Part shown: piece after piece, positions 1 through 64,000 of the stretch | Numbering within the stretch: position 1 is the first letter of the stretch | Layout of the letters: each line of letters begins with the position of its first letter | NCBI RefSeq assembly: GCF_000021325.1 | Contig: NC_011365.1 | Span: 1 to 64,000, forward strand | Reading direction: 5' to 3' | DNA from: Gluconacetobacter diazotrophicus PA1 5 | GTDB lineage: Bacteria; Pseudomonadota; Alphaproteobacteria; Acetobacterales; Acetobacteraceae | Length of the DNA stretch: 64,000 nt | The notes under the pieces: generated by a model | Databases searched by the model: none | What the model saw: only the letters and a program-made list of their open reading frames with translations | What the model was told of the DNA's origin: nothing | Position numbers and translations under genes: made by a program

Positions 1-4
1 GGAC

Positions 5-1438
5 ATGACGGGCGAGTTAAGTGGATTTGATGCCGTCGCGGAAGCCCGATCGGCCCGGAATGTCCTGGATATCCATTGGTCCCGGATCTGTTCGCGCCTG
101 CAGGCCGAGGTTGGCGAGGTCGAATACCGTACCTGGCTGAAGCAGATCAGCATCGGCCCCGTGGACGGGGACGAGATCACCCTGAACCTGCCGACCCGCT
201 TCCTGCGCGACTGGGTGCGCACCCAGTATGGCGACCGGCTGAGCGCCCTGTGGAATGCCGAGCTTCCGGCGATCCGCCGCGTGGAACTGCAGGTCGGCCG
301 TCCGGAAGGCGCGGCCGACGGTGCCGCCCCCGCGCCCGCCGACCCGCCGGTGGCCGCGACGCCGGCCACCGCCGCGATCGTGGGCGACGAGCGGGTGCCG
401 GAAAACCGCAACGACCTCGCGGCGCCGCTCGACCCGCGCTTCACCTTCGATACGTTCGTGGTCGGCAAGCCGAACGAATTCGCCTATGCCTGCGCCCGCC
501 GGGTGGCCGAACGGCCGTCCAGCCCCGGGTTCAACCCGCTGTTCCTGTATGGCGGCGTCGGGCTGGGCAAGACCCACCTGATGCATGCCATCGGGTCGGA
601 GCTGGTGCGGGGCGGGGCGGTCTCGGTCGCCTACATGTCCGCCGAGAAATTCATGTACCGCTTCATTGCCGCCATCCGGTCGCAATCGACGATGGAGTTC
701 AAGGAGCAGTTGCGGTCGGTCGACGTGCTGATGATCGACGACCTGCAGTTCCTGATCGGCAAGGACAACACACAGGAAGAATTCTTCCATACCTTCAACG
801 CGCTGGTCGATGCCGGGCGGCAGATCGTGGTGTCGGCCGACAAGTCGCCGTCCGACCTGTCGGGGCTGGAGGACCGGCTGCGCACCCGTCTGGGCTGCGG
901 CATGGTGGCGGACATCCATGCCACGACGTTCGAACTGCGGATCTCGATCCTGGAATCCAAGGCGGCGGCCTCGGGCGTCGCGGTGCCGGCCAAGGTGCTG
1001 GAATTCCTGGCGCACAAGATCACCTCGAACGTGCGCGAACTGGAAGGCGCGCTGAACCGGCTGATCGCCCATGCCAACCTGTTCGGCCGGCCGGTGACGC
1101 TGGAAGCGACGCAGGATGTGCTGCACGACATCCTCAAGGCCCATGACCGGCGGGTGACGATCGAGGAAATCCAGCGCAAGGTGTCCGAACACTGGAACAT
1201 CCGCCTGACGGACATGTCCTCGGCCCGGCGTGCCCGCGCCGTGGCGCGCCCCCGGCAGGTGGCGATGTACCTGGCCAAGCAGTTGACCAGCCGCTCGCTG
1301 CCGGAAATCGGGCGCAAGTTCGGCAATCGCGACCATACGACCGTCATGCACGCCGTCGCCCGCGTGACCGAACTGATGGAACGCGACACCGCGTTCGCCG
1401 AGGACGTGGAACTGCTTCGCCGCATGCTGGAAAGCTGA
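5..1438 (+). CDS. dnaA: Chromosomal replication initiator DnaA
   Basis: DnaA is the AAA+ ATPase that binds DnaA boxes and opens the replication origin. The 477-residue product has the full domain plan: an N-terminal helicase-loading domain (about 20-95), an Ala/Pro-rich linker (100-135), an AAA+ core with Walker A GGVGLGKT at 183-190 and Walker B VLMIDD at 241-246, and a C-terminal DNA-binding domain with the signature DHTTVMHA near 443-450. The ATG at base 5 gives a normal N-terminus, but only four bases lie upstream and the frame is open there, so a start outside the window cannot be excluded. dnaN follows after about 170 bp, the usual dnaA-dnaN-recF-gyrB order. Confidence 0.97.
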   Translation: MTGELSGFDAVAEARSARNVLDIHWSRICSRLQAEVGEVEYRTWLKQISIGPVDGDEITLNLPTRFLRDWVRTQYGDRLSALWNAELPAIRRVELQVGRPEGAADGAAPAPADPPVAATPATAAIVGDERVPENRNDLAAPLDPRFTFDTFVVGKPNEFAYACARRVAERPSSPGFNPLFLYGGVGLGKTHLMHAIGSELVRGGAVSVAYMSAEKFMYRFIAAIRSQSTMEFKEQLRSVDVLMIDDLQFLIGKDNTQEEFFHTFNALVDAGRQIVVSADKSPSDLSGLEDRLRTRLGCGMVADIHATTFELRISILESKAAASGVAVPAKVLEFLAHKITSNVRELEGALNRLIAHANLFGRPVTLEATQDVLHDILKAHDRRVTIEEIQRKVSEHWNIRLTDMSSARRARAVARPRQVAMYLAKQLTSRSLPEIGRKFGNRDHTTVMHAVARVTELMERDTAFAEDVELLRRMLES

Positions 1439-1612
1439 CGGGAAGCCGCCTCTTTCGGGGGCCTTTCCGCGGTTGCCGGGGGCTGCTACTGTCAGGGCAT
1501 CAACCCTGATACGCGACTGCCGGACAACGATCCGGGTGATCCGTTGCCGGAACCCATTCCCCCGTCAGGCCGGCCGCAGCGGGTTGGCCTCGGGCAAGGA
1601 GAGTCTCTACCC

Positions 1613-2737
1613 ATGAAGCTGAAGGCTGACCGCGCGACATTGCTGAAGGCGCTGGCCCACATCCAGAGCGTCGCCGAGAAGCGGAATACCATTCCGATCC
1701 TGGCCAATGTCCTGATCAATGTCGCGGATGGACGGCTGACGCTGACCGCCACCGACATGGAAATCGCGGTGGTCGAGGAAATCGGGGCCGAGACCAGCCG
1801 CAACGGCGCGGTGACCGCCCCGGCCGCCGTGCTGTACGAGATCGCGCGCAAGCTGCCCGACGGGGTCGCGATCGAACTGGACCATACCGGCGGCGACGCG
1901 CCGCTGGCATTGCGGGCCGGCCGCTACGCCACCAGCCTGAACGTGCTGGATGTCGATGACTTCCCTTCGATGATGGCCGGGACGCTGCCGTACCATTTCA
2001 CGATGCCGGCCGCGGTGCTGCGCGGGCTGATCGACCGGACGCGCTTCGCCATCTCGACCGAGGAGACGCGCTATTACCTGAACGGCATCTACCTGCATGT
2101 CGCGGCAGGTGATGAAGGCAGCATGCTGCGCGCGGTGGCCACCGACGGGCACCGCCTGGCCCGTGTCGAGACCGAGGTCCCGCCGGGCGCCGAGGAGATG
2201 CCCGGTGTCATCGTGCCCCGCAAGACAGTCGCGGAACTGCGCAAGCTGCTGGACGAGGGGACCGAGGACGTGGCGGTGGGCCTGTCCGATACCCGCATCC
2301 AGTTCACGGTCGGCACCGTGACCCTGACCTCGAAGCTGATCGACGGGACGTTCCCGGAATATGATCGCGTCATCCCGCGCGGAAACGACAAGATCCTGCG
2401 CGTCGGCAAGCGTGATTTTTCCGATGCGGTCGCGCGTGTCGCCGCGATCAGCCAGGAGCGGTCGCGCCCCGTCAAGCTGTCGATCGGCCACAACCTGCTG
2501 ACCCTGTCGGCGGTCAGCCCCGACCAGGGCACCGCGAAGGAAGAACTGGACGACAATTACGTCACCTACGATTCCACGCCGCTGGAAATCGGCTTCCAGG
2601 CCCGCTACCTGAACGACATCACGGACCAGATCGACAAGGATGTCGAATTCGCGTTTTCGGACAGTTCCGCGCCGACGATCGTCCGTGACGTGGCCAGCCC
2701 TTCGGCGTTGTACGTCCTGATGCCGATGCGGGTCTGA
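1613..2737 (+). CDS. dnaN: DNA polymerase III subunit beta (sliding clamp)
   Basis: This is the ring-shaped processivity clamp of DNA polymerase III, 374 residues, the normal length. It starts MKLKADRATLLKAL and shows the repeated clamp fold with the typical central ATDGHRLA segment and a C-terminal YVLMPMRV that matches the family end (VMPMR.). A longer frame opens at 1544, but the ATG at 1613 was chosen because it has a purine-rich AAGGAGAG site just upstream (about 1597-1604) and gives the conserved N-terminus. It lies between dnaA and recF on the same strand. Confidence 0.97.
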   Translation: MKLKADRATLLKALAHIQSVAEKRNTIPILANVLINVADGRLTLTATDMEIAVVEEIGAETSRNGAVTAPAAVLYEIARKLPDGVAIELDHTGGDAPLALRAGRYATSLNVLDVDDFPSMMAGTLPYHFTMPAAVLRGLIDRTRFAISTEETRYYLNGIYLHVAAGDEGSMLRAVATDGHRLARVETEVPPGAEEMPGVIVPRKTVAELRKLLDEGTEDVAVGLSDTRIQFTVGTVTLTSKLIDGTFPEYDRVIPRGNDKILRVGKRDFSDAVARVAAISQERSRPVKLSIGHNLLTLSAVSPDQGTAKEELDDNYVTYDSTPLEIGFQARYLNDITDQIDKDVEFAFSDSSAPTIVRDVASPSALYVLMPMRV

Positions 2738-2775
2738 CCAGGACCCGACCCGCTGCGTCTTCGATCCGCTGCATC

Positions 2776-6440
<3,665 letters not shown>

Positions 6441-6493
6441 GCGATCCCGGCGGCGCCATGACACCCCCGATATCTGAGCAGAGGAGGGCACCG

Positions 6494-7306
6494 ATGCCCC
6501 TGTCGATGCGCAGGCTTGCTGATCTGTCCCGGAAACTTGTCGTTGGCTTGGCCGCTGGGAGCTTGGCCGTCGGGGTGGCGCCTCGGGCCATGGCGACCGA
6601 AACGCCGCCGCAGATCGACCATACCTATGGCGTCTATGCCGACGGTCTGCGGGCGCTGACCATCACCGCGCGCTATGCCATCACGCCGGACGGGTATGCC
6701 ATCCGTTCGACCATGCGCAGCGCCGGCATCCTGGGCTGGGTGGTCCGCATGAACCTGACGTCACAGGCGACGGGGCATTTCGTCCCTGACGGCGTGAATC
6801 CGGTCAGCTTCGACAGTGCGGGCTATTCGCGGGGCGCGGACCGGCATGTGGTGCTGGATTACAATGACGGACGCGCGCATATCGCGCTCGAGACCCCGCC
6901 CGAGCCCAGCCGCGAGCCCATACCGGCCGAATCGCTGGCCCCGGCGAAGGATACGCTCAGCGCCCTGATCCAGATGCAGCGGACGGTCCGGGCGCACCAT
7001 AGCTGCGACGGCTCCGCCATCGTCTTCGACGGCGCCCGCCTGCTGCGGGTGCAGGCCTGGACGGTGGGCCAGCAGGATATGCCCGACGATTCCCGCCAGC
7101 CCTATCACGGGTCGGCGCTGCGCTGCGACTTCACCGACGTGCAGATCGCCGGTTTCCGGCAGTCCGACGGCCCCGGATCGGCGGCCCGCAAGACGATCCA
7201 GGGCAAGGTCTGGTTTCAGGATGTGCCCGGCGACGGGCTGACGATCGTGCGCGTCCTGTTCGACCATCCGAAGTTCGGACGGCTGGCCATCGTCATGCAG
7301 GGATAA
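6494..7306 (+). CDS. Exported DUF3108-type protein
   Basis: This 270-residue protein has an N-terminal export signal (MRRLADLSRKLVVGLAAGSLAVG followed by an Ala-rich cleavage region, APRAMATE). The rest resembles the DUF3108 family of periplasmic proteins of unknown function: an early YGVYADGLRALTITARY strand pattern and a late KVWFQDVPGDGLTIVRV segment. The ATG at 6494 was preferred over one at 6458 because GAGGAGGG lies five bases upstream. It sits 53 bp after gyrB and may be co-transcribed. It ends 14 bp inside the 3' end of the converging gph gene. No catalytic motif was recognised. Confidence 0.75.
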   Translation: MPLSMRRLADLSRKLVVGLAAGSLAVGVAPRAMATETPPQIDHTYGVYADGLRALTITARYAITPDGYAIRSTMRSAGILGWVVRMNLTSQATGHFVPDGVNPVSFDSAGYSRGADRHVVLDYNDGRAHIALETPPEPSREPIPAESLAPAKDTLSALIQMQRTVRAHHSCDGSAIVFDGARLLRVQAWTVGQQDMPDDSRQPYHGSALRCDFTDVQIAGFRQSDGPGSAARKTIQGKVWFQDVPGDGLTIVRVLFDHPKFGRLAIVMQG

Positions 7307-7973
7307 GCTGGCCGGCGATGTGGGGGATTTCGGTCATCGAATCGGCGCCGATCGTGGCGCCGGCTTCCATGTCCGGACGGCCGTAGCCCCACCGGGCGAA
7401 GACCGAGCGCACGTGGGCGCCCTTGGCCGCGAAGATGTCGTTGTGATGGTCGCCCACCATGATCGCGCGGTCGGCATGGCCATGGGCCAGCCCGATCGTG
7501 CCCAGCAGGTGGGCGGGGTCCGGCTTGCGGACCGGGAAGGAATCGCCGCCGCCGATGGCGTCGAACCATTCCGTCAGTCCCAGTTCACTGACGATGCGCC
7601 GCGCCGCCGCCACCGGCTTGTTGGTGCAGATGGCCAGGGTCCAGCCCGCGTCCCGCAGCGTCTTCAGGGCATATTCGGTGCCGGGGAACGGTCGCGACTG
7701 TTCGGTCGCGCGCGGCGTGTAGTCCGCCATGTAGCGGTCCACGGCCTGCTGCACGTCGATTCCCGCCGCAGGCGTGCCGGCGTGGGCCAGAAGGCGGCGC
7801 ACCAGGGCCGCCACGCCGTCCCCCACCATGCCGCGAACCAGGTCGGGCGAAATCCCGGGCAGGCCATACCCGGTCAGCAGCCGGTCGGCGCTGGCCGCCA
7901 GGTCCGGCAGGCTGTCCAGCAGGGTGCCGTCCATGTCGAACACGGCGATGCGGGGCGTGGGGGTGGCGGGCAT
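7293..7973 (-). CDS. gph: Phosphoglycolate phosphatase, HAD family
   Basis: A 226-residue haloacid dehalogenase-family phosphatase. The nucleophile motif I FDMDGTLLDS lies near residues 12-21, motif II near AICTNKP, and motif III/IV near MVGDHHNDI. The family member Gph removes phosphate from 2-phosphoglycolate formed during DNA repair, though HAD specificity cannot be fixed from sequence alone. The frame is open upstream to 8057, but the ATG at 7973 has AGGAGA directly upstream and gives a normal-length protein. Its 3' end overlaps the DUF3108 gene by 14 bp, and its 5' end is divergent from glmU. Confidence 0.85.
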   Translation of the reverse strand: MPATPTPRIAVFDMDGTLLDSLPDLAASADRLLTGYGLPGISPDLVRGMVGDGVAALVRRLLAHAGTPAAGIDVQQAVDRYMADYTPRATEQSRPFPGTEYALKTLRDAGWTLAICTNKPVAAARRIVSELGLTEWFDAIGGGDSFPVRKPDPAHLLGTIGLAHGHADRAIMVGDHHNDIFAAKGAHVRSVFARWGYGRPDMEAGATIGADSMTEIPHIAGQLIPA

Positions 7974-8080
7974 GACGTCTCCTGCAAGATGGCGGTCGGC
8001 GGGATGGGCGATGCGATCGATCGCAGTATTTCGTAAACCTAAGTGATGCTCATGCATTGCGCCAAGGTTTGACAGGTCCG

Positions 8081-9490
8081 ATGCCCGCCCGCTACCCGCA
8101 TGCCATGAATGCCACCGTCCCGTCCGCGGCGCCCGCTGACCTGCCCGCCCATCGTCCCGCCACCGCCGTCATCCTGGCGGCCGGGATGGGGACGCGCATG
8201 AAGTCCGATCGTCCGAAGGTGATGCACCCGCTGGCCGGGCAGCCGATGCTGCGCTACCTGCTGGACAATGCCGCCTCGGTCTTCGACCGGATCGTCGTCG
8301 TGGTCGGGCCGGGCATGGAGCAGGTCGCCGCCCTGGCCGCGCCGCACGCCGTCGTGGTGCAGCAGGATAGGCTGGGCACCGCCCATGCGGCGGCTCAGGC
8401 GGCCGACCTGTTCGGGTCCGGCGATGTCGCGGTCCTGTATGGCGACAACCCGCTGATCACGGTGGCCAGCATGCGCCGCATGCTGGCATGCCGGGCGGGC
8501 GAGGGGGGCAATGAGGGGGCTGGCCTGGCCCTGATGGCCATGCGGCCGCGCGATCCCGGACGCTATGGCCGCGTGGTGACGCAGGACGGGCTGGTCCGGC
8601 GCATCGTCGAATGGGCCGACGCGTCGGACGAGGAGCGGGCGATCACCCTGTGCAATGCCGGCGTGCTGTGCGCGGGGGCGGAGGATTTCCGCCGCTGGCT
8701 GGGTGCCGTGCGCAACGATAACGCCCAGGGCGAGTATTATCTGGGCGACGTGGTGGCCATGGCGGTGGCCGAAGGACGGCAGGTCCGTGCCGTCGAAGCA
8801 CCCGAGGACGAGTTGCGCGGCATCAATTCCCGTGCCGAACTGGCCGAGGCCGAAGCCTGCGTGCAGCGCCGGCTGCGCGCCGCGGCGCTGGATGGCGGGG
8901 CGACGCTGGTGGCGCCCGAAACGGTGTTCCTGGCCGCCGACACGGTGCTGGAACCCGACGTTCTGGTCCAGCCCCATGTCGTCTTCGGGCCGGGCGTGAC
9001 GGTGCGGCGGGGGGCGGAAATCCGCGCCTTCAGTCATCTGGAAGGCTGCGTGGTCGGGCCGGGGGCGCTGATCGGCCCCTATGCGCGGCTGCGGCCGGGC
9101 AGCGATGTCGGGGCCGCCGCCCATGTCGGCAATTTCGTCGAACTGAAGGCCACGACCCTGGGGGCGGGGGCGAAGGCCAATCACCTGTCCTATCTGGGCG
9201 ATGCGACGATCGGCCCGGCGACGAATATCGGCGCGGGCACGATTACCTGCAATTATGACGGGGTGTTCAAGCACCGGACGGAAATCGGCGCGGGATGCTT
9301 CGTGGGCTCGAACGCGATCCTGGTCGCCCCCGTGCGGATCGGCGACGGCGCGCTGGTCGCTGCCGGCAGCGTCATCACCCAGGATGTGCCGCCCGACGCC
9401 ATGGCGCTGGGCCGGGCCCGGCAGACGAACAAGGACGGACGCGGGGCCAGCTTGCAGGCGGCGCTGCGCAGGAAGAAGGAACAGGGCTGA
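8081..9490 (+). CDS. glmU: Bifunctional UDP-GlcNAc pyrophosphorylase / glucosamine-1-P acetyltransferase
   Basis: GlmU makes UDP-N-acetylglucosamine, the precursor of peptidoglycan and lipid A. The N-terminal uridyltransferase half shows the nucleotide-binding loop LAAGMGTRMKSDRPKVMHPL, and the C-terminal half is a left-handed beta-helix of hexapeptide repeats ending in the acetyl-CoA region (GAGTITCNYDG, VGSNAILVAPV). With the ATG at 8081 the protein has 469 residues; a TTG at 8057 and an ATG at 8105 are other in-frame candidates, and the ribosome site is weak for all three. The stop overlaps the glmS start as ATGA at 9487-9490, so the two pathway enzymes are translationally coupled. Confidence 0.95.
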   Translation: MPARYPHAMNATVPSAAPADLPAHRPATAVILAAGMGTRMKSDRPKVMHPLAGQPMLRYLLDNAASVFDRIVVVVGPGMEQVAALAAPHAVVVQQDRLGTAHAAAQAADLFGSGDVAVLYGDNPLITVASMRRMLACRAGEGGNEGAGLALMAMRPRDPGRYGRVVTQDGLVRRIVEWADASDEERAITLCNAGVLCAGAEDFRRWLGAVRNDNAQGEYYLGDVVAMAVAEGRQVRAVEAPEDELRGINSRAELAEAEACVQRRLRAAALDGGATLVAPETVFLAADTVLEPDVLVQPHVVFGPGVTVRRGAEIRAFSHLEGCVVGPGALIGPYARLRPGSDVGAAAHVGNFVELKATTLGAGAKANHLSYLGDATIGPATNIGAGTITCNYDGVFKHRTEIGAGCFVGSNAILVAPVRIGDGALVAAGSVITQDVPPDAMALGRARQTNKDGRGASLQAALRRKKEQG

Positions 9491-11313
9491 TGTGCGGCAT
9501 TGTCGGCGTCGTCGGGTGCAAGTGTGCGACCCCGGTCATCTTCGACGCCCTGCGGCGGCTGGAATATCGCGGCTATGATTCCGCCGGGATCGCGACCCTG
9601 GTCGACGGCCGGATCGAACGGCGCCGCGCGGCGGGCAAGCTGGACAACCTGGCGGCGCTGCTGGAGCGCGAGCCGCTGGCCGGCGTGACCGGAATCGGCC
9701 ACACCCGCTGGGCGACCCACGGCGCGCCGACCGAGAACAATGCCCACCCCCACGGCACCGAACGCGTCTCGGTGGTCCATAACGGCATCATCGAGAATTT
9801 CGAGGAATTGCGGCGCGAACTGGAGCAGGCCGGTCACGTCTTCACGACCGAGACCGACAGCGAAACCGTCGCCCAGTTGGTCGATTTCCACCTGGCGCGG
9901 GGCCTGTCGCCGCGCGACGCGGCCTTCGCGGCGCTGCGCCGGCTGGAGGGCGCCTATGCGCTGGCGATGCTGTTCGCGGGTCATGACGGGCTGGTCATCG
10001 GCGCGCGGCACGGCGCGCCTCTGGTCGTGGGCTATGGCGAGCAGGAGATGTTCCTGGGATCGGACAGCCTGGCCCTGGCCCCGCTGACGCGGCGCATCGC
10101 CTACCTGGATGACGGGGATTGGGTGGTCGTGACGCGGGACGGCGCCGAATTCTTCGATGCCTCCGGCGAACGGGTGGAACGCGCCGTGCGCACCACCGCG
10201 CTGATCGCGGGTTCGGTCGGCAAGGACGGCTATCGCCACTACATGGAAAAGGAACTGCACGAACACCCGGTGGTGATCGGCCAGACCCTGCAGCGGCTGA
10301 TCGACCCCGCCACGCGGCGGGTCGTGCTGCCCGACCTGCCGTTCGACTTGGCCAGCGTGCCGCGCGCCGTGGTCACGGCATGCGGGTCGGCCTTCTATGC
10401 CGGCATGATCGGCCGTTACTGGCTGGAAGGCATTGCCCGCCTGCCGGTCGATATCGATGTGGCCAGCGAGATGCGCTATCGCGATCCGCCGCTGACGCCG
10501 GGCGGGCTGGGCCTGCTGATCTCGCAATCCGGCGAGACGGCGGACACGCTGGCCGCCTTGCGCGGCATGCGTGCCCGCCAGCAGCACATCGTGTCGGTCC
10601 TGAATGTCGAGCAGAGCACGATAGCCCGCGAAAGCGACGTCGTGCTGGGTACGGTCGCCGGCCCCGAGATCTCGGTGGCCAGCACCAAGGCGTTCACCGC
10701 GCAATTGTCGGTCCTGGCCTGCCTGGCCATCGCGGCGGGCCGCCTGCGGGGCACGGTGTCGGCCGAGCGCGAGCAGGAGATGGTGGCGGCCCTGCTGGAC
10801 CTGCCCAGCCGGGCGAGCGAGGTGTTCGACCAGGCCCCGGCGATCCGCGAGATGGCGGCGGTCGTGGCGAACGCGCGCGACGTGCTGTATCTGGGGCGCG
10901 GATCGTCCTTCCCCGTCGCGCTGGAAGGCGCGCTGAAGCTGAAGGAAGTGTCCTATATCCACGCCGAGGCCTATGCCGCCGGCGAGATGAAACACGGACC
11001 GATCTCGCTGATCGACCAGACGGTGCCGATCGTGGCCACCGTGCCGTCCGGCCCCCTGTTCGAGAAGACGGTGTCGAACCTGCAGGAAGCCCGCGCCCGT
11101 GGCGGCCGCCTGCTGGTCTTCACCGACACGAAGGGCGCCGAGCGCCTGCGGGGGCTGGCGGAAATCGTGGTCGCGATACCGACGGTCGATGAATTCACGT
11201 CCCCCGTGCTGCAGACCATCCCGGTGCAGATGCTGGCGTACGAGGTTGCGCTGCTGAAGGGCACGGACGTGGACCAGCCCCGCAACCTGGCCAAGTCCGT
11301 CACCGTCGAATAA
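9490..11313 (+). CDS. glmS: Glutamine-fructose-6-phosphate aminotransferase (isomerizing)
   Basis: GlmS makes glucosamine-6-phosphate from fructose-6-phosphate and glutamine, the first committed step to amino sugars. The 607-residue protein begins MCGIVG, so the catalytic Cys is exposed after Met removal (Ntn glutaminase domain, 1-about 220). Two SIS sugar-isomerase domains follow, with SQSGETADT near residue 345 and the C-terminal DQPRNLAKSVTVE that closes the active site. It overlaps the glmU stop by four bases. No glmS ribozyme is expected or seen in this lineage. Confidence 0.97.
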   Translation: MCGIVGVVGCKCATPVIFDALRRLEYRGYDSAGIATLVDGRIERRRAAGKLDNLAALLEREPLAGVTGIGHTRWATHGAPTENNAHPHGTERVSVVHNGIIENFEELRRELEQAGHVFTTETDSETVAQLVDFHLARGLSPRDAAFAALRRLEGAYALAMLFAGHDGLVIGARHGAPLVVGYGEQEMFLGSDSLALAPLTRRIAYLDDGDWVVVTRDGAEFFDASGERVERAVRTTALIAGSVGKDGYRHYMEKELHEHPVVIGQTLQRLIDPATRRVVLPDLPFDLASVPRAVVTACGSAFYAGMIGRYWLEGIARLPVDIDVASEMRYRDPPLTPGGLGLLISQSGETADTLAALRGMRARQQHIVSVLNVEQSTIARESDVVLGTVAGPEISVASTKAFTAQLSVLACLAIAAGRLRGTVSAEREQEMVAALLDLPSRASEVFDQAPAIREMAAVVANARDVLYLGRGSSFPVALEGALKLKEVSYIHAEAYAAGEMKHGPISLIDQTVPIVATVPSGPLFEKTVSNLQEARARGGRLLVFTDTKGAERLRGLAEIVVAIPTVDEFTSPVLQTIPVQMLAYEVALLKGTDVDQPRNLAKSVTVE

Positions 11314-11372
11314 CGCTCTGGAATAGCGGTCCCGGGGGCTTTTCCCGCATCCGCTGTTGTCATCCGCCGCGC

Positions 11373-11457
11373 GAGGAAACATCCTCCGCACGACCCGCGA
11401 GTGAGGACTCGATGGGGATGAGAGCAAGGTCGGCGCGCGACGCGCCGATGAACTTGC
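11373..11457 (+). promoter_or_regulatory. Structured leader in front of the thiamine operon
   Basis: Three hairpins follow one another in the thiO leader. The first is GAGGA/TCCTC at 11373-11377 and 11382-11386. The second is CGAGT/ACTCG at 11398-11402 and 11407-11411. The third is nested: TCGGCGC-GCGAC-GCGCCGA at 11430-11448, enclosed by GCAAG (11424-11428) and CTTGC (11453-11457). The thiO ribosome site (GGGAAGGAG) starts just after. It does not contain the conserved CTGAGA / CTGATCTGG core of a TPP riboswitch. A regulatory role is inference. Confidence 0.35.
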
Positions 11458-11477
11458 CACGGGAAGGAGCGACGACC

Positions 11478-12494
11478 ATGGAACAGGCTGAATCCGGCGC
11501 GCGGTTGCGGGTTCTGGTGCGTGGGGCCGGGGTGGCCGGCCTGACCAGCGCCGTGACGCTGGCCGAGCGGGGGGCGGATGTCACCCTGCTGGAAGTCAGC
11601 GCGGAACTGGGCGCGGGGGCTGCGTCATGGATGGCCGGCGGCATGCTCGCCCCGTGGTGCGAGGCCGAATCCGCCCCGCCCGAGGTCACGCGCGATTCGC
11701 TGGAATCGGTCGATTGGTGGGCGTCGCATGTGCCCGGGGTCGTGCGCAACGGCACCCTGGTCCTGGCCCCGCCGCGTGACGAGGGCGACATCGCGCGGTT
11801 CGGCCGGCGGACCAGCCATTTCGACCTGGTGGACGCCGCCCGCATCGCCGAATTGGAGCCCGACCTGGACGGGCGATTCAACAAGGGCCTGTTCTTCCCC
11901 GCCGAGGGCCATGTCGATCCGCGCCTGGCCCTCGCCGCGCTGCGCGACCGGCTGGTCGCGCTGGGCGGCACGGTGCGGATGAACGCCCCGGCCGGGGACG
12001 TGCCCGCCGACCTTGCCGCCGGCGGGTTCGACCGGGTGGTGGACTGCACCGGCGTCGCGGCGCGACCCCACCTCAAGGGGCTGCGGGCCATGCGGGGGGA
12101 AATGCTGCTGCTGCGCTGCCCCGACGTGACGCTGCATCGTCCCGTGCGCATGCTTCATCCGCGCATTCCGGTTTACATTGTGCCGCGTGCCGACCATCTG
12201 TTCATGGTCGGGGCCACGATGGTGGAAAGCGAAAATGCCGGGGGCATGACCCTTCGCTCGATGGTGGAGCTGCTGACCGCCGCCTACGTGCTGCATCCCG
12301 CGTTCGGCGAGGCGGAGATCGTCGAAACCGGGGTGGGGTTGCGGCCGGCCTATCCCGACAACGTGCCCGCCGTCACCGTCCAGGGCCGGACGGTCTATGT
12401 GAACGGGATGTACCGGCACGGTTTCCTGCTGTCGCCGTCACGGGCGCGGCAGGCCGCGGATATCGTGTTCGGCACGGCCGAGGCCGCCGCCTGA
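11478..12494 (+). CDS. thiO: FAD-dependent glycine oxidase ThiO
   Basis: ThiO oxidises glycine to iminoglycine (dehydroglycine), which ThiG uses to build the thiazole of thiamine. The 338-residue protein belongs to the DAO family, with an N-terminal FAD-binding loop VRGAGVAGLTSAV around residues 13-25 and a C-terminal flavin region GVGLRPAYPDN with NGMYRHGFLLSP. The frame is open from 11412, but the ATG at 11478 is preceded by GGGAAGGAGC at a good distance. Its place directly before thiS-thiG-thiE supports the ThiO call over other amino-acid oxidases. Confidence 0.88.
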   Translation: MEQAESGARLRVLVRGAGVAGLTSAVTLAERGADVTLLEVSAELGAGAASWMAGGMLAPWCEAESAPPEVTRDSLESVDWWASHVPGVVRNGTLVLAPPRDEGDIARFGRRTSHFDLVDAARIAELEPDLDGRFNKGLFFPAEGHVDPRLALAALRDRLVALGGTVRMNAPAGDVPADLAAGGFDRVVDCTGVAARPHLKGLRAMRGEMLLLRCPDVTLHRPVRMLHPRIPVYIVPRADHLFMVGATMVESENAGGMTLRSMVELLTAAYVLHPAFGEAEIVETGVGLRPAYPDNVPAVTVQGRTVYVNGMYRHGFLLSPSRARQAADIVFGTAEAAA

Positions 12495-12516
12495 ACCAAA
12501 GGGTCAAGGAGGGAAG

Positions 12517-12714
12517 ATGAGGATTCTGGTAAACGAGGAGCCGCGCGAGGTCTCCACCGCGACCCTGGCCGCCCTGCTCGACGAACTGGGATATGGCGGC
12601 GCCCGGGTGGCGACGGCGGTCAACGGTGATTTCGTGCCCGTTTCGCGCCGTGCCGCGCTGACGCTGGACGAGGGGGCGCGGGTCGAAATCCTGGCCCCCA
12701 TGCAGGGGGGCTGA
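12517..12714 (+). CDS. thiS: Sulfur carrier protein ThiS
   Basis: A 65-residue ubiquitin-fold protein that carries sulfur as a C-terminal thiocarboxylate for thiazole formation. The C-terminus is Gly-Gly (residues 64-65), essential for adenylation and sulfur loading. It begins [12 protein letters not shown], with AAGGAGGG just upstream. It lies 22 bp after thiO and 4 bp before thiG. No thiF is present in the window, so the activating enzyme must be encoded elsewhere (perhaps MoeB-like). Confidence 0.9.
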
Positions 12715-12718
12715 GCCC

Positions 12719-13489
12719 ATGCTGTTTTATGGAACCGAACTGAAATCGCGCCTGATGCTGGGCACCGCGCAATATCCGTCGCCCGAGATCCTGTCCGACG
12801 CGGTGCGCGCCGCCGAGGCCGGTGTGGTGACGGTGTCGTTGCGCCGCGAGTCCGCGGGCCAGAGGGCCGGTCAGGCCTTCTGGTCGATGATCCGGGACCT
12901 GGGCGTGCCGGTGCTGCCCAATACGGCGGGCTGCCATACGGTCAAGGAAGCGGTGACCACCGCCCACATGGCCCGCGAGGTATTCGACACCGACTGGATC
13001 AAGCTGGAGGTCATCGGCGAGTCAGACACGCTGCAGCCCGACATGTTCGGGCTGGTCGAGGCCGCGCGCATCCTGTCCCGGGACGGGTTCAAGGTGTTTC
13101 CCTACATGACCGAGGACCTGGTGGGCGCCGAACGCCTGCTGCAGGCGGGATGCGAGGTCCTGATGCCCTGGGGCGCGCCCATCGGGTCGGGCAAGGGGCT
13201 GAACAACGTGTTCGGCCTGCGCGCGCTGCGGGCGCATTTCCCCGACGTGCCGCTGGTCGTCGATGCCGGGATCGGCCTGCCGTCGCACGCGGCGCAGGCG
13301 ATGGAACTGGGCTATGACGCCGTGCTGATCAACACCGCCGTGGCCAAGGCCGGCGACCCGGTGCGCATGGCCCGCGCATTCCGCCTGGCGGTCGAGGCCG
13401 GGCTGATCGCGCGCGAGGCCGACCCGATTGAGGAACGTGACATGGCCGCACCCTCGACCCCGGTGCTGGGCCGGGCGATGCTGGCATGA
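12719..13489 (+). CDS. thiG: Thiazole synthase ThiG
   Basis: ThiG condenses 1-deoxyxylulose-5-phosphate, dehydroglycine and ThiS thiocarboxylate into the thiazole phosphate. It is a TIM-barrel protein of 256 residues. The Schiff-base lysine lies in [11 protein letters not shown] near residue 96-100, and the phosphate-binding end is [32 protein letters not shown] in outline. The stop TGA overlaps an ATG at 13486, which begins a chain of mini-ORFs leading to thiE. Confidence 0.95.
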
Positions 13490-13527
13490 GGGCTCTGGCA
13501 TGAGGAAGCTGGTATGAGGAAGCTGGT
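13486..13527 (+). repeat. Three tandem 14-bp units forming overlapping 5-codon ORFs
   Basis: Three consecutive 14-bp units lie at 13486-13499 (ATGAGGGCTCTGGC), 13500-13513 and 13514-13527 (both ATGAGGAAGCTGGT). Each unit supplies an ATG, and the stop of each 5-codon frame (MRALA, MRKLV, MRKLV) overlaps the next ATG as ATGA. Units 2 and 3 also supply an AGGAAG ribosome site five bases before the following ATG; unit 1 has only GAGGG. The last unit provides the ribosome site for thiE at 13528. The arrangement is seen directly; that ribosomes actually reinitiate along it is inference. Confidence 0.8.
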
Positions 13528-14136
13528 ATGAGCCTGGCGTCGCGTATCTATCCCGTTGTCGACCGGGCGGACTGGATCGACCGGCTGGGCGGGGCGGGGG
13601 CGCGCCTGATCCAGTTGCGCGTCAAGGATCTGCAGGGGGCGGCGCTGCTGGCGGAAATCCGCGCGGCGAAGGCCCATGCCGCGCGCCATGGCGTGACGCT
13701 GGTGTTGAACGATTATTGGCGCCTGGCCCTGGATGAGGGGATCGATTTCATTCACCTGGGCCAGGAAGACCTGGATACCGCCGATGTCGCCGCGATCCGC
13801 GCCGGCGGCATCCGCCTGGGGGTCAGCACGCATTCGACGGACGAACTGGACCGCGCCCTGTCGGTCGCGCCCGACTATGTCGCGCTGGGCCCCGTCTGGC
13901 CGACGAAGCTGAAGAAGATGCCGTGGGCACCCCAGGGGGTGGAACGGCTGGCGGAATGGAAGCGGCTGGTCGGTCCGGTGCCGCTGGTCGCCATCGGGGG
14001 AATCACGCTGGCGCGCGCGGCGTCGTGCATCGCGGCGGGGGCGGACTGCGTGTCCGCCGTATCCGATTTCACCGGCCAGCCGGACCCCGAGGCGCAGGTG
14101 CGCGCATGGCTGGCCGCGACCGGGGACATGACCTGA
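13528..14136 (+). CDS. thiE: Thiamine-phosphate synthase ThiE
   Basis: ThiE joins the thiazole phosphate and HMP pyrophosphate to give thiamine phosphate. The 202-residue TIM-barrel begins MSLASRIYPVVDRADW and contains LIQLRVKD near residue 30, LVLNDYWRLALDEG near 60, HLGQEDL near 79, the LGPVWPTKLKK loop near 118-128 and a C-terminal VAIGGITLARA. It ends the thi operon and is followed by a good terminator hairpin. HMP synthesis genes (thiC, thiD) are not in the window. Confidence 0.92.
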   Translation: MSLASRIYPVVDRADWIDRLGGAGARLIQLRVKDLQGAALLAEIRAAKAHAARHGVTLVLNDYWRLALDEGIDFIHLGQEDLDTADVAAIRAGGIRLGVSTHSTDELDRALSVAPDYVALGPVWPTKLKKMPWAPQGVERLAEWKRLVGPVPLVAIGGITLARAASCIAAGADCVSAVSDFTGQPDPEAQVRAWLAATGDMT

Positions 14137-14153
14137 ACCGGGTCGGATATGAC

Positions 14154-14180
14154 TGATCCTCTTTCTGAGGATCATGTTTT
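14154..14180 (+). terminator. Rho-independent terminator after thiE
   Basis: A perfect 8-bp stem TGATCCTC / GAGGATCA (14154-14161 and 14167-14174) with loop TTTCT is followed by TGTTTT. It starts 18 bp after the thiE stop, as expected for the end of the thi operon. Confidence 0.7.
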
Positions 14181-14441
14181 ACTGGTTTGTTATTGAAAGA
14201 AATAACAACCTGAACCGGTGAGGCCGCGTCGCCGCCACGGCCCTGTGTTTCAGCGCCGCAGCATAACGTGACCGGGCCGCGTCGTTGCCCGATTCCCGCC
14301 GGTATGCTTTTTCGGAACCGTCCGCGCGACACAGGCGCTAATCTTGCTACGCCTGATTCGGCGTGCGTGGATAGCCATCAGAAGGTCACACTCCCCACGA
14401 CAGATCAGGTGCGGTGTGGACTGACAAGGAGACGATGACGG
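14181..14441. other. Non-coding gap between thi operon and antiporter gene
   Basis: With the terminator this is a 305-bp gap. No gene was supported. It contains a perfect palindromic arm pair GTTATT-GAAAGA-AATAAC at 14189-14206, which could be an operator for the downstream antiporter or a second weak hairpin. Immediately before 14442 there is an AAGGAG ribosome site at 14425-14430. Confidence 0.5.
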
Positions 14442-17066
14442 ATGGCGGTGACGGGCCTGGCTGCGGTTCTTCTGGCGATTGCCGTGCTGCTGGTGATCGT
14501 CAGCGCCGTGCAGCCGATCGCCCGGCGCCTGGAACTGTCCGAAACGGTCCTGCTGGCGGTCGTCGGCATCCTGCTGGGCGGTTCCGCCGATCTGGTGCTG
14601 CGCAGTTCCTATACCGACCTGTTCAACGGCGCCGCCGAAACGCTGCTGGATTTCCCGCTGAACAGCGAAGCCTTCCTGCTGATCTTCCTGCCGGCCCTGG
14701 TATTCCAGGGGGCGCTGGCGATCGATGTCCGGCGCCTGGCGCACGAGACGGCGACGGTGCTGCTGCTGGCGGTGGTGGCGGTGGTCGTGTCCACCGCCAC
14801 GATCGGGCTGGCGCTGTTTCCCTTCGCCAGCCTGCCGCTGTCGGTGTGCCTGCTGCTGGGGTCGATCGTGGCGACCACCGACCCGTCGGCGGTGGCCGGC
14901 ATCTTTCGTGATATCGGGGCGACCAGCCGGCTGACGCGCCTGGTCGAGGGCGAGGCCCTGCTGAACGACGCGGCCGCGATTTCGATCTTCTCGATCCTGC
15001 TGACGGCGGTGACGTCGCATCACCCCATCGCGCCGGGTGCGGCGCTGATGGATTTCACCCTGGCATTCAGCGGCGCCCTGGTGATGGGCGTGCTGTTCGG
15101 ACGGCTGACCCTGCTGCTGATCACCATGCTGGGCGCGGCACCGGCGGCTGAAATCACGCTGACGGTGGCGCTGCCCTATATCGTCTACATCGTCTGCGAC
15201 GAATTCCTGGGGTTCTCGGGGGTGGTCGCCACGGCGACGGCGGGGCTGACCCTGTCGGTCTACGGGCCTTCGACCTTCCGGCCGCAGACATGGCGGTTCC
15301 TGAACGAACTGTGGCAGCAACTGGTGTTCTGGGCGGGTTCGCTGGTGTTCGTGCTGGCGTCGATGCTGGTGCCGCGCCTGCTGGTGGGCATGACGCGCTG
15401 GGACTGCGTGCTGATCCTGATCGCGACGGGCGCGGGCCTGCTGGCGCGCGGCGCCGTGGTGTTCGGCCTGCTGCCCGTGCTGGCGGCGACGCGCCTGTCG
15501 CCCCCGGTGCCGAACCCGTTCAAGGTGACGATGGTCTGGGGCGGCCTGCGCGGCGCGATCACCCTGGCGCTGGCCCTGGCGGTGACCGAAAACGAGCATG
15601 TCGCGACCCCGGTGGCGCATTTCATCGGCATCATCGCCACCGGCTTTGTCCTGATCACCCTGTTCGTCAACGGCACGACGCTGCGCTATCTGGTCGTGTT
15701 CCTGAAGCTGGACCAGCTTTCGCCCATCGACCAGGCCCTGCGCCACCAGGTGCTGGGCATCGGCCTGGGCGAGGTGCGCGACCGCACCCATGAAATGGCC
15801 GAGGAACTGGGGTTTTCCCGCGCCGTGGCCGGCAATGTCATGAGCATGCTGGACCGCCGCGTGGCGGAAGAGGAACAGGCCAACACCTTCGACACGGCGC
15901 TGGCCGACCGGCAGCGGGTGACGCTGGCGCTGATCGTGGTGGCGAACAAGGAACGGTCGATCCTGCTGGACCTGTTCCGCATCCAGGGCCTGTCGCGCCC
16001 GGTGATGGAAACGCTGCTGCGCTCGGCCGAGGCGATGGTGGACGGTGCCCGGCTGGAAGGGCGGTTCGGCTACGTGCGCGCGCTGCGGCGGCGCCTGCGT
16101 CCCTCGATGCGCTTCCGGCTGGCGCAGGTGATCCATCACCGCTTCCATTTCGACCAGCCCCTGATGTCCTGCATGACCGAGCGGTTCGAAATGCTGATGA
16201 TCAGCTATTTCGTCTCGCTGTCGCTGATCCGCTTCATGCGCACGCGCATGGAAGCGACGCTGGGCAGCCGCATCAGCGAGATCGTGGGCGAGGTCCTGGA
16301 ACGCCAGCGCAAATTGCTGAACGAGGCGCTGCAGACGCTGCGGCTGCATTATCATGGGTATTCCGAGGCCCTGGAGAGCCGGCTGCTGCAGCAGGTCGCT
16401 CTCCGGCTGGAGGGCGAGGAATACGACGCGCTGATGTCCGAATCCCTGATCAGCGAGGAACTGCACCGGGAACTGAGTCGCGACGTCGAACGCCGGCGCG
16501 GCCAGCTCGATTTCAAGCTGACCTTCAACATCAAGGCGGGGATCGAGGCCCGGCTGCGCAGCCTGCCGGTCTTCCATGGCCTGCCGGACGAGGCGCTGCA
16601 CGCGCTCGCCCCGCAGATGTCGATCCATTTCACCTCGCCGGGCGAGCGGCTGTACCATCGCGGACGGAAGGTGCGGATCGTCTATTTCATCAGCGCCGGC
16701 GTGACCGAGACGCATTATGCCGAGCATGATGTCCGCTTCGGCGCGGGCGATGTCCTGGGCGCGGACGAAGCCCTGTCGGGCGAGCGGGTGCATGCGGTCA
16801 GCCGCTCGCTGCAATTCGGGCATTTCCTGACCATGAGCGCGCGCCGCTTCCGCCGGCTGGTCGCGGAATATCCGGTCATCCAGCACAATCTGGCGGAACT
16901 GGCGCGGGCACGCGAAACGTCCGAACGATCCGAGGTCCAGCTTGTCCCGACCGATGGCGACAACACCGTGGCGCCTTCGGACGAGGCGATCGCCCTGGCG
17001 ACGGCCTCGCTGTCCGACGCCCTGCCCGCGACGATGGGGCAGGACAGCCCGCCGTCCGGGGGCTGA
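14442..17066 (+). CDS. CPA1-type Na+/H+ antiporter with C-terminal cNMP-binding-like domain
   Basis: The 874-residue membrane protein has an N-terminal sodium/hydrogen exchanger domain of about 12 segments (residues 1-415), including TTDPSAV near 146 and LLNDAAA near 170, as expected for the ion site of NhaP/CPA1 proteins. A long charged helical region follows (420-690). Near 705-820 there is a cyclic-nucleotide-binding-type beta-roll, from LPVFHGLPDEAL through GDVLGADEALSGERVHAV. The Arg-Thr/Ser-Ala phosphate cassette of true cAMP binders is not clear, so the domain may respond to something else. The layout resembles that of eukaryotic SOS1 exchangers. It stands alone between terminators. 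Confidence 0.85.
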   Translation: MAVTGLAAVLLAIAVLLVIVSAVQPIARRLELSETVLLAVVGILLGGSADLVLRSSYTDLFNGAAETLLDFPLNSEAFLLIFLPALVFQGALAIDVRRLAHETATVLLLAVVAVVVSTATIGLALFPFASLPLSVCLLLGSIVATTDPSAVAGIFRDIGATSRLTRLVEGEALLNDAAAISIFSILLTAVTSHHPIAPGAALMDFTLAFSGALVMGVLFGRLTLLLITMLGAAPAAEITLTVALPYIVYIVCDEFLGFSGVVATATAGLTLSVYGPSTFRPQTWRFLNELWQQLVFWAGSLVFVLASMLVPRLLVGMTRWDCVLILIATGAGLLARGAVVFGLLPVLAATRLSPPVPNPFKVTMVWGGLRGAITLALALAVTENEHVATPVAHFIGIIATGFVLITLFVNGTTLRYLVVFLKLDQLSPIDQALRHQVLGIGLGEVRDRTHEMAEELGFSRAVAGNVMSMLDRRVAEEEQANTFDTALADRQRVTLALIVVANKERSILLDLFRIQGLSRPVMETLLRSAEAMVDGARLEGRFGYVRALRRRLRPSMRFRLAQVIHHRFHFDQPLMSCMTERFEMLMISYFVSLSLIRFMRTRMEATLGSRISEIVGEVLERQRKLLNEALQTLRLHYHGYSEALESRLLQQVALRLEGEEYDALMSESLISEELHRELSRDVERRRGQLDFKLTFNIKAGIEARLRSLPVFHGLPDEALHALAPQMSIHFTSPGERLYHRGRKVRIVYFISAGVTETHYAEHDVRFGAGDVLGADEALSGERVHAVSRSLQFGHFLTMSARRFRRLVAEYPVIQHNLAELARARETSERSEVQLVPTDGDNTVAPSDEAIALATASLSDALPATMGQDSPPSGG

Positions 17067-17076
17067 TCCCCGGTTT
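17056..17076 (+). terminator. Candidate terminator overlapping the antiporter stop
   Basis: A CCGGGG / CCCCGG stem (17056-17061 and 17068-17073) with a 6-base loop is followed by TTT; the antiporter TGA lies in the loop. The short T-run makes it only a fair candidate. Confidence 0.4.
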
Positions 17077-17149
17077 CACCTTCCCGGATTGTTTTGTTAT
17101 CACGATGGAGTGGGTGAACGGCTATCGGTGATTTCAACCTGGAGGGTGC

Positions 17150-17605
17150 ATGCTGACATTGCAGGTTAACGGCGCGGCGCATCAGGTGGATGTTCCCGAT
17201 GACATGCCGCTGCTGTGGGTCCTGCGGGATGTCCTGGGCCTGCCGGGCACGAAATTCGGATGCGGCATCGGCGAATGCGGGGCCTGCACCGTGCATGTCG
17301 ACGGCCGGCCGGTGCGGGCCTGTTCCCTGCCGGTTTCCCTGGTCGGCGCGCGGCCGGTCACGACGATCGAAGGCCTGTCCGACGACCCGCTGGCAACCGG
17401 CGTGCGGCAGGCATGGCTGGAGATCGACGTCGTGCAGTGCGGATATTGCCAGACCGGGCAGATCATGGCGGCGGTGGCGCTGCTGAAGGCCAACCCCCAC
17501 CCCACCGACGAGGAGATCGAGCAGGCGATGGCCGGCAATATCTGTCGCTGCGGCACCTATCGCCGGATTCGCGCGGCTATCCGCAACGCCGCCGGGGCTG
17601 CGTGA
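17150..17605 (+). CDS. 2Fe-2S subunit of molybdenum hydroxylase-type dehydrogenase
   Basis: A 151-residue electron-transfer subunit with two [2Fe-2S] clusters, as in the small subunits of IorA/CoxS/aldehyde dehydrogenase proteins. The N-terminal plant-ferredoxin cluster uses CGIGECGAC with Cys38, 43, 46 and a later Cys58; the second cluster uses CGYCQTGQ (near 99-102) and CRCGTY (near 134-136). There is no signal peptide, so it must be exported with its Tat-dependent partner. The stop overlaps the next gene as TGATG at 17603-17607. In acetic acid bacteria a similar trio is the membrane-bound aldehyde dehydrogenase, but isoquinoline-type oxidoreductases share this sequence pattern. Confidence 0.9.
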
Positions 17606-19752
17606 TGGGCCGCACGATGCTGTCGCGCCGCCAGGCCCTGGCGGGCACGGGCGGCCTGCTGCTGGCGGCCATGCTGCCGCGCGGGGCGGCCCGGGCCGCG
17701 ACCCGGATCGTCGAGGACCAGACCGGCCCGTTCGCGCCCAACGCCTTCGTACGAATCGCACCCGATGGGGCCATCACGCTGATCCTGCCCAATGTCGAAA
17801 TGGGGCAGGGGATCTATACCGGCGAGGCGATGCTGATCGCCGAGGAACTGGATATCGGGCTGGAACAGATCCAGATCGAGGCCGCCCCCCCGGACGACGC
17901 CTACGTGACCAGGGAACTGGGCACGCAGGCAACCGGCGGATCGACCTCGACGATCGCGACGTGGAAGAGCCTGCGAGAAGCCGGGGCGGTGGCGCGGACG
18001 CTTCTGGTCCAGGCGGCGGCGGCCCAGTGGTCGGTCGATCCCGCATCCTGCACCACCGGGGGCGGCATGGTCCGGCACGAGGCGACGGGGCGCAGCCTGG
18101 CCTATGGCGAACTCGCAACCGCCGCCGCCGCCCTGCCGGTGCCGGCCGCACCCGTGACGCTGCGAGATCCGTCTTCCTTTCGCCTGGTCGGGCGATCCCA
18201 GCACCGTCTGGACGCGCCGGCCAAGGTCGCGGGAACCGCGACGTTCGGCATCGACGTGCAGGTACCGGGCATGCGCATCGGCACCGTGGCGGCCTGCCCG
18301 GTCATGGGCGGCGTGCTGGCGCATGTGGATGACAGCGCGGCGCGGCAGGTCCCCGGCGTGCGGGACGTCCTGACGATCGGCAATGCGGTCTGCGTGGTCG
18401 GGAACCATTTCTGGGCAGCGCGCAAGGGGCTGGATGCCCTGGTGATCACATGGGACGAAGGCGTCAACGCGGCGGTTTCCACCGATACGATCTATCGCCA
18501 GTTGCACGAGGCGCTGGACGGTCCGGCCATTACCGCCCACGCCAAGGGCGACGCCAGGGCGGCGATCGCAGGTGCCACGACGCGGGTCGAGGCCGTGTAC
18601 CAGCAGCCCCTGCTGGCCCACGCGCCGATGGAGCCGATCAACTGCACCGTGCAGGTCACGCCCGAACGCTGCGACATCTGGGTGGGTTCGCAGGTACCTA
18701 TGCGCGCGCGCGACGCGGCGGCGGACATCACCGGGCTGGGCAAGGACCGGGTCCATGTCCACAACCAGTATATCGGCGGCGGCTTCGGCCGGCGGCTGGA
18801 ACATGAATATGTCATCCAGGCGGTGCAGTTCGCCCGTCAGGTCGCCTATCCGCTCAAGATCGTCTGGACGCGCGAGGAAGACCTGACGCTGGACCGCTTT
18901 CGTCCGGCCTATGTCGATCGCCTGGTCGGCGGCCTGGACCGGAAGGGAAACCTGGTCGGACTGTCGCACCGGATCGTCGGCCCCGCCGTGGTCGCCCGCT
19001 GGGCGCCCGAGGCGCTGCTGCCCAACGGGGTGGACGACGACCTGCTGGCCGCGACGGTCGAGACCCCGTACGCCATTCCCGCGATGTTCCTGGATTACGC
19101 CCGGCGCGAGGCCCCGGGCGTGGTCACCGCGTGGTGGCGCGGGGTAGGGGGCACGCGGGGCGTCTTCGTGGTCGAAAGCTTCATCGACGAACTGGCGGCG
19201 CGTGCCGGGAAGGATGCGGTGGCGTTTCGCCGCCAGATGACCGGGGGCAATCCCCGCGCCCGGGCGGTACTGGACCTGGCCGCCGAAAAGGCGAGCTGGG
19301 GCGAGCCGCTGCCCAAGCATGTCGGCCGCGGGATTGCCCTGCAATACGTGTTCGGCTCCTACCTGGCCACGGTGATGGAGGTCGACATGTCCGACATGGA
19401 CACGGTACGCGTCCTGCGCGCCGTGGTGGCCGTGGATTGCGGCCGGATGGTCAATCCCGACCAGGTCGTATCCCAGATCGAGGGCGGCCTGATCTTCGGC
19501 ATCAGCGCCGCCCTGTTCAACGAGGTGACGCTGCGCGACGGCCGCGTGCAGGAGACGAATTTCCATTCCTACCGGGTCCTGCGCATGAACGAATCCCCCA
19601 TGATCGAGGTGCATCTGGTGAACAGCACCGAGGACCCGGGCGGCATCGGCGAAACCGGCACGGCGGCGGCGGCGGCGGCGCTGGCCAACGCCATGGCCGC
19701 CGCCACCGGCCGGCGCTATCGCAGGCTGCCCCTGACGGGACCCCAGGCATGA
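17605..19752 (+). CDS. Molybdopterin-binding large subunit, IorB/aldehyde dehydrogenase type
   Basis: A 715-residue xanthine dehydrogenase-family subunit with the molybdenum cofactor. It begins with a Tat signal (LSRRQALAG then a hydrophobic stretch, ending in AARAA), so the holoenzyme is periplasmic. Family landmarks are GGGFGRRLEHEY near residue 390, WWRGVGGTRGVFVVESF near 508, and the C-terminal GGIGETG near 680 with the catalytic Glu. A run of Ala codons (about 19662-19682, GCG/GGC-rich) follows it. The start overlaps the small-subunit stop, and the stop overlaps the cytochrome start. The substrate is likely an aldehyde or an N-heterocycle; sequence alone does not decide. Confidence 0.88.
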   Translation: MGRTMLSRRQALAGTGGLLLAAMLPRGAARAATRIVEDQTGPFAPNAFVRIAPDGAITLILPNVEMGQGIYTGEAMLIAEELDIGLEQIQIEAAPPDDAYVTRELGTQATGGSTSTIATWKSLREAGAVARTLLVQAAAAQWSVDPASCTTGGGMVRHEATGRSLAYGELATAAAALPVPAAPVTLRDPSSFRLVGRSQHRLDAPAKVAGTATFGIDVQVPGMRIGTVAACPVMGGVLAHVDDSAARQVPGVRDVLTIGNAVCVVGNHFWAARKGLDALVITWDEGVNAAVSTDTIYRQLHEALDGPAITAHAKGDARAAIAGATTRVEAVYQQPLLAHAPMEPINCTVQVTPERCDIWVGSQVPMRARDAAADITGLGKDRVHVHNQYIGGGFGRRLEHEYVIQAVQFARQVAYPLKIVWTREEDLTLDRFRPAYVDRLVGGLDRKGNLVGLSHRIVGPAVVARWAPEALLPNGVDDDLLAATVETPYAIPAMFLDYARREAPGVVTAWWRGVGGTRGVFVVESFIDELAARAGKDAVAFRRQMTGGNPRARAVLDLAAEKASWGEPLPKHVGRGIALQYVFGSYLATVMEVDMSDMDTVRVLRAVVAVDCGRMVNPDQVVSQIEGGLIFGISAALFNEVTLRDGRVQETNFHSYRVLRMNESPMIEVHLVNSTEDPGGIGETGTAAAAAALANAMAAATGRRYRRLPLTGPQA

Positions 19753-21011
19753 GGGCGGTGCGTGCCGTCCTGGCGCTGGTGACGCTGGGCGTGGCCACGG
19801 GCGGCGTGGCCCAGGCCCAGGACCAGGCCCAAGTTCAGGCCCAGGATTCGGATCTGGTGCGGCGTGGCGCCTATCTGGAGCACGCGGCGGATTGCGAGGT
19901 CTGTCATACGAAACCGGGCGGCCGGCCCTTTGCGGGCGGGCGGGCCTTCGACCTTCCGGGGATCGGCACGATCTACGCCCCCAACATCACCCCGGACCGG
20001 GAAACCGGCATCGGCGCCTATACCGACGCGCAGTTCGATTCGGCGGTACGGGCCGGCGTCGCGCCGGGCTGGACGCATCTCTATCCCGTCATGCCCTACG
20101 CATCCTATGCGCGGATGACGGCGGACGACGTGCGTGCCATCCGGGCCTATCTGGCGACCCTGGCGCCGGTCCATGCGACGGCACGGGCCAACCGGGTGCG
20201 GTTCCCCTACAGTATCCGCCTGGCGATGGTGGCGTGGAACCTGCTGTATCGGCCCTCCAGCGCGATGATGGACGAACCGGGACGCTCGGCCGCGTGGAAT
20301 CGTGGCCGCTATCTGGTCGAGGCCGCGGGCCATTGCGCCGAATGCCATTCGCCCCGCACCATGATGCAGGCGACATCCGGCGCCCGGTCCTATGCGGGCG
20401 CGCTTACTGCGGGGTGGGAGGCGTATAATATCTCCTCCGATCCCGACAGCGGGATCGGGGCATGGACCGACGCGCAACTGACGGCGTACCTGTCCACCGG
20501 CCATGCCGACGGGCGCGGCACGGCCGCCGGACCGATGGCCGAAGTGGTCGGCTACAGCCTGCGGTATCTGACCCCGCAGGATATCGCGTCCATGGTGACC
20601 TATCTGCGCAGCCTGCCGGCCCGGCAGTCGAACGAGACCGTCGCCGCCATACCGCCGCAGGCCCTGGCCCACGCCACCCCCACGCACAGCAATGGCGAGC
20701 GGCTGTTCGCCGGCGCCTGCGCCGGGTGTCACCTGACGGACGGGCAGGGGCGGCAGGTCGATGAAGCCGCATTGTGGGGCGCGCGCAGCCTGGGCGAGAT
20801 CCAGGGGCGGAACCTGATCCAGACCATGGTCCAGGGATCGCGGCTGGATACCGCCCGGGGTGTGATGACGATGCCGGCCTTCGGCCCGGAATATCGCGAT
20901 CAGGACCTGGCGGACCTGGCGAACTACACGATCGGTCACTTCGCCAACCGCGTCGGGCACGTCACGGCCCAGGATATCGCGGCAGTGCGGCAGCCGGGGG
21001 GCGCGCATTGA
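19749..21011 (+). CDS. Triheme c-type cytochrome subunit of the Mo dehydrogenase
   Basis: A 420-residue exported protein with three covalent heme sites: CEVCH near residue 50, CAECH near 196 and CAGCH near 323. The Sec signal peptide (MRAVRAVLALVTLGVATGGVAQA) is followed by a Gln/Ala repeat (AQDQAQVQAQD). Three-heme cytochromes of this kind pass electrons from periplasmic aldehyde, alcohol or gluconate dehydrogenases to ubiquinone in acetic acid bacteria. Its ATGA overlap with the large-subunit gene shows it belongs to the same enzyme. Confidence 0.9.
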   Translation: MRAVRAVLALVTLGVATGGVAQAQDQAQVQAQDSDLVRRGAYLEHAADCEVCHTKPGGRPFAGGRAFDLPGIGTIYAPNITPDRETGIGAYTDAQFDSAVRAGVAPGWTHLYPVMPYASYARMTADDVRAIRAYLATLAPVHATARANRVRFPYSIRLAMVAWNLLYRPSSAMMDEPGRSAAWNRGRYLVEAAGHCAECHSPRTMMQATSGARSYAGALTAGWEAYNISSDPDSGIGAWTDAQLTAYLSTGHADGRGTAAGPMAEVVGYSLRYLTPQDIASMVTYLRSLPARQSNETVAAIPPQALAHATPTHSNGERLFAGACAGCHLTDGQGRQVDEAALWGARSLGEIQGRNLIQTMVQGSRLDTARGVMTMPAFGPEYRDQDLADLANYTIGHFANRVGHVTAQDIAAVRQPGGAH

Positions 21012-21031
21012 GAGGCTTTTGAAACAGCCTC
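21012..21031. terminator. Hairpin after the cytochrome gene
   Basis: GAGGCT / AGCCTC arms at 21012-21017 and 21026-21031 with an 8-base loop start directly after the cytochrome stop. There is no T-run on the plus strand; a TTTTTT run on the minus strand lies at 21033-21038, between this hairpin and the tRNA. It may end transcription from one or both sides. Confidence 0.35.
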
Positions 21032-21057
21032 GGAAAAAAGGGGAAAGACCCGACGCG

Positions 21058-21132
21058 TGGTAGCGGCGGACGGATTTGAACCGCCGACCAAGGGATTATG
21101 ATTCCCCTGCTCTACCGCTGAGCTACGCCGCC
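21058..21132 (-). tRNA. tRNA-Met, anticodon CAT (elongator type)
   Basis: Reading the minus strand, 75 bases fold as a tRNA with encoded CCA: acceptor GGCGGCG / CGCCGCT (first pair G-U), D-arm GCTC...GAGC, anticodon stem GGGGA / TCCCT around loop ATCATAA (anticodon CAT), and T-arm GGCGG-TTCAAAT-CCGTC. The GGAATCATAATCC anticodon arm is typical of alphaproteobacterial elongator tRNA-Met; initiator features are absent. A tRNA-Ile2 (lysidine-modified CAT) is the alternative but less likely. It is flanked by a 10-bp complementary pair (21048-21057 and 21135-21144). Confidence 0.95.
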
Positions 21133-21277
21133 ATCGCGTCGGGTAGGTTGGGAGATATCCCCCCCGTTGCGCAAAGTCAACCCGTGCATCGCGATTGATG
21201 CGATGCTTCCCACCGTGGTTAAAGAAAACCATCCTTTCCATTGATATGGCTTTGTTCATGCACAGTCTGCCACCCCG

Positions 21278-22486
21278 ATGCCGCGCCGCAAGACCGGAGC
21301 AGAATTCGTGAAAGACGCGTTTATCGACCTGCTGACCGACATTCGGAAATCGTTCGGATGGCTTCCCGGCTCCGTGGCCTCGGTCCTGGTGCTGTGTGCC
21401 GCCGCCGTGATGGCCGAACTCTGCAGCCGGGTCGTGACCAAGCTGATCCTGCGCATACCGGGGCAGAAGCGCGGGGCCTTCGTCCGCACCTTCACCCTGG
21501 CCATGCAGCGGCCGGCGCGGGTCATGCTGGCGATCATCTTCGTCGGCACCGCGTTGCCGGCGTCCGGCCTGTCGTACGAGACCATGCATCGGGCCGCGCA
21601 CGGGTTGCTGGTGCTGTTCGTGCTGATGGTGGGCTACGCCGCCATCGTGGCCATGCGAATCCTGTCCGACGCCTATCTGCTCCGGATCAACGGCAAGGAG
21701 GACCGCGACGACATCCTGTCGCGGACCCACATGACGCAGGTGCGCGTGCTGCGGCGCATGGCGGATATCCTGGTCGGGCTGCTGACGGTGGGCTCGGCGC
21801 TGATGACGTTCGAATCGGTGCGGGAATACGGGCTCAGCCTGTTCGCCTCGGCGGGTGCGGCCTCGGTCGTGGTCGGTCTGGCGGCGCGGCCGCTGCTGAC
21901 CAACCTGATCGCCGGCATGCAGATCGCCATGACCCAGCCGATCCGCATGGAAGACCTGATCATCATCAATGGCGACTGGGCGTGGGTCGAGGAAATCACC
22001 GCGACCTATGTCGTGCTGCGGGTCTGGGACTGGCGCCGGCACATCGTGCCGATTTCCTGGTTCCTGGAAAACCCGTTCCAGAACTGGACCCACAATTCGG
22101 CGGCCCTGATCGGGGTGGTGTTCCTGTACGTGGATTTCCACGCACCGATGGACCGGATTCGCGGTCGGCTGCGCGATATCGTGCAGGCAAGCCCGCTATG
22201 GGACGGCAAGGTGTTCGATGTCCAGGTGTCGGACTGCAGCACGCAGGTCATGACCATCCGCGTCATCGCCAGTGCGCGCTCGGCCATGCAGAGCTGGGAT
22301 CTGCGCTGCGAGATCCGCGAGAAGATCATCCTGTTCCTGCGCGACGAATGTCCCGAGGCGCTGCCGCGCGAGCGGATGGCCCATGTCTCGTCCCCGGCCG
22401 GCCAGGACGTGCTGGGCCCGCACGGCATCCTGTCCCCCCCGATCGACCGGCCGCCGCCCGGCGCCTATACCGGCCCTCCAGGCTGA
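21278..22486 (+). CDS. MscS-family mechanosensitive ion channel
   Basis: A 402-residue inner-membrane protein. The N-terminal half has about four hydrophobic segments (30-60, 80-100, 110-130, 165-185). The pore-lining helix and beta-domain are recognisable from ASAGAASVVVGLAARPLLTN near 195-215, rich in Ala and Gly as in the MscS TM3, followed by GMQIAMTQPIRMEDLIIINGDWAWVEEI, where the cytoplasmic vestibule begins. MscS channels release solutes on hypo-osmotic shock. It resembles the YbdG/Rv2434c group more than short MscS. The stop is directly adjacent (no gap) to the stop of the converging permease gene. Confidence 0.85.
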   Translation: MPRRKTGAEFVKDAFIDLLTDIRKSFGWLPGSVASVLVLCAAAVMAELCSRVVTKLILRIPGQKRGAFVRTFTLAMQRPARVMLAIIFVGTALPASGLSYETMHRAAHGLLVLFVLMVGYAAIVAMRILSDAYLLRINGKEDRDDILSRTHMTQVRVLRRMADILVGLLTVGSALMTFESVREYGLSLFASAGAASVVVGLAARPLLTNLIAGMQIAMTQPIRMEDLIIINGDWAWVEEITATYVVLRVWDWRRHIVPISWFLENPFQNWTHNSAALIGVVFLYVDFHAPMDRIRGRLRDIVQASPLWDGKVFDVQVSDCSTQVMTIRVIASARSAMQSWDLRCEIREKIILFLRDECPEALPRERMAHVSSPAGQDVLGPHGILSPPIDRPPPGAYTGPPG

Positions 22487-24019
22487 TTACAGCGCGACCT
22501 CTTCACGGCCCAGCCGCGAATGGGAATGGCCGTAGAAGGCGTAGCTGAGCACGCCCAGGACGATGTAGCTGCCCAGCAGGATGGCCGGCAGCGGATCGCC
22601 GTTGGTCAGTGCCCGGATCATGTCCACGAACAGCGGCCCGGCCATGATCAGGCAGAACAGGATGCCCAGCGCAGGCGCCACGCCGATCCATACCCCGCCG
22701 ACCTTGACCCCGCCCAGCGGCACGCTGAACGGCCGGTGCAGGTCGGGGCGGGCGTTGCGCTGCCAGATCACGGTGAAGCAGACGATGCCGAACGCCGTCG
22801 CGGTGCCCAGGCTGACCAGGTCGCTGATGATGTCGATCGGCAGGGTCGCGGTAGCCACGGCGACGAGGACACCCAGCACGATGGTGCCGACCCATGGCGT
22901 GCGGAAGGTCGGGTGCAGGCGGCAGAAGATCGGCGGCAGCAGCCCGTCGCGCGCAATGGTGAAGAAGATCCGCGTCTGGCCGTACAGCAGGCCCAGGATG
23001 ACCGAGCACAGGCCGACGACGGCGCCCACCTTGATCATGATCGCAAGCCAGGGCTGGCCGATCGCATCCACGGCTATTGCCAGCGGATCGGCGACGCCCA
23101 GTTGCCGGAACGGCACGACCCCGATCAGCACCGTGGCCACGCAGATATAGACCAGCGTGCAGATCAGCAGTGACCCGATGATGCCCAGCGGCACGTCGCG
23201 GCGGGGATTGCGGGCCTCGGCCGACGCGGTCGAGACGGTTTCGAACCCGACATAGGCGAAGAAGATGACCGACGCGGCCCGGAAGATGCCGGGCACGCCG
23301 TAATGGAACCCGTTTTCGCGCGGCGGGATGAAGGGATTGAGGTTGGACAGGTGGACGTACCGGATGCCGAACGCCATGAACAGCATCAGTACGCCGACCT
23401 TCACGAAGACGATCAGGGTGTTGATCCGCGCCGATTCCTCGACGCCCAGGACCAGCAGTCCCGTGACGACCAGGACCGAGACCGCCCCCACCAGGTCCAT
23501 CCGGGGCGCGACCAGCAGGCTGGCGCCGTGGGGGGTGGGCACGGTCTGGACCAGCGTGGTGCACAGGAAGGACGGCACATGGACGCCCAGATCGTGCAGC
23601 AGGCTGGTCGCGTATCCGGAAAATCCGGCAGCCACGCCGGCGCAGGATATGCCGTATTCCAGCAGCAGCAGCCACCCGACCGCCCAGGCCACCCCTTCGC
23701 CCATCGAAACATAGGCATAGCTGTAGGCCGAACCGGAAACCGGCATCGTCGAGGCCAGTTCGCCATACGAAAACGCGGTGAACAGGCAGGCCAGGCCGGC
23801 GACCAGGAATGACAGCAGGATGGCCGGCCCTGCGTAGGTGGCGGCGGCGGTTCCGGTCATGACATAGATCCCGGCCCCGATGGTGGAACCGATCCCGAGC
23901 ATCATCAGCTGAACGGGGCCGAGCGTACGGCGCAGCCCGTGATTCTGGCTTTCGGATTCAATCTGCTGAATGGATTTCCGAAGCCGGAGGCGTTTACTGG
24001 AAAAGGAAATGAGGGACAT
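22487..24019 (-). CDS. Amino acid permease, APC family
   Basis: A 510-residue transporter with about 12-14 membrane segments. The first segment carries LGIGSTIGAGIYVMTG, the unwound-helix substrate motif of APC permeases, and a later GFETVSTASAEARNPRRDVP matches the conserved loop after TM6. This places it in the cationic amino acid transporter (CAT-like) group, but the substrate cannot be named. The frame extends upstream to 24130, yet the ATG at 24019 gives a normal N-terminus. It is 159 bp downstream of the GDSL hydrolase gene, separated by a strong inverted repeat. Confidence 0.85.
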   Translation of the reverse strand: MSLISFSSKRLRLRKSIQQIESESQNHGLRRTLGPVQLMMLGIGSTIGAGIYVMTGTAAATYAGPAILLSFLVAGLACLFTAFSYGELASTMPVSGSAYSYAYVSMGEGVAWAVGWLLLLEYGISCAGVAAGFSGYATSLLHDLGVHVPSFLCTTLVQTVPTPHGASLLVAPRMDLVGAVSVLVVTGLLVLGVEESARINTLIVFVKVGVLMLFMAFGIRYVHLSNLNPFIPPRENGFHYGVPGIFRAASVIFFAYVGFETVSTASAEARNPRRDVPLGIIGSLLICTLVYICVATVLIGVVPFRQLGVADPLAIAVDAIGQPWLAIMIKVGAVVGLCSVILGLLYGQTRIFFTIARDGLLPPIFCRLHPTFRTPWVGTIVLGVLVAVATATLPIDIISDLVSLGTATAFGIVCFTVIWQRNARPDLHRPFSVPLGGVKVGGVWIGVAPALGILFCLIMAGPLFVDMIRALTNGDPLPAILLGSYIVLGVLSYAFYGHSHSRLGREEVAL

Positions 24020-24103
24020 GAACTTCAAAATAGCATGAGGGGGGGAGGGCTGTATTGCGCCAAACGAACATGGCCGCCCGGACCGAATGCGAAACGAACG
24101 GAA

Positions 24104-24146
24104 CGAACCGAAACGGGGCGGCCGAGGCACGTCCCGTTTCGGTTCG
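24104..24146. promoter_or_regulatory. 14-bp perfect inverted repeat upstream of the permease
   Basis: CGAACCGAAACGGG (24104-24117) and its exact complement CCCGTTTCGGTTCG (24133-24146) are separated by 15 bases. Several further CGAAC/CGAAAC copies surround it (24060-24165). It lies between the GDSL hydrolase stop and the permease start on the same strand. It has no T-run, so an operator or an attenuator is as likely as a terminator. Confidence 0.55.
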
Positions 24147-24178
24147 GACGGTCGGTACGAACGATTGATTAAGGGAGG

Positions 24179-24967
24179 TTAATGGGGGTGGTCGCCCAGG
24201 ATCGCCGCCACCGTCGGTTCGATCATGCGGGCGATGTCCTGTTGCGCCGCCGCGCTGGGGTGCAGCGGCGGGTCGGGCGGCGTCAGATGCGGGTCGAGGA
24301 AGCGCGTGGGATCGGGCGCGCCGTTCCGCTCCAGCGCCGCGCCGACGTCCTGCAGGTGCAGCCAGGGCCGGTCGCGCCGTATGTCGGCGCGCAGCATGGC
24401 GTTCAGGCGCTGCGTGTTCGCCGTGATCCATGCCGTCCGAATCGAAGGCAGGACCTCCAGCAGCAGGACCTGCGCCGCGGGAAAGCGGCCATGGATCTGG
24501 TCCACGATGCGCGTGATGCCGGGGTAGGTGTGGCCCGCGTCGATATGGACATGGCCGAAATTGTTCGCCCCCACCAGCACGACGAACAGGCGCGGGGGGG
24601 GGCGGAAATCAAGCTCGCCATGGTCCAGGCGCCACAGGACGTGGCAGGTGCTGTCCCCCTTGAAGCCCAGGTTGATGGCGTGGCGGTCGCCGTAATAATG
24701 CTGCCAGACCGGCGCGAACTGACGCCAGGGCTCGGGGCCGGTGCGCTCCCAGTTCTGGGTGATCGAATCGCCCAGCCAGACCAGGTCGAAACGACCATGC
24801 GCGATTTCGGCCTGCTTGTCGGCGAAGCGCTGGCGCCACCAGGGCGTGTCCATGCGCGACACGGGCTGGACGGCCAGGTTCGGGGGCGTCGCACGGGCGG
24901 TACCCAGGCCGGCAAGCAGCAGAAGGGGCAGTGCCAGGAGGGACCTGGCGGTCAGGCGGCGTATCAT
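24179..24967 (-). CDS. Exported SGNH/GDSL-family esterase
   Basis: A 262-residue hydrolase with an N-terminal signal peptide (MIRRLTARSLLALPLLLLAG..GTARA). The nucleophile Ser68 is in WLGDSITQNW (block I), the Gly/Asn oxyanion elements are GFKGDST and VGANNFGH (blocks II and III), and the catalytic DxxH is DPPLHPS near the C-terminus (block V). The pattern resembles platelet-activating-factor acetylhydrolase-like and sugar O-acetylesterases. It starts 14 bp after the uppP stop on the same strand, so the two form an operon; a role in envelope glycan deacetylation is only a guess. No good ribosome site precedes the ATG. Confidence 0.8.
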   Translation of the reverse strand: MIRRLTARSLLALPLLLLAGLGTARATPPNLAVQPVSRMDTPWWRQRFADKQAEIAHGRFDLVWLGDSITQNWERTGPEPWRQFAPVWQHYYGDRHAINLGFKGDSTCHVLWRLDHGELDFRPPPRLFVVLVGANNFGHVHIDAGHTYPGITRIVDQIHGRFPAAQVLLLEVLPSIRTAWITANTQRLNAMLRADIRRDRPWLHLQDVGAALERNGAPDPTRFLDPHLTPPDPPLHPSAAAQQDIARMIEPTVAAILGDHPH

Positions 24968-24981
24968 GGGGGAGGGTACGT

Positions 24982-25824
24982 TCAGTGGCCGAGGATGAAG
25001 AAGGAAACCGCGCCGGCCAGCACGCAGTAATAGCCGAACGGGCTCAGCGCCCATCGCTCGTGATTGTGGAAGTATCGCATCAGGAACGCGGTGCTGGCCA
25101 GTGCGGTCACGGCCGCCACCATGGCGCCGATGGTCGCGACCTGCATCTGACCCGGCGGGATGGCGACATGGCGCATGTGCAGGGCCTCGCGCACCGTGGC
25201 GGCAATGATGACCGGCTGGGCCATCAGGAACGAAAACCGCGCGGCCCCTTCATGGTTCAGGCCGCGAAACAGCGCGCCGATGATCGTGGCCCCCGACCGC
25301 GAGATGCCGGGCAGGAAGGCCAGGCACTGCCACAGGCCGATGATCGCGGCGTCGGCATAGGTCAGCGATGCGATGGCATAGCCGCCCTGGACGGGCTGGC
25401 GGCTCTTCATCCGTTCGGTCAGCAGCAGCAGCAGGCCGTTCAGGAACAGGAAGATCGCGGCATAGCGCGCGGTGCCGAACAGCGCCCGCAGCCAATGTTC
25501 CAGCAGGCCGCCGATAATGACCGCCGGAATGGTCGCCACCACCAGCAGGGCCAGGATATGGATGCTTTCGGCCTGGCGCTGGCTGCCGTCGCGGCCCCTC
25601 AGCCCCTGGAAGATGGCCGCCCAGTCATTGCGGAAATAGACCAGCAGGGCGATCGCGGTGCCCAGGTGCAGCATGACCAGGAACGGCAGGAAGATTTCGC
25701 CGTGCGGGTCGAACGCCCAGCCCAGCAGGGCGGGGACGATGACGGCATGCCCCAGGCTGCTGACCGGGAACAGCTCCGTCGCCCCCTGGAGGATCGCGAT
25801 CACGATGGCTTGGATGAGTGTCAT
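24982..25824 (-). CDS. uppP: Undecaprenyl-diphosphatase UppP (BacA)
   Basis: UppP recycles undecaprenyl pyrophosphate to the monophosphate carrier lipid of peptidoglycan and O-antigen synthesis; it is an integral membrane phosphatase. The 280-residue protein has about eight membrane segments, an early QGATELFPVSSLGHAV matching the family EGxTEFLPVSSTGH motif (a Glu is present but the Ser-Thr-Gly is Ser-Leu-Gly), and PGISRSGATI near residue 170 (second active-site motif). An in-frame ATG at 25839 would add five residues. It is the first gene of an operon with the GDSL esterase. Confidence 0.93.
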   Translation of the reverse strand: MTLIQAIVIAILQGATELFPVSSLGHAVIVPALLGWAFDPHGEIFLPFLVMLHLGTAIALLVYFRNDWAAIFQGLRGRDGSQRQAESIHILALLVVATIPAVIIGGLLEHWLRALFGTARYAAIFLFLNGLLLLLTERMKSRQPVQGGYAIASLTYADAAIIGLWQCLAFLPGISRSGATIIGALFRGLNHEGAARFSFLMAQPVIIAATVREALHMRHVAIPPGQMQVATIGAMVAAVTALASTAFLMRYFHNHERWALSPFGYYCVLAGAVSFFILGH

Positions 25825-25938
25825 TGTCCGGCTGTCCATGGCGAATTAGAATGTCGTCGTGCCTTACTTTCCGGGTGCCCGGCAAGTCTGTACCGTAGCG
25901 CCGCGAATGATCGGCCCGACAGGAATAAGGAGGAACGT

Positions 25939-26406
25939 TTGGCGCGAGAAAATGGCAGCGCGATTGTTTTCAGCGGATTGGTCTTGCTGGTGGCCGGGGC
26001 ATTCTATGCCTATGCCCGTGCCTCGCAGGTCGATCTGGGGAATGATCGCTATGCGCTGTCCGCCCGATTCATATCGGCCAACGGATTGCATGTGGGGGCC
26101 GAGGTGCAGTTGGCGGGCGTTCCCGTCGGGCGCGTGACCGCCATCGCGCTGGACCCCGCGACGGCCATGGCGAATGTGGGCTTCACGCTCGATCGCGACC
26201 TGTCCCTGCCGGCCGATTCCGGCGTGATGATCGGCAGCGCGACCATGACGGGCGACGATGCGCTGATGGTGGTGCCGGGAAAGGCCCCGGCGCGGCTGCC
26301 CCCCGGCGCGGTCATCACCAACGCGCAGGAGGCCGTCAGCCTGGAACAGCAGGTCAGCAACTACATCTTCGGCAATGGCGGTCTGCCGTCCGATTCAATG
26401 CAGTAA
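25939..26406 (+). CDS. MlaD-like MCE-domain protein
   Basis: A 155-residue inner-membrane-anchored protein with one N-terminal transmembrane segment (about 8-24, AIVFSGLVLLVAGAFYAYA) and an MCE domain: SARFISANGLHVGAEVQLAGVPVG, then VGFTLDRDLSLPADS and GDDALMVVPG. MlaD rings bind phospholipids for retrograde transport with the MlaFEB ABC complex. The start is a TTG at 25939, supported by AAGGAGG ending seven bases upstream and by the anchor sequence. The other mla genes are not beside it; they may be elsewhere. It is divergent from uppP and convergent with the ATP-grasp gene (10-bp gap). Confidence 0.85.
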   Translation: MARENGSAIVFSGLVLLVAGAFYAYARASQVDLGNDRYALSARFISANGLHVGAEVQLAGVPVGRVTAIALDPATAMANVGFTLDRDLSLPADSGVMIGSATMTGDDALMVVPGKAPARLPPGAVITNAQEAVSLEQQVSNYIFGNGGLPSDSMQ

Positions 26407-26416
26407 AAACAGTATC

Positions 26417-27526
26417 CTAGTCGTTCAGGGGGTAGGAGGCGAGCAGCCGCCTCTGCTGGCGCCAGTAATGCAGCATGGTGAAGGCGCCGCTGGTCCGCCA
26501 TCCGGCCTTCTTCTTCTTGGCGCCGATGCGGAAGGTCTCGCGGTAATGCGTGAACTGCGCCGCATAGGCCTCGCGCAGGGTGGTGCGCGAATCCCAGATA
26601 TGGGTCGCTTCGGACCCCACGCCGTTGATCTCGATGATTTCGAACCCCCGGCCCAGGCGCAGGGCGGCGATGGATTCGAACTTCAGGTCGATCCGGCCGA
26701 AATGGAAATCGGGGATATCCTGCATGATCCGGTCGATCTGCTCGACCAGGGCCGGGGTGATGTCGTCCGCGCCGTTGCGGAAGATCGACCCCTTGCTGTG
26801 ATTCCCGGCGAAGACCAGCCGCAGCGGCATGCCCGCCGGCAGGACCTCATGCACCCGATCGCCCAGGCGGGGCAGATACAGATGCGGCACCAGGCGCGTG
26901 CGCGCGTCGGCATCGATCAGTTGTCGCACCGTGGACCGGCCGTCGCCGACGATGACCGGTGCCTCCTTGTAGGTCAGCGAGGATATCCGGCCCCGGTCCT
27001 CGTCTGGGTGGCGGATATAGAACACGCCGGCCTCGTGCTCGAACGGGATCAGCCGCTGCATGACCAGGGGGGTATCGGGCGGGTACAGCGCCACCGCCGC
27101 GACCAGTTCGTCCGGGGTCGTGACCAGCTTCACCCCGGCGCCGTTGCAGCCGATATCGGGCTTCACCACCACCGGCAGCGCCAGCCCGCCGCGATCCAGC
27201 GCCGCCAGGGCGGCCGCGCCGTCATCGGCCGAACCGGTGGTGACCGAGACATAGGGCGCGATCCAGCGCCGCGCCGTCTCGCCCGCCATGTCCAGGATGC
27301 TGGTCTTGCTTTCGCCGCACAGGCCGCCGGTCAGGATGCGGGGATTGGCCGCGGTCGGCAGGCTGAAATCCCGGTGCCACAGGCCCAGCAGGATCCAGTA
27401 CAGCACGACCGGGGTATAGATGGCCCAGCCCGGCCAGAATTCGAACATCGACAGCGGCGCGGGCTGCCGTGCCGCATCCCCCCCCGTCTTGGCCCGGCTG
27501 GAAGCGGCGGTCGGGGCATGGTTCAT
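26417..27526 (-). CDS. Membrane-anchored ATP-grasp protein of unknown substrate
   Basis: A 369-residue protein with a hydrophobic N-terminal segment (about 27-50, WPGWAIYTPVVLYWILLGLW) and then a TAANPRILTGGLCGESK block, followed by an ATP-grasp fold: PVVVKPDIGCNGAGVKLV (ATP lysine and glycine loop, near 120-137), VMQRLIPFEHEAGVFY and the metal site GRIDLKFES...IIEINGVGSEATH. Such proteins are often labelled D-Ala-D-Ala ligase-like or carboxylate-amine ligase, but the substrate is not known. The start overlaps the DedA stop as ATGA at 27523-27526, so the two are coupled. Confidence 0.78.
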   Translation of the reverse strand: MNHAPTAASSRAKTGGDAARQPAPLSMFEFWPGWAIYTPVVLYWILLGLWHRDFSLPTAANPRILTGGLCGESKTSILDMAGETARRWIAPYVSVTTGSADDGAAALAALDRGGLALPVVVKPDIGCNGAGVKLVTTPDELVAAVALYPPDTPLVMQRLIPFEHEAGVFYIRHPDEDRGRISSLTYKEAPVIVGDGRSTVRQLIDADARTRLVPHLYLPRLGDRVHEVLPAGMPLRLVFAGNHSKGSIFRNGADDITPALVEQIDRIMQDIPDFHFGRIDLKFESIAALRLGRGFEIIEINGVGSEATHIWDSRTTLREAYAAQFTHYRETFRIGAKKKKAGWRTSGAFTMLHYWRQQRRLLASYPLND

Positions 27527-28098
27527 CGAGAGGGACTCCGCACACTGGCCACGATCCGGCCAACCAGAATGATGGTCAGGACGAATCCCCCCATGCCCAG
27601 CCATTTCCATTCCCCCAGATGGTCGATCAGGAAATGGCCGACCTGTAGCGATACAGCGAACAGCAGGGTTGTCCAGATCAGCGTCGCCAGAACGGCCGCC
27701 AGCGCGAATCGACCCACGCTGGCGCCGAAGAATCCGCAGGCGGTGTAGAGCGGCAGGCGCGCGCCGGGGATGAACCGGCTGACGAAGACGATGCGGAAGA
27801 CATTGCGCCCGAACCAGGTCTGCCCGTTGCCGTCCTGAGGCACGGCGACCCAACGCCGGGCCGGCGGCCACAGCGCGGCCAGCCGCCCCAGCCCGTACAG
27901 CCCCAGGTCGCCGACCACGATGCCGACATACAGCGCTACCAGCGCCACGGGGATGGCGATCTGGCCGGTCTGGACCTCCATCGCCGTCAGGATGGTGGCC
28001 GCGTCTTCCAGGATGAAGGTGCCGATGATGATCGCCAGCGCCTGGATGACGGGCGAAGTGCCGGCCGCGGCCAGCAGGTCGGGAAGTGAGGGAAACAT
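27523..28098 (-). CDS. DedA family (VTT-domain) membrane protein
   Basis: A 191-residue integral membrane protein. It shows the DedA pattern: an early helical region with FILEDAATILTAMEVQTGQI (acidic residues in a re-entrant loop), FGRNVFRIVFVSRFIPGARLPLYTACG (the conserved R-x3-PGxR region near 118-133) and a C-terminal hydrophobic helix. DedA proteins are thought to move lipid carriers (undecaprenyl phosphate, phospholipids) across membranes. It lies first in an operon with an ATP-grasp protein, hinting at a shared lipid- or envelope-modifying step. Confidence 0.85.
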   Translation of the reverse strand: MFPSLPDLLAAAGTSPVIQALAIIIGTFILEDAATILTAMEVQTGQIAIPVALVALYVGIVVGDLGLYGLGRLAALWPPARRWVAVPQDGNGQTWFGRNVFRIVFVSRFIPGARLPLYTACGFFGASVGRFALAAVLATLIWTTLLFAVSLQVGHFLIDHLGEWKWLGMGGFVLTIILVGRIVASVRSPSR

Positions 28099-28393
28099 GA
28101 CCGGGACAGGGCCGTTCAGCGTGGGATTGGCCGGAAGAGACGGGTCGGAATCCTCACTGCATCAAAACCTCTTGCCCAGAAACCCTTGCCCTGAAAATCC
28201 TTGGCCAGGGGCCCGTCCAGCGCGGGCACCGGACAGACCGGCGGAGGCCGCGCCCGGGGTGGGGCCCTTGTGGCACGCTTCGCCGCCGCCGACAAATCGC
28301 CTGCGGGCGACGGCAAATTCCGCCGCCGGACAGCGCGTGGTTGCCCCAGGCAAGGATTGAAAGGCCGGCGGGGAATGTGGCACAGCTTGCATC
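28099..28393. other. Divergent intergenic region with imperfect tandem repeats
   Basis: This 295-bp gap separates dedA (minus) and the transglycosylase gene (plus). It holds three imperfect tandem units beginning CTTGCCCAGAAACC at 28171, 28185 and 28200 (14-15 bp each, CTTGSCC then purines). The rest looks like ordinary GC-rich promoter sequence. No gene was supported. Confidence 0.45.
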
Positions 28394-29386
28394 ATGATCC
28401 GACGACGTGACTTCCTGATGTCAGCCTCGGCCACCTGCGCGGCCGGTGGCATCGGCATGGCCGCGTCGGCGCGGGCCGACAGCGCCCCTGCTGCATCCTA
28501 TGCGGCCTTCCTGGCCGGGGTGCGGGCCGAGGCCGTTTCCCATGGCCTGTCGGCCGCGATCGTCGATCGCGCCCTGGCGCTGGAGGCGCCGAACGCGCGC
28601 GTCCTGCAACTGGACCAGCACCAGCCCGAATTCACCCTGACCTGGGCGCAGTACCGACAGCGCGTGCTGACGCCCAAGAAGGTCGCCGACGGCCGCGTGG
28701 CGGCGGGGGCACGGCGCGCGCTGCTGGCGGAGGTCGGCCGGCATTTCGGCGTGGACCCGCAGCCGCTGATGGGAATCTGGGGGTTGGAATCCGCCTACGG
28801 CACGCGTACGGGCACCTTCCAGATCCCCGACGCCCTGGCGACCCTGGCCTATGACGGGCGGCGCGCGTCGTTCTTTCGCGGCGAACTGATGAATGCGCTG
28901 CGCATCCTGGACCATGGCGACGTCACGCCCGATTCCATGACCGGCAGCTATGCCGGTGCGATGGGACAGCCGCAGTTCATGCCCAGCGCCTATCTGCGCT
29001 ACGCCGTCGACTATACCGGCAGCGGCCGGCGCGACATCTGGACCAGCGAGCCCGACGTCTTCGCCTCGATCGCCAATTACCTGGCCCGTTGCGGCTGGTC
29101 GGCCGGCGAGCCCTGGGGCCAGGAAATCTCGGTTCCCACGCGGCTGGCGCAGGCCGATCTGGGGCGGGGCAGGGTGCGTACCCTGGCCGACTGGATGGCG
29201 CAGGGCGTGCGGCGGCTGGACGGGCGGCGTTTCTCGCGCCCCGATATCAGCGGCGCGGTGATCCGGCCGGACGGACCGGGCGGCGAGGCCTTCATGGTCT
29301 ATCGCAATTTTTCGGTCATCCGGCGCTACAATCCATCCGATTTCTACGCGCTGGCGGTCGGGCTGCTGGGCCACGACGTCACGTGA
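28394..29386 (+). CDS. Lytic murein transglycosylase, MltB/SLT-2 type
   Basis: A 330-residue peptidoglycan hydrolase that cleaves the MurNAc-GlcNAc bond with 1,6-anhydro product. It starts with a twin-arginine-like signal (MIRRRDFLMSASATCAAGG). The catalytic Glu lies in MGIWGLESAYGTRTG near 130, and the substrate groove is marked by GAMGQPQFMPSAY near 195 and SIANYLARCGW near 225, all typical of the MltB family. Its last codon overlaps the rlpA start as GTGA at 29383-29386; both act on the cell wall. Confidence 0.88.
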   Translation: MIRRRDFLMSASATCAAGGIGMAASARADSAPAASYAAFLAGVRAEAVSHGLSAAIVDRALALEAPNARVLQLDQHQPEFTLTWAQYRQRVLTPKKVADGRVAAGARRALLAEVGRHFGVDPQPLMGIWGLESAYGTRTGTFQIPDALATLAYDGRRASFFRGELMNALRILDHGDVTPDSMTGSYAGAMGQPQFMPSAYLRYAVDYTGSGRRDIWTSEPDVFASIANYLARCGWSAGEPWGQEISVPTRLAQADLGRGRVRTLADWMAQGVRRLDGRRFSRPDISGAVIRPDGPGGEAFMVYRNFSVIRRYNPSDFYALAVGLLGHDVT

Positions 29387-30249
29387 CGCGCCGGGCCGTT
29401 CCCACGGTAATGGCCGCGCTGGGACTGCTGGGCTGCCATCGGGCGGAGCCCGGGCTGCCCCCTGCGGCGCCGCATTACGTCGTCGGCGCGCCGTACCAGA
29501 TGGACGGCGTGTGGTACTACCCGCACGAGGATTTCTCCTATCAGGCGACCGGCCTGGCCGTCGCCGACCCGGACCGCACGCCCTACGTCACGGCGGATGG
29601 CGAGCATTACAGCCCCGATGCCCTGACCGGCCGCCATGCGACGCTGCAGCTTCCGGCCATCGTCACGGTGCGCAACCTGGAAAACGGGCGTGAAATCACC
29701 ATCCGGGTGAATGACCGGGGACCGGATTCGCCGGGCCGGCTGATCGGCCTGTCGCCCAGGGCCGCCGCCCTGCTGGGGATCGGCAGCAATCCGGTGCGGG
29801 TCGCGGTCACGGGACTGGAAGCGCAGAACGAGCAACTGGCCGAGGGTCTGCCGGGCACCCAGCACCTGGATATCGCGGCGGCGCCGGCCGGCCAGGTCCG
29901 TGCCGAATCGCTGGACCATCCGGGCAGCGGGGCCACGATCGTCGGCGCCCCCGGCGGGACGGTGGGGGCGGCGGATATCTCGGCCCTGATGGGCGACCTG
30001 CCTCCCAGCGTGCGCCAGGGCTATGTGGTGGGCGGGCTGCTGTGGGTCGATGCCGGCACGTTTTCGACCCTGCGCTATGCCGAACTGTCGGCCGCGCGGA
30101 CCGGCGGCCGCGTCGTGCCGGTCCAGGAACACGGACGGGCGCTGTGGCGGGTCCATGTCGGGCCGTTCATGAACGCGACCGACGCCGACCGCGCACTGGA
30201 CCAGCTTATGGGCGCCGGAGTAACCGGTGCCCGGATCGTCGTCGAATAG
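29383..30249 (+). CDS. rlpA: RlpA-family lipoprotein with SPOR domain
   Basis: RlpA is a septal-ring outer-membrane lipoprotein; some members cleave naked glycan strands. With the GTG at 29383 the 288-residue product begins MTRRAVPTVMAALGLLGC, where LLGC is a lipobox, which supports this start. A DPBB domain follows, with the QATGLAVADPDRTPYVTADGE-type start and the VNDRGP (Asp) motif near 110-115. The C-terminal 70 residues look like a SPOR domain (WVDAGTF...WRVHVGPF). It is coupled to the upstream transglycosylase gene and lies 2 bp before the carboxypeptidase gene. Confidence 0.85.
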   Translation: MTRRAVPTVMAALGLLGCHRAEPGLPPAAPHYVVGAPYQMDGVWYYPHEDFSYQATGLAVADPDRTPYVTADGEHYSPDALTGRHATLQLPAIVTVRNLENGREITIRVNDRGPDSPGRLIGLSPRAAALLGIGSNPVRVAVTGLEAQNEQLAEGLPGTQHLDIAAAPAGQVRAESLDHPGSGATIVGAPGGTVGAADISALMGDLPPSVRQGYVVGGLLWVDAGTFSTLRYAELSAARTGGRVVPVQEHGRALWRVHVGPFMNATDADRALDQLMGAGVTGARIVVE

Positions 30250-30251
30250 GG

Positions 30252-31520
30252 ATGAACGTGCAGACCCGAAGGTTCCTCATGGCTGGGACGGCCTCGCTGG
30301 CCGCCACCGGTTCTCTTGCGGTTGCGGCGCCGCGCCGGCACCACGCGCATGGCGCGCCGTCCCCCCAGCCCGCCCCGACCGGCGGAGCGAATGCGGAGGA
30401 CGGCACCGATGCCGCCGACGCGGCGGCCCCCGCCGGGCCGCCGGCCGCCACCCCCATCGGTCCGCTGGACACCGTGGCGCGCTGGGCCTGCATCCTGGAC
30501 GTCACGACCGGATCGGTCCTGCTGGAAAAGGCGGCGGACGAGCGGATGCCGCCGTCCTCGCTGACCAAGATGATGACGGCCTATATCGTCTTCGGCATGC
30601 TGAAATCCGGCCGACTGAAGCTGGACCAGATGCTGCCGGTCAGCGAGAAGGCGTGGCGTATGCAGGGGTCCAAGATGTTCGTGCCCCTGGGGCAGAGCAT
30701 CGCGGTCCAGGACCTGATCCAGGGCATGGTCATCCAGTCGGGCAACGACGCGTGCATCGTGCTGGCCGAAGGCGTGGCGGGGTCCGAGGAACAGTTCGTC
30801 GCCCAGATGAACGACATGGCGGCGCGTATCGGCCTGTCCAATTCGCATTTCATGAACGCCACCGGCTGGCCGGCCGACAATCACTACATGTCGGCGCGCG
30901 ACGTCGCGCAACTGGCGGTACGGCTGATCCGCGACTTCCCGGAATATTATCACTTCTTTTCCGAGAAGGATTACCGGTTCAACAAGATCTCGCAGGGCAA
31001 CCGCAACGTGCTGGTGGACAAGGGGCTGGCCGACGGGCTGAAGACCGGCCACACCGATGCCGGCGGGTTCGGGCTGTGCGCCAGCGCCGACCGGGGCGGC
31101 AACCGGGTGGTCCTGTCGCTGAACGGCATGCCGTCCAGCAACGCCCGCGCGCATGAAGGCGAGCGCCTGCTGGAATGGTCGTTCGCGAATTTCGAGAACG
31201 CGACCCTGTTCCGCAAGGGCGACATCGTCGAACAGGCATCGGTGTGGCTGGGCACGCAGCCCACCGTGCCCCTGGTCGCCACGCGGGATATCGTCATGAC
31301 CCTGCCGCATGGCTGGCGGTCGCGGGCGCATATCGGGGTGGATTACCAGGCCCCGGTGGCCGCCCCCGTGGCGGCAGGGCAGGTGCTGGGCGACCTGGTG
31401 ATCAGCAATCCGGGCCTGGCCGATATCCGCATGCCCCTGGTGGCGGGGCAGGGCGTGCCGCGCCTGGGCCTGTTCGCCCGGGCGTCGGCGGTGCTGGGCC
31501 AGAAACTGGGCCGGCACTGA
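30252..31520 (+). CDS. dac: D-alanyl-D-alanine carboxypeptidase (PBP5/6 type)
   Basis: A 422-residue penicillin-binding protein that trims the terminal D-Ala of peptidoglycan stem peptides. The signal region MNVQTRRFLMAGTASLAATG resembles a Tat signal. An Ala/Pro-rich spacer (30-70) precedes the peptidase domain with SxxK (Ser103-Leu-Thr-Lys106), SGN near 162 and KTG near 263. A C-terminal PBP5_C domain follows. It sits between rlpA and tmk in a dense plus-strand gene run. Confidence 0.92.
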   Translation: MNVQTRRFLMAGTASLAATGSLAVAAPRRHHAHGAPSPQPAPTGGANAEDGTDAADAAAPAGPPAATPIGPLDTVARWACILDVTTGSVLLEKAADERMPPSSLTKMMTAYIVFGMLKSGRLKLDQMLPVSEKAWRMQGSKMFVPLGQSIAVQDLIQGMVIQSGNDACIVLAEGVAGSEEQFVAQMNDMAARIGLSNSHFMNATGWPADNHYMSARDVAQLAVRLIRDFPEYYHFFSEKDYRFNKISQGNRNVLVDKGLADGLKTGHTDAGGFGLCASADRGGNRVVLSLNGMPSSNARAHEGERLLEWSFANFENATLFRKGDIVEQASVWLGTQPTVPLVATRDIVMTLPHGWRSRAHIGVDYQAPVAAPVAAGQVLGDLVISNPGLADIRMPLVAGQGVPRLGLFARASAVLGQKLGRH

Positions 31521-31525
31521 GTTCC

Positions 31526-32173
31526 GTGGCGGGCCTGTTCATCACCTTCGAAGGGGGCGAGGGCGCGGGGAAATCTACCCAGGCGCAGCGCCTGGAGGCG
31601 CATCTGCGCGCCGCCGGCCGCGAGGTGGTGCGCACGCGCGAACCGGGCGGCACCCCGGGGGCCGAGGCCCTGCGCCAGTTGCTGCTGTTCGGCGGGCACG
31701 ACCTGTCGCTGCGGGCGGAGATCCTGGCCCATTTCGCCGCGCGCTGCGACCATGTGGACCAGTTGATCCGCCCGGCGCTGGCGCGCGGCGCGGTCGTCAT
31801 CTGCGACCGCTTCATCGATTCCACCCTGGCCTATCAGGGCTACGGGCTGGGTCGCGCCGATCCGGGGATCCTGCACCTGATCGCGGTGCTGGGCGCCCAG
31901 GTGGGGCTGGCGCCCGACCTGACGCTGGTCCTGATGCTGGAGCGGGCCGGCGCGCTGGCCCGCCTGCGCGCGCGCGGCGGCCCGGCGGACAGGTACGAGG
32001 CCGCCGACGAAGCCTTCCACGCCCGCGTCGCGGACGGATTCGACACCATCGCGCGGGCCGAGGCCGGGCGCTGCGTCACGATCGCGGCCGACCGGCCGGT
32101 GGATGTGGTCGCGGGCGACATCGCCCGCCTGGTGGACGCAAGGCTGGAAACGGATGCCCCCGGCGCCGCGTGA
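31526..32173 (+). CDS. tmk: Thymidylate kinase
   Basis: Tmk phosphorylates dTMP to dTDP. The 215-residue protein uses a GTG start at 31526, giving VAGLFITFEGGEGAGKST with the P-loop at 10-18. DR(F/Y) motif CDRFIDSTLAYQGYG is near 95-110 and the LID region RARGGPADRYEA near 145. It starts five bases after the dac stop and overlaps the start of holB by 20 bp. The tmk-holB-metG-tatD order is common in bacteria. Confidence 0.94.
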   Translation: MAGLFITFEGGEGAGKSTQAQRLEAHLRAAGREVVRTREPGGTPGAEALRQLLLFGGHDLSLRAEILAHFAARCDHVDQLIRPALARGAVVICDRFIDSTLAYQGYGLGRADPGILHLIAVLGAQVGLAPDLTLVLMLERAGALARLRARGGPADRYEAADEAFHARVADGFDTIARAEAGRCVTIAADRPVDVVAGDIARLVDARLETDAPGAA

Positions 32174-33125
32174 CGCTCCGGACCTGGTGGGGCAGCAGGA
32201 AGCGCGACGCGCGTTCGAGGACGCGCTTCGCACCGGGCGGCTGCATCACGCCTGGCTGCTGACCGGCACCGAGGGCATCGGCAAGGCGACGATGGCCTTC
32301 TGGATGGCGCGGCTGCTGCTGAAGGGGACGGACCCCGACAGTCCCGCCGCACGGCGGATCGCCGCCGGCAGCCATGCCGACCTGCTGACCATCGCCCGGG
32401 GGGTGGATGAAAAGCGGCAGCGCCTGCGCGCTGAAATCGTGGCCGACGACGTGCGGCCGATCGGCCAGTTCCTGCACCGCACGGCAGCCGAGGATGGCTG
32501 GCGCGTCGTGATCGTGGACGGCGCGGAATACATGAACCGCAGCGCCGCCAACGCGATCCTGAAACTGCTGGAGGAACCGCCCCCGCGCGCCATCCTGATC
32601 CTGACCTGCGCCACGCCGGGGCGCCTGCTGCCGACGATCCGCAGCCGGTGCCGGACGCTGAAGCTGGGCCCGCTGTCGCCCGCCGACATGCATGCCGTCC
32701 TGTCCACGGTTGTCGAGGACGCGGCCCCCGACGACATCGCGCGCGTCGTGCCGCTGGCCCATGGATCGCCGGGCCGGGCGCTGGCGTTGCTGGCGGGTGA
32801 CGGCGGCGCGCTGGGCGCCCTGGTCGCGCGCGTGATGGACGCGCCGGCAGGCCCGGGAGCCATGCGGGAAGGAGAGATGTACGAGATTGCGGAAGCGGTC
32901 CTGAAGCGGGAGAATGGCTTTTCCGTCTTCTTCGATCTGCTGTGCGATGCCATATCGGTGCGCACCCGCGCCGCCGTGCGCGGCACGATCCCGGCGGAAA
33001 GGCCGGCCGACCGCATGGTCGATCTCTGGCGTCGTCTGGTCCATCTGCGGGCCGAGACGGAACAGTTCAATCTGGATAAACATCAGGCCATCCTGAGCGG
33101 CCTGACATTGGTGAGTGGAATATGA
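32154..33125 (+). CDS. holB: DNA polymerase III subunit delta prime
   Basis: HolB is a clamp-loader subunit. The 323-residue AAA+ protein has LLTGTEGIGKAT (Walker A) near residue 38, IVDGAEYMNRSAANAILKLLEEPPPRAI near 125 (Walker B region with the SRC-type motif IRSRCRTLKLGPLS near 160). The true delta prime often lacks ATPase activity, but here the loop GTEGIGKA still looks intact. Start ATG 32154 lies inside the end of tmk; the stop overlaps metG (ATGA). Confidence 0.92.
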   Translation: MPPAPRDAPDLVGQQEARRAFEDALRTGRLHHAWLLTGTEGIGKATMAFWMARLLLKGTDPDSPAARRIAAGSHADLLTIARGVDEKRQRLRAEIVADDVRPIGQFLHRTAAEDGWRVVIVDGAEYMNRSAANAILKLLEEPPPRAILILTCATPGRLLPTIRSRCRTLKLGPLSPADMHAVLSTVVEDAAPDDIARVVPLAHGSPGRALALLAGDGGALGALVARVMDAPAGPGAMREGEMYEIAEAVLKRENGFSVFFDLLCDAISVRTRAAVRGTIPAERPADRMVDLWRRLVHLRAETEQFNLDKHQAILSGLTLVSGI

Positions 33126-34660
33126 CCCGGCGCTATTACGTCACGACACCGATCTATTATGTGAACGGGGCGCCCCATATCGGCCACGCCTATACATCGG
33201 TCGCCGCCGACATCGTGGCGCGGTTCAAGCGGCTGGCGGGTTTCGACGTCTTCTTCCTGACCGGCACGGACGAACACGGCCAGAAGGTGGAACAGGCCGC
33301 CCAGGCGGCGGGCCTGGCCCCGATCGCGTTCGCGGACCGCGTTTCAGCCGATTTCCGCGCGATGTACGACGTGATGAACGTCTCGTACGACGATTTCATC
33401 CGCACCACCGAACCGCGTCACATCGCCGGCGCCACGGCCCTGTGGGAGAGGATCGCGGCGAACGGCCATATCTACCTGGGTGCGTACGAGGGCTGGTACG
33501 CCCTGCGCGACGAAAGCTTCTATAACGAGGACGAACTGGTTACCCAGCCCGACGGCACCCGGGTCGCGCCGACCGGCGCCCCGGTCGAATGGGTCCGCGA
33601 GCCGTCCTATTTCTTCCGCCTGTCCGCCTTCGCCGACCGGCTGCTGGACCTGTACGAAACCCGCCCGGGCTTCGTGGAGCCCGCGTCGCGGCGCAACGAG
33701 GTCGCAAGCTTCGTCCGCCAGGGCCTGCGCGACCTGTCGATCAGCCGCACCAGCTTCCGCTGGGGCATTCCGGTGCCCGGCGATGCCGATCACGTGATGT
33801 ATGTCTGGGTCGACGCGCTGGCCAACTACCTGTCCGCGATCGGCTTTCCCGACGCCCGCAACCCGCGCGCGGGCTTCTGGCCGGCGAACCTGCACCTGGT
33901 GGGCAAGGACATCGTCCGCTTCCACGCCATCTACTGGCCGGCGCTGCTGATGGCGGCGGGTCTGGACCTGCCGGACTGCGTCTTCTCGCACGGATGGTGG
34001 ACCATCGAGGGCGAGAAGATGAGCAAGTCGCTGGGCAATGTCGTCGATCCGCGCGACCTGGTGGCGGAATTCGGCCTGGACCCGGTGCGCTTCTTCCTGA
34101 TGCGCGAAATGCCCTTCGGCGGTGACAGCGACCTGAGCCGCAAGGCCATCATCAACCGGATGAATGTCGAACTGGCCAACGACCTGGGCAACCTGGCGCA
34201 GCGCACGCTGTCGCAGGTGGCGCGCAATTGCGGCGGGCTGCTGCCGGAGCAGGGCACGCGGACCGACGACGACATCGCGCTGCTGGCGCAGGCCGACCTG
34301 CTGCCGACCCTGATGCACGAACAGATCGACCGCCGCGCCCTGACCGACGCGCTGGAAGAGGTCTGGCGCGTCATCCGCGCCTGCAACGCCTATATCGACC
34401 GCCAGGCCCCGTGGGCGCTGAAGAAGACCGATCCCGACCGGATGGCGGTGGTGCTGCGCGTGCTGGTCGATGCCCTGCGCGGCATCGGCACCATGCTGCA
34501 GCCCTACATGCCCGGCAGCATGGATGCGCTGCTGACGCAGCTTGGCGTGGCGGAGGACGAGCGCGATTTCGCGTCCCTGGCCACGCCGCTGCCGGGCGGA
34601 CGCGCCCTGCCGCCGCCGCAGGGGATCTTTCCCCGTTACGTGGAGGCCGAGGCGCAATGA
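33122..34660 (+). CDS. metG: Methionyl-tRNA synthetase
   Basis: A 512-residue class I aminoacyl-tRNA synthetase charging tRNA-Met. HIGH motif PHIGHAYTS at residues 18-26 and KMSKS motif EKMSKSLGN near 300 bind ATP. The zinc-knuckle region is short, and there is no C-terminal dimerisation domain, as is normal for the short alphaproteobacterial form. Its start overlaps holB (33122-33125) and its stop overlaps tatD (34657-34660). Confidence 0.97.
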   Translation: MTRRYYVTTPIYYVNGAPHIGHAYTSVAADIVARFKRLAGFDVFFLTGTDEHGQKVEQAAQAAGLAPIAFADRVSADFRAMYDVMNVSYDDFIRTTEPRHIAGATALWERIAANGHIYLGAYEGWYALRDESFYNEDELVTQPDGTRVAPTGAPVEWVREPSYFFRLSAFADRLLDLYETRPGFVEPASRRNEVASFVRQGLRDLSISRTSFRWGIPVPGDADHVMYVWVDALANYLSAIGFPDARNPRAGFWPANLHLVGKDIVRFHAIYWPALLMAAGLDLPDCVFSHGWWTIEGEKMSKSLGNVVDPRDLVAEFGLDPVRFFLMREMPFGGDSDLSRKAIINRMNVELANDLGNLAQRTLSQVARNCGGLLPEQGTRTDDDIALLAQADLLPTLMHEQIDRRALTDALEEVWRVIRACNAYIDRQAPWALKKTDPDRMAVVLRVLVDALRGIGTMLQPYMPGSMDALLTQLGVAEDERDFASLATPLPGGRALPPPQGIFPRYVEAEAQ

Positions 34661-35448
34661 CGGGACTGATCGATTCGCACTGCCATCTGGACCATTTCAC
34701 GGATGACGAGATCCCGGACCTGCTGGACAGGGCGCGCCAGGCCGGGGTCGAAGGGATGGTGACGATCGGCACCCGCCTGTCGCGCGCGGCGCAGCAGAAG
34801 GACCTGACCCGCTTCAGCCGCCCGGACCTGCGGGTGTGGTGCACGGTGGGCACGCACCCGGACCATGTGGACGAATGCACGGTCGCGGACGCGGCCGGTA
34901 TCGTGGCCCTGGCCGACGATCCGCGCGTGGTGGGAATCGGTGAGACGGGCCTGGATTACTTTCACGGGGCCGAATCCGTGCGGCCGTTGCAGCAGGCGCG
35001 CTTTCGCGCCCATATCGCGGCCGCGCGGCAGATGGACCTGCCGCTGGTCATCCATGCCCGCGATGCCGATGAGGATGTCGCCGAGATCCTGCGGGACGAA
35101 GTGGAGTCCCACGGCCCGTTCCGCTTCCTGCTGCACTGCTTCGCCTCGGGTCCCGACCTGGCGCGGGTGGGGCTGGAACTGGGGGGGTATGTCAGCTTCT
35201 CCGGTATCCTGACCTTTCCGAAATCGGATGCGCTGCGTGCCGTGGCACGGGACATTCCCCAGGACAGGCTGCTGGTGGAAACCGATTCGCCCTATCTGGC
35301 CCCGGTGCCGCAGCGGGGGCGCAAGAACGAGCCGGGTTTCGTCGCCCACACGGCGCGCCGGCTGGCGGAAGTACGGGACATGACGCCCGAAAGCCTGGCC
35401 GAGGTCACGACCGCGAACTTCCACCGGCTGTTCAGCCGGGCGGCCTGA
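34657..35448 (+). CDS. tatD: TatD-family metal-dependent deoxyribonuclease
   Basis: A 263-residue TIM-barrel metallohydrolase (TatD/YcfH). Metal ligands are visible: DSHCHLDH near residues 6-13, GETGLDYF near 93-100, LVIHARDA near 130, LHCFAS near 155 and a final ETDSPYLAP near 208-216. TatD enzymes are 3'-5' exonucleases acting on damaged DNA or RNA. It overlaps the metG stop by four bases and lies three bases before an MBL-fold gene. Confidence 0.92.
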   Translation: MTGLIDSHCHLDHFTDDEIPDLLDRARQAGVEGMVTIGTRLSRAAQQKDLTRFSRPDLRVWCTVGTHPDHVDECTVADAAGIVALADDPRVVGIGETGLDYFHGAESVRPLQQARFRAHIAAARQMDLPLVIHARDADEDVAEILRDEVESHGPFRFLLHCFASGPDLARVGLELGGYVSFSGILTFPKSDALRAVARDIPQDRLLVETDSPYLAPVPQRGRKNEPGFVAHTARRLAEVRDMTPESLAEVTTANFHRLFSRAA

Positions 35449-35451
35449 CCG

Positions 35452-36240
35452 ATGGAACTGATCGTCCTGGGATGCGGCGGGTCGGCGGGGGTGCCGATGA
35501 TCGGCGGCCCCGACGGCGCTGGCGACTGGGGCGTCTGCGATCCGGCGGAACCCCGCAACCGCCGCACCCGCGCATCCGTCCTGCTGCGGGGCGGGGACGG
35601 GGCGGTGCTGCTGGATACCGGCCCCGATCTGCGTGACCAGTTGCTGGCCCAGCGGATCGACCGGTTCGACGCGATCCTCTACACCCACGCCCATGCCGAT
35701 CACATCGCGGGGCTGGACGAGGTCCGCGCCATCAACCGGGTGATCGACCGGCCGCTGCCGGTCTATGGCACGCCCCCGGTGCTGACCGACCTGGAAAACC
35801 GCTTCAATTACGCGTTTCGCCCCTGGTCCCCGCCCGGATTCTATCGCCCGGTGGTGGTGCCGCATGTCGTGCATGCCGGCCAGACGCTGGAGGTCGCGGG
35901 CCTGCATCTGCGCCTGTTCGAGCAGATACACGGCCGCACCCTGTCGCTGGGAGTGCGCTGCGGCACGATCGCCTATTCCACCGACGTGGTCGAACTGCCG
36001 GACGAGGCGTTCGCGGCGCTGGCCGGGATCGAAACCTGGGTGGTGGACTGCTTCCAGCGTTCTGCCGCCCATAGCGCGCATGCGTGGCTGGACCGGGTCC
36101 TGGAATGGCGGGCCCGGATCGCGCCGCGCCGGGTGATCCTGACCCATATGGGCCCCGACATGGACTGGGCCTGGATGCGGGCCAACCTGCCGGACGGGGT
36201 CGAGGCCGCGTTCGACGGCATGCGCGTCGCCTTTCACTGA
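35452..36240 (+). CDS. MBL-fold metallohydrolase (PhnP/RNase Z-like)
   Basis: A 262-residue metallo-beta-lactamase-fold hydrolase. The metal motif THAHADHIAGLDE lies near residue 80-92 (HxHxDH), preceded by LDTGPDLRDQLL near 57. Later metal ligands are seen around STDVVELPDE and LTHMG near 230. The early GCGGSAGVPMIGG resembles PhnP and similar phosphodiesterases. The specific substrate is unknown. It ends the long operon that began with the transglycosylase; the next gene is 399 bp away. Confidence 0.85.
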   Translation: MELIVLGCGGSAGVPMIGGPDGAGDWGVCDPAEPRNRRTRASVLLRGGDGAVLLDTGPDLRDQLLAQRIDRFDAILYTHAHADHIAGLDEVRAINRVIDRPLPVYGTPPVLTDLENRFNYAFRPWSPPGFYRPVVVPHVVHAGQTLEVAGLHLRLFEQIHGRTLSLGVRCGTIAYSTDVVELPDEAFAALAGIETWVVDCFQRSAAHSAHAWLDRVLEWRARIAPRRVILTHMGPDMDWAWMRANLPDGVEAAFDGMRVAFH

Positions 36241-36639
36241 CCCGGGTCACTGACCCGGGCCGCCGACCCCGGTTTTGCAAAACCCGTGCAGGCTGCCGAG
36301 CATTTTGCAGCGACGCGCGATTTAGGTTGAATCGCACGCGGCGGGAGCGATACCGTTGGCTGTGACGACCCTGAGAGTCCGCTGCCCCGTCATCCCGCGA
36401 TTTCGCCCTGGCCGATCCGCCTGGCCGAATCGCCCCGATCCGGGGCCGTGACGCGCCAACCCGCCTGAAAAGGGCCCGCCACCTGAAGGGGGATGTGCAT
36501 TGAATGGCAGACTGACGACAACACAAGGCTGACGCTTCTCCCCGGACGGGGATCGCACCCCGCCCCGGGAACATTGTCCATGATACATGGTCGACCAGGG
36601 TCGTGACAGATCCTGGCGACGGTTCGGAGACATCTGCCG
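36241..36639. promoter_or_regulatory. 399-bp leader/intergenic region before prkA
   Basis: No gene was supported here. At its left edge a 13-bp tandem repeat TCACTGACCCGGG occurs at 36234-36246 and 36247-36259, and CCCGGGTCA / TGACCCGGG at 36241-36259 can form a strong hairpin, a possible terminator for the MBL gene. GGTTTTGCAAAACC at 36271-36284 is a perfect palindrome. Nearer prkA, CCATG-ATA-CATGG (36578-36590) and CCAGG/CCTGG arms lie in the presumed promoter/leader. Confidence 0.5.
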
Positions 36640-38586
36640 ATGGTTTCTGATATCAACGTGTTTTCTCTGGCGACCGCGATGCGGGACCAGCGCCGCGAAG
36701 TCGAGATGAGTCTGTCCGACTATCTCGAACAGTGCCGCACGGACCCGTCCTGCTACGCGACCGCGGCGGAACGCATGCTCAAGGCGATCGGCGAGCCACG
36801 AACCGTCGATACGTCCCGCGATCCGCGCCTGTCACGCATCTTCATGAACCGCACCCTGCGGATCTATCCCGCCTTCTCGGATTTCTACGGCATGGAGGAG
36901 ACGATCGAGCAGATCGTCGGCTTCTTCCGGCACGCGGCGCAGGGGCTCGAGGAACGCAAGCAGATCCTCTATCTGCTCGGCCCCGTCGGTGGCGGCAAAT
37001 CGTCGCTGGGCGAACGGCTGAAGGCCCTGATGGAGAAGGAGCCGATCTACGTGCTCAAGGCCGGGCGGCATATCAGCCCGGTGTTCGAAAGCCCGCTGGG
37101 CGTGTTCGATCCCGACCGCATGGCCGGCGTGCTGGAGGAGCGGTACGGCATTCCCCGCCGGCTGCTGGGCGGCGTCGCCAGCCCCTGGGCGCTGAAGCGG
37201 CTGGAGGAGTTCGACGGCGACCTGTCGCGCTTCAGCGTGGTGAAGCTGCATCCCTCGCGCCTGCGCCAGATCGCCATCGCCAAGACCGAACCGGGCGACG
37301 ACAACAACCAGGACGTGTCCGCCCTGGTGGGCAAGGTCGATATCCGGCAACTGGAGCATTTCAGCCAGAACGATCCCGACGCCTACAGCTTCTCGGGCGG
37401 CCTGAACCGCGCGAACCAGGGGCTGCTGGAATTCGTCGAGATGTTCAAGGCGCCGATCAAGATGCTGCACCCCCTGCTGACCGCGACGCAGGAAGGCAAC
37501 TATGTCGGCACCGAGAATATCGGCAGCATCCCGTTCACCGGCGTGATCCTGGCCCATTCGAACGAGGCCGAATGGCAGACCTTCCGCAACAACCGCACGA
37601 ACGAGGCCTTCCTGGACCGCGTCTGCGTCATCAAGGTGCCGTACTGCCTGCGGGTGACCGAGGAAACCCGGATCTATGAAAAGCTGGTCCAGTCCTCCAG
37701 CCTGGCCGAGGCCCCGTGCGCGCCCAACACGCTGGAAATGCTGGCCCGCTTCGCGGTGCTGTCGCGGCTGAAGCCGCACCCGAATTCGGCGCAGTTCGCC
37801 AAGATGCGGGTCTATGACGGCGAAAACATCCGCGAGACCGACCCCAAGGCCCGCACCATGCAGGAATATCGCGATGCGGCCGGCGTGGACGAGGGCATGG
37901 ACGGGATTTCCACCCGCTTCGCCTACAAGGTGCTGTCCGCGACCTTCAACCATGATTCGGCCGAGATTTCGGCCGATCCGGTGCATCTGATGTATGTGCT
38001 GGAACAGGCGGTCCGGCGCGAGCAGTTCCCGCCCGAGGTCGAGGCCACCTACCTGGCGACCCTGAAGTCGGAACTGGCCGGCCGGTACGCCGAATTCCTG
38101 GGGCACGAGATCCAGAAGGCCTATCTGGAAAGCTACAACGACTACGGCCAGAACCTGTTCGACCGTTATCTGGACTACGCCGACGCATGGATCGAGGACC
38201 AGGATTTCAAGGACCCCGATACCGGGCAGATGCTGAACCGGGAACTGCTGAACGCCGAGCTGACCAAGATCGAGAAGCCGGCGGGCATCGCCAATCCCAA
38301 GGATTTCCGGAACGAGGTGGTCAAGTTCTCGCTGCGCGCGCGGGCGGGCAATGGGGGACGCAACCCGTCATGGACGTCCTACGAGAAGATCCGCGACGTG
38401 ATCGAGAAACGGATGTTCAGCCAGGTCGAGGACCTGCTGCCGGTCATCAGCTTCGGGTCCAAGAAGGACGGGGAAACCGAGCGCAAGCATGACGAGTTCG
38501 TCGAGCGGATGGTCTCGCGCGGATATACGGAACGACAGGTCCGCAGGCTCGTTGAGTGGTACATGCGGGTCAAGCAGTCTGCGTGA
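36640..38586 (+). CDS. prkA: PrkA-type serine protein kinase (YeaG-like)
   Basis: A 648-residue AAA+-related kinase. Walker A GPVGGGKSS lies near 114-122, and the PrkA C-terminal kinase-like domain follows. In E. coli the homologue YeaG is induced by nutrient stress and stationary phase. The following two genes are yeaH (DUF444) and spoVR (ycgB), a widely conserved three-gene stress operon also found in bacteria that never sporulate. The ATG at 36640 follows a GGTTCGGAGACATCTGCCG leader with a GGAG site. Confidence 0.92.
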   Translation: MVSDINVFSLATAMRDQRREVEMSLSDYLEQCRTDPSCYATAAERMLKAIGEPRTVDTSRDPRLSRIFMNRTLRIYPAFSDFYGMEETIEQIVGFFRHAAQGLEERKQILYLLGPVGGGKSSLGERLKALMEKEPIYVLKAGRHISPVFESPLGVFDPDRMAGVLEERYGIPRRLLGGVASPWALKRLEEFDGDLSRFSVVKLHPSRLRQIAIAKTEPGDDNNQDVSALVGKVDIRQLEHFSQNDPDAYSFSGGLNRANQGLLEFVEMFKAPIKMLHPLLTATQEGNYVGTENIGSIPFTGVILAHSNEAEWQTFRNNRTNEAFLDRVCVIKVPYCLRVTEETRIYEKLVQSSSLAEAPCAPNTLEMLARFAVLSRLKPHPNSAQFAKMRVYDGENIRETDPKARTMQEYRDAAGVDEGMDGISTRFAYKVLSATFNHDSAEISADPVHLMYVLEQAVRREQFPPEVEATYLATLKSELAGRYAEFLGHEIQKAYLESYNDYGQNLFDRYLDYADAWIEDQDFKDPDTGQMLNRELLNAELTKIEKPAGIANPKDFRNEVVKFSLRARAGNGGRNPSWTSYEKIRDVIEKRMFSQVEDLLPVISFGSKKDGETERKHDEFVERMVSRGYTERQVRRLVEWYMRVKQSA

Positions 38587-38605
38587 ACGGGAATGGTGTC
38601 GCCCA

Positions 38606-39913
38606 GTGGATATTATCGACAGACGTCCCAATCCCCATGGGAAGAATATCGAAAATCGGCGGCGCGTGCTGCAGCGCGCCCGTGCCGCCGTGCAGAAGGC
38701 CGTGCGCGATTCGGTCGCGCGCGGCAAGATCAGGGAGGTCGGGCAGGGAAATGCGGTGTCGATCCCGTCGGACGCGCTGCATGAGCCCACCTTCCACCGC
38801 GTCTTTTCCGAGGGTGTGCGCGAGATCGTGCTCACCGGTAACCGCGAGTTCTCGCGCGGGGACCGGCTGCAACGCCCGCCGGGCGGCGTAGGGCAGGGCG
38901 GTGGCGGCGAAGGGCAGGGCGGCGAAAAGGGGGGCGGCGAGGATTCCTTCCGCTTCGTGCTGAGCCGCGACGAATTCCTGGACCTGTTCTTCGACGACCT
39001 GGAACTGCCGGACCTGGTCAAGCGCGAGATCGCGGCCACCGAGACCAGCAAGCCCACCCGCAGCGGGCTGAGCAACGAGGGCGCGCCGTCGCACCTGGAT
39101 CTGGGGCGGACGATGCGGCGGTCGATCGCCCGGCGCATCGGGCTGGGCCGTCCCAAGCCCGACGACCTGCGCGAGATCGAGGCCCGGATCGCCGAACTGG
39201 AGGACCGCCGGCCCCTGGGGACCGAGGATCTGGACGAACTGGAATCCCTGTGCGAACGCCGGGGCACGCTGCGCCAGCGCCTGGCACGGATTCCGTGGGT
39301 CGATCCGGTCGATCTGCGGTTCCGCCGCTATACCGTCGTGCCGCAGCCGGCGACGCGGGCCGTGATGTTCTGCATCATGGACGTCTCGGGCTCGATGACC
39401 GAGCGGATGAAGGACCTGGCGAAGCAGTTCTTCCTGCTGCTGCACGTCTTTCTGGAGCGGCGGTACAAGAAGGTCGAAATCGTCTTCATCCGCCACGCCG
39501 AAAGCGCCGAGGAGGTGGACGAGGAAACCTTCTTCCACGATCCGCGCACCGGCGGGACCATCGTGTCCTCGGCGCTGGAACTGATGTCCAGCATCCAGCG
39601 CGAGCGCTTTCCGTCGGGAAGCTGGAACATCTATGTCGCGCAGGCGTCGGACGGCGACAATGCGTCGTCCGACACCACCCGGACCGCCAGCCTGCTGCGG
39701 GACGAGATCCTGCCGGCGGTCCAGTACTATGCCTATATCGAAATCACGGGCTCGGGGGCGGTTATCCGTGGCGAGACCGACCTGTGGCGCAGCTACCGGA
39801 CGATCGCGGATGAAAACGACCACCTGGCGATCCGGCAGGTCGGCGACCGCAAGGAAATCTTCCCCGTTTTCCGCGAACTGTTTTCCCGACAGCACGACAC
39901 GGCGGAGGCATGA
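38606..39913 (+). CDS. yeaH: YeaH/DUF444 von Willebrand-like protein
   Basis: A 435-residue protein of the DUF444 family. The GTG at 38606 gives VDIIDRRPNPHGKN; no other start exists downstream of the prkA stop that keeps the conserved N-terminus. A Gly-rich, low-complexity linker (about 90-115, GGVGQGGGGEGQGGEKGGG) separates an N-terminal part from a C-terminal VWA-like domain with MDVSGSMTER (DxSxS MIDAS metal motif) near 258-267. It works with PrkA and SpoVR in an unknown stress process. The stop overlaps the spoVR ATGATGA. Confidence 0.9.
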   Translation: MDIIDRRPNPHGKNIENRRRVLQRARAAVQKAVRDSVARGKIREVGQGNAVSIPSDALHEPTFHRVFSEGVREIVLTGNREFSRGDRLQRPPGGVGQGGGGEGQGGEKGGGEDSFRFVLSRDEFLDLFFDDLELPDLVKREIAATETSKPTRSGLSNEGAPSHLDLGRTMRRSIARRIGLGRPKPDDLREIEARIAELEDRRPLGTEDLDELESLCERRGTLRQRLARIPWVDPVDLRFRRYTVVPQPATRAVMFCIMDVSGSMTERMKDLAKQFFLLLHVFLERRYKKVEIVFIRHAESAEEVDEETFFHDPRTGGTIVSSALELMSSIQRERFPSGSWNIYVAQASDGDNASSDTTRTASLLRDEILPAVQYYAYIEITGSGAVIRGETDLWRSYRTIADENDHLAIRQVGDRKEIFPVFRELFSRQHDTAEA

Positions 39914-41481
39914 TGAACCAGATCACGCCCAAAGGCGGTGGGGATGGGGGCGGCGCCCGGCCGGGCGGCCTGCTCTATTCCGGCAATGACTGGAACTTCC
40001 AGATCCTCCGCGATTGCTACGATGCGATCGCCGAGATCGCGGACAAGGAACTGGGGCTGGAACTCTATGCCAACCGGATCGAGATCATCACGTCCGAACA
40101 GATGCTGGACGTCTATACCTCGCACGGGATGCCGCTGGGGTACAAGCACTGGTCGTTCGGCAAGCGCTTCATCGGGCATGAAAACGCCTATCGCCGCGGA
40201 CTGATGGGCCTGGCCTACGAGGTCGTCATCAATTCCGATCCCTGCATCAACTATCTGATGGAGGAAAATTCGGCGACGATGCAGGCGCTGGTCATCGCCC
40301 ACGCCGCGTTCGGCCATAACCATTTTTTCCGCAACAACCGGCTGTTCCGCGAATGGACGGACCCGTCGGAGATTTTGGACTACCTGGAATTCGCCCGCGG
40401 CTTCATCGCGCGGTGCGAGGAACGGCACGGCGTGCGCGCGGTGGAGCGAATCCTGGATGCCGCCCACGCCCTGCAGAACCAGGGCGTCCACCGTCATTCG
40501 GGCGCCCGCAAGCTGGATCTGAAGGCCGAGCAGCAGCGCGCGCGCGAACGGCGCGCCTATGAAGACAGCATGTTCAACGATCTGTGGCGCACCCTGCCCA
40601 CCGAACCGGCCGGCGAGGAAGGGCAGGCCGAGGGCGCCCTGGCACGGCGCCTGCTGGGCCTGCCCGAGGAAAACCTGCTCTATTTCCTGGAAAAGAACGC
40701 CCCCCGCCTGGCGTCGTGGGAGCGCGAGATCATCCGGATCGTGCGGATGGTCGCGCAATATTTCTACCCGCAGCCCCAGGTGAAGATGATGAACGAGGGC
40801 TGCGCCACCTGGGTGCATTCCTACATCATGCGCCGGCTGCATGAACTGGGCCGGATCGACGACGCGGCGTATCTGGAAGTCATCCATTCCACATCGAATG
40901 TGATCAGCCAGCCCGGTTTCGATGCCGGCGGCGGACCGTCCTTCAATCCCTACGCGCTGGGCTATGCGATGATGACCGACATCGCCCGGATCTGCGAGAC
41001 ACCCACCGAGGAGGACCGGACCTGGTTCCCCGATATCGCCGGCAACGGCGACCCGATCGGCACCCTGCGGCATGCCTGGGCGGAATACCGGGATGAAAGC
41101 TTCATCCAGCAATTCCTTTCCCCCAAGGTGATCCGGGATTTCCGCATGTTCCGCCTGCGCGACGACACCAGCCAGCCCTACCTGCTGGTCGACGCGATCC
41201 ATGACGAGGCCGGATATCGCGACATCCGCCGCAGCGTGGCGCTGACCTACGATCCCGGGACGTTCTATACCGAAATCGAGATCGTGGATGTGGACCTGCT
41301 GGGCGACCGCACCCTGGTGCTGGAACATCGCAGCCGCACCGGCCAGATGCTCCAGCCCGGCGATGCGCGGCAGACGCTCGATTATCTTGCATTATTATGG
41401 GGTTATGGCGTCATCCTGAAGGAAATCGACAGCCAGACCGGAACCGTCGTCACCACCCATTCGGCCAAACCATCCGCATAA
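39910..41481 (+). CDS. spoVR: SpoVR family protein (YcgB-like)
   Basis: A 523-residue SpoVR homologue; the name comes from Bacillus spore-cortex formation, but the family is common in Gram-negatives. Conserved blocks include GMPLGYKHWSFGKRF (near 76-90) and VMIN-type NSDPCINYLMEENS (near 112-125), HAAFGHNHFF near 135 and NEGCATWVHSYIM near 296-308. Either ATG at 39910 or 39913 could start it. It completes the prkA-yeaH-spoVR operon and is followed directly by a CGCCGGG/CCCGGCG hairpin. Confidence 0.9.
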   Translation: MMNQITPKGGGDGGGARPGGLLYSGNDWNFQILRDCYDAIAEIADKELGLELYANRIEIITSEQMLDVYTSHGMPLGYKHWSFGKRFIGHENAYRRGLMGLAYEVVINSDPCINYLMEENSATMQALVIAHAAFGHNHFFRNNRLFREWTDPSEILDYLEFARGFIARCEERHGVRAVERILDAAHALQNQGVHRHSGARKLDLKAEQQRARERRAYEDSMFNDLWRTLPTEPAGEEGQAEGALARRLLGLPEENLLYFLEKNAPRLASWEREIIRIVRMVAQYFYPQPQVKMMNEGCATWVHSYIMRRLHELGRIDDAAYLEVIHSTSNVISQPGFDAGGGPSFNPYALGYAMMTDIARICETPTEEDRTWFPDIAGNGDPIGTLRHAWAEYRDESFIQQFLSPKVIRDFRMFRLRDDTSQPYLLVDAIHDEAGYRDIRRSVALTYDPGTFYTEIEIVDVDLLGDRTLVLEHRSRTGQMLQPGDARQTLDYLALLWGYGVILKEIDSQTGTVVTTHSAKPSA

Positions 41482-41500
41482 CGCCGGGCACGTCCCGGCG
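41482..41500 (+). terminator. Hairpin directly after spoVR
   Basis: A perfect 7-bp stem CGCCGGG / CCCGGCG with loop CACGT starts at the base after the spoVR stop. There is no T-run, so termination may need other factors; an amine dehydrogenase promoter must lie in the remaining 166 bp before 41667. Confidence 0.4.
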
Positions 41501-41666
41501 GATCGGGAAAACGGGCTGGCCTTCGCCTGCGAAAATTTGTATCGAATGGAGATCGAAACGGGAGGCGATCGGTCGTGCGCGGCCCGATTCCCGATACGAT
41601 GCTGGTGTGGCGAGAAACAAGGTTGCCGGATGATCACGCTGTCGCATTCCCCCGCCGGACGGCTTC

Positions 41667-42893
41667 ATGCCCTCTGAGCGGCGTTACGGTGCCATCCGCC
41701 CTCTGGCCGCCCCGCTGACCGTCGCCGCCCTGCTGGGCGCGGCGATCCTCCAGCCCCTCGTCCCCCCGTCGGGGGCCCGCGCGGCCGAACCCATCCTGCA
41801 GACCGAGGAGAGCGACATCGTGACGCTCCCGCCCGGCGGCCCGCATCGGGTCCTGGTGCAGGACGGGGTGTACCGTCACAGCAAGGACGGGCGCGTCTAT
41901 GTGGTGGACCTGGACAGCGGCAAGCTGCTGGGCATGGTCCAGGCGGCGTATAACGCCAACGTCGCCGCCGACCCGGCGGGCAGGACGTTCTACGTCGCCG
42001 AGACGGCGTGGGAGCGGGGCAATCGCGGCAGGCGCCACGACATGCTGGTGGCGTACAATCCGCTGACGCTGGAACCGACGCTGGACATCGACCTGCCCAG
42101 CCGCGCGCTGATCACGCCGAAGAAGGCCGACATGGCTGTCAGCGCCGACGGGCATTACGTCTATGTCTACGATACCAGCCCGACCAATTCGGTCCACGTC
42201 TTCGACGCGGCGCGCAAGGACGTGGTGCGCACGGTGGACGTACCCGGCTGCGCGCTGGTCTATCCGTGGGGCGGGGCGGGGTTCTCCTCGATCTGCGGTG
42301 ACGGATCGCTGGCCAACGTGGCGCTGGACAAGACGGCCACACCCAGCCTGACCCATACCGCGCCCTTCTTCGTGCCCGACCGCGACCCGGTCTTCGAACA
42401 CAGCCCGCAGGTCGCGGCCAGCGGGCATGTCTGGTTCATTTCCTACAGCGGGCTGGTCTACGACACGACGCTCGGGCCGCAGTCGAAGATCGGCGCGCCG
42501 TGGTCGATCCAGGCTGCTGCCGGGTTGAAGCCGGCCTCCGACGCGCGGGCCCCGTTCGCGGTGACGTGGCGGCCGGGCGGGTGGCAACTGGCGGCGGTGC
42601 GGGCGCGGGATTCCCACCTGTTTATCCTGATGCATCGGGGTCCGTTCTGGACCCACAAGGACGCGGGCACCGAATTGTGGGAACTGGACCTGAAGACCCG
42701 CAAGCTGGTGCGGCGCATCCATCTGGCGGCGCCCAGCATGATGGTCGGCGTGACGCAGGACGCGGCCTCGCGCATCATGCTGACCGATGAAGCCGGGGAC
42801 CTGACGGTGCTGGACGGCGCCACCGGCGCGCCGGTACGCACGATCAGGAACCTGGGCGAAGCGCTCATCTTCACCGTGGCACCAGGGGAATGA
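41667..42893 (+). CDS. Amine dehydrogenase heavy chain (MauB/AauB-like)
   Basis: A 408-residue periplasmic beta-propeller subunit. The signal region (MPSERRYGAIRPLAAPLTVAALLG..ARAAE) is followed by repeated blade motifs, for example RVYVVDLDSGKLLGMV, HYVYVYDTSPTNSVHVFDA and GDLTVLDGATGAPVRTIRN. The early AETAWERGNRGRRHDMLVAYN is characteristic of methylamine/aromatic amine dehydrogenase heavy chains. It binds the TTQ light chain encoded next. The gene stop overlaps the light-chain start region (ATGA at 42890-42893), an unusually direct heavy-light arrangement without mauE/mauD between them. Confidence 0.9.
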   Translation: MPSERRYGAIRPLAAPLTVAALLGAAILQPLVPPSGARAAEPILQTEESDIVTLPPGGPHRVLVQDGVYRHSKDGRVYVVDLDSGKLLGMVQAAYNANVAADPAGRTFYVAETAWERGNRGRRHDMLVAYNPLTLEPTLDIDLPSRALITPKKADMAVSADGHYVYVYDTSPTNSVHVFDAARKDVVRTVDVPGCALVYPWGGAGFSSICGDGSLANVALDKTATPSLTHTAPFFVPDRDPVFEHSPQVAASGHVWFISYSGLVYDTTLGPQSKIGAPWSIQAAAGLKPASDARAPFAVTWRPGGWQLAAVRARDSHLFILMHRGPFWTHKDAGTELWELDLKTRKLVRRIHLAAPSMMVGVTQDAASRIMLTDEAGDLTVLDGATGAPVRTIRNLGEALIFTVAPGE

Positions 42894-43474
42894 CGCGCGT
42901 GACGGAGACCCGGAACGACATGGAGCGCAACGGTTTCGATCGCTTGACCGAACGGCTGGCCCGCTATCTGGCGGGCCGGTCCTCGCGACGCGGCGCGCTG
43001 GCGCGGCTGGGCGGCTGGGCGGCGTCCGTCCCGCTCTTTCCGCTGCTGCCGGTCTGGCGGGGCGACGCCCGGGCGGCGGACGCGCCCGCGGCCCCGTCGG
43101 CGGCCCCGTCACCCTTCGCGGCGAAGGCGCAGGCCAAAGACGACACGAAGTGCGATTACTGGCGGTATTGCGCCATCGACGGCAATCTGTGCACCACCTG
43201 CGGCGGCGGGGTGCATAGCTGCCCGCCCGGCACGCATCCGTCGCCGACCTCGTGGATCGGGACCTGCTTCAACCCGCAGGATCGCCGGTCGTACCTGATC
43301 GCCTATCGCGACTGCTGCGGGCAGGATGCCTGCAACGAGCAGAACTGCCTGGGTACCGACGGCGACCTGCCGACCTATCGCCCGCAGGCCAATAACGACA
43401 TCATCTGGTGTTTCGGGACCGGCTCGCTTCTCTATAACTGCTCGACAGCCGCAATCGTAGGAACCGCTGAATGA
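42890..43474 (+). CDS. Amine dehydrogenase TTQ light chain (MauA/AauA-like)
   Basis: The 194-residue catalytic subunit carries the tryptophan tryptophylquinone cofactor made from two Trp residues. A long Tat-type leader is present (RSSRRGALARLGG, then a hydrophobic run ending GDARAAD). The core begins KCDYWRYCAIDGN. TTQ tryptophans are in TSWIGTC (Trp57-equivalent) and DIIWCFG (Trp108-equivalent), and the active-site aspartates in CAIDGN and YRDCCG are kept. Compared from memory with the Paracoccus light chain, one disulfide pair is moved (see findings). Its stop overlaps the cytochrome ATG at 43471-43474. Confidence 0.93.
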   Translation: MTRVTETRNDMERNGFDRLTERLARYLAGRSSRRGALARLGGWAASVPLFPLLPVWRGDARAADAPAAPSAAPSPFAAKAQAKDDTKCDYWRYCAIDGNLCTTCGGGVHSCPPGTHPSPTSWIGTCFNPQDRRSYLIAYRDCCGQDACNEQNCLGTDGDLPTYRPQANNDIIWCFGTGSLLYNCSTAAIVGTAE

Positions 43475-43932
43475 AGAAAATCCTTACCCTGGCCGCCACT
43501 CTGTCCCTGGCCGGGGCGACGACCGCTTTTGCCGCGCCGGATGGCCAGGCGCTGTACGGGGCCAATTGCGGCATCTGCCACCAGGGTGGCGGCGTCGGCG
43601 CGCCGGGCCAGTTTCCGCCCCTGGCGAACCGGATCGACAAGATCGCCTCGACCCCCGAAGGCAAGAAATACGTGACCCAGGTGCTGGTGAACGGCCTGGC
43701 CGGCTCGATCCAGGCGGGGGGCGCGACCTATGTCGGCTTCATGCCCAGCTTCAAGAGCCTGCCCGACGACCAGATCGCGGCCATCCTGACCTATCTGTCG
43801 TCGCTGGGTTCGACCAAGCCCGCCCCGGTCTTCGCGGCGGCCGATCTGGCGGCGGCGCGTGCGGCGCCGATGTCGTCCTCGGCCGTGGCCGCGGCCCGAA
43901 AGACGCTGAATGCGGCGCATCCCCTTCCGTAA
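43471..43932 (+). CDS. Periplasmic monoheme cytochrome c of the amine dehydrogenase cluster
   Basis: A 153-residue exported cytochrome c with a clean Sec signal (MKKILTLAATLSLAGATTAFAA) and one heme site CGICH near residue 32; the likely Met ligand is in VGFMPSFKSL near 92. An Ala-rich tail follows (115-150). It overlaps the light-chain stop and probably accepts electrons from TTQ in place of amicyanin. Its 3' end overlaps the next cytochrome by 23 bp in another frame. Confidence 0.88.
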   Translation: MKKILTLAATLSLAGATTAFAAPDGQALYGANCGICHQGGGVGAPGQFPPLANRIDKIASTPEGKKYVTQVLVNGLAGSIQAGGATYVGFMPSFKSLPDDQIAAILTYLSSLGSTKPAPVFAAADLAAARAAPMSSSAVAAARKTLNAAHPLP

Positions 43933-44410
43933 GTCGGTCTGGCCGGTCATCGCGGTTCTTGCGGTGGCCGGTCTTCTTCCGCCGGGGCCTGCAGCCCGGG
44001 CGCTGGACCGGACCCGCACGACCTACCTGACCAAATGCGGCGGATGTCACGGGATCGAGGGCCAGTCGGGCCAGACCTATATTCCGACCCTGCGTGACCG
44101 GATCGGGGTGCTGACCTGCACGGCGGAAGGACGGTCCTATCTGCTGGAGGTGCCTGGGGTGTCGATGTCGCTGATCCGCGACGACGCGTTGATGGCGCAG
44201 GTGATGAATTTCGTCCTGTTCGACCTCGGGGGCGCCAGCACGCCCCGGGGCACGGCGCCCTTCACCGCGCGCGAAATCCATGCCCTGCGCGGCCACCCGT
44301 TGGACACGACCGACCTGCCGACGGTGCGAGCGGCGGTGTGGGCGCGGGCGACGGCGGCCTGCGCGGCCCAAGCCGGTGGGCATTCCGGCGGGCGTTCCGG
44401 CACCTACTGA
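43910..44410 (+). CDS. Second monoheme cytochrome c-like protein
   Basis: A 166-residue exported protein: signal MRRIPFRKSVWPVIAVLAVAGLL..AARA, one heme motif CGGCH near residue 43-47, and a possible Met ligand in VSMSLIRDD or ALMAQVMNF. It starts inside the previous cytochrome gene and is the last of the four-gene amine dehydrogenase unit. It is too small, with only one heme, to be the diheme maturation enzyme MauG. Function as an electron carrier or assembly factor is inferred from position only. Confidence 0.8.
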   Translation: MRRIPFRKSVWPVIAVLAVAGLLPPGPAARALDRTRTTYLTKCGGCHGIEGQSGQTYIPTLRDRIGVLTCTAEGRSYLLEVPGVSMSLIRDDALMAQVMNFVLFDLGGASTPRGTAPFTAREIHALRGHPLDTTDLPTVRAAVWARATAACAAQAGGHSGGRSGTY

Positions 44411-44414
44411 CGCT

Positions 44415-45011
44415 TCAGGGCAGGCGGCGCGCCAGCTCGGCGATGGCGATGCGGAAGGCGTCGAACAGGTCGTCCCGCACGGCGACGTGCCCGCCGGACA
44501 GGTGGATGAATCCTTCGACCATTCCGTTCTGCAGCATGCCCTCGGAATGGGCCAGGATGCCGTCGCTGTCCTCGACCGCGCCGGACCCGACCGGGGCGTC
44601 ATGCGTGACGCGCGGGCGCAGATCGTCGCCCCAGGCGGCGCGGCGATATGCGCGCACCTTCTCGGGATACGGGCGCCCATCGGTCGTATAGCCGGCCAGT
44701 GGCTTGCCCTGCGCCATCATGTAGCCGATTTCCACCGCCGTGCCCGGGTCCATGTCGGCGGCGCGGCGGAACGGGTCGATGCAGAAGATCCCGCCGGCGC
44801 AGCGATCCATCAGGGCGCGGTCGGCCATGACGATCTTCAGCATCGTCTCGGGGCCGGGGGGCAGGGATTCGATGCCGGCCTGGCCGTCGAAAGGGGCCAC
44901 GCCCTCGACCCCCGCCGCGCGGCACAGCACGCGCAGCCGGTCGAAAATCGCGATCGCGCCGGGCCGGAAGACCAGGTCGCCGGCCAGATAGACGGTCTTG
45001 TTCGTGCCCAT
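44415..45011 (-). CDS. Nucleoside 2-deoxyribosyltransferase family protein
   Basis: A 198-residue protein with the NDT fold: MGTNKTVYLAGDLVFRP at the start (the YLAGP-type substrate loop), then CIDPFRRAADMDPGTAVEIGYMMAQGKPLAGY near 90-120, where the DxGTAxEIGYA motif holds the catalytic Glu. NDTs swap bases on deoxynucleosides or hydrolyse nucleoside monophosphates. It is convergent with the amine dehydrogenase cluster (4-bp gap) and divergent from guaB, consistent with a purine-related role. Confidence 0.87.
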   Translation of the reverse strand: MGTNKTVYLAGDLVFRPGAIAIFDRLRVLCRAAGVEGVAPFDGQAGIESLPPGPETMLKIVMADRALMDRCAGGIFCIDPFRRAADMDPGTAVEIGYMMAQGKPLAGYTTDGRPYPEKVRAYRRAAWGDDLRPRVTHDAPVGSGAVEDSDGILAHSEGMLQNGMVEGFIHLSGGHVAVRDDLFDAFRIAIAELARRLP

Positions 45012-45149
45012 GCCCCGAAAGTTCCCTCATCCCATCCATCGGGCCGCGTCCCCGTGCGTCTTTTCCTTGCCACGACCCGATTCGCATCTTATGTGGAAGC
45101 GCCAACGGTCGGGTACCCGAGGCTCTGGGACCCATGCAATGGTTGATGA

Positions 45150-46664
<1,515 letters not shown>

Positions 46665-46674
46665 TAGGACCGAC

Positions 46675-47964
46675 ATGACCCCCAGTGCGCGGCTCGCCGC
46701 CGCGATCGATCTGCTGTCGGCGATGGAGGCCACGCCCCGTCGCCCGGCGGATGCCGTCGCCAATGCCTTCTTCCGTGAACGACGCTATATCGGTGGCGGA
46801 GACAGGCGGGCGATATCGGCGCGTGTCTGGACCGTGCTGCGTCACTGGCGCCATCTGGCCTGGTGGCTGGATCGCGCGGGGGCGGCGGCCACGCCCCGGG
46901 CGCGGCTGATCGCGGCGCTGGCGCTGATGCCCCAGCCCGGCGAGGCGCCGCAGGACCTGTTCGTGTCCCAGGACCGCTACGCGCCGCAGCCCCTGTCGGC
47001 GGCGGAACGGGACCTGGCCACCCGGCTGCGCGGCCAGGCCATGGTCCACCCCGACATGCCGCGTGCGGTCCGGCTGGAAGTGCCGGACTGGCTGCTGCCG
47101 CGGCTGGAGGAAACGTTCGGCGCCGACCTGGATGCCGAAGTGGCGGCGCTGGCCGGCGAGGCGACGCTGGACCTGCGGGTGAACCTGCTGAAGACCACGC
47201 GGGCCGAGGCCGCGCGCCTGCTGGCCGCCGACGGCATCATGGCCGAACCGACGGGCCTGTCCCCCTGGGGCCTGCGCGTGCCCGGGCGGCAGCCGGTGAC
47301 GGCCACGGCGGCCTTCAAGTCCGGACTGGTGGAAATCCAGGACGAAGGCAGCCAGATCGTGGTGGCGGCCGCCGACGCGCGGCCCGGCATGCGGGTGCTG
47401 GATTACTGCGCGGGCGCCGCCGGCAAGACGCTGGGCATGGCGATGACCATGGAAAATCGCGGCCATATCGTGGCCTGCGACGTCTCCGAACCCCGGCTGG
47501 AGGGCGCGGTGCGCCGCCTGCGCCGCGCGGGCGTCCATAATGCGGAACGGCACCTGCTGGTCCCGGGCGACCGCTGGGCCCGGCGGCGGGCCGCCAGCTT
47601 CGACCGGGTGCTGGTCGATGCCCCCTGCACCGGAACCGGGACATGGCGGCGCAATCCCGACGCGCGGCTGCGCCTGACCGAGCAGGACCTGGCCGAACTG
47701 ATGGCCAAGCAGGCCGACATCCTGGCGACCGCCTCCGCCCTGGTGCGGCCGGGCGGGCGTCTGGTCTATGCCACCTGTTCGATCCTGCGCGAGGAGAACC
47801 AGGACCGGATCGCGTCGTTCCTGCGCGCCTCGCCGCATTTCCGCCGGGCGGAAACGGTGCCTGACCTGGCGCCCGATCTGGCACAGGATGGGATGATCGC
47901 GCTGTCACCCTTGCGGCACGGGACCGACGGATTCTTCGCCGCGATCCTGGAACGCACGGCCTGA
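46675..47964 (+). CDS. RsmB/NOP-type RNA cytosine-C5 methyltransferase
   Basis: A 429-residue SAM-dependent methyltransferase. The SAM site is VLDYCAGAAGKTLGMA near 242-257, motif IV DAPCTGTGTWRRNPD near 315-330 contains the PC dipeptide, and motif VI YATCSILREEN near 364-374 holds the catalytic Cys. The N-terminal 130 residues give a Sun/RsmB-like helical RNA-binding part. It starts ten bases after guaB. The exact target (16S m5C967 or another) is not decided. Confidence 0.88.
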   Translation: MTPSARLAAAIDLLSAMEATPRRPADAVANAFFRERRYIGGGDRRAISARVWTVLRHWRHLAWWLDRAGAAATPRARLIAALALMPQPGEAPQDLFVSQDRYAPQPLSAAERDLATRLRGQAMVHPDMPRAVRLEVPDWLLPRLEETFGADLDAEVAALAGEATLDLRVNLLKTTRAEAARLLAADGIMAEPTGLSPWGLRVPGRQPVTATAAFKSGLVEIQDEGSQIVVAAADARPGMRVLDYCAGAAGKTLGMAMTMENRGHIVACDVSEPRLEGAVRRLRRAGVHNAERHLLVPGDRWARRRAASFDRVLVDAPCTGTGTWRRNPDARLRLTEQDLAELMAKQADILATASALVRPGGRLVYATCSILREENQDRIASFLRASPHFRRAETVPDLAPDLAQDGMIALSPLRHGTDGFFAAILERTA

Positions 47965-47985
47965 ACAAAAAAAACGTTCTTTTTT
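47963..47985 (+). terminator. Weak terminator-like element after the methyltransferase gene
   Basis: GAAC (47963-47966) and GTTC (47976-47979) flank an A-run and are followed by TTTTTT. The element overlaps the stop codon. The stem is short; A-run/T-run pairing could extend it. Confidence 0.35.
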
Positions 47986-48080
47986 AATGACAAAGTGGTC
48001 GATCGTTCCGGATTGTCGCTGTCCCGGCCCGCGTTGTAATCTGACGGATATCAAGGCGGCCCAACAGGTCGGGAGACGCA

Positions 48081-49904
48081 ATGCAGGATAATCTGGCCAT
48101 CGGGATCTTATGCGTGCTGGGCGGCGGAATCGGCGCCCAATGGGTAGCGTGGCGATTCCGGCTGCCGGCCATCGTCCTGCTGTTCGCGCTGGGGCTGCTG
48201 TACGGGCCGGGGCTGAACCTGCTGCATCCGTCGGCCGCGATCGGCGGCTATTTCCATCCCATCGTCTCGCTGGCCGTCGCCTTCATCGTGTTCGAAGGCG
48301 GGCTGGGGCTGGATTTCCGGCAATGGCGCGCGGCGGGCGAGGGCGTGCTGCGCCTGACGGTCGTGGCCCTGCCGATCAACTGGATCCTGGGCGCGCTGGC
48401 GGCGCATTTCGTCGGGCATCTGCACTGGGGCGCATCCTGGCTGTTCGGCGCCATCATCGTGGTGACGGGGCCGACGGTGGTGCTGCCGCTGCTGCGCCAC
48501 ACCAAGCTGCGCCCCCGGGTGGCGGCCTTCCTGCGGTGGGAGGCCATCCTGAACGACCCGGTGGGCGCGATCCTGGCGACGCTGGTGCTGGAATTCCTGA
48601 TGATCCAGGGCAACCGGCATTCGGGCATGTTCATGGCCGAAATCGTGCCCCACCTGCTGTTCGCCACCATGATGGCGCTGGGCTGCGGGGTGTTTCCGGC
48701 CGTGCTGGTGCGGTTTCTGTCCACCCGCGACCTGATCCCGGAAATCCTGCGCATTCCCATCATCCTGACGCTGGCGATGAGCGTCTTCGCGGTCTGCAAC
48801 TTCGTCATGGAAGGGGCGGGGCTGATGGCCGCCACGGTCTTCGGCATGGCGCTGACGAACATGCACGTCATCGGCATGTCCGAACTGCGGCGGATCAAGG
48901 AATCGCTGGGCGTGCTGGTGGTGTCGTGCCTGTTCGTGATGCTGACCGCCGATCTGCATCGCGCGGTGCTGGAACGCCTGTCGCTGCCGATCGTGGCGAT
49001 GACGCTGACCGTGCTGTTCGTGGTGCGGCCGGTGGGTATCCTGCTGTCCACCATCCGCGCCAACCTGTCGTGGCAGGAACGCCTGTTCGTCGGCTGGATC
49101 GCGCCGCGCGGGATCGTGGCCGCCGCCGTCGCCGGCGTCGCCGGCCTGCAATTGCAGGAAGCCGGCTATCCCAGCGCCGACCTGGTGACGCCGGGCGTGT
49201 TCGCCCTGATCGCCACCACCATGATCCTGCATGGGTTTTCGCTTCGCCCGCTGGCGCGCGCGCTGCGCCTGACCCTGTCCGACGAACCGGCGCTGGCGAT
49301 CGTCGGCGCCAGCGCCTGGTCCACCGACCTGGCCGGCGTGCTGCATCGCCTGGGGTGCCCGGTCATGCTGGTGGACACCTATACCGGCGCGCTGGCCCCC
49401 GCGTCACGCGCCGGCATCCCGATCCTGAAGGCGGAACTGCTGTCCGACGAAGGGCTGGAAAGCCTGGAGGAACGGCCGGCGGACTATCTGATCGCGGCGA
49501 CGCCGGACGCGATCTACAACGGACTGGTCTGCGCGCGGCTGGCGCCGGATTTCGGGCGCCAGCGCGTGTTCCAGGTCAGCCCCGGCGTGGCGCGGCTGGA
49601 TCTGTACCGGGGGTTGAGCCGCGATTCACGGGGCAGGGTTCTGGGCGATCCGGCATGGAACTTCACGCTGTTCGATACCCTGTTCGAACGGGGCTGGCGC
49701 TTTCGCAGCATCCCCTTCGCGCCGCCGCCGGCCGGCGGCGCGGCAGGCGGGACGCCGCCCCCGGGCGAACCCCTTGCCGAAGGCAATCGCCTGATGATCA
49801 TGACCGTGCGCAAGGGCGTTGCCATCTGGATTCGGTCGGCCGAGGACGAGGTGCCGGTCGAGCCGCTGGCCGGAGATACGATCATCATCATGTCGCCCCC
49901 GTGA
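48081..49904 (+). CDS. CPA1-type cation/proton antiporter with TrkA/RCK-like C-terminus
   Basis: A 607-residue membrane antiporter. About 12 segments occupy residues 1-395, with the ion-site region IVVTGPTVVLPLLRHTK near 130-147 and LNDPVGAI near 156; PRGIVAAAVAGVAGLQL near 342 is the late conserved helix. From about 405 a Rossmann-type TrkA-N-like domain follows (ALAIVGASAWSTDLAGVLHRLGCPVMLVD), then a C-terminal region with a Pro/Gly-rich loop (GGAAGGTPPPGEP). This is the NhaP2/YbaL kind, distinct from the cNMP-domain antiporter at 14.4 kb. Its stop codon lies at the edge of a MITE-like repeat. Confidence 0.87.
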   Translation: MQDNLAIGILCVLGGGIGAQWVAWRFRLPAIVLLFALGLLYGPGLNLLHPSAAIGGYFHPIVSLAVAFIVFEGGLGLDFRQWRAAGEGVLRLTVVALPINWILGALAAHFVGHLHWGASWLFGAIIVVTGPTVVLPLLRHTKLRPRVAAFLRWEAILNDPVGAILATLVLEFLMIQGNRHSGMFMAEIVPHLLFATMMALGCGVFPAVLVRFLSTRDLIPEILRIPIILTLAMSVFAVCNFVMEGAGLMAATVFGMALTNMHVIGMSELRRIKESLGVLVVSCLFVMLTADLHRAVLERLSLPIVAMTLTVLFVVRPVGILLSTIRANLSWQERLFVGWIAPRGIVAAAVAGVAGLQLQEAGYPSADLVTPGVFALIATTMILHGFSLRPLARALRLTLSDEPALAIVGASAWSTDLAGVLHRLGCPVMLVDTYTGALAPASRAGIPILKAELLSDEGLESLEERPADYLIAATPDAIYNGLVCARLAPDFGRQRVFQVSPGVARLDLYRGLSRDSRGRVLGDPAWNFTLFDTLFERGWRFRSIPFAPPPAGGAAGGTPPPGEPLAEGNRLMIMTVRKGVAIWIRSAEDEVPVEPLAGDTIIIMSPP

Positions 49905-50063
49905 GTCTGTCTGGAAACGCGCGCTGGCGGCGATCCGACGCGCGTTTCCTGTGCTTCGCTGCTCACGGCCATCAAGGCCGCTCCGCTGCGATGCTCGGAA
50001 ACACACGCCGGCCGTGCCGCTTCGCGGCACTCTCGCTCACCAGCCCACGTTTTCAGACAGACT
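49904..50063. repeat. MITE-like inverted-repeat element, copy 1
   Basis: A 160-bp element bounded by 16-bp terminal inverted repeats with one mismatch: AGTCTGTCTGGAAACG (49904-49919) and CGTTTTCAGACAGACT (50048-50063). Inside, a perfect 11-bp stem GGAAACGCGCG / CGCGCGTTTCC (49913-49923 and 49939-49949) surrounds a 15-base loop. A related copy is at 51.5 kb. It fills the gap between two converging genes. No transposase is encoded. Confidence 0.75.
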
Positions 50064-50072
50064 CCGTCGGGA

Positions 50073-50585
50073 TCAGCCCGGTTCGGGAACTTCGATTTCC
50101 GTCAGGCCGGCGGCGAGCAGGCGGCGCAGGTCCGATTCGCGCAGGGCGATGCAGCCTTCGGTCGGGCGGCCATCGGGCGATTGCAGGTGCAGGAAGATCG
50201 CCGACCCGCGCCCCGGGACGGGCGGGGCGTCATTGTAGCCCAGCACGATCACGATATTGTAAACATCATCGTCCCGCCACAGGCGCTCGTGCCGGGCAGG
50301 ATGGGGCAGGGTGACGGGCCGGTTGTAATCGGCGTGGGCCGGATCGTCGCACCAGCCGTCGCCGGGCGCCAGCGGTTCCACCGGCAGGCGACAGGCCGGG
50401 GGCGGCACGCGGTCCGCGCGATACAGGACGCGCCGCAATGGCAGAAGGCCGGTCGGCGTGGCATGATCGCCTTCCTGCTTCAGCGCCCGAATTCCTGCGG
50501 CACCAATCAGGGCCGGAATGCGTTCACCCATGCAATGCAGTTGTGCATCCTGGCCTGTATTCGTTTTTAAAACCGCGCGTATCAT
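50073..50585 (-). CDS. L,D-transpeptidase catalytic-domain protein
   Basis: A 170-residue protein with the L,D-transpeptidase (YkuD-like) fold. The active-site motif is HLQSPDGRPTEGCIALRESDL near 133-153 with the catalytic Cys in EGCIAL, preceded by DDVYNIVIVLGYND. Such enzymes make 3-3 peptidoglycan cross-links or attach lipoproteins. The ATG at 50585 has GGAGG upstream; an open frame to 50756 is ignored. No signal peptide was seen, which is odd for a periplasmic enzyme (the short form may be anchored otherwise or cytosolic). It is divergent from the response regulator. Confidence 0.82.
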   Translation of the reverse strand: MIRAVLKTNTGQDAQLHCMGERIPALIGAAGIRALKQEGDHATPTGLLPLRRVLYRADRVPPPACRLPVEPLAPGDGWCDDPAHADYNRPVTLPHPARHERLWRDDDVYNIVIVLGYNDAPPVPGRGSAIFLHLQSPDGRPTEGCIALRESDLRRLLAAGLTEIEVPEPG

Positions 50586-50771
50586 TGGGGCCTCCAACCG
50601 GGTCGCCTTTCCCCGGGATTCGGTCCTAGAGTGGACGATACCGGCGTAGTCGTGAAAGAGGTACCGTGCGGGGTGGCTGGCTCCGGACGCTGCCGTTTCC
50701 GCGCCAGGATGATATAGGTTATGGATACCGGCCCCACGCAGATGGGGAACGGTCAAAATAAAGAGGGTTCG

Positions 50772-51488
50772 ATGGCAGGTGCGCGTCCCATTCTGATAGT
50801 GGATGACGATCAGACGTTACGTCATATGCTCGTCGAACAATTGCAGTTGGAAGGAGAGTTCCAGGCGATCGAAGCCGACTCGGTCGCCGATGCCTGGGAC
50901 AAGCTGAATGCCCCGGGGGCGCGATTCGACGCCATCATCCTGGACGTGACGCTGCCCGACGGGGACGGACGGGATTTCTGCGCCGAGCTGCGGCGCCAGG
51001 GCAAGCGGATCCCCATCATCATCCTGACGGGTTCGGACGATGAAACGGACGTGGTCCGCGGGCTGGATGCCGGGGCCAACGACTATGTCGCCAAGCCCTT
51101 CCGCATCGCCGAGCTGCTGGCCCGGCTGCGCGCCCAGATGCGCATCTTCGAAAACAGCGAGGACGCGGTCTTCTCGATCGGGCCGTATGTGTTCCGTCCG
51201 TCGGCCAAGCTGCTGCAGGAACCCACGCGCAACCGCCGCATCCGGCTGACCGAGAAAGAGGCGGCGATCCTGAAATTCCTCTATCGCGCCGGGACGCGGC
51301 CGGTGCCGCGCCAGGTCCTGCTGAACGAGGTCTGGGGCTATAACGCCGCCGTCACCACCCACACGCTGGAAACCCACATCTACCGCCTGCGGCAGAAGAT
51401 CGAGCCCGATCCGACCAACGCGTCGCTGCTGGTGACCGAGGGCGGCGGCTATCGCCTGGACCCCGAGGGTGGAATGCGCATCGCCTGA
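50772..51488 (+). CDS. OmpR/PhoB-family response regulator (orphan)
   Basis: A 238-residue two-component regulator. The receiver domain (1-120) has ILIVDDD near 9, the phosphorylation Asp in IILDVTLPDGDG near 55, Thr in ILTGSDDE and Lys in YVAKPF. The C-terminal winged helix (about 135-235) shows TEKEAAILKFLYRAGTR and THTLETHIYRLRQKIE recognition helix. No histidine kinase lies nearby. The ATG at 50772 has an AAAGAGGG site; an in-frame ATG at 50721 would add 17 residues. Confidence 0.9.
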   Translation: MAGARPILIVDDDQTLRHMLVEQLQLEGEFQAIEADSVADAWDKLNAPGARFDAIILDVTLPDGDGRDFCAELRRQGKRIPIIILTGSDDETDVVRGLDAGANDYVAKPFRIAELLARLRAQMRIFENSEDAVFSIGPYVFRPSAKLLQEPTRNRRIRLTEKEAAILKFLYRAGTRPVPRQVLLNEVWGYNAAVTTHTLETHIYRLRQKIEPDPTNASLLVTEGGGYRLDPEGGMRIA

Positions 51489-51493
51489 GTATT

Positions 51494-51617
51494 GGTCCGG
51501 AAACGCGCGCTGGTGGTGATCCGGCGCGCGTTTCCGGGATGCTCCGGTGCGCAGAAACACATGGCGGAGGCGGGCCCTTTGGGACGCTCCCGCTCATCAG
51601 CCCACGTTTGCGGGCAG
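51494..51617. repeat. MITE-like inverted-repeat element, copy 2 (shorter)
   Basis: This copy has the same 11-bp stem GGAAACGCGCG / CGCGCGTTTCC (51499-51509 and 51525-51535) with the same 15-base loop size as copy 1, and shares GATGCTC, AGAAACACA-like and AGCCCACGTTT stretches further on. It is about 29 bp shorter, and the outer terminal repeat is degraded. Like copy 1 it fills the gap between converging genes (response regulator and xth). Confidence 0.7.
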
Positions 51618-51622
51618 CCCTG

Positions 51623-52414
51623 TCAGGCGAAATCCATCGCGACGGGCACGTGGTCCGACGTCGTGGGCCAGTCCCGTGCCTCGCGCAGCACCGTCATGTC
51701 CTTCAGCGCCGCCGTCAGGTCGGGCGTGATCCAGACATGGTCCAGGCGGCGGCCGCGATTGGAGGCCTTCCAGTCGCGGTTGCGGTAGGACCACCACGTA
51801 TACAGCTTCTCGTCGGGCGGCACGAAATGGCGCATCGCATCGACGAAGCCGCAGGCCTGCCACGCCATAAGCCGCGTGACTTCCGGTGGGGTGTGGCTGA
51901 CCACGTTCAGCAGCTGCTTGTGGCTCCACACATCCTGTTCCAGCGGGGCGATGTTCAGGTCACCCACCAGGATGGTGCGGTGGCTGGTGCGGCCCGTGAA
52001 CCAGGACGTGGCTTCGTCCACGAAAGCCAGCTTGTGGGCGAATTTTGGGTTGGCATCCGGGTCGGGGATGTCGCCACCGGCGGGCACGTAGAAATTATGC
52101 AGTTCCACCGGCCGCCCCCCCATGGGGAACGAGGCCGCGATGTGACGGCAGTCGCTGCGGGCGCACCAGTCCGGCGTGTCGTCCAGGGGGGTCAGCGGAA
52201 CGCGCGACAGGATGGCGACGCCGTTATAGGATTTCATCCCGCGATGCTGGATATGGACATAGCCCAGGTCGCGGATCGCATCGGCGGGGAACAGGTCGTC
52301 GGGGACCTTGGTCTCCTGCAGGCAGATGATGTCGGGCCGCAGCTCCGCGCCCAGCCGGGCCAGCAGCGGCAGCCGCAGCCGAAGCGAATTGATATTCCAC
52401 GTGACGATGCGCAT
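51623..52414 (-). CDS. xth: Exodeoxyribonuclease III
   Basis: A 263-residue AP endonuclease/exonuclease of the EEP fold used in base excision repair. It begins MRIVTWNINSLRLRLP, with LQETKVPD (Glu metal ligand) near 35, NFYVPAGGDIPD near 110, GDLNIAP near 150 and SDHVPVAMDF at the C-terminus. An upstream open frame to 52546 is ignored because the ATG at 52414 gives the family start. It is divergent from uvrC, also a repair gene, across an AT-rich island. Confidence 0.95.
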   Translation of the reverse strand: MRIVTWNINSLRLRLPLLARLGAELRPDIICLQETKVPDDLFPADAIRDLGYVHIQHRGMKSYNGVAILSRVPLTPLDDTPDWCARSDCRHIAASFPMGGRPVELHNFYVPAGGDIPDPDANPKFAHKLAFVDEATSWFTGRTSHRTILVGDLNIAPLEQDVWSHKQLLNVVSHTPPEVTRLMAWQACGFVDAMRHFVPPDEKLYTWWSYRNRDWKASNRGRRLDHVWITPDLTAALKDMTVLREARDWPTTSDHVPVAMDFA

Positions 52415-52745
52415 ATGTGTGGCATTGCCGATCACGCGTCCCCTGACAAGATCTAATCCGCCACGTGCGCACCGGCGGGCAAAGGGGCGCATTGCCCGGA
52501 TGATGCGGCGGTCCAAAAAAAATCGCGCGGAGGGGATTTTGTCCACGTTGGGGGATTGACATCCTTATTTTCAAAGGATTGCTGGAAATTCATCTGAAAT
52601 CTTCGGCAGCTTTCCAATAAAATGCTTTAACTTCAATGGATTACATTGTTGTGCTGTTTTTTTGTGCAATTCAAGCCGGGGGCAGGAAAACCGCCGCCCC
52701 CACGATTCTGTCAGCGTCTGCTCCACAGACTTATCCACATGATCG
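52415..52745. other. AT-rich intergenic island with a DnaA box
   Basis: This 331-bp gap has no gene. In 52561-52680 I count 43 G/C in 120 bases, far below the surrounding coding DNA. A perfect DnaA box TTATCCACA lies at 52731-52739 and an imperfect one (TTGTCCACG) at 52539-52547. It also must hold divergent promoters for xth and uvrC. A role as origin or DnaA-titration site is speculative. Confidence 0.5.
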
Positions 52746-54659
52746 GTGGATGAACGGACGTGCCGCCTGATGGATGCCGATGTCGTGCCGGCCTCGTCGG
52801 TGAAGGGGGTCGAGGCGATCCTGCTGGCCCTGCAGACCATGCCGCTTTCCCCGGGCGTCTATCGGATGCTGGGCGAGAAGGGCGAGGTCCTGTACGTGGG
52901 CAAGGCCCGGATCCTGAAGCGGCGGGTGACGTCGTACACGCATCTGAGCAAGCTGCCCGAGCGCCTGCGCCGCATGGTGTCCGAGACGGTCACGATGGAG
53001 ATCGTGACCACGCACACCGAGGCCGAGGCCCTGCTGCTGGAAGCCAACTACATCAAGCGCATGAAGCCGCGCTTCAATATCCTGCTGCGCGACGACAAGA
53101 GCTATCCCTGGATCATGCTGACGGATGGCGCGGAATTCCCCCAGGTGACCAAGCATCGGGGCAAGCCGGTCAAGGGGGCGTCGTACTGGGGACCGTTCGC
53201 CTCGGCCTGGGCGGTCAACCAGACGCTGAACCTGATCCAGCGGGTCTTCCTGCTGCGCACCTGTTCGGATTCGGTGTTCGCGTCCCGGACGCGGCCCTGC
53301 CTGCTGTTCCAGATCAAGCGCTGTTCCGCCCCCTGCGTCGCGCGCATCGGTCAGGCGGAATACGCCCATCTGGTCGAGCAGGCGCGGGCCTTCCTGTCCG
53401 GCCAGCGCGGCGGCATCCGCGAGGAACTGGTGCGCGAGATGGAGGCGGCGGCGGCCTCGCTGGAATTCGAGCGGGCGGCGACCATTCGCGACCGTATCCG
53501 TGGCTTCGCCGCGATGCAGGATTCCTCGGTCATCAACCCGGCGTCGCTGGATGACGCGGATATCGTGGCGATCGCGCAGGCGGCGGGGCATTCCTGCATC
53601 CAGGTCTTCTTCATCCGTGGCGGGCGCAATAACGGCAACCGCGCCTTCTTCCCCGCCCATGCGCGCGACGAGGCGGCGCCGGACATCGTGGGCGCGTTCC
53701 TGGCGCAGTTCTATGACGACAAGCCGCCGCCGGCGCAGATCCTGCTGAACTGCGAGATCGCGGAACACGACCTGATGGCCGATGCCCTGGGGATCAAGCG
53801 CGGCCGCAAGGTCGAAATCCTGGTGCCGAAGCGGGGCGAGAAGCGGGCTGTGGTCGAACACGCCGAAACGAACGCCCGCGAGGCGCTGGAGCGCAAGCTG
53901 GCCGAAAGCACGGCCCAGGCGCGCCTGCTGGAGGGCATGGCCGACCTGTTCGGACTGGATGCCCCCCCGCGGCGGATCGAGATCTACGACAACAGCCATA
54001 TCATGGGGACCAATGCCTATGGCGTCATGGTGGTGGCGGGACCCGAGGGCTTCGACAAGCGCAGCTACCGCAAGTTCTCGATCCGTGGCCCGATCACGCC
54101 GGGCGACGATTTCGCGATGATGCGCGAGGTCCTGGAACGGCGCTTCAGCCGTGCCCTGCGCGAGCGCGACGACTCTGCCGGCGCGTCCAGTCCGGCCGAC
54201 TGGCCGGATATCGTGCTGATCGACGGCGGCGCCGGCCAGTATTCGGCAGTACGGGCCGTGCTGGACGAACTGGGGGTGACGGACGTGACCCTGGTCGCCA
54301 TCGCCAAGGGGCCGGACCGCGATGCGGGGCGAGAGTGGTTCCATATGGCGGATCGGCCGCCCTTCCAGTTACCGCCGCGCGATCCGGTGCTGTACTACCT
54401 GCAGCGGTTGCGGGACGAGGCCCACCGCTTCGCCATCACCACCCACCGGGCGGGCCGGTCCAAGGCCCTGGTGAAATCGGAACTGGACGAGATCCCGGGC
54501 GTGGGCGCGGCGCGCAAGCGGGCGCTGCTGAACCAGTTCGGGTCCGCCCGCGGCGTGCGGCAGGCGGGGCTGGCGGAACTGGAGGCCACGCAAGGGATCA
54601 ATCGCGAAACCGCGCGCGTTGTCTACGGGCACTTCCATCCGGGCTGGACCGGCGCCTGA
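52746..54659 (+). CDS. uvrC: Excinuclease ABC subunit C
   Basis: UvrC makes the dual incisions of nucleotide excision repair. The 637-residue protein has an N-terminal GIY-YIG nuclease domain ([20 protein letters not shown] near 37-56), a UvrB-binding UVR helix ([28 protein letters not shown] near 223-250), a central RNase H-like nuclease domain (IEIYDNSH near 412) and C-terminal helix-hairpin-helix motifs ([18 protein letters not shown] near 582). An ATG at 52770 would remove eight residues; neither start has a strong ribosome site. Confidence 0.95.
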
Positions 54660-54679
54660 CGGACGGGCAAGAAGGGTGT

Positions 54680-54718
54680 ACGGTCTGCCAGGCGTGAGCA
54701 AATTCGTCATCAGACCGT
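54680..54718. promoter_or_regulatory. 8-bp inverted repeat upstream of pgsA
   Basis: ACGGTCTG (54680-54687) and CAGACCGT (54711-54718) are perfect complements 23 bases apart, within the uvrC-pgsA gap. It may be an operator or a long-loop hairpin; there is no T-run. Confidence 0.3.
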
Positions 54719-54766
54719 CGTGAAGAGCCGTTCCTGTCCCCCTCGTGTTGTTGTACTGTTACCGCG

Positions 54767-55363
54767 ATGCTGACCGACCTGCCCAATATCCTGACCTTGT
54801 CGCGGATTGTGGCGATTCCCGTTCTGGTGGCCCTTGTGGCGATAGGGGCTCCGGTCACGGATTGTGCGGCGTGCCTGCTGTTCATCGCCGCCGGCATCAC
54901 CGATTACCTGGACGGCAAGCTGGCGCGTGCCTGGCATCAATATTCCGACCTGGGCCGGATGCTGGACCCGATCGCCGACAAGCTGCTGGTGGGCGCGTCG
55001 CTGATGATGCTGGCCGGATGCGACCGTCTGCCGTTCGGGTCGCTGTATCCCGCCATCATCATCCTGGCGCGGGAGATCCTGATCAGCGGGCTGCGCGAAT
55101 TCCTGGCCTCGACCCGTATCAGCCTTCCGGTCACGCGGCTGGCGAAATGGAAGACCGGCATCCAGATGACCGCGATCGGCTTCCTGCTGGCGGGTGACAG
55201 CACGGGGCGGCTGCTGCACCTGGAATGGATGCACGTCGGCACGGTCGGGGCCGTCCTGTTGTGGATTGCCGCGGCGCTGACCGTCCTGACGGGATGGGAT
55301 TACCTGCTGACCGGGCTGCGTCATGTGGGCCGGAATGGCGGGGTGTCGAAAATCGCCCCCTGA
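54767..55363 (+). CDS. pgsA: CDP-diacylglycerol-glycerol-3-phosphate 3-phosphatidyltransferase
   Basis: PgsA makes phosphatidylglycerophosphate, the precursor of phosphatidylglycerol and cardiolipin. The 198-residue membrane enzyme has the CDP-alcohol phosphatidyltransferase motif D-x2-DG-x2-AR-x8-G-x3-D-x3-D in TDYLDGKLARAW...DLGRMLDPIADKL near 45-70. About four to five membrane segments are visible. It lies 107 bp after uvrC; the uvrC-pgsA pairing is common. Confidence 0.93.
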   Translation: MLTDLPNILTLSRIVAIPVLVALVAIGAPVTDCAACLLFIAAGITDYLDGKLARAWHQYSDLGRMLDPIADKLLVGASLMMLAGCDRLPFGSLYPAIIILAREILISGLREFLASTRISLPVTRLAKWKTGIQMTAIGFLLAGDSTGRLLHLEWMHVGTVGAVLLWIAAALTVLTGWDYLLTGLRHVGRNGGVSKIAP

Positions 55364-55458
55364 TTGTATCTCTATGTTCTATGCTACTTGAGGTTGCGGT
55401 GAGGAATGGGCAGACTTCCTCTTGCCGGCGAACGGGGTTGCCGAGGGGGAGGGGGACG

Positions 55459-55992
55459 ATGCGCAGGACGGCGGTGCTGTCATGGCTTGTGCTGCCATTG
55501 CTTGTACCGCAGGCCGGATGTGCCGGTTTCGGCAAGCTGATGGCCGATGACGCGACCTTTCCGGGCGCCAACCCCAACATGCCGGTGGGCGATGCAGAAA
55601 ATCTGCGTCGCGCGCGGGGCGAGGCCGCGTCCGACCAGCCGATCCTGCCCCAGGGCGGCAATATGTGGCCGGGACCGCCCGCGCCGCTGCCCACCCTGGG
55701 CGACGCGTCGCGCGAGCATGCCGGTCCGGATGACGGATTGCCGGCTGATGCCACCGGTTCCGAACTGCCCGAGGGCGGCACCCTGAGCGCGGGCGAGCAG
55801 GCCGAGATCCGGGGCGGCGTGCAGGGGATTTCGGGCACGCCACCAGCGGTGGTGCATGACGATTCCGCCCGCTACCGCTCCGGCCAGGCGGCCTCGACCA
55901 TCGTCATCCCGAACGGGGATGGCACCAGCACCATCATCGCACCGGACGGAACGGTGAAGACGGTGAAGGACCCGCCGACCGTCCCCAGATAA
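55459..55992 (+). CDS. Putative lipoprotein of unknown function
   Basis: A 177-residue protein. The N-terminus MRRTAVLSWLVLPLLVPQAGC ends in a plausible lipobox (QAGC), preceded by GGGGAGGGGG as a strong ribosome site. The rest is Pro/Gly/Ala-rich and low in hydrophobicity, with no recognised domain; the C-terminal part has a repeat-like IVIPNGDGTSTIIAPDGTVKTV. The family is not recognised. It lies between pgsA and moaD on the same strand. Confidence 0.65.
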   Translation: MRRTAVLSWLVLPLLVPQAGCAGFGKLMADDATFPGANPNMPVGDAENLRRARGEAASDQPILPQGGNMWPGPPAPLPTLGDASREHAGPDDGLPADATGSELPEGGTLSAGEQAEIRGGVQGISGTPPAVVHDDSARYRSGQAASTIVIPNGDGTSTIIAPDGTVKTVKDPPTVPR

Positions 55993-56011
55993 GAGGCTTC
56001 AAGGCGCAAAC

Positions 56012-56269
56012 GTGGTTACGATCCTGTATTTCGCATGGCTCAGGGACCGGCTGGGACGATCGGGGGAATCGATCGCCCTGCCGGAGGGCGGCTGTTCGGT
56101 CGGTGAGCTGATGCAGCGCCTGAGCGTGCGCGACGCCGCGTACGGGCAGGTGTTCGGCCCGGATGGCGGGCCGATCCGCTGCGCAGTCAACCAGGAATTC
56201 GCCAGTCACGCGGACCACGTGGGGCCGGGTGACGAACTGGCCTTCTTCCCGCCGGTCACAGGGGGATAG
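56012..56269 (+). CDS. moaD: Molybdopterin synthase small subunit MoaD
   Basis: An 85-residue ubiquitin-fold sulfur carrier that donates sulfur to precursor Z in molybdenum cofactor synthesis. It ends in Gly-Gly (VTGG), as required. It uses a GTG start at 56012. It is 3 bp before moaE, its partner. The cofactor is needed by the Mo dehydrogenase at 17 kb. Confidence 0.9.
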   Translation: MVTILYFAWLRDRLGRSGESIALPEGGCSVGELMQRLSVRDAAYGQVFGPDGGPIRCAVNQEFASHADHVGPGDELAFFPPVTGG

Positions 56270-56272
56270 GGC

Positions 56273-56731
56273 ATGCGGGTCGATGTCCGGGTCCAGGCCG
56301 ACCCGTTTTCCCTGGACGTGGAAACCGCCCGGCTGACGCGGGACGGGCACGATATCGGGGGGATGGGTATGTTCCTGGGGGTCGTGCGGGGCGGCGACGG
56401 GCTGGCGGCGCTGACGCTGGAACATTACCCGGGCATGACCGAATCCATGATCGCGCGAATCGTCCACGAGGCCGGCGCGCGATTCGGCCTGCTGGCCTGC
56501 ACGGTCATCCATCGTGTCGGACGGCTGGAGGTCGGCGCGCCGATCGTGCTGGTGCTGTGTGCCGCCGCCCATCGCGGCGCGGCGCTGGAGGCCACGTCCT
56601 TCGTCATCGACTGGCTGAAGACCCGGGCCCCGTTCTGGAAGCGCGAGGACCGCGCCGATGGAAGCAGCGCCTGGGTCGAAGCGCGCGAAAGCGACGAGGC
56701 CGCGGCCACGCGCTGGGGTCCGGTCGGCTGA
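56273..56731 (+). CDS. moaE: Molybdopterin synthase catalytic subunit MoaE
   Basis: A 152-residue large subunit of molybdopterin synthase. Family landmarks are GGMGMFLGVVRGG near 30, LTLEHYPGMTESMI near 48-60, CTVIHRVGRLEVGAPIVLVL near 80, and a late catalytic Lys region WLKTRAPFWKREDRADGSSWVEA-like near 120. It follows moaD directly. Confidence 0.92.
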   Translation: MRVDVRVQADPFSLDVETARLTRDGHDIGGMGMFLGVVRGGDGLAALTLEHYPGMTESMIARIVHEAGARFGLLACTVIHRVGRLEVGAPIVLVLCAAAHRGAALEATSFVIDWLKTRAPFWKREDRADGSSAWVEARESDEAAATRWGPVG

Positions 56732-56970
56732 CGCGGCACGCGCGGGGCGATTCGCTCCGCGACGCGGCCGGGGGAAGAAAAAAAACATTTCCCTTGACCC
56801 GAGGAAAGCCGGGGAAAGTTTTGAATCCGCTCGGGATCGCGCCCTTGCCGTTCGGGTGGCTTCATATATCTAGTGCTCTTCAGTTGCCCGGCCGCGATAT
56901 GTAGGGGCATAATCACGATACGGGCATAGGGCGCATCGCTGCCATGTCCGGCGATTCACGGAGATGATGG

Positions 56971-58968
56971 ATGACCCTGGACGACGTATCCGGAACTGTG
57001 TCTGATCATTCCGCCGGCGAGCGAGACCTGTTCCAGGACCGCGACCCCGCCCAGTCATCAGGCCAGCCCTCCAGCCAGCAATCTTCCACCCCGCAGTCCC
57101 CCGCCCAGATGCAGGACATGTTCGACGATGTCGTGCAGTTGCCCGGCCATCATCCGGTTCGGGTGAACCGGTCGCGCGACGCGCTGCTGACGCCGTTCGG
57201 CAAGGCGACGCTGGATAACCGCTACCTGCTGGAAGGCGAGAGCTATCAGGACCTGTTCGGCCGTGTCTCGTCCTATTACGGCGCCGATCCGGGCCACGCG
57301 CAGCGGCTGTACGACTATATGTCGCGCCACTGGTTCATGCCGGCCACGCCGGTCCTGTCCAATGGCGGCACCACGCGCGGCCTGCCGATTTCCTGCTTCC
57401 TGAACGAGGCGAACGACAGCCTGCGCGGCATCGTCGACCTGTGGAACGAGAATGTGTGGCTGGCCAGCAAGGGCGGCGGCATCGGCTCGTACTGGGGCAA
57501 CCTGCGCTCGATCGGCGAGAATGTGGGCCGCAACGGCAAGACGTCGGGTGTCATTCCGTTCATTCGCGTCATGGACAGCCTGACGCTGGCGATCAGCCAG
57601 GGGTCGCTGCGGCGCGGCTCGGCCGCCGTCTACCTGCCGGTCTGGCATCCCGAGATCGAGGAATTCATCGAACTGCGCCGTCCGACCGGCGGCGATCCGA
57701 ACCGCAAGGCGCTGAACCTGCATCACGGCGTTCTGGTGTCCGACGCGTTCATGCGCGCGGTGGCCGAGGACGGGGAATGGGCTCTGCTGTCGCCCAAGGA
57801 CGGCGCGCATATCCGCAAGATTTCGGCGCGGTCGCTGTGGATTCGCATCCTGACGGCGCGGATGGAGCAGGGCGAGCCCTACATCATCTATTCCGACCAT
57901 GTGAACAACGCGCGGCCGGAACACCACAAGATGGCGGGGCTGGAGGTCAAGACCTCGAACCTGTGCGCGGAAATCACCCTGCCGACCGGCATGGACCATC
58001 ACGGCAACGAACGAACCGCCGTCTGCTGCCTGTCGTCGCTGAACCTGGAAACCTGGGACGAGTGGAAGGACGATCCGCGCTTCATCGAAGACGTGATGCT
58101 GTTCCTGGACAACGTGCTGCAGGATTTCATCGACCGCGCCCCCGATGACATGGAGCGCGCGAAATACGCGGCGTCGCGCGAACGGTCGGTCGGGTTGGGG
58201 GTGATGGGGTTCCATTCCTTCCTGCAGGCGAACAACATTCCCTTCGAAAGCGTGATCGCCAAGGTCTGGAACAAGCGGATCTTCAAGCATATCCGCGAAC
58301 AGGCGGACCTTGCCTCGCGCAAGCTGGCCGAACTGCGCGGTCCGTGCCCGGATGCGGCGGAATACGGCTTCATGGAACGGTTTTCCAACAAGCTGGCCAT
58401 TGCGCCCACGGCGTCGATCTCGATCATCGCCGGCAATGCCAGCCCGGGGATCGAGCCGATCGCGGCCAACGTGTTCCTGCAGAAGACCCTTTCGGGATCG
58501 TTCACCGTGCGCAACCGGCACCTGCTGAAGCTGCTGATCGACAAGGGACAGAATACCGAAGAGGTCTGGTCGTCGATCACCCTGACCAAGGGCAGCGTGC
58601 AGCATCTGGATTTCCTGACCCAGCAGGAAAAGGACGTGTTCAAGACCGCCTTCGAACTCGACCAGCGCTGGGTGGTCGAGCATGCGGCCGACCGGGCGGG
58701 CTATATCTGCCAGGCCCAGTCGATCAACCTGTTCCTGCCGGCGGACGTGCATAAGCGCGACCTGCACCAGATCCATTATCTGGCGTGGAAGCGGGGGGTG
58801 AAGTCGCTGTACTATTGCCGTTCGCTGTCCATCCAGCGGGCGGACACGGTCAGCAACGTGCTGGGCAAGGTTGATGTCATGGCCGACGAACCTTCCGCTC
58901 CTGCTCCCGCTCCCGCCAGCCCGCCGGCATCTTCCAACAATTACGACGAATGCCTGGCCTGCCAGTGA
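56971..58968 (+). CDS. nrdA: Ribonucleoside-diphosphate reductase class I, alpha subunit
   Basis: NrdA reduces NDPs to dNDPs. The 665-residue subunit has the three active-site cysteines: PISCF near 139, NLCAEI near 330 and one in the CCLSS region near 353; the radical pathway Tyr pair is in YYC near 618. The C-terminal redox pair is CLAC near 661-664. The first 45 residues are Gln/Ser/Pro-rich, and I see no N-terminal ATP-cone. It is followed by nrdB after 8 bp. A 239-bp leader precedes it. Confidence 0.92.
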   Translation: MTLDDVSGTVSDHSAGERDLFQDRDPAQSSGQPSSQQSSTPQSPAQMQDMFDDVVQLPGHHPVRVNRSRDALLTPFGKATLDNRYLLEGESYQDLFGRVSSYYGADPGHAQRLYDYMSRHWFMPATPVLSNGGTTRGLPISCFLNEANDSLRGIVDLWNENVWLASKGGGIGSYWGNLRSIGENVGRNGKTSGVIPFIRVMDSLTLAISQGSLRRGSAAVYLPVWHPEIEEFIELRRPTGGDPNRKALNLHHGVLVSDAFMRAVAEDGEWALLSPKDGAHIRKISARSLWIRILTARMEQGEPYIIYSDHVNNARPEHHKMAGLEVKTSNLCAEITLPTGMDHHGNERTAVCCLSSLNLETWDEWKDDPRFIEDVMLFLDNVLQDFIDRAPDDMERAKYAASRERSVGLGVMGFHSFLQANNIPFESVIAKVWNKRIFKHIREQADLASRKLAELRGPCPDAAEYGFMERFSNKLAIAPTASISIIAGNASPGIEPIAANVFLQKTLSGSFTVRNRHLLKLLIDKGQNTEEVWSSITLTKGSVQHLDFLTQQEKDVFKTAFELDQRWVVEHAADRAGYICQAQSINLFLPADVHKRDLHQIHYLAWKRGVKSLYYCRSLSIQRADTVSNVLGKVDVMADEPSAPAPAPASPPASSNNYDECLACQ

Positions 58969-58976
58969 GAGACGAC

Positions 58977-60038
58977 ATGACCGACATCACCAACGCGACC
59001 GGCACGGCACCGGAGAGCGCGCCCCAGCCGACAGGGGTCGAGGCGCGCCTCGACCTGCTGACGTCCAATCCGATCTACAAGCCGTTCCGCTACCCCTGGG
59101 CGTACGATGCGTGGCTGACGCAGCAGCGCGTGCACTGGCTGCCCGAGGAAGTGCCGCTGGCCGATGACGTCAAGGACTGGCACCGCACCCTGACCGAGAG
59201 CGAGCAGCATCTGGTCACGCAGATCTTCCGCTTCTTCACGCAGTCGGACGTGGAGGTGAACAACTGCTACATGAAGCACTACAGCCGGGTATTCAAACCG
59301 ACCGAAGTGCTGATGATGCTGTCCGCCTTCTCGAACATCGAGACGATCCATATCGCCGCCTACAGTCATCTGCTCGACACCATCGGCATGCCCGAGATGG
59401 AATACTCGGCCTTCCTCAAATACAAGGAGATGAAGGACAAGTATGACTACATGCAGGGCTTCTCGGTGGACAGCAAGCCCGAGATCGCCCGCACGCTGGC
59501 GGCCTTCGGCGCGTTCACCGAGGGGCTGCAGCTCTTCGCGTCCTTCGCCATCCTGCTGAACTTCCCGCGCTTCAACAAGCTGAAGGGCATGGGGCAGATC
59601 GTGTCGTGGTCGGTGCGCGACGAAACGCTGCACTGCCTGTCCATGGCCCGGCTGTTCCGCGTGTTCATCCAGGAAAATCCCGAAATCTGGACCGACGCCC
59701 TGCGCGCGGACATCGTCCAGATCTGCCGCGACATCGTCGAGCACGAGGACGCCTTCATCGATCTGTGCTTCGAGATGGGGCCGGTCGAAGGGCTGGATGG
59801 CGACCTGGTCAAGACCTATATCCGCTTCATCGCGGACCGGCGGCTGAACCTGCTGGGGCTGGACGGGATCTATGACGTGCCCAGCAATCCGCTGCCGTGG
59901 GTGGACGACATGCTGAACGCCGTCGAGCACACCAATTTCTTCGAAAACCGCTCCACGGAATACAGCCGCGCCTCGACCACGGGGTCGTGGGAAGAGGCGT
60001 TCGAGGAAAGCGTTTTCCAGAACGGAAACGCGGGCTGA
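58977..60038 (+). CDS. nrdB: Ribonucleoside-diphosphate reductase class I, beta subunit
   Basis: NrdB houses the diiron-tyrosyl radical. The 353-residue protein has FRFFTQSDVEV (first Asp ligand) near 80, the IETIHIAAY segment near 121-129 with E-x2-H and the likely radical Tyr in the same spacing as E. coli Tyr122, and a second pair in SVRDETLHCLSM near 215. The ATG at 58977 follows a GAGAGACGAC leader just after the nrdA stop. An in-frame earlier start (58950) lies inside nrdA and is unlikely. Confidence 0.95.
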   Translation: MTDITNATGTAPESAPQPTGVEARLDLLTSNPIYKPFRYPWAYDAWLTQQRVHWLPEEVPLADDVKDWHRTLTESEQHLVTQIFRFFTQSDVEVNNCYMKHYSRVFKPTEVLMMLSAFSNIETIHIAAYSHLLDTIGMPEMEYSAFLKYKEMKDKYDYMQGFSVDSKPEIARTLAAFGAFTEGLQLFASFAILLNFPRFNKLKGMGQIVSWSVRDETLHCLSMARLFRVFIQENPEIWTDALRADIVQICRDIVEHEDAFIDLCFEMGPVEGLDGDLVKTYIRFIADRRLNLLGLDGIYDVPSNPLPWVDDMLNAVEHTNFFENRSTEYSRASTTGSWEEAFEESVFQNGNAG

Positions 60039-60041
60039 CCG

Positions 60042-60875
60042 TCAGGCGATCGGCGCGCCGTCGCGCAGGACGGCTTCGGCCTGCGGGGTGAAGCTGCCGT
60101 CGTCGCGGTGCAGGGTCATGCCCGGCATCAGGACGGCCTCGCCGCGCGCGCCGACGCGTCCCTGGATCAGCATGATCCGGGCAGCCCGCCCGGCCTTGGG
60201 CCAGAAGGGGAAGAGCGAGATCGCCCCGATTCCGTGCGCGCGCATCGCGGCCACGGCCATATCCAGCAATCCCGCGGGCAGGGCGAGGGTCAGCGTGCCG
60301 CGATGGCGCACCTGGCGCCCCAGGGCGCGGATCCACAGCGCGATCATGTCGGGCGAGCCCACGCGCCGCGCCAGGTCCCGCCGGGCGTCGGGCGAGGCGC
60401 TGGCGGCGTTGTGATGCCAGGGGGGATTGGCGAAGGCATGGTCGAAGCCGCCGCCATCGGGCGGAAAGACCGGCGGGCCGGGCAGGTCGGGCAGGGCGGT
60501 GCGGACCACGGCCAGGCGATCGAATCCGTTATCGGCGAAATTGGCCTGCGCCAGGGCGGCGGTCCGCTCGTCACGTTCCAGCCCCACGCCGGAGATGGCG
60601 GGAACGCGGTGGGCCAGGCACATCAGGCCCGCGCCGGCGCCGCATCCGCCCTCCAGCACCCGCGCGCCGGGGCGGGCGGGGACGTAGGCTGCCATCAGGA
60701 CGGGTTCCAGGCCGGTGCGGTAGCCGTGGCGGAATTGCCGGTAGCGGAGACGGCCGTTCAGCAGGGTTCCGTGGCTCAGCGCGTCCGGATTCGCGTCGTC
60801 GGGGGCGCAGGGCTGATCCGGCATCGCCTCATGCATCGTGTCCTTCGGCTTGACCGTCATTCCCGCGCCGCTCAT
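60042..60875 (-). CDS. TrmN6-like SAM-dependent methyltransferase
   Basis: A 277-residue methyltransferase of the tRNA1(Val) adenine-N6 type (YfiC/TrmN6). The SAM loop LEGGCGAGAGLMCLAHR is near 73-90 and motif IV NPPWHH near 152-157 is the N6-adenine (NPPF/Y/W) signature. The N-terminal GRLRYRQFRHGYRTGLEPVLMAAYVP matches the YfiC start. Convergent with nrdB (3 bp) and divergent from the prenyl synthase. In-frame Met codons at residues 6, 14 and 18 are possible starts. Confidence 0.85.
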   Translation of the reverse strand: MSGAGMTVKPKDTMHEAMPDQPCAPDDANPDALSHGTLLNGRLRYRQFRHGYRTGLEPVLMAAYVPARPGARVLEGGCGAGAGLMCLAHRVPAISGVGLERDERTAALAQANFADNGFDRLAVVRTALPDLPGPPVFPPDGGGFDHAFANPPWHHNAASASPDARRDLARRVGSPDMIALWIRALGRQVRHRGTLTLALPAGLLDMAVAAMRAHGIGAISLFPFWPKAGRAARIMLIQGRVGARGEAVLMPGMTLHRDDGSFTPQAEAVLRDGAPIA

Positions 60876-60918
60876 ATGTTCTGAAGACCAACCCTACGGA
60901 GCCGGGGAGCTTAACCTT

Positions 60919-61995
60919 TTGGGCGTTGCAGTCACTCTGCCGGAATCCGAGAGAACGGCAAGCGCGAAGAACGCGGAATCCAGCGATCCGGTGACGGAGA
61001 GCGCGGAAACGGCGCTGCGGGACCTCTCGGACTATCTTGGCGACGACATGGCGGCGTGCAACCGCGCGATCGTCGAACGGATGGACAGTCCGGTCGCCCT
61101 GATTCCGCAACTGGCCGCCCACCTGGTGGCGGCCGGGGGGAAGCGGCTGCGGCCCTTGCTGACCCTGGCGGCGGCGCGGCTGTGCGACTATCCGGCCGGA
61201 CCGGAGCACCAGCGCCATGTCTCGCTGGCCGCGTGCGTGGAATTCATCCACACGGCCACGCTGCTGCATGACGACGTGGTGGATGAAAGCCTGCTTCGGC
61301 GCGGCCTGGCCAGCGCGAACGCCGTGTTCGGCAACAAGGCGTCGGTGCTGGTGGGCGATTTCCTGTTCGCCCGGTCGTTCCAGTTGATGACCGATGACGG
61401 GTCGCTGAAGGTGATGGCCATCCTGTCCTCGGCCTCGGCGACGATCGCCGAGGGCGAAGTCCTGCAGATGTCCACGCAGAACGATCTCTCGACCTCGGTC
61501 GAACAGTATCTGGAGGTCATCCACGGCAAGACGGCGGCCCTGTTCGCCGCGGCATGCCGCGTCGGCGCCGTCGTCGCCGAACGGCCGGAAGCCGAGGAAC
61601 TGGCCCTGGAATCCTTCGGCACCAATCTGGGCATGGCGTTCCAGCTTGTGGACGACGCGCTGGATTATGCCGCCGACCAGGCAGTGCTGGGCAAGACGGT
61701 GGGCGACGATTTCCGCGAGGGCAAGATCACCCTGCCGGTCCTGGCCGCCTATGCCGCCGGAGACGAGGAGGAGCGCGTCTTCTGGCGCCGGGTCATCGAG
61801 CAGAGCGAGCAGGCGCCGGAAGACCTGGACCGTGCCCTGGCCCTGATCGCCAAGACCGATGCGATCGGGGTGACGCTGGACCGGGCCGCGCTCTACGCCC
61901 AGGCGGCCCGCGACGCGCTGGAAATCTTCCCCGACAGCCGCCTGCGCCGCCTGTTGCAGGATACGGCGGCCTACACGGTCAGTCGCGGCCGATAA
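60919..61995 (+). CDS. ispB: Polyprenyl diphosphate synthase (ubiquinone side chain)
   Basis: An isoprenyl synthase making the long side chain for ubiquinone (probably octa- to decaprenyl). The two Asp-rich motifs LHDDVVDES and LVDDALDYA are present, near residues 115 and 245 from this start. A longer frame opens at 60838, but it overlaps the divergent methyltransferase gene; the TTG at 60919 follows GGGGAGC and gives a more usual length (358 residues, still slightly long). The start is uncertain. Confidence 0.85.
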   Translation: MGVAVTLPESERTASAKNAESSDPVTESAETALRDLSDYLGDDMAACNRAIVERMDSPVALIPQLAAHLVAAGGKRLRPLLTLAAARLCDYPAGPEHQRHVSLAACVEFIHTATLLHDDVVDESLLRRGLASANAVFGNKASVLVGDFLFARSFQLMTDDGSLKVMAILSSASATIAEGEVLQMSTQNDLSTSVEQYLEVIHGKTAALFAAACRVGAVVAERPEAEELALESFGTNLGMAFQLVDDALDYAADQAVLGKTVGDDFREGKITLPVLAAYAAGDEEERVFWRRVIEQSEQAPEDLDRALALIAKTDAIGVTLDRAALYAQAARDALEIFPDSRLRRLLQDTAAYTVSRGR

Positions 61996-62009
61996 AAGCG
62001 ACCGGGTTT

Positions 62010-62052
62010 CCAAAGGGCTCGGCCCTTTGGTGGGTCAAGGGCAAAGCCCTTG
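62010..62052. repeat. Paired-hairpin repeat at the ispB/murI convergence
   Basis: Two perfect hairpins: CCAAAGGGC-TCG-GCCCTTTGG (62010-62030) and CAAGGGC-AAA-GCCCTTG (62036-62052). The second overlaps the last codons and stop of murI. The pair may terminate both genes. The look of the element, recalled from acetic acid bacteria genomes, suggests a dispersed repeat, but only one copy is seen here. Confidence 0.55.
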
Positions 62053-62853
62053 CGCGACATTTTCGAACAAGACCGGCGCCCCATAGCCCAGCGGAGCAAT
62101 GGCCGCCGCAAGACGCTCAGGCTCCGCCGGGGCCGCAGTAAAGAACGCGCGGGCAGGCCGCGCAGGGGCGGCGGTGCCCAGCGGCCCCAGTACCGTGGCG
62201 GCCTGGCGCGCGACGGCCTCGGCCGGGTCCAGCCAGATCGTCCCGGGCGGTGACGCCGCGCGCAGCCGGTCCATCAGGAACGTATAGTGGGTGCAACCGA
62301 TGCCCACGACATCGATCGCCGCGCCGCCGGGCTGCCCGAACAGGGCGTCCAGTTCACGGTCGATGGCGTCGGTGGCGATGGCATGGCCGCGAAACGCGCA
62401 TTCGGCCAGGTCGGCCAGGCCGCGCGCGCCGTGCGCCAGCAGGGTGCAGTCCGGGGCGTAGCGGCGCTGCAGATCGCCGAGATAGGGGCGCCGCACCGTG
62501 GCCCGCGTTGCCAGCAGGCCGATGGTCCGTGTCCGGCTTAACTCCGCGGCCCATTTGATGGGGGGTACGCATCCCACGAACGGCAGGGCATAGCGTTCGC
62601 GCAGGGCGGGCAGGGCGAGGGTGCTGGCGGTGTTGCAGGCGATGACGACCAGATCGGGGTCCAGGGCGTCGATCGCCTGGCCGATCAGGGCGACGATGCG
62701 GCGGATCAGGTCCGTATCCGGCTGCTCGCCGTAGGGATAGACCGCGTTATCGGCCAGGTAGTCGAGCGACACGCCAGGCAGCCGCGTGCGAAGGGCCCGG
62801 ACGATCCCGAAACCGCCGATGCCGGAATCGAACGCCAGGATTCGCCGCGCCAT
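62035..62853 (-). CDS. murI: Glutamate racemase
   Basis: MurI makes D-glutamate for peptidoglycan. The 272-residue protein has FDSGIGGFGIVRAL near 8-21, the first catalytic Cys in VIACNTAST near 75 and the second in GIGCTHYTF near 187. The last residues (VAQGLCP) are written by the hairpin repeat at 62036-62052. It follows pyrE on the same strand after 26 bp; that gap contains two TCAGCCCTGG copies. Confidence 0.93.
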   Translation of the reverse strand: MARRILAFDSGIGGFGIVRALRTRLPGVSLDYLADNAVYPYGEQPDTDLIRRIVALIGQAIDALDPDLVVIACNTASTLALPALRERYALPFVGCVPPIKWAAELSRTRTIGLLATRATVRRPYLGDLQRRYAPDCTLLAHGARGLADLAECAFRGHAIATDAIDRELDALFGQPGGAAIDVVGIGCTHYTFLMDRLRAASPPGTIWLDPAEAVARQAATVLGPLGTAAPARPARAFFTAAPAEPERLAAAIAPLGYGAPVLFENVAQGLCP

Positions 62854-62879
62854 GATGAAAAGTCAGCCCTGGTCGTGCA

Positions 62880-63641
62880 TCAGCCCTGGGTCTGGTTCGC
62901 GCCCTTGAACGCCAGGGCTTCCTCCTGGCTGGAAACGCCGCCATGGCGGCCCGACCATTCGCAGGGGTCTTCCAAGAAGCGCCGGACCTCGGATGCCGCC
63001 TTTTCCGAGAAATAGGGCTGGCCCGCGCAGGCTTCCAGCACGTCCCACCAGGTGCACAGCGCGTGCAGCGAGATGTTCATGTCCGCCAGCGTGCGCAGCG
63101 AGCCCGGGAACACGCCGTAGAAGAAGACGACGAAGGTGTGGTCGACGATCGCCCCGGCGTCGCGCAGGGCGCGGGCGAAGCGGATCTTGGACGATCCGTC
63201 GGTCGTCAGGTCCTCGACCAGCAGGGTGCGCATGCCCTCGGGCACGTCGCCCTCGATCTGCGCGTTGCGACCGAACCCCTTGGGCTTCTTGCGGACATAA
63301 GCCATGGGGGCCATCATCCGGTCCGCGATCCAGGCGGCGAAGGGGATGCCCGCCGTTTCCCCGCCCACCACGGCGTCGATGCTTTCATAACCGATATGGC
63401 GGCCGATCTTTTCCACCCCCAGTTCCACGATCTTGGCGCGGGCGCGGGGGAAGAAGATGATGCGCCGGCAGTCGATATAGACCGGCGACTTCCAGCCCGA
63501 CGTCAGGGTGTAGGGTTCCTCGGGCCGGAAATTGACCGCCTTGATTTCCAGCAGCAGCTTCGCCGTCGTCAGCGCGGCGTCGCGGTCCCAGGCCGTGGAG
63601 CCCGACGAGGCGCCCGTGCCATATCCTGTCGAATCGTTCAT
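62880..63641 (-). CDS. pyrE: Orotate phosphoribosyltransferase
   Basis: PyrE converts orotate and PRPP to OMP in pyrimidine synthesis. The 253-residue protein has SGWKSPVYIDCRR near 48-60, GGETAGIPFAAW near 90 and the PRPP-binding LLVEDLTTDGSSKI near 140-153; YVRKKPKGFG is the catalytic lysine loop near 115. It is longer than the ~215-residue E. coli form because of a C-terminal extension (FLEDPCEWSGRHGG...), as seen in many alphaproteobacteria. Confidence 0.93.
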   Translation of the reverse strand: MNDSTGYGTGASSGSTAWDRDAALTTAKLLLEIKAVNFRPEEPYTLTSGWKSPVYIDCRRIIFFPRARAKIVELGVEKIGRHIGYESIDAVVGGETAGIPFAAWIADRMMAPMAYVRKKPKGFGRNAQIEGDVPEGMRTLLVEDLTTDGSSKIRFARALRDAGAIVDHTFVVFFYGVFPGSLRTLADMNISLHALCTWWDVLEACAGQPYFSEKAASEVRRFLEDPCEWSGRHGGVSSQEEALAFKGANQTQG

Positions 63642-63852
63642 GCCGCGTATCTCTCCGGTCTGGTATCATTGCATTGAGGTGCATGAGCCTTAGCCGGATC
63701 GGGCGGGAAAATCCATCGTCCGCCAATTGGGACGCTGTATGGACCCCGCAGGCGTCCAGCCCGTGGTACGCATATCGGGCAGCCGGAATGTTCCCGACAG
63801 ATCCGGGGGGTTTTTCTTGCCCGTTTCCTTGAGAATCGCTAGTATTATATAA

Positions 63853-63870
63853 TTGCAAATCGTTCGCAAC
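63853..63870. promoter_or_regulatory. Fur-like operator candidate
   Basis: TTGCAAATCGTTCGCAAC at 63853-63870 contains the 7-1-7 dyad TGCAAAT-C-GTTCGCA, close to the alphaproteobacterial Fur consensus (TGCRAAT-N-ATTYGCA, from memory). It lies in an AT-rich stretch (TATTATATAATT just upstream), 14 bases before the GTG of the last gene. Iron regulation is inferred. Confidence 0.5.
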
Positions 63871-63884
63871 TAGGGGTGGGAATA

Positions 63885-64000
63885 GTGGCTCTCGAAACCG
63901 GCGGGATTGTACGAAACTGCGAGCGTGCGGTCGTAACCGCGTATCGGGAACTGCGTGAGGTCGGGACGAGCGATGTCTCGGCGTTCCACGCCTGCACCAC
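63885..64000 (+). CDS. Start of an unrecognised gene (partial at window end)
   Basis: A GTG at 63885 preceded by AGGGGTGGG opens a frame that runs to the window edge: VALETGGIVRNCERAVVTAYRE and on, 38 codons. I do not recognise the family. No signal peptide or membrane segment is visible in this part. The Fur-like site directly upstream suggests an iron-linked gene. Sequence beyond 64000 is needed to say more. Confidence 0.55.
   Translation, partial: MALETGGIVRNCERAVVTAYRELREVGTSDVSAFHACT

Follow-up and report, generated by a model that had tools for sequence, protein, structure and literature searches.

The four-gene cluster of Gluconacetobacter diazotrophicus PA1 5 analyzed here probably encodes an aau-type TTQ amine dehydrogenase to which MauE and MauD would be supplied in trans, with a small monoheme cytochrome, C2, in place of MauG as the leading candidate for the protein that finishes the cofactor. 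Two observations underlie this proposal. (i) MauE and MauD are encoded apart from the four-gene cluster, in a second TTQ cluster elsewhere in the genome. (ii) C2 is a marker of TTQ clusters without MauG, and among the loci surveyed the MauG-less, C2-bearing cluster is the rule and the cluster with mauF and mauG the minority. The features of the four-gene cluster are listed in Table 1.

Table 1. Genes of the four-gene TTQ cluster, with positions in the window (the whole stretch of 64,000 nucleotides that was analyzed)
Feature	Coordinates	Strand	Evidence
Heavy chain (H) of TTQ amine dehydrogenase	41667..42893	+	PF06433, E 1.6e-43
TTQ light chain (L), RR-type leader	42890..43474 (ATG 42920 likelier start)	+	PF02975, E 8.3e-51
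C1, class I monoheme cytochrome c	43471..43932	+	PF00034, E 2.6e-11
C2, monoheme c552-like protein without Met-ligand loop	43910..44410	+	One CXXCH

An ORF check of the window confirmed all four reading frames, and matches to PF06433, PF02975, TIGR02659, and PF00034, together with the single CXXCH of C2, bore out a prior sequence-only reading of the region as a heavy chain, a TTQ light chain, and two monoheme cytochromes. The light chain scored 207 bits against TIGR02659 (cutoff, 197); its alignment with solved MADH light chains covers both TTQ tryptophans (SWIGTC and NDIIWCFG), it contains 12 cysteines by sequence count, and a heavy chain adjoins it, which are the features by which a TTQ dehydrogenase was recognized. 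The heavy chain scored 155 bits against TIGR02658, under the cutoff of 454, and the solved structures nearest to it belong to the heavy chains of AADH and MADH (E values of about 1e-39 to 3e-36). A heavy chain was found near 82 of the 86 named light chains, some of which lie on contigs that end early. The sequence-only reading had placed gene overlaps at 42890, 43471, and 43910. Two of these were upheld, one of 4 bases at 43471 and one of 23 bases at 43910. The overlap at 42890 (ATGA) is doubtful: of 10 Gluconacetobacter relatives, 9 have their first ATG, GTG, or TTG of the light-chain frame at least 24 bases past the heavy-chain stop; the counterpart in the window, ATG 42920, is probably the conserved start. 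The Met-ligand loop of C1 is intact (YVGFMPSF in alignment A2), and the MP motif was present in 48 of the 50 C1 sequences measured. C1 is likely to be the electron acceptor of the enzyme. No match to PF00127 (amicyanin) was found in the genome at E 0.001, and electron flow to cytochrome c instead of a copper protein is plausible.

A phmmer search of the window (E 1e-5) with MauE, MauD, MauF, MauG, and amicyanin of Paracoccus denitrificans and with the E and D proteins of the genome itself recovered only the four cluster ORFs. The usual maturation genes are thus missing from the window, as had been proposed, but not from the genome: the same contig carries a second TTQ cluster (L085) in the order heavy-MauD1-light-C2-MauE-MauD2 (H-D1-L-C2-E-D2). 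It holds the sole MauE of the genome above the Pfam cutoff, at contig position C1:2592593, and two mauD-like genes; its C2 gene lies at about G000:C1:2592029-2592535 and its terminal E and D at about G000:C1:2592540-2593660. Lineage-specific loss of all maturation genes is thereby ruled out. The same arrangement recurred in the gene-order comparison that the sequence-only reading had called for, in which all 10 named Gluconacetobacter genomes showed a four-gene cluster and a separate H-D-L-C2-E-D cluster. Each of the 10 MauE orthologues (66 to 71% identity) sits in the latter and outside the flanks, of about 10 kb, of the four-gene cluster; E and D were not found between H and L in the window or in the 10 four-gene loci. 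In trees of 44 E and 70 D sequences (FastTree, midpoint root), the E and D2 encoded by L085 grouped, with support values of 0.941 and 0.999, with their counterparts from Acetobacter, Komagataeibacter, and Asaia, where the two genes separate H from L. The suggestion that maturation is encoded elsewhere therefore holds for MauE and MauD. The sequence-only reading had also stated that an ordinary mauFEDG set at another locus would reduce the finding to a split cluster; such a split exists for E and D, since all 10 named genomes show it, but no match to mauF or mauG was found beside the window cluster or beside L085. The gene set of the aau type (H, L, E, D, and a downstream monoheme cytochrome, with neither mauF nor mauG) is present in the genome but not in the window cluster alone.

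The published aau cluster of Alcaligenes faecalis (aromatic/aralkylamine dehydrogenase) reportedly lacks mauG, mauF, and amicyanin, and its orf-2 is said to encode a monohaem cytochrome. As an annotated aau example we used plasmid LT969519 of Pseudomonas aeruginosa RW109 (L192). As in the window, its H and L are related to those of AADH and MADH, two monoheme cytochromes directly follow the light chain, and the second is a C2 relative; mauF, mauG, and amicyanin were not found at this locus. The two systems differ in the position of E and D, which lie between H and L in L192 but in the paralogous cluster in Gluconacetobacter. The assertion that mauG, mauF, and often amicyanin follow in aau clusters was not upheld, as none of the three was found beside the nine aau-type plasmid loci examined. 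The mau clusters of P. denitrificans (L089) and Methylobacterium (L186) have H, L, MauE, and MauD homologous to those of the window genome, but they also encode MauF, MauG, MauJ, and amicyanin and lack C2. The window genome, by contrast, has C2 but neither mauF nor mauG beside its two TTQ clusters, gave no amicyanin match, and hence does not conform to the mau type.

The association between C2 and the TTQ light chain was then followed across genomes. In a phylum sample of 398 genomes, 14 C2 matches of 131 to 169 bits, scores that are high partly by construction because profile A1 includes sequences from this sample, were confined to, and present in each of, the 11 genomes that have a complete TTQ light chain; the next-best match reached 49.5 bits. 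In a class sample, which is independent of A1, C2 was present in 11 of 11 new TTQ genomes, so that the two samples together gave 22 TTQ genomes, every one with C2. These searches scored the best 9 to 11 first-look candidates per genome (the best 9 for C2 in the phylum sample), and two genomes, G122 (light-chain match with internal stops) and G472 (a match of 23 residues), were excluded from the TTQ set. The 27 light-chain loci of the two samples comprised 25 with C2 and without mauF/mauG, one with mauF and mauG and without C2, and one bare heavy-light pair. The full tally of 137 light-chain loci gave 130 with C2 and without mauF/mauG, 6 with mauF and mauG and without C2, none with both, and 1 with neither; it draws on the best 80 of 161 named loci (L005-L084), whose counts lean to the window type because they were fetched by likeness to the light chain of the window. 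Among plasmids, 14 of 30 light-chain-bearing records were examined. One genome, G885, carries a locus of each type. A family sample (11 of 200 genomes matching) contributed loci L142-L155, several of which duplicate other loci and which were therefore kept out of the tally; C2 was present in 14 of these 14 and mauF or mauG in none. Locus L223 (G809) consists of H and L alone, and C2 is therefore not required in the same cluster. The idea that TTQ is reached by another route, in which the second cytochrome may be a new factor, was strengthened by these surveys, although the trait belongs to a cluster type and is not peculiar to one lineage.

C2 gave no Pfam or NCBIfam match at E 0.001. It has the CXXCH and the cytochrome c fold of the class I/c552 proteins, but not the two CXXCH motifs and PF03150 domain of CCP_MauG proteins. 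The C2 profile matched cytochrome c552 of Thermus thermophilus (1c52) with an E value of 7.6e-25, and other Thermus c552 entries were equally good. The fold is alike, but c552 residues 50 to 70 (21 residues), the stretch that holds the Met heme ligand, correspond to 3 positions in the C2 profile; C2 is thus a c552 relative minus a loop of about 17 residues bearing the methionine ligand. The corresponding segment had a median length of 24 in 142 C2 sequences versus 41 in 50 C1 sequences, and the MP motif occurred in none of the 142 (2 of 144 C2 and 17 of 67 C1 sequences were not measurable). The residue in the short loop varied among 141 C2 sequences (M, 58; F, 25; H, 20; N, 11; R, 7; Q, 6; other, 14). 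The branch of the window retains a methionine (PGVSMSLI), which might remain as heme ligand, and a ligand other than Met may also serve. The C2 heme may be five-coordinate. An AlphaFold model of moderate confidence (pLDDT 82.8) had 1c52 as its best Foldseek match (E 0.027; TM 0.60).

The main rival explanation holds that C2 is a mere dedicated electron carrier, from TTQ to the respiratory chain or from H and L to C1, and that TTQ is formed by an unrecognized enzyme or largely spontaneously; we consider its probability to be somewhat under one half. Such a role agrees with the kinship to c552, with the tight packing of C2 with the enzyme genes, and with clusters, of which there are many, where C2 is the sole cytochrome found (in the named set, 46 of the 86 light chains have C1 nearby). 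Hemes without a Met ligand can still carry electrons. However, the ligand loop is gone family-wide and the leftover residue is variable, which is unusual for a pure carrier, whereas C1 keeps its loop; furthermore, C2 was not found in the six mauF/mauG loci. Several points count against C2 as a maturation factor: its constant co-occurrence with the light chain fits a dedicated carrier equally well, the Met in the short loop of the window branch might still bind the heme, and MauG uses two hemes where C2 has one.

A second alternative, which we regard as improbable, is that a diheme protein of the MauG family, encoded elsewhere in the genome, completes TTQ. The genome contains two CCP_MauG matches, at contig positions C1:314784 and C1:821461, and the latter (L087, G000:C1:821461) is of the Tyr type, with a tyrosine at the position of the heme-ligating Tyr of MauG. 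Yet L087 adjoins phosphoesterase genes, and against P. denitrificans MauG it scored 100 bits, less than the 112 bits of the Met-type protein (C1:314478). An initial search with P. denitrificans MauG at E 1e-10 found nothing in 12 of 41 genome handles (6 of 30 plus 6 of 11; among the 30, G123/G202, G174/G205, and G042/G209 have identical coordinates and were taken as the same genomes), but was dropped as evidence because it missed the mauG-like gene of G885 (phmmer, L226). The search was repeated with PF03150 at E 0.001 on those 12 TTQ- and C2-containing genomes plus G885 as control. Ten of the 12 gave no match, including the single-contig assemblies G398, G266, and G610 and two weaker ones (G178, 89% complete; G814, 8% contaminated); G402 and G405 gave one match each, and the control gave three, its own mauG among them. 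TTQ formation is thus very likely independent of MauG in the C2-bearing cluster type. In G590 and G412, MauG homologues (60% and 53% identity) have a stop at or inside the match and no adjoining TTQ genes. The CCP_MauG pair of the window genome, the PF03150 matches in G402 and G405, and the bare pair L223 count against the explanation that we prefer. Least probable is that the window cluster is a decaying duplicate, its helpers lost and its enzyme no longer matured, with only the second cluster working, as the absence of E and D in the window and all 10 named relatives might suggest, since the four genes are open in all of these genomes, light-chain identity to the window is 83 to 90% in the relatives, and the 12 cysteines and both tryptophans are all retained in the window.

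Under the preferred reading, an aau-type enzyme with helpers in trans and C2 in place of MauG, the four genes would encode a periplasmic dehydrogenase. A twin-arginine-type leader would export the light chain, MauE and MauD would help to form its disulfides, the light chain would join the heavy chain, two Trp residues would turn into TTQ, and substrate electrons would exit via C1. Because E and D stand at the tail of the paralogous cluster, a single E/D set would act in trans on both enzymes. MauG would not necessarily be involved; its likeliest stand-in is C2, which, with its open heme, could oxidize the light-chain precursor by means of H2O2 or O2. A role of C2 as maturation factor is put forward tentatively. 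More tentative still is the wider proposal that C2 is a single-heme, c552-derived TTQ synthase that gave up its Met ligand for peroxidase-like oxidation, and that this is the usual route in Pseudomonadota, with MauF/MauG in the minority. C2 and MauG would have in common only the proposed role of finishing TTQ in the light-chain precursor. In PMC6405878, MauG is described as a diheme protein with a Tyr-His six-coordinate heme and a bis-Fe(IV) state. We found no mention of mauG, mauF, or aromatic amine in PMC5023228, and the literature searched, which was thin in subscription journals, yielded no report of C2 acting in TTQ formation.

To our knowledge, how TTQ forms without MauG has been an open question ever since the description of the aau cluster. 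The survey narrows this question to one small protein, C2, with an apparently opened heme site. If C2 finishes TTQ, a tryptophan-derived quinone cofactor needs no diheme bis-Fe(IV) machine. The relocated E and D of Gluconacetobacter offer a natural setting in which to ask if a single MauE/MauD pair supports two TTQ enzymes.

The four genes of the TTQ amine dehydrogenase cluster are listed in the table. Both TTQ tryptophans of its light chain (L) are covered in the alignment with solved light chains of methylamine-type dehydrogenases (MADH), solved light chains of aromatic amine dehydrogenases (AADH) are also among its matches, and AADH and MADH heavy chains are about equally near to its heavy chain (H). 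The nearest named light chains, from 10 Gluconacetobacter species, share 83 to 90% identity with L. The ATGA overlap between H and L that the sequence-only reading proposed probably does not mark the true start of L: 9 of 10 close relatives have no start codon in the L frame until at least 24 bases beyond the stop codon of H, and the corresponding start in the window would probably be 42920. Upstream, prkA, a DUF444 gene, and a SpoVR gene follow in a row (36640 to 41481), presumably an ordinary conserved set; the minus strand downstream carries a nucleoside deoxyribosyltransferase-like gene.

Genes of the TTQ amine dehydrogenase cluster in the window
Gene	Product	Position	Strand	Basis
H	heavy chain	41667-42893	+	Pfam, NCBIfam
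L	TTQ light chain	42890-43474	+	Pfam, NCBIfam
C1	cytochrome c	43471-43932	+	Pfam, NCBIfam
C2	cytochrome	43910-44410	+	open reading frame; no family match in Pfam or NCBIfam

The reported absence of MauE, MauD, MauF, MauG, and amicyanin was confirmed, since no homologue was found in the entire 64-kb window (phmmer, E value of 1e-5). In the whole genome (3.9 Mb, 2 contigs), the sole MauE passing the Pfam cutoff is encoded at position 2592593 of contig C1, approximately 2.55 Mb away from the window cluster on the same contig. It is surrounded by a second TTQ cluster with the order H, D1, L, C2 paralogue, MauE, and D2, where D1 and D2 are MauD-like proteins; the motif CPVC, present in D2 and in Paracoccus denitrificans MauD, is replaced by CPIS in D1 (locus L085, about 7772 to 8401). 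All 10 named Gluconacetobacter loci (L005 to L014) have H-L-C1-C2 without mauE or mauD, and all 10 genomes possess a MauE orthologue, each inside an H-D-L-C2-E-D cluster (L132 to L141). In every other acetic acid bacterium surveyed whose contig extends over the site, the window-type cluster has mauE and mauD between H and L. In FastTree phylogenies, MauE and D2 nest in the acetic-acid-bacterial clade of proteins encoded at this site (support of 0.941 and 0.999, respectively), and D1 joins a separate lineage that many acetic acid bacteria encode close to their TTQ clusters. Taken together, the second cluster, the clusters of the relatives, and the tree placement indicate that mauE and mauD were relocated, not lost. 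The apparent lack of mauE and mauD comes from the splitting of an aau-type cluster (one without mauF and mauG), and the option that maturation is encoded elsewhere thus holds for these two genes, which the second cluster carries. A second instance of such a split was seen in genome G809, where an H-L pair stands alone (L223, contig C4, 8109 to 9901), with no mauE, mauD, C1, or C2 nearby, and a complete H-E-D-L-C2 locus lies elsewhere. One Gluconacetobacter genome contains a third TTQ cluster (H-E-D-L-C2; L151, G123:C5), which falls outside both common lineages of the light-chain tree.

No homologue of mauF, mauG, or amicyanin was found beside the named loci, the best 80 of 161 by likeness to the window light chain, within flanks of up to 10 kb (phmmer, E value of 1e-5). 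A TTQ light chain is encoded in 30 plasmid records, of which 14 were examined; nine loci were of the C2 type with no mauF or mauG nearby, and five (P. denitrificans, P. yeei, P. versutus, Methylobacterium DM1, and Indioceanicola) had mauF and mauG without C2. The mau loci of P. denitrificans and Methylobacterium DM1 are the reverse of both clusters of the window genome, which have C2 and neither mauF nor mauG. C2-type clusters thus ordinarily come without mauF and mauG, and the lack of these genes beside the window cluster is real and usual for the cluster type.

Searches with PF02975 identified (i) 13 matching genomes among 398 in a phylum sample, 11 of them having a full light chain, at 14 loci in all, and (ii) 13 among 385 in a class sample, with a full light chain in 11 further genomes (13 loci). 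C2 was present and mauF and mauG absent at 25 of these 27 loci, the exceptions being the lone H-L pair L223 and locus L226. Genome G885 contains both cluster types: L226 comprises mauF, H, E, D, L, and a mauG-like gene without C2, whereas L229 is H-E-D-L-C2 without mauF or mauG. When the best nine candidates per phylum genome were scored, the C2 profile gave 131 to 169 bits in the 11 TTQ genomes only (next match, 49.5 bits); C2 was likewise found in all 11 new TTQ genomes of the class sample (117 to 146 bits). Across 137 light-chain loci, 86 of which belong to the named set picked by similarity, 130 had C2 only, six had mauF and mauG only, none had both, and one had neither. The 14 family-sample loci left out of this tally (L142 to L155) all have C2. 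The C2 gene of Asaia platycodi (L033, 10985 to 11439) is split between two frames; the gene may be broken, or the draft assembly may contain an error.

The profile built from 43 C2 sequences matches Thermus cytochrome c552 (PDB 1c52; E value of 7.6e-25), profile positions 38 to 78 corresponding to residues 9 to 49 and positions 82 to 138 to residues 71 to 128. Three profile positions thus replace 21 c552 residues, a stretch containing the Met ligand of c552, Met69. The same deletion is visible in comparison with C1. Between the GRxY-like motif and the following helix, the median length is 24 residues in 142 C2 sequences and 41 in 50 C1 sequences, and an MP motif occurs in 0 and 48 of these, respectively. 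The short-loop residue varies in C2 (M, F, H, N, R, Q, and others; M in the window branch), and therefore no ligand is conserved there. Invariant in the 43 sequences are C39, G41, C42, H43, G47, P55, N96, and R136 (numbering of the first alignment row). AlphaFold, run with 19 C2 sequences, gave a mainly helical model (pLDDT of 82.8), for which c552 was the top Foldseek match (E value of 0.027).

The role of MauE and MauD is established in the mau system. In MADH, the first hydroxylation is regarded as autocatalytic (PMC7876137), and MauG performs a six-electron oxidation of the two precursor tryptophans via long-range electron transfer (PMC6405878). The genome-wide search called for by the earlier reading recovered MauE and MauD in the second cluster, no mauF or mauG beside either cluster, and two proteins of the CCP_MauG family (PF03150) elsewhere. 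One is fused to a heme-binding domain and has Met in the ligand region; the other (L087, 8171 to 9613; region of G000:C1:821461) is MauG-like, with Tyr at the position of the MauG ligand Tyr, and adjoins phosphoesterase/phospholipase genes. These proteins are possible but unlikely candidates in this genome; they cannot be the general TTQ route. Ten of 12 genomes with TTQ and C2 had no PF03150 match at an E value of 0.001, a proportion that should not be read as the frequency among TTQ genomes at large, as the 12 were picked from 41 searched genome entries because P. denitrificans MauG matched nothing in them at 1e-10. The ten without a match include three single-contig genomes (G398, G266, and G610), and G728 consists of two contigs; G402 and G405 had one match each, and the control G885 had three, including its own mauG-like gene. 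Most of the remaining 29 entries encode some CCP-like protein. MauG homologues are encoded at L197 (G590:C12; 60% identity to the P. denitrificans protein) and L198 (G412:C1:600527; 53%), with no TTQ genes found adjoining; the sole light-chain locus of either genome is of the C2 type.

In the maturation route that we propose by analogy with MADH, L would be exported, its disulfides would form with the help of MauE and MauD, and C2, with an open heme, would oxidize L using H2O2 or O2. We infer the service of MauE and MauD in trans, the five-coordination of the C2 heme, and catalysis by C2. C1, with its ligand loop intact, is the likely electron acceptor; the copper-protein domain PF00127 had no match in the genome. 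The suggestion of a different route to TTQ, with the second cytochrome as a possible factor, gains support from the C2 pattern and from the lack of mauF and mauG beside the cluster, usual for its type, and needs correction in that mauE and mauD are split off, not absent. For TTQ formation by a route independent of MauG, the C2 pattern makes a good case that can be tested.
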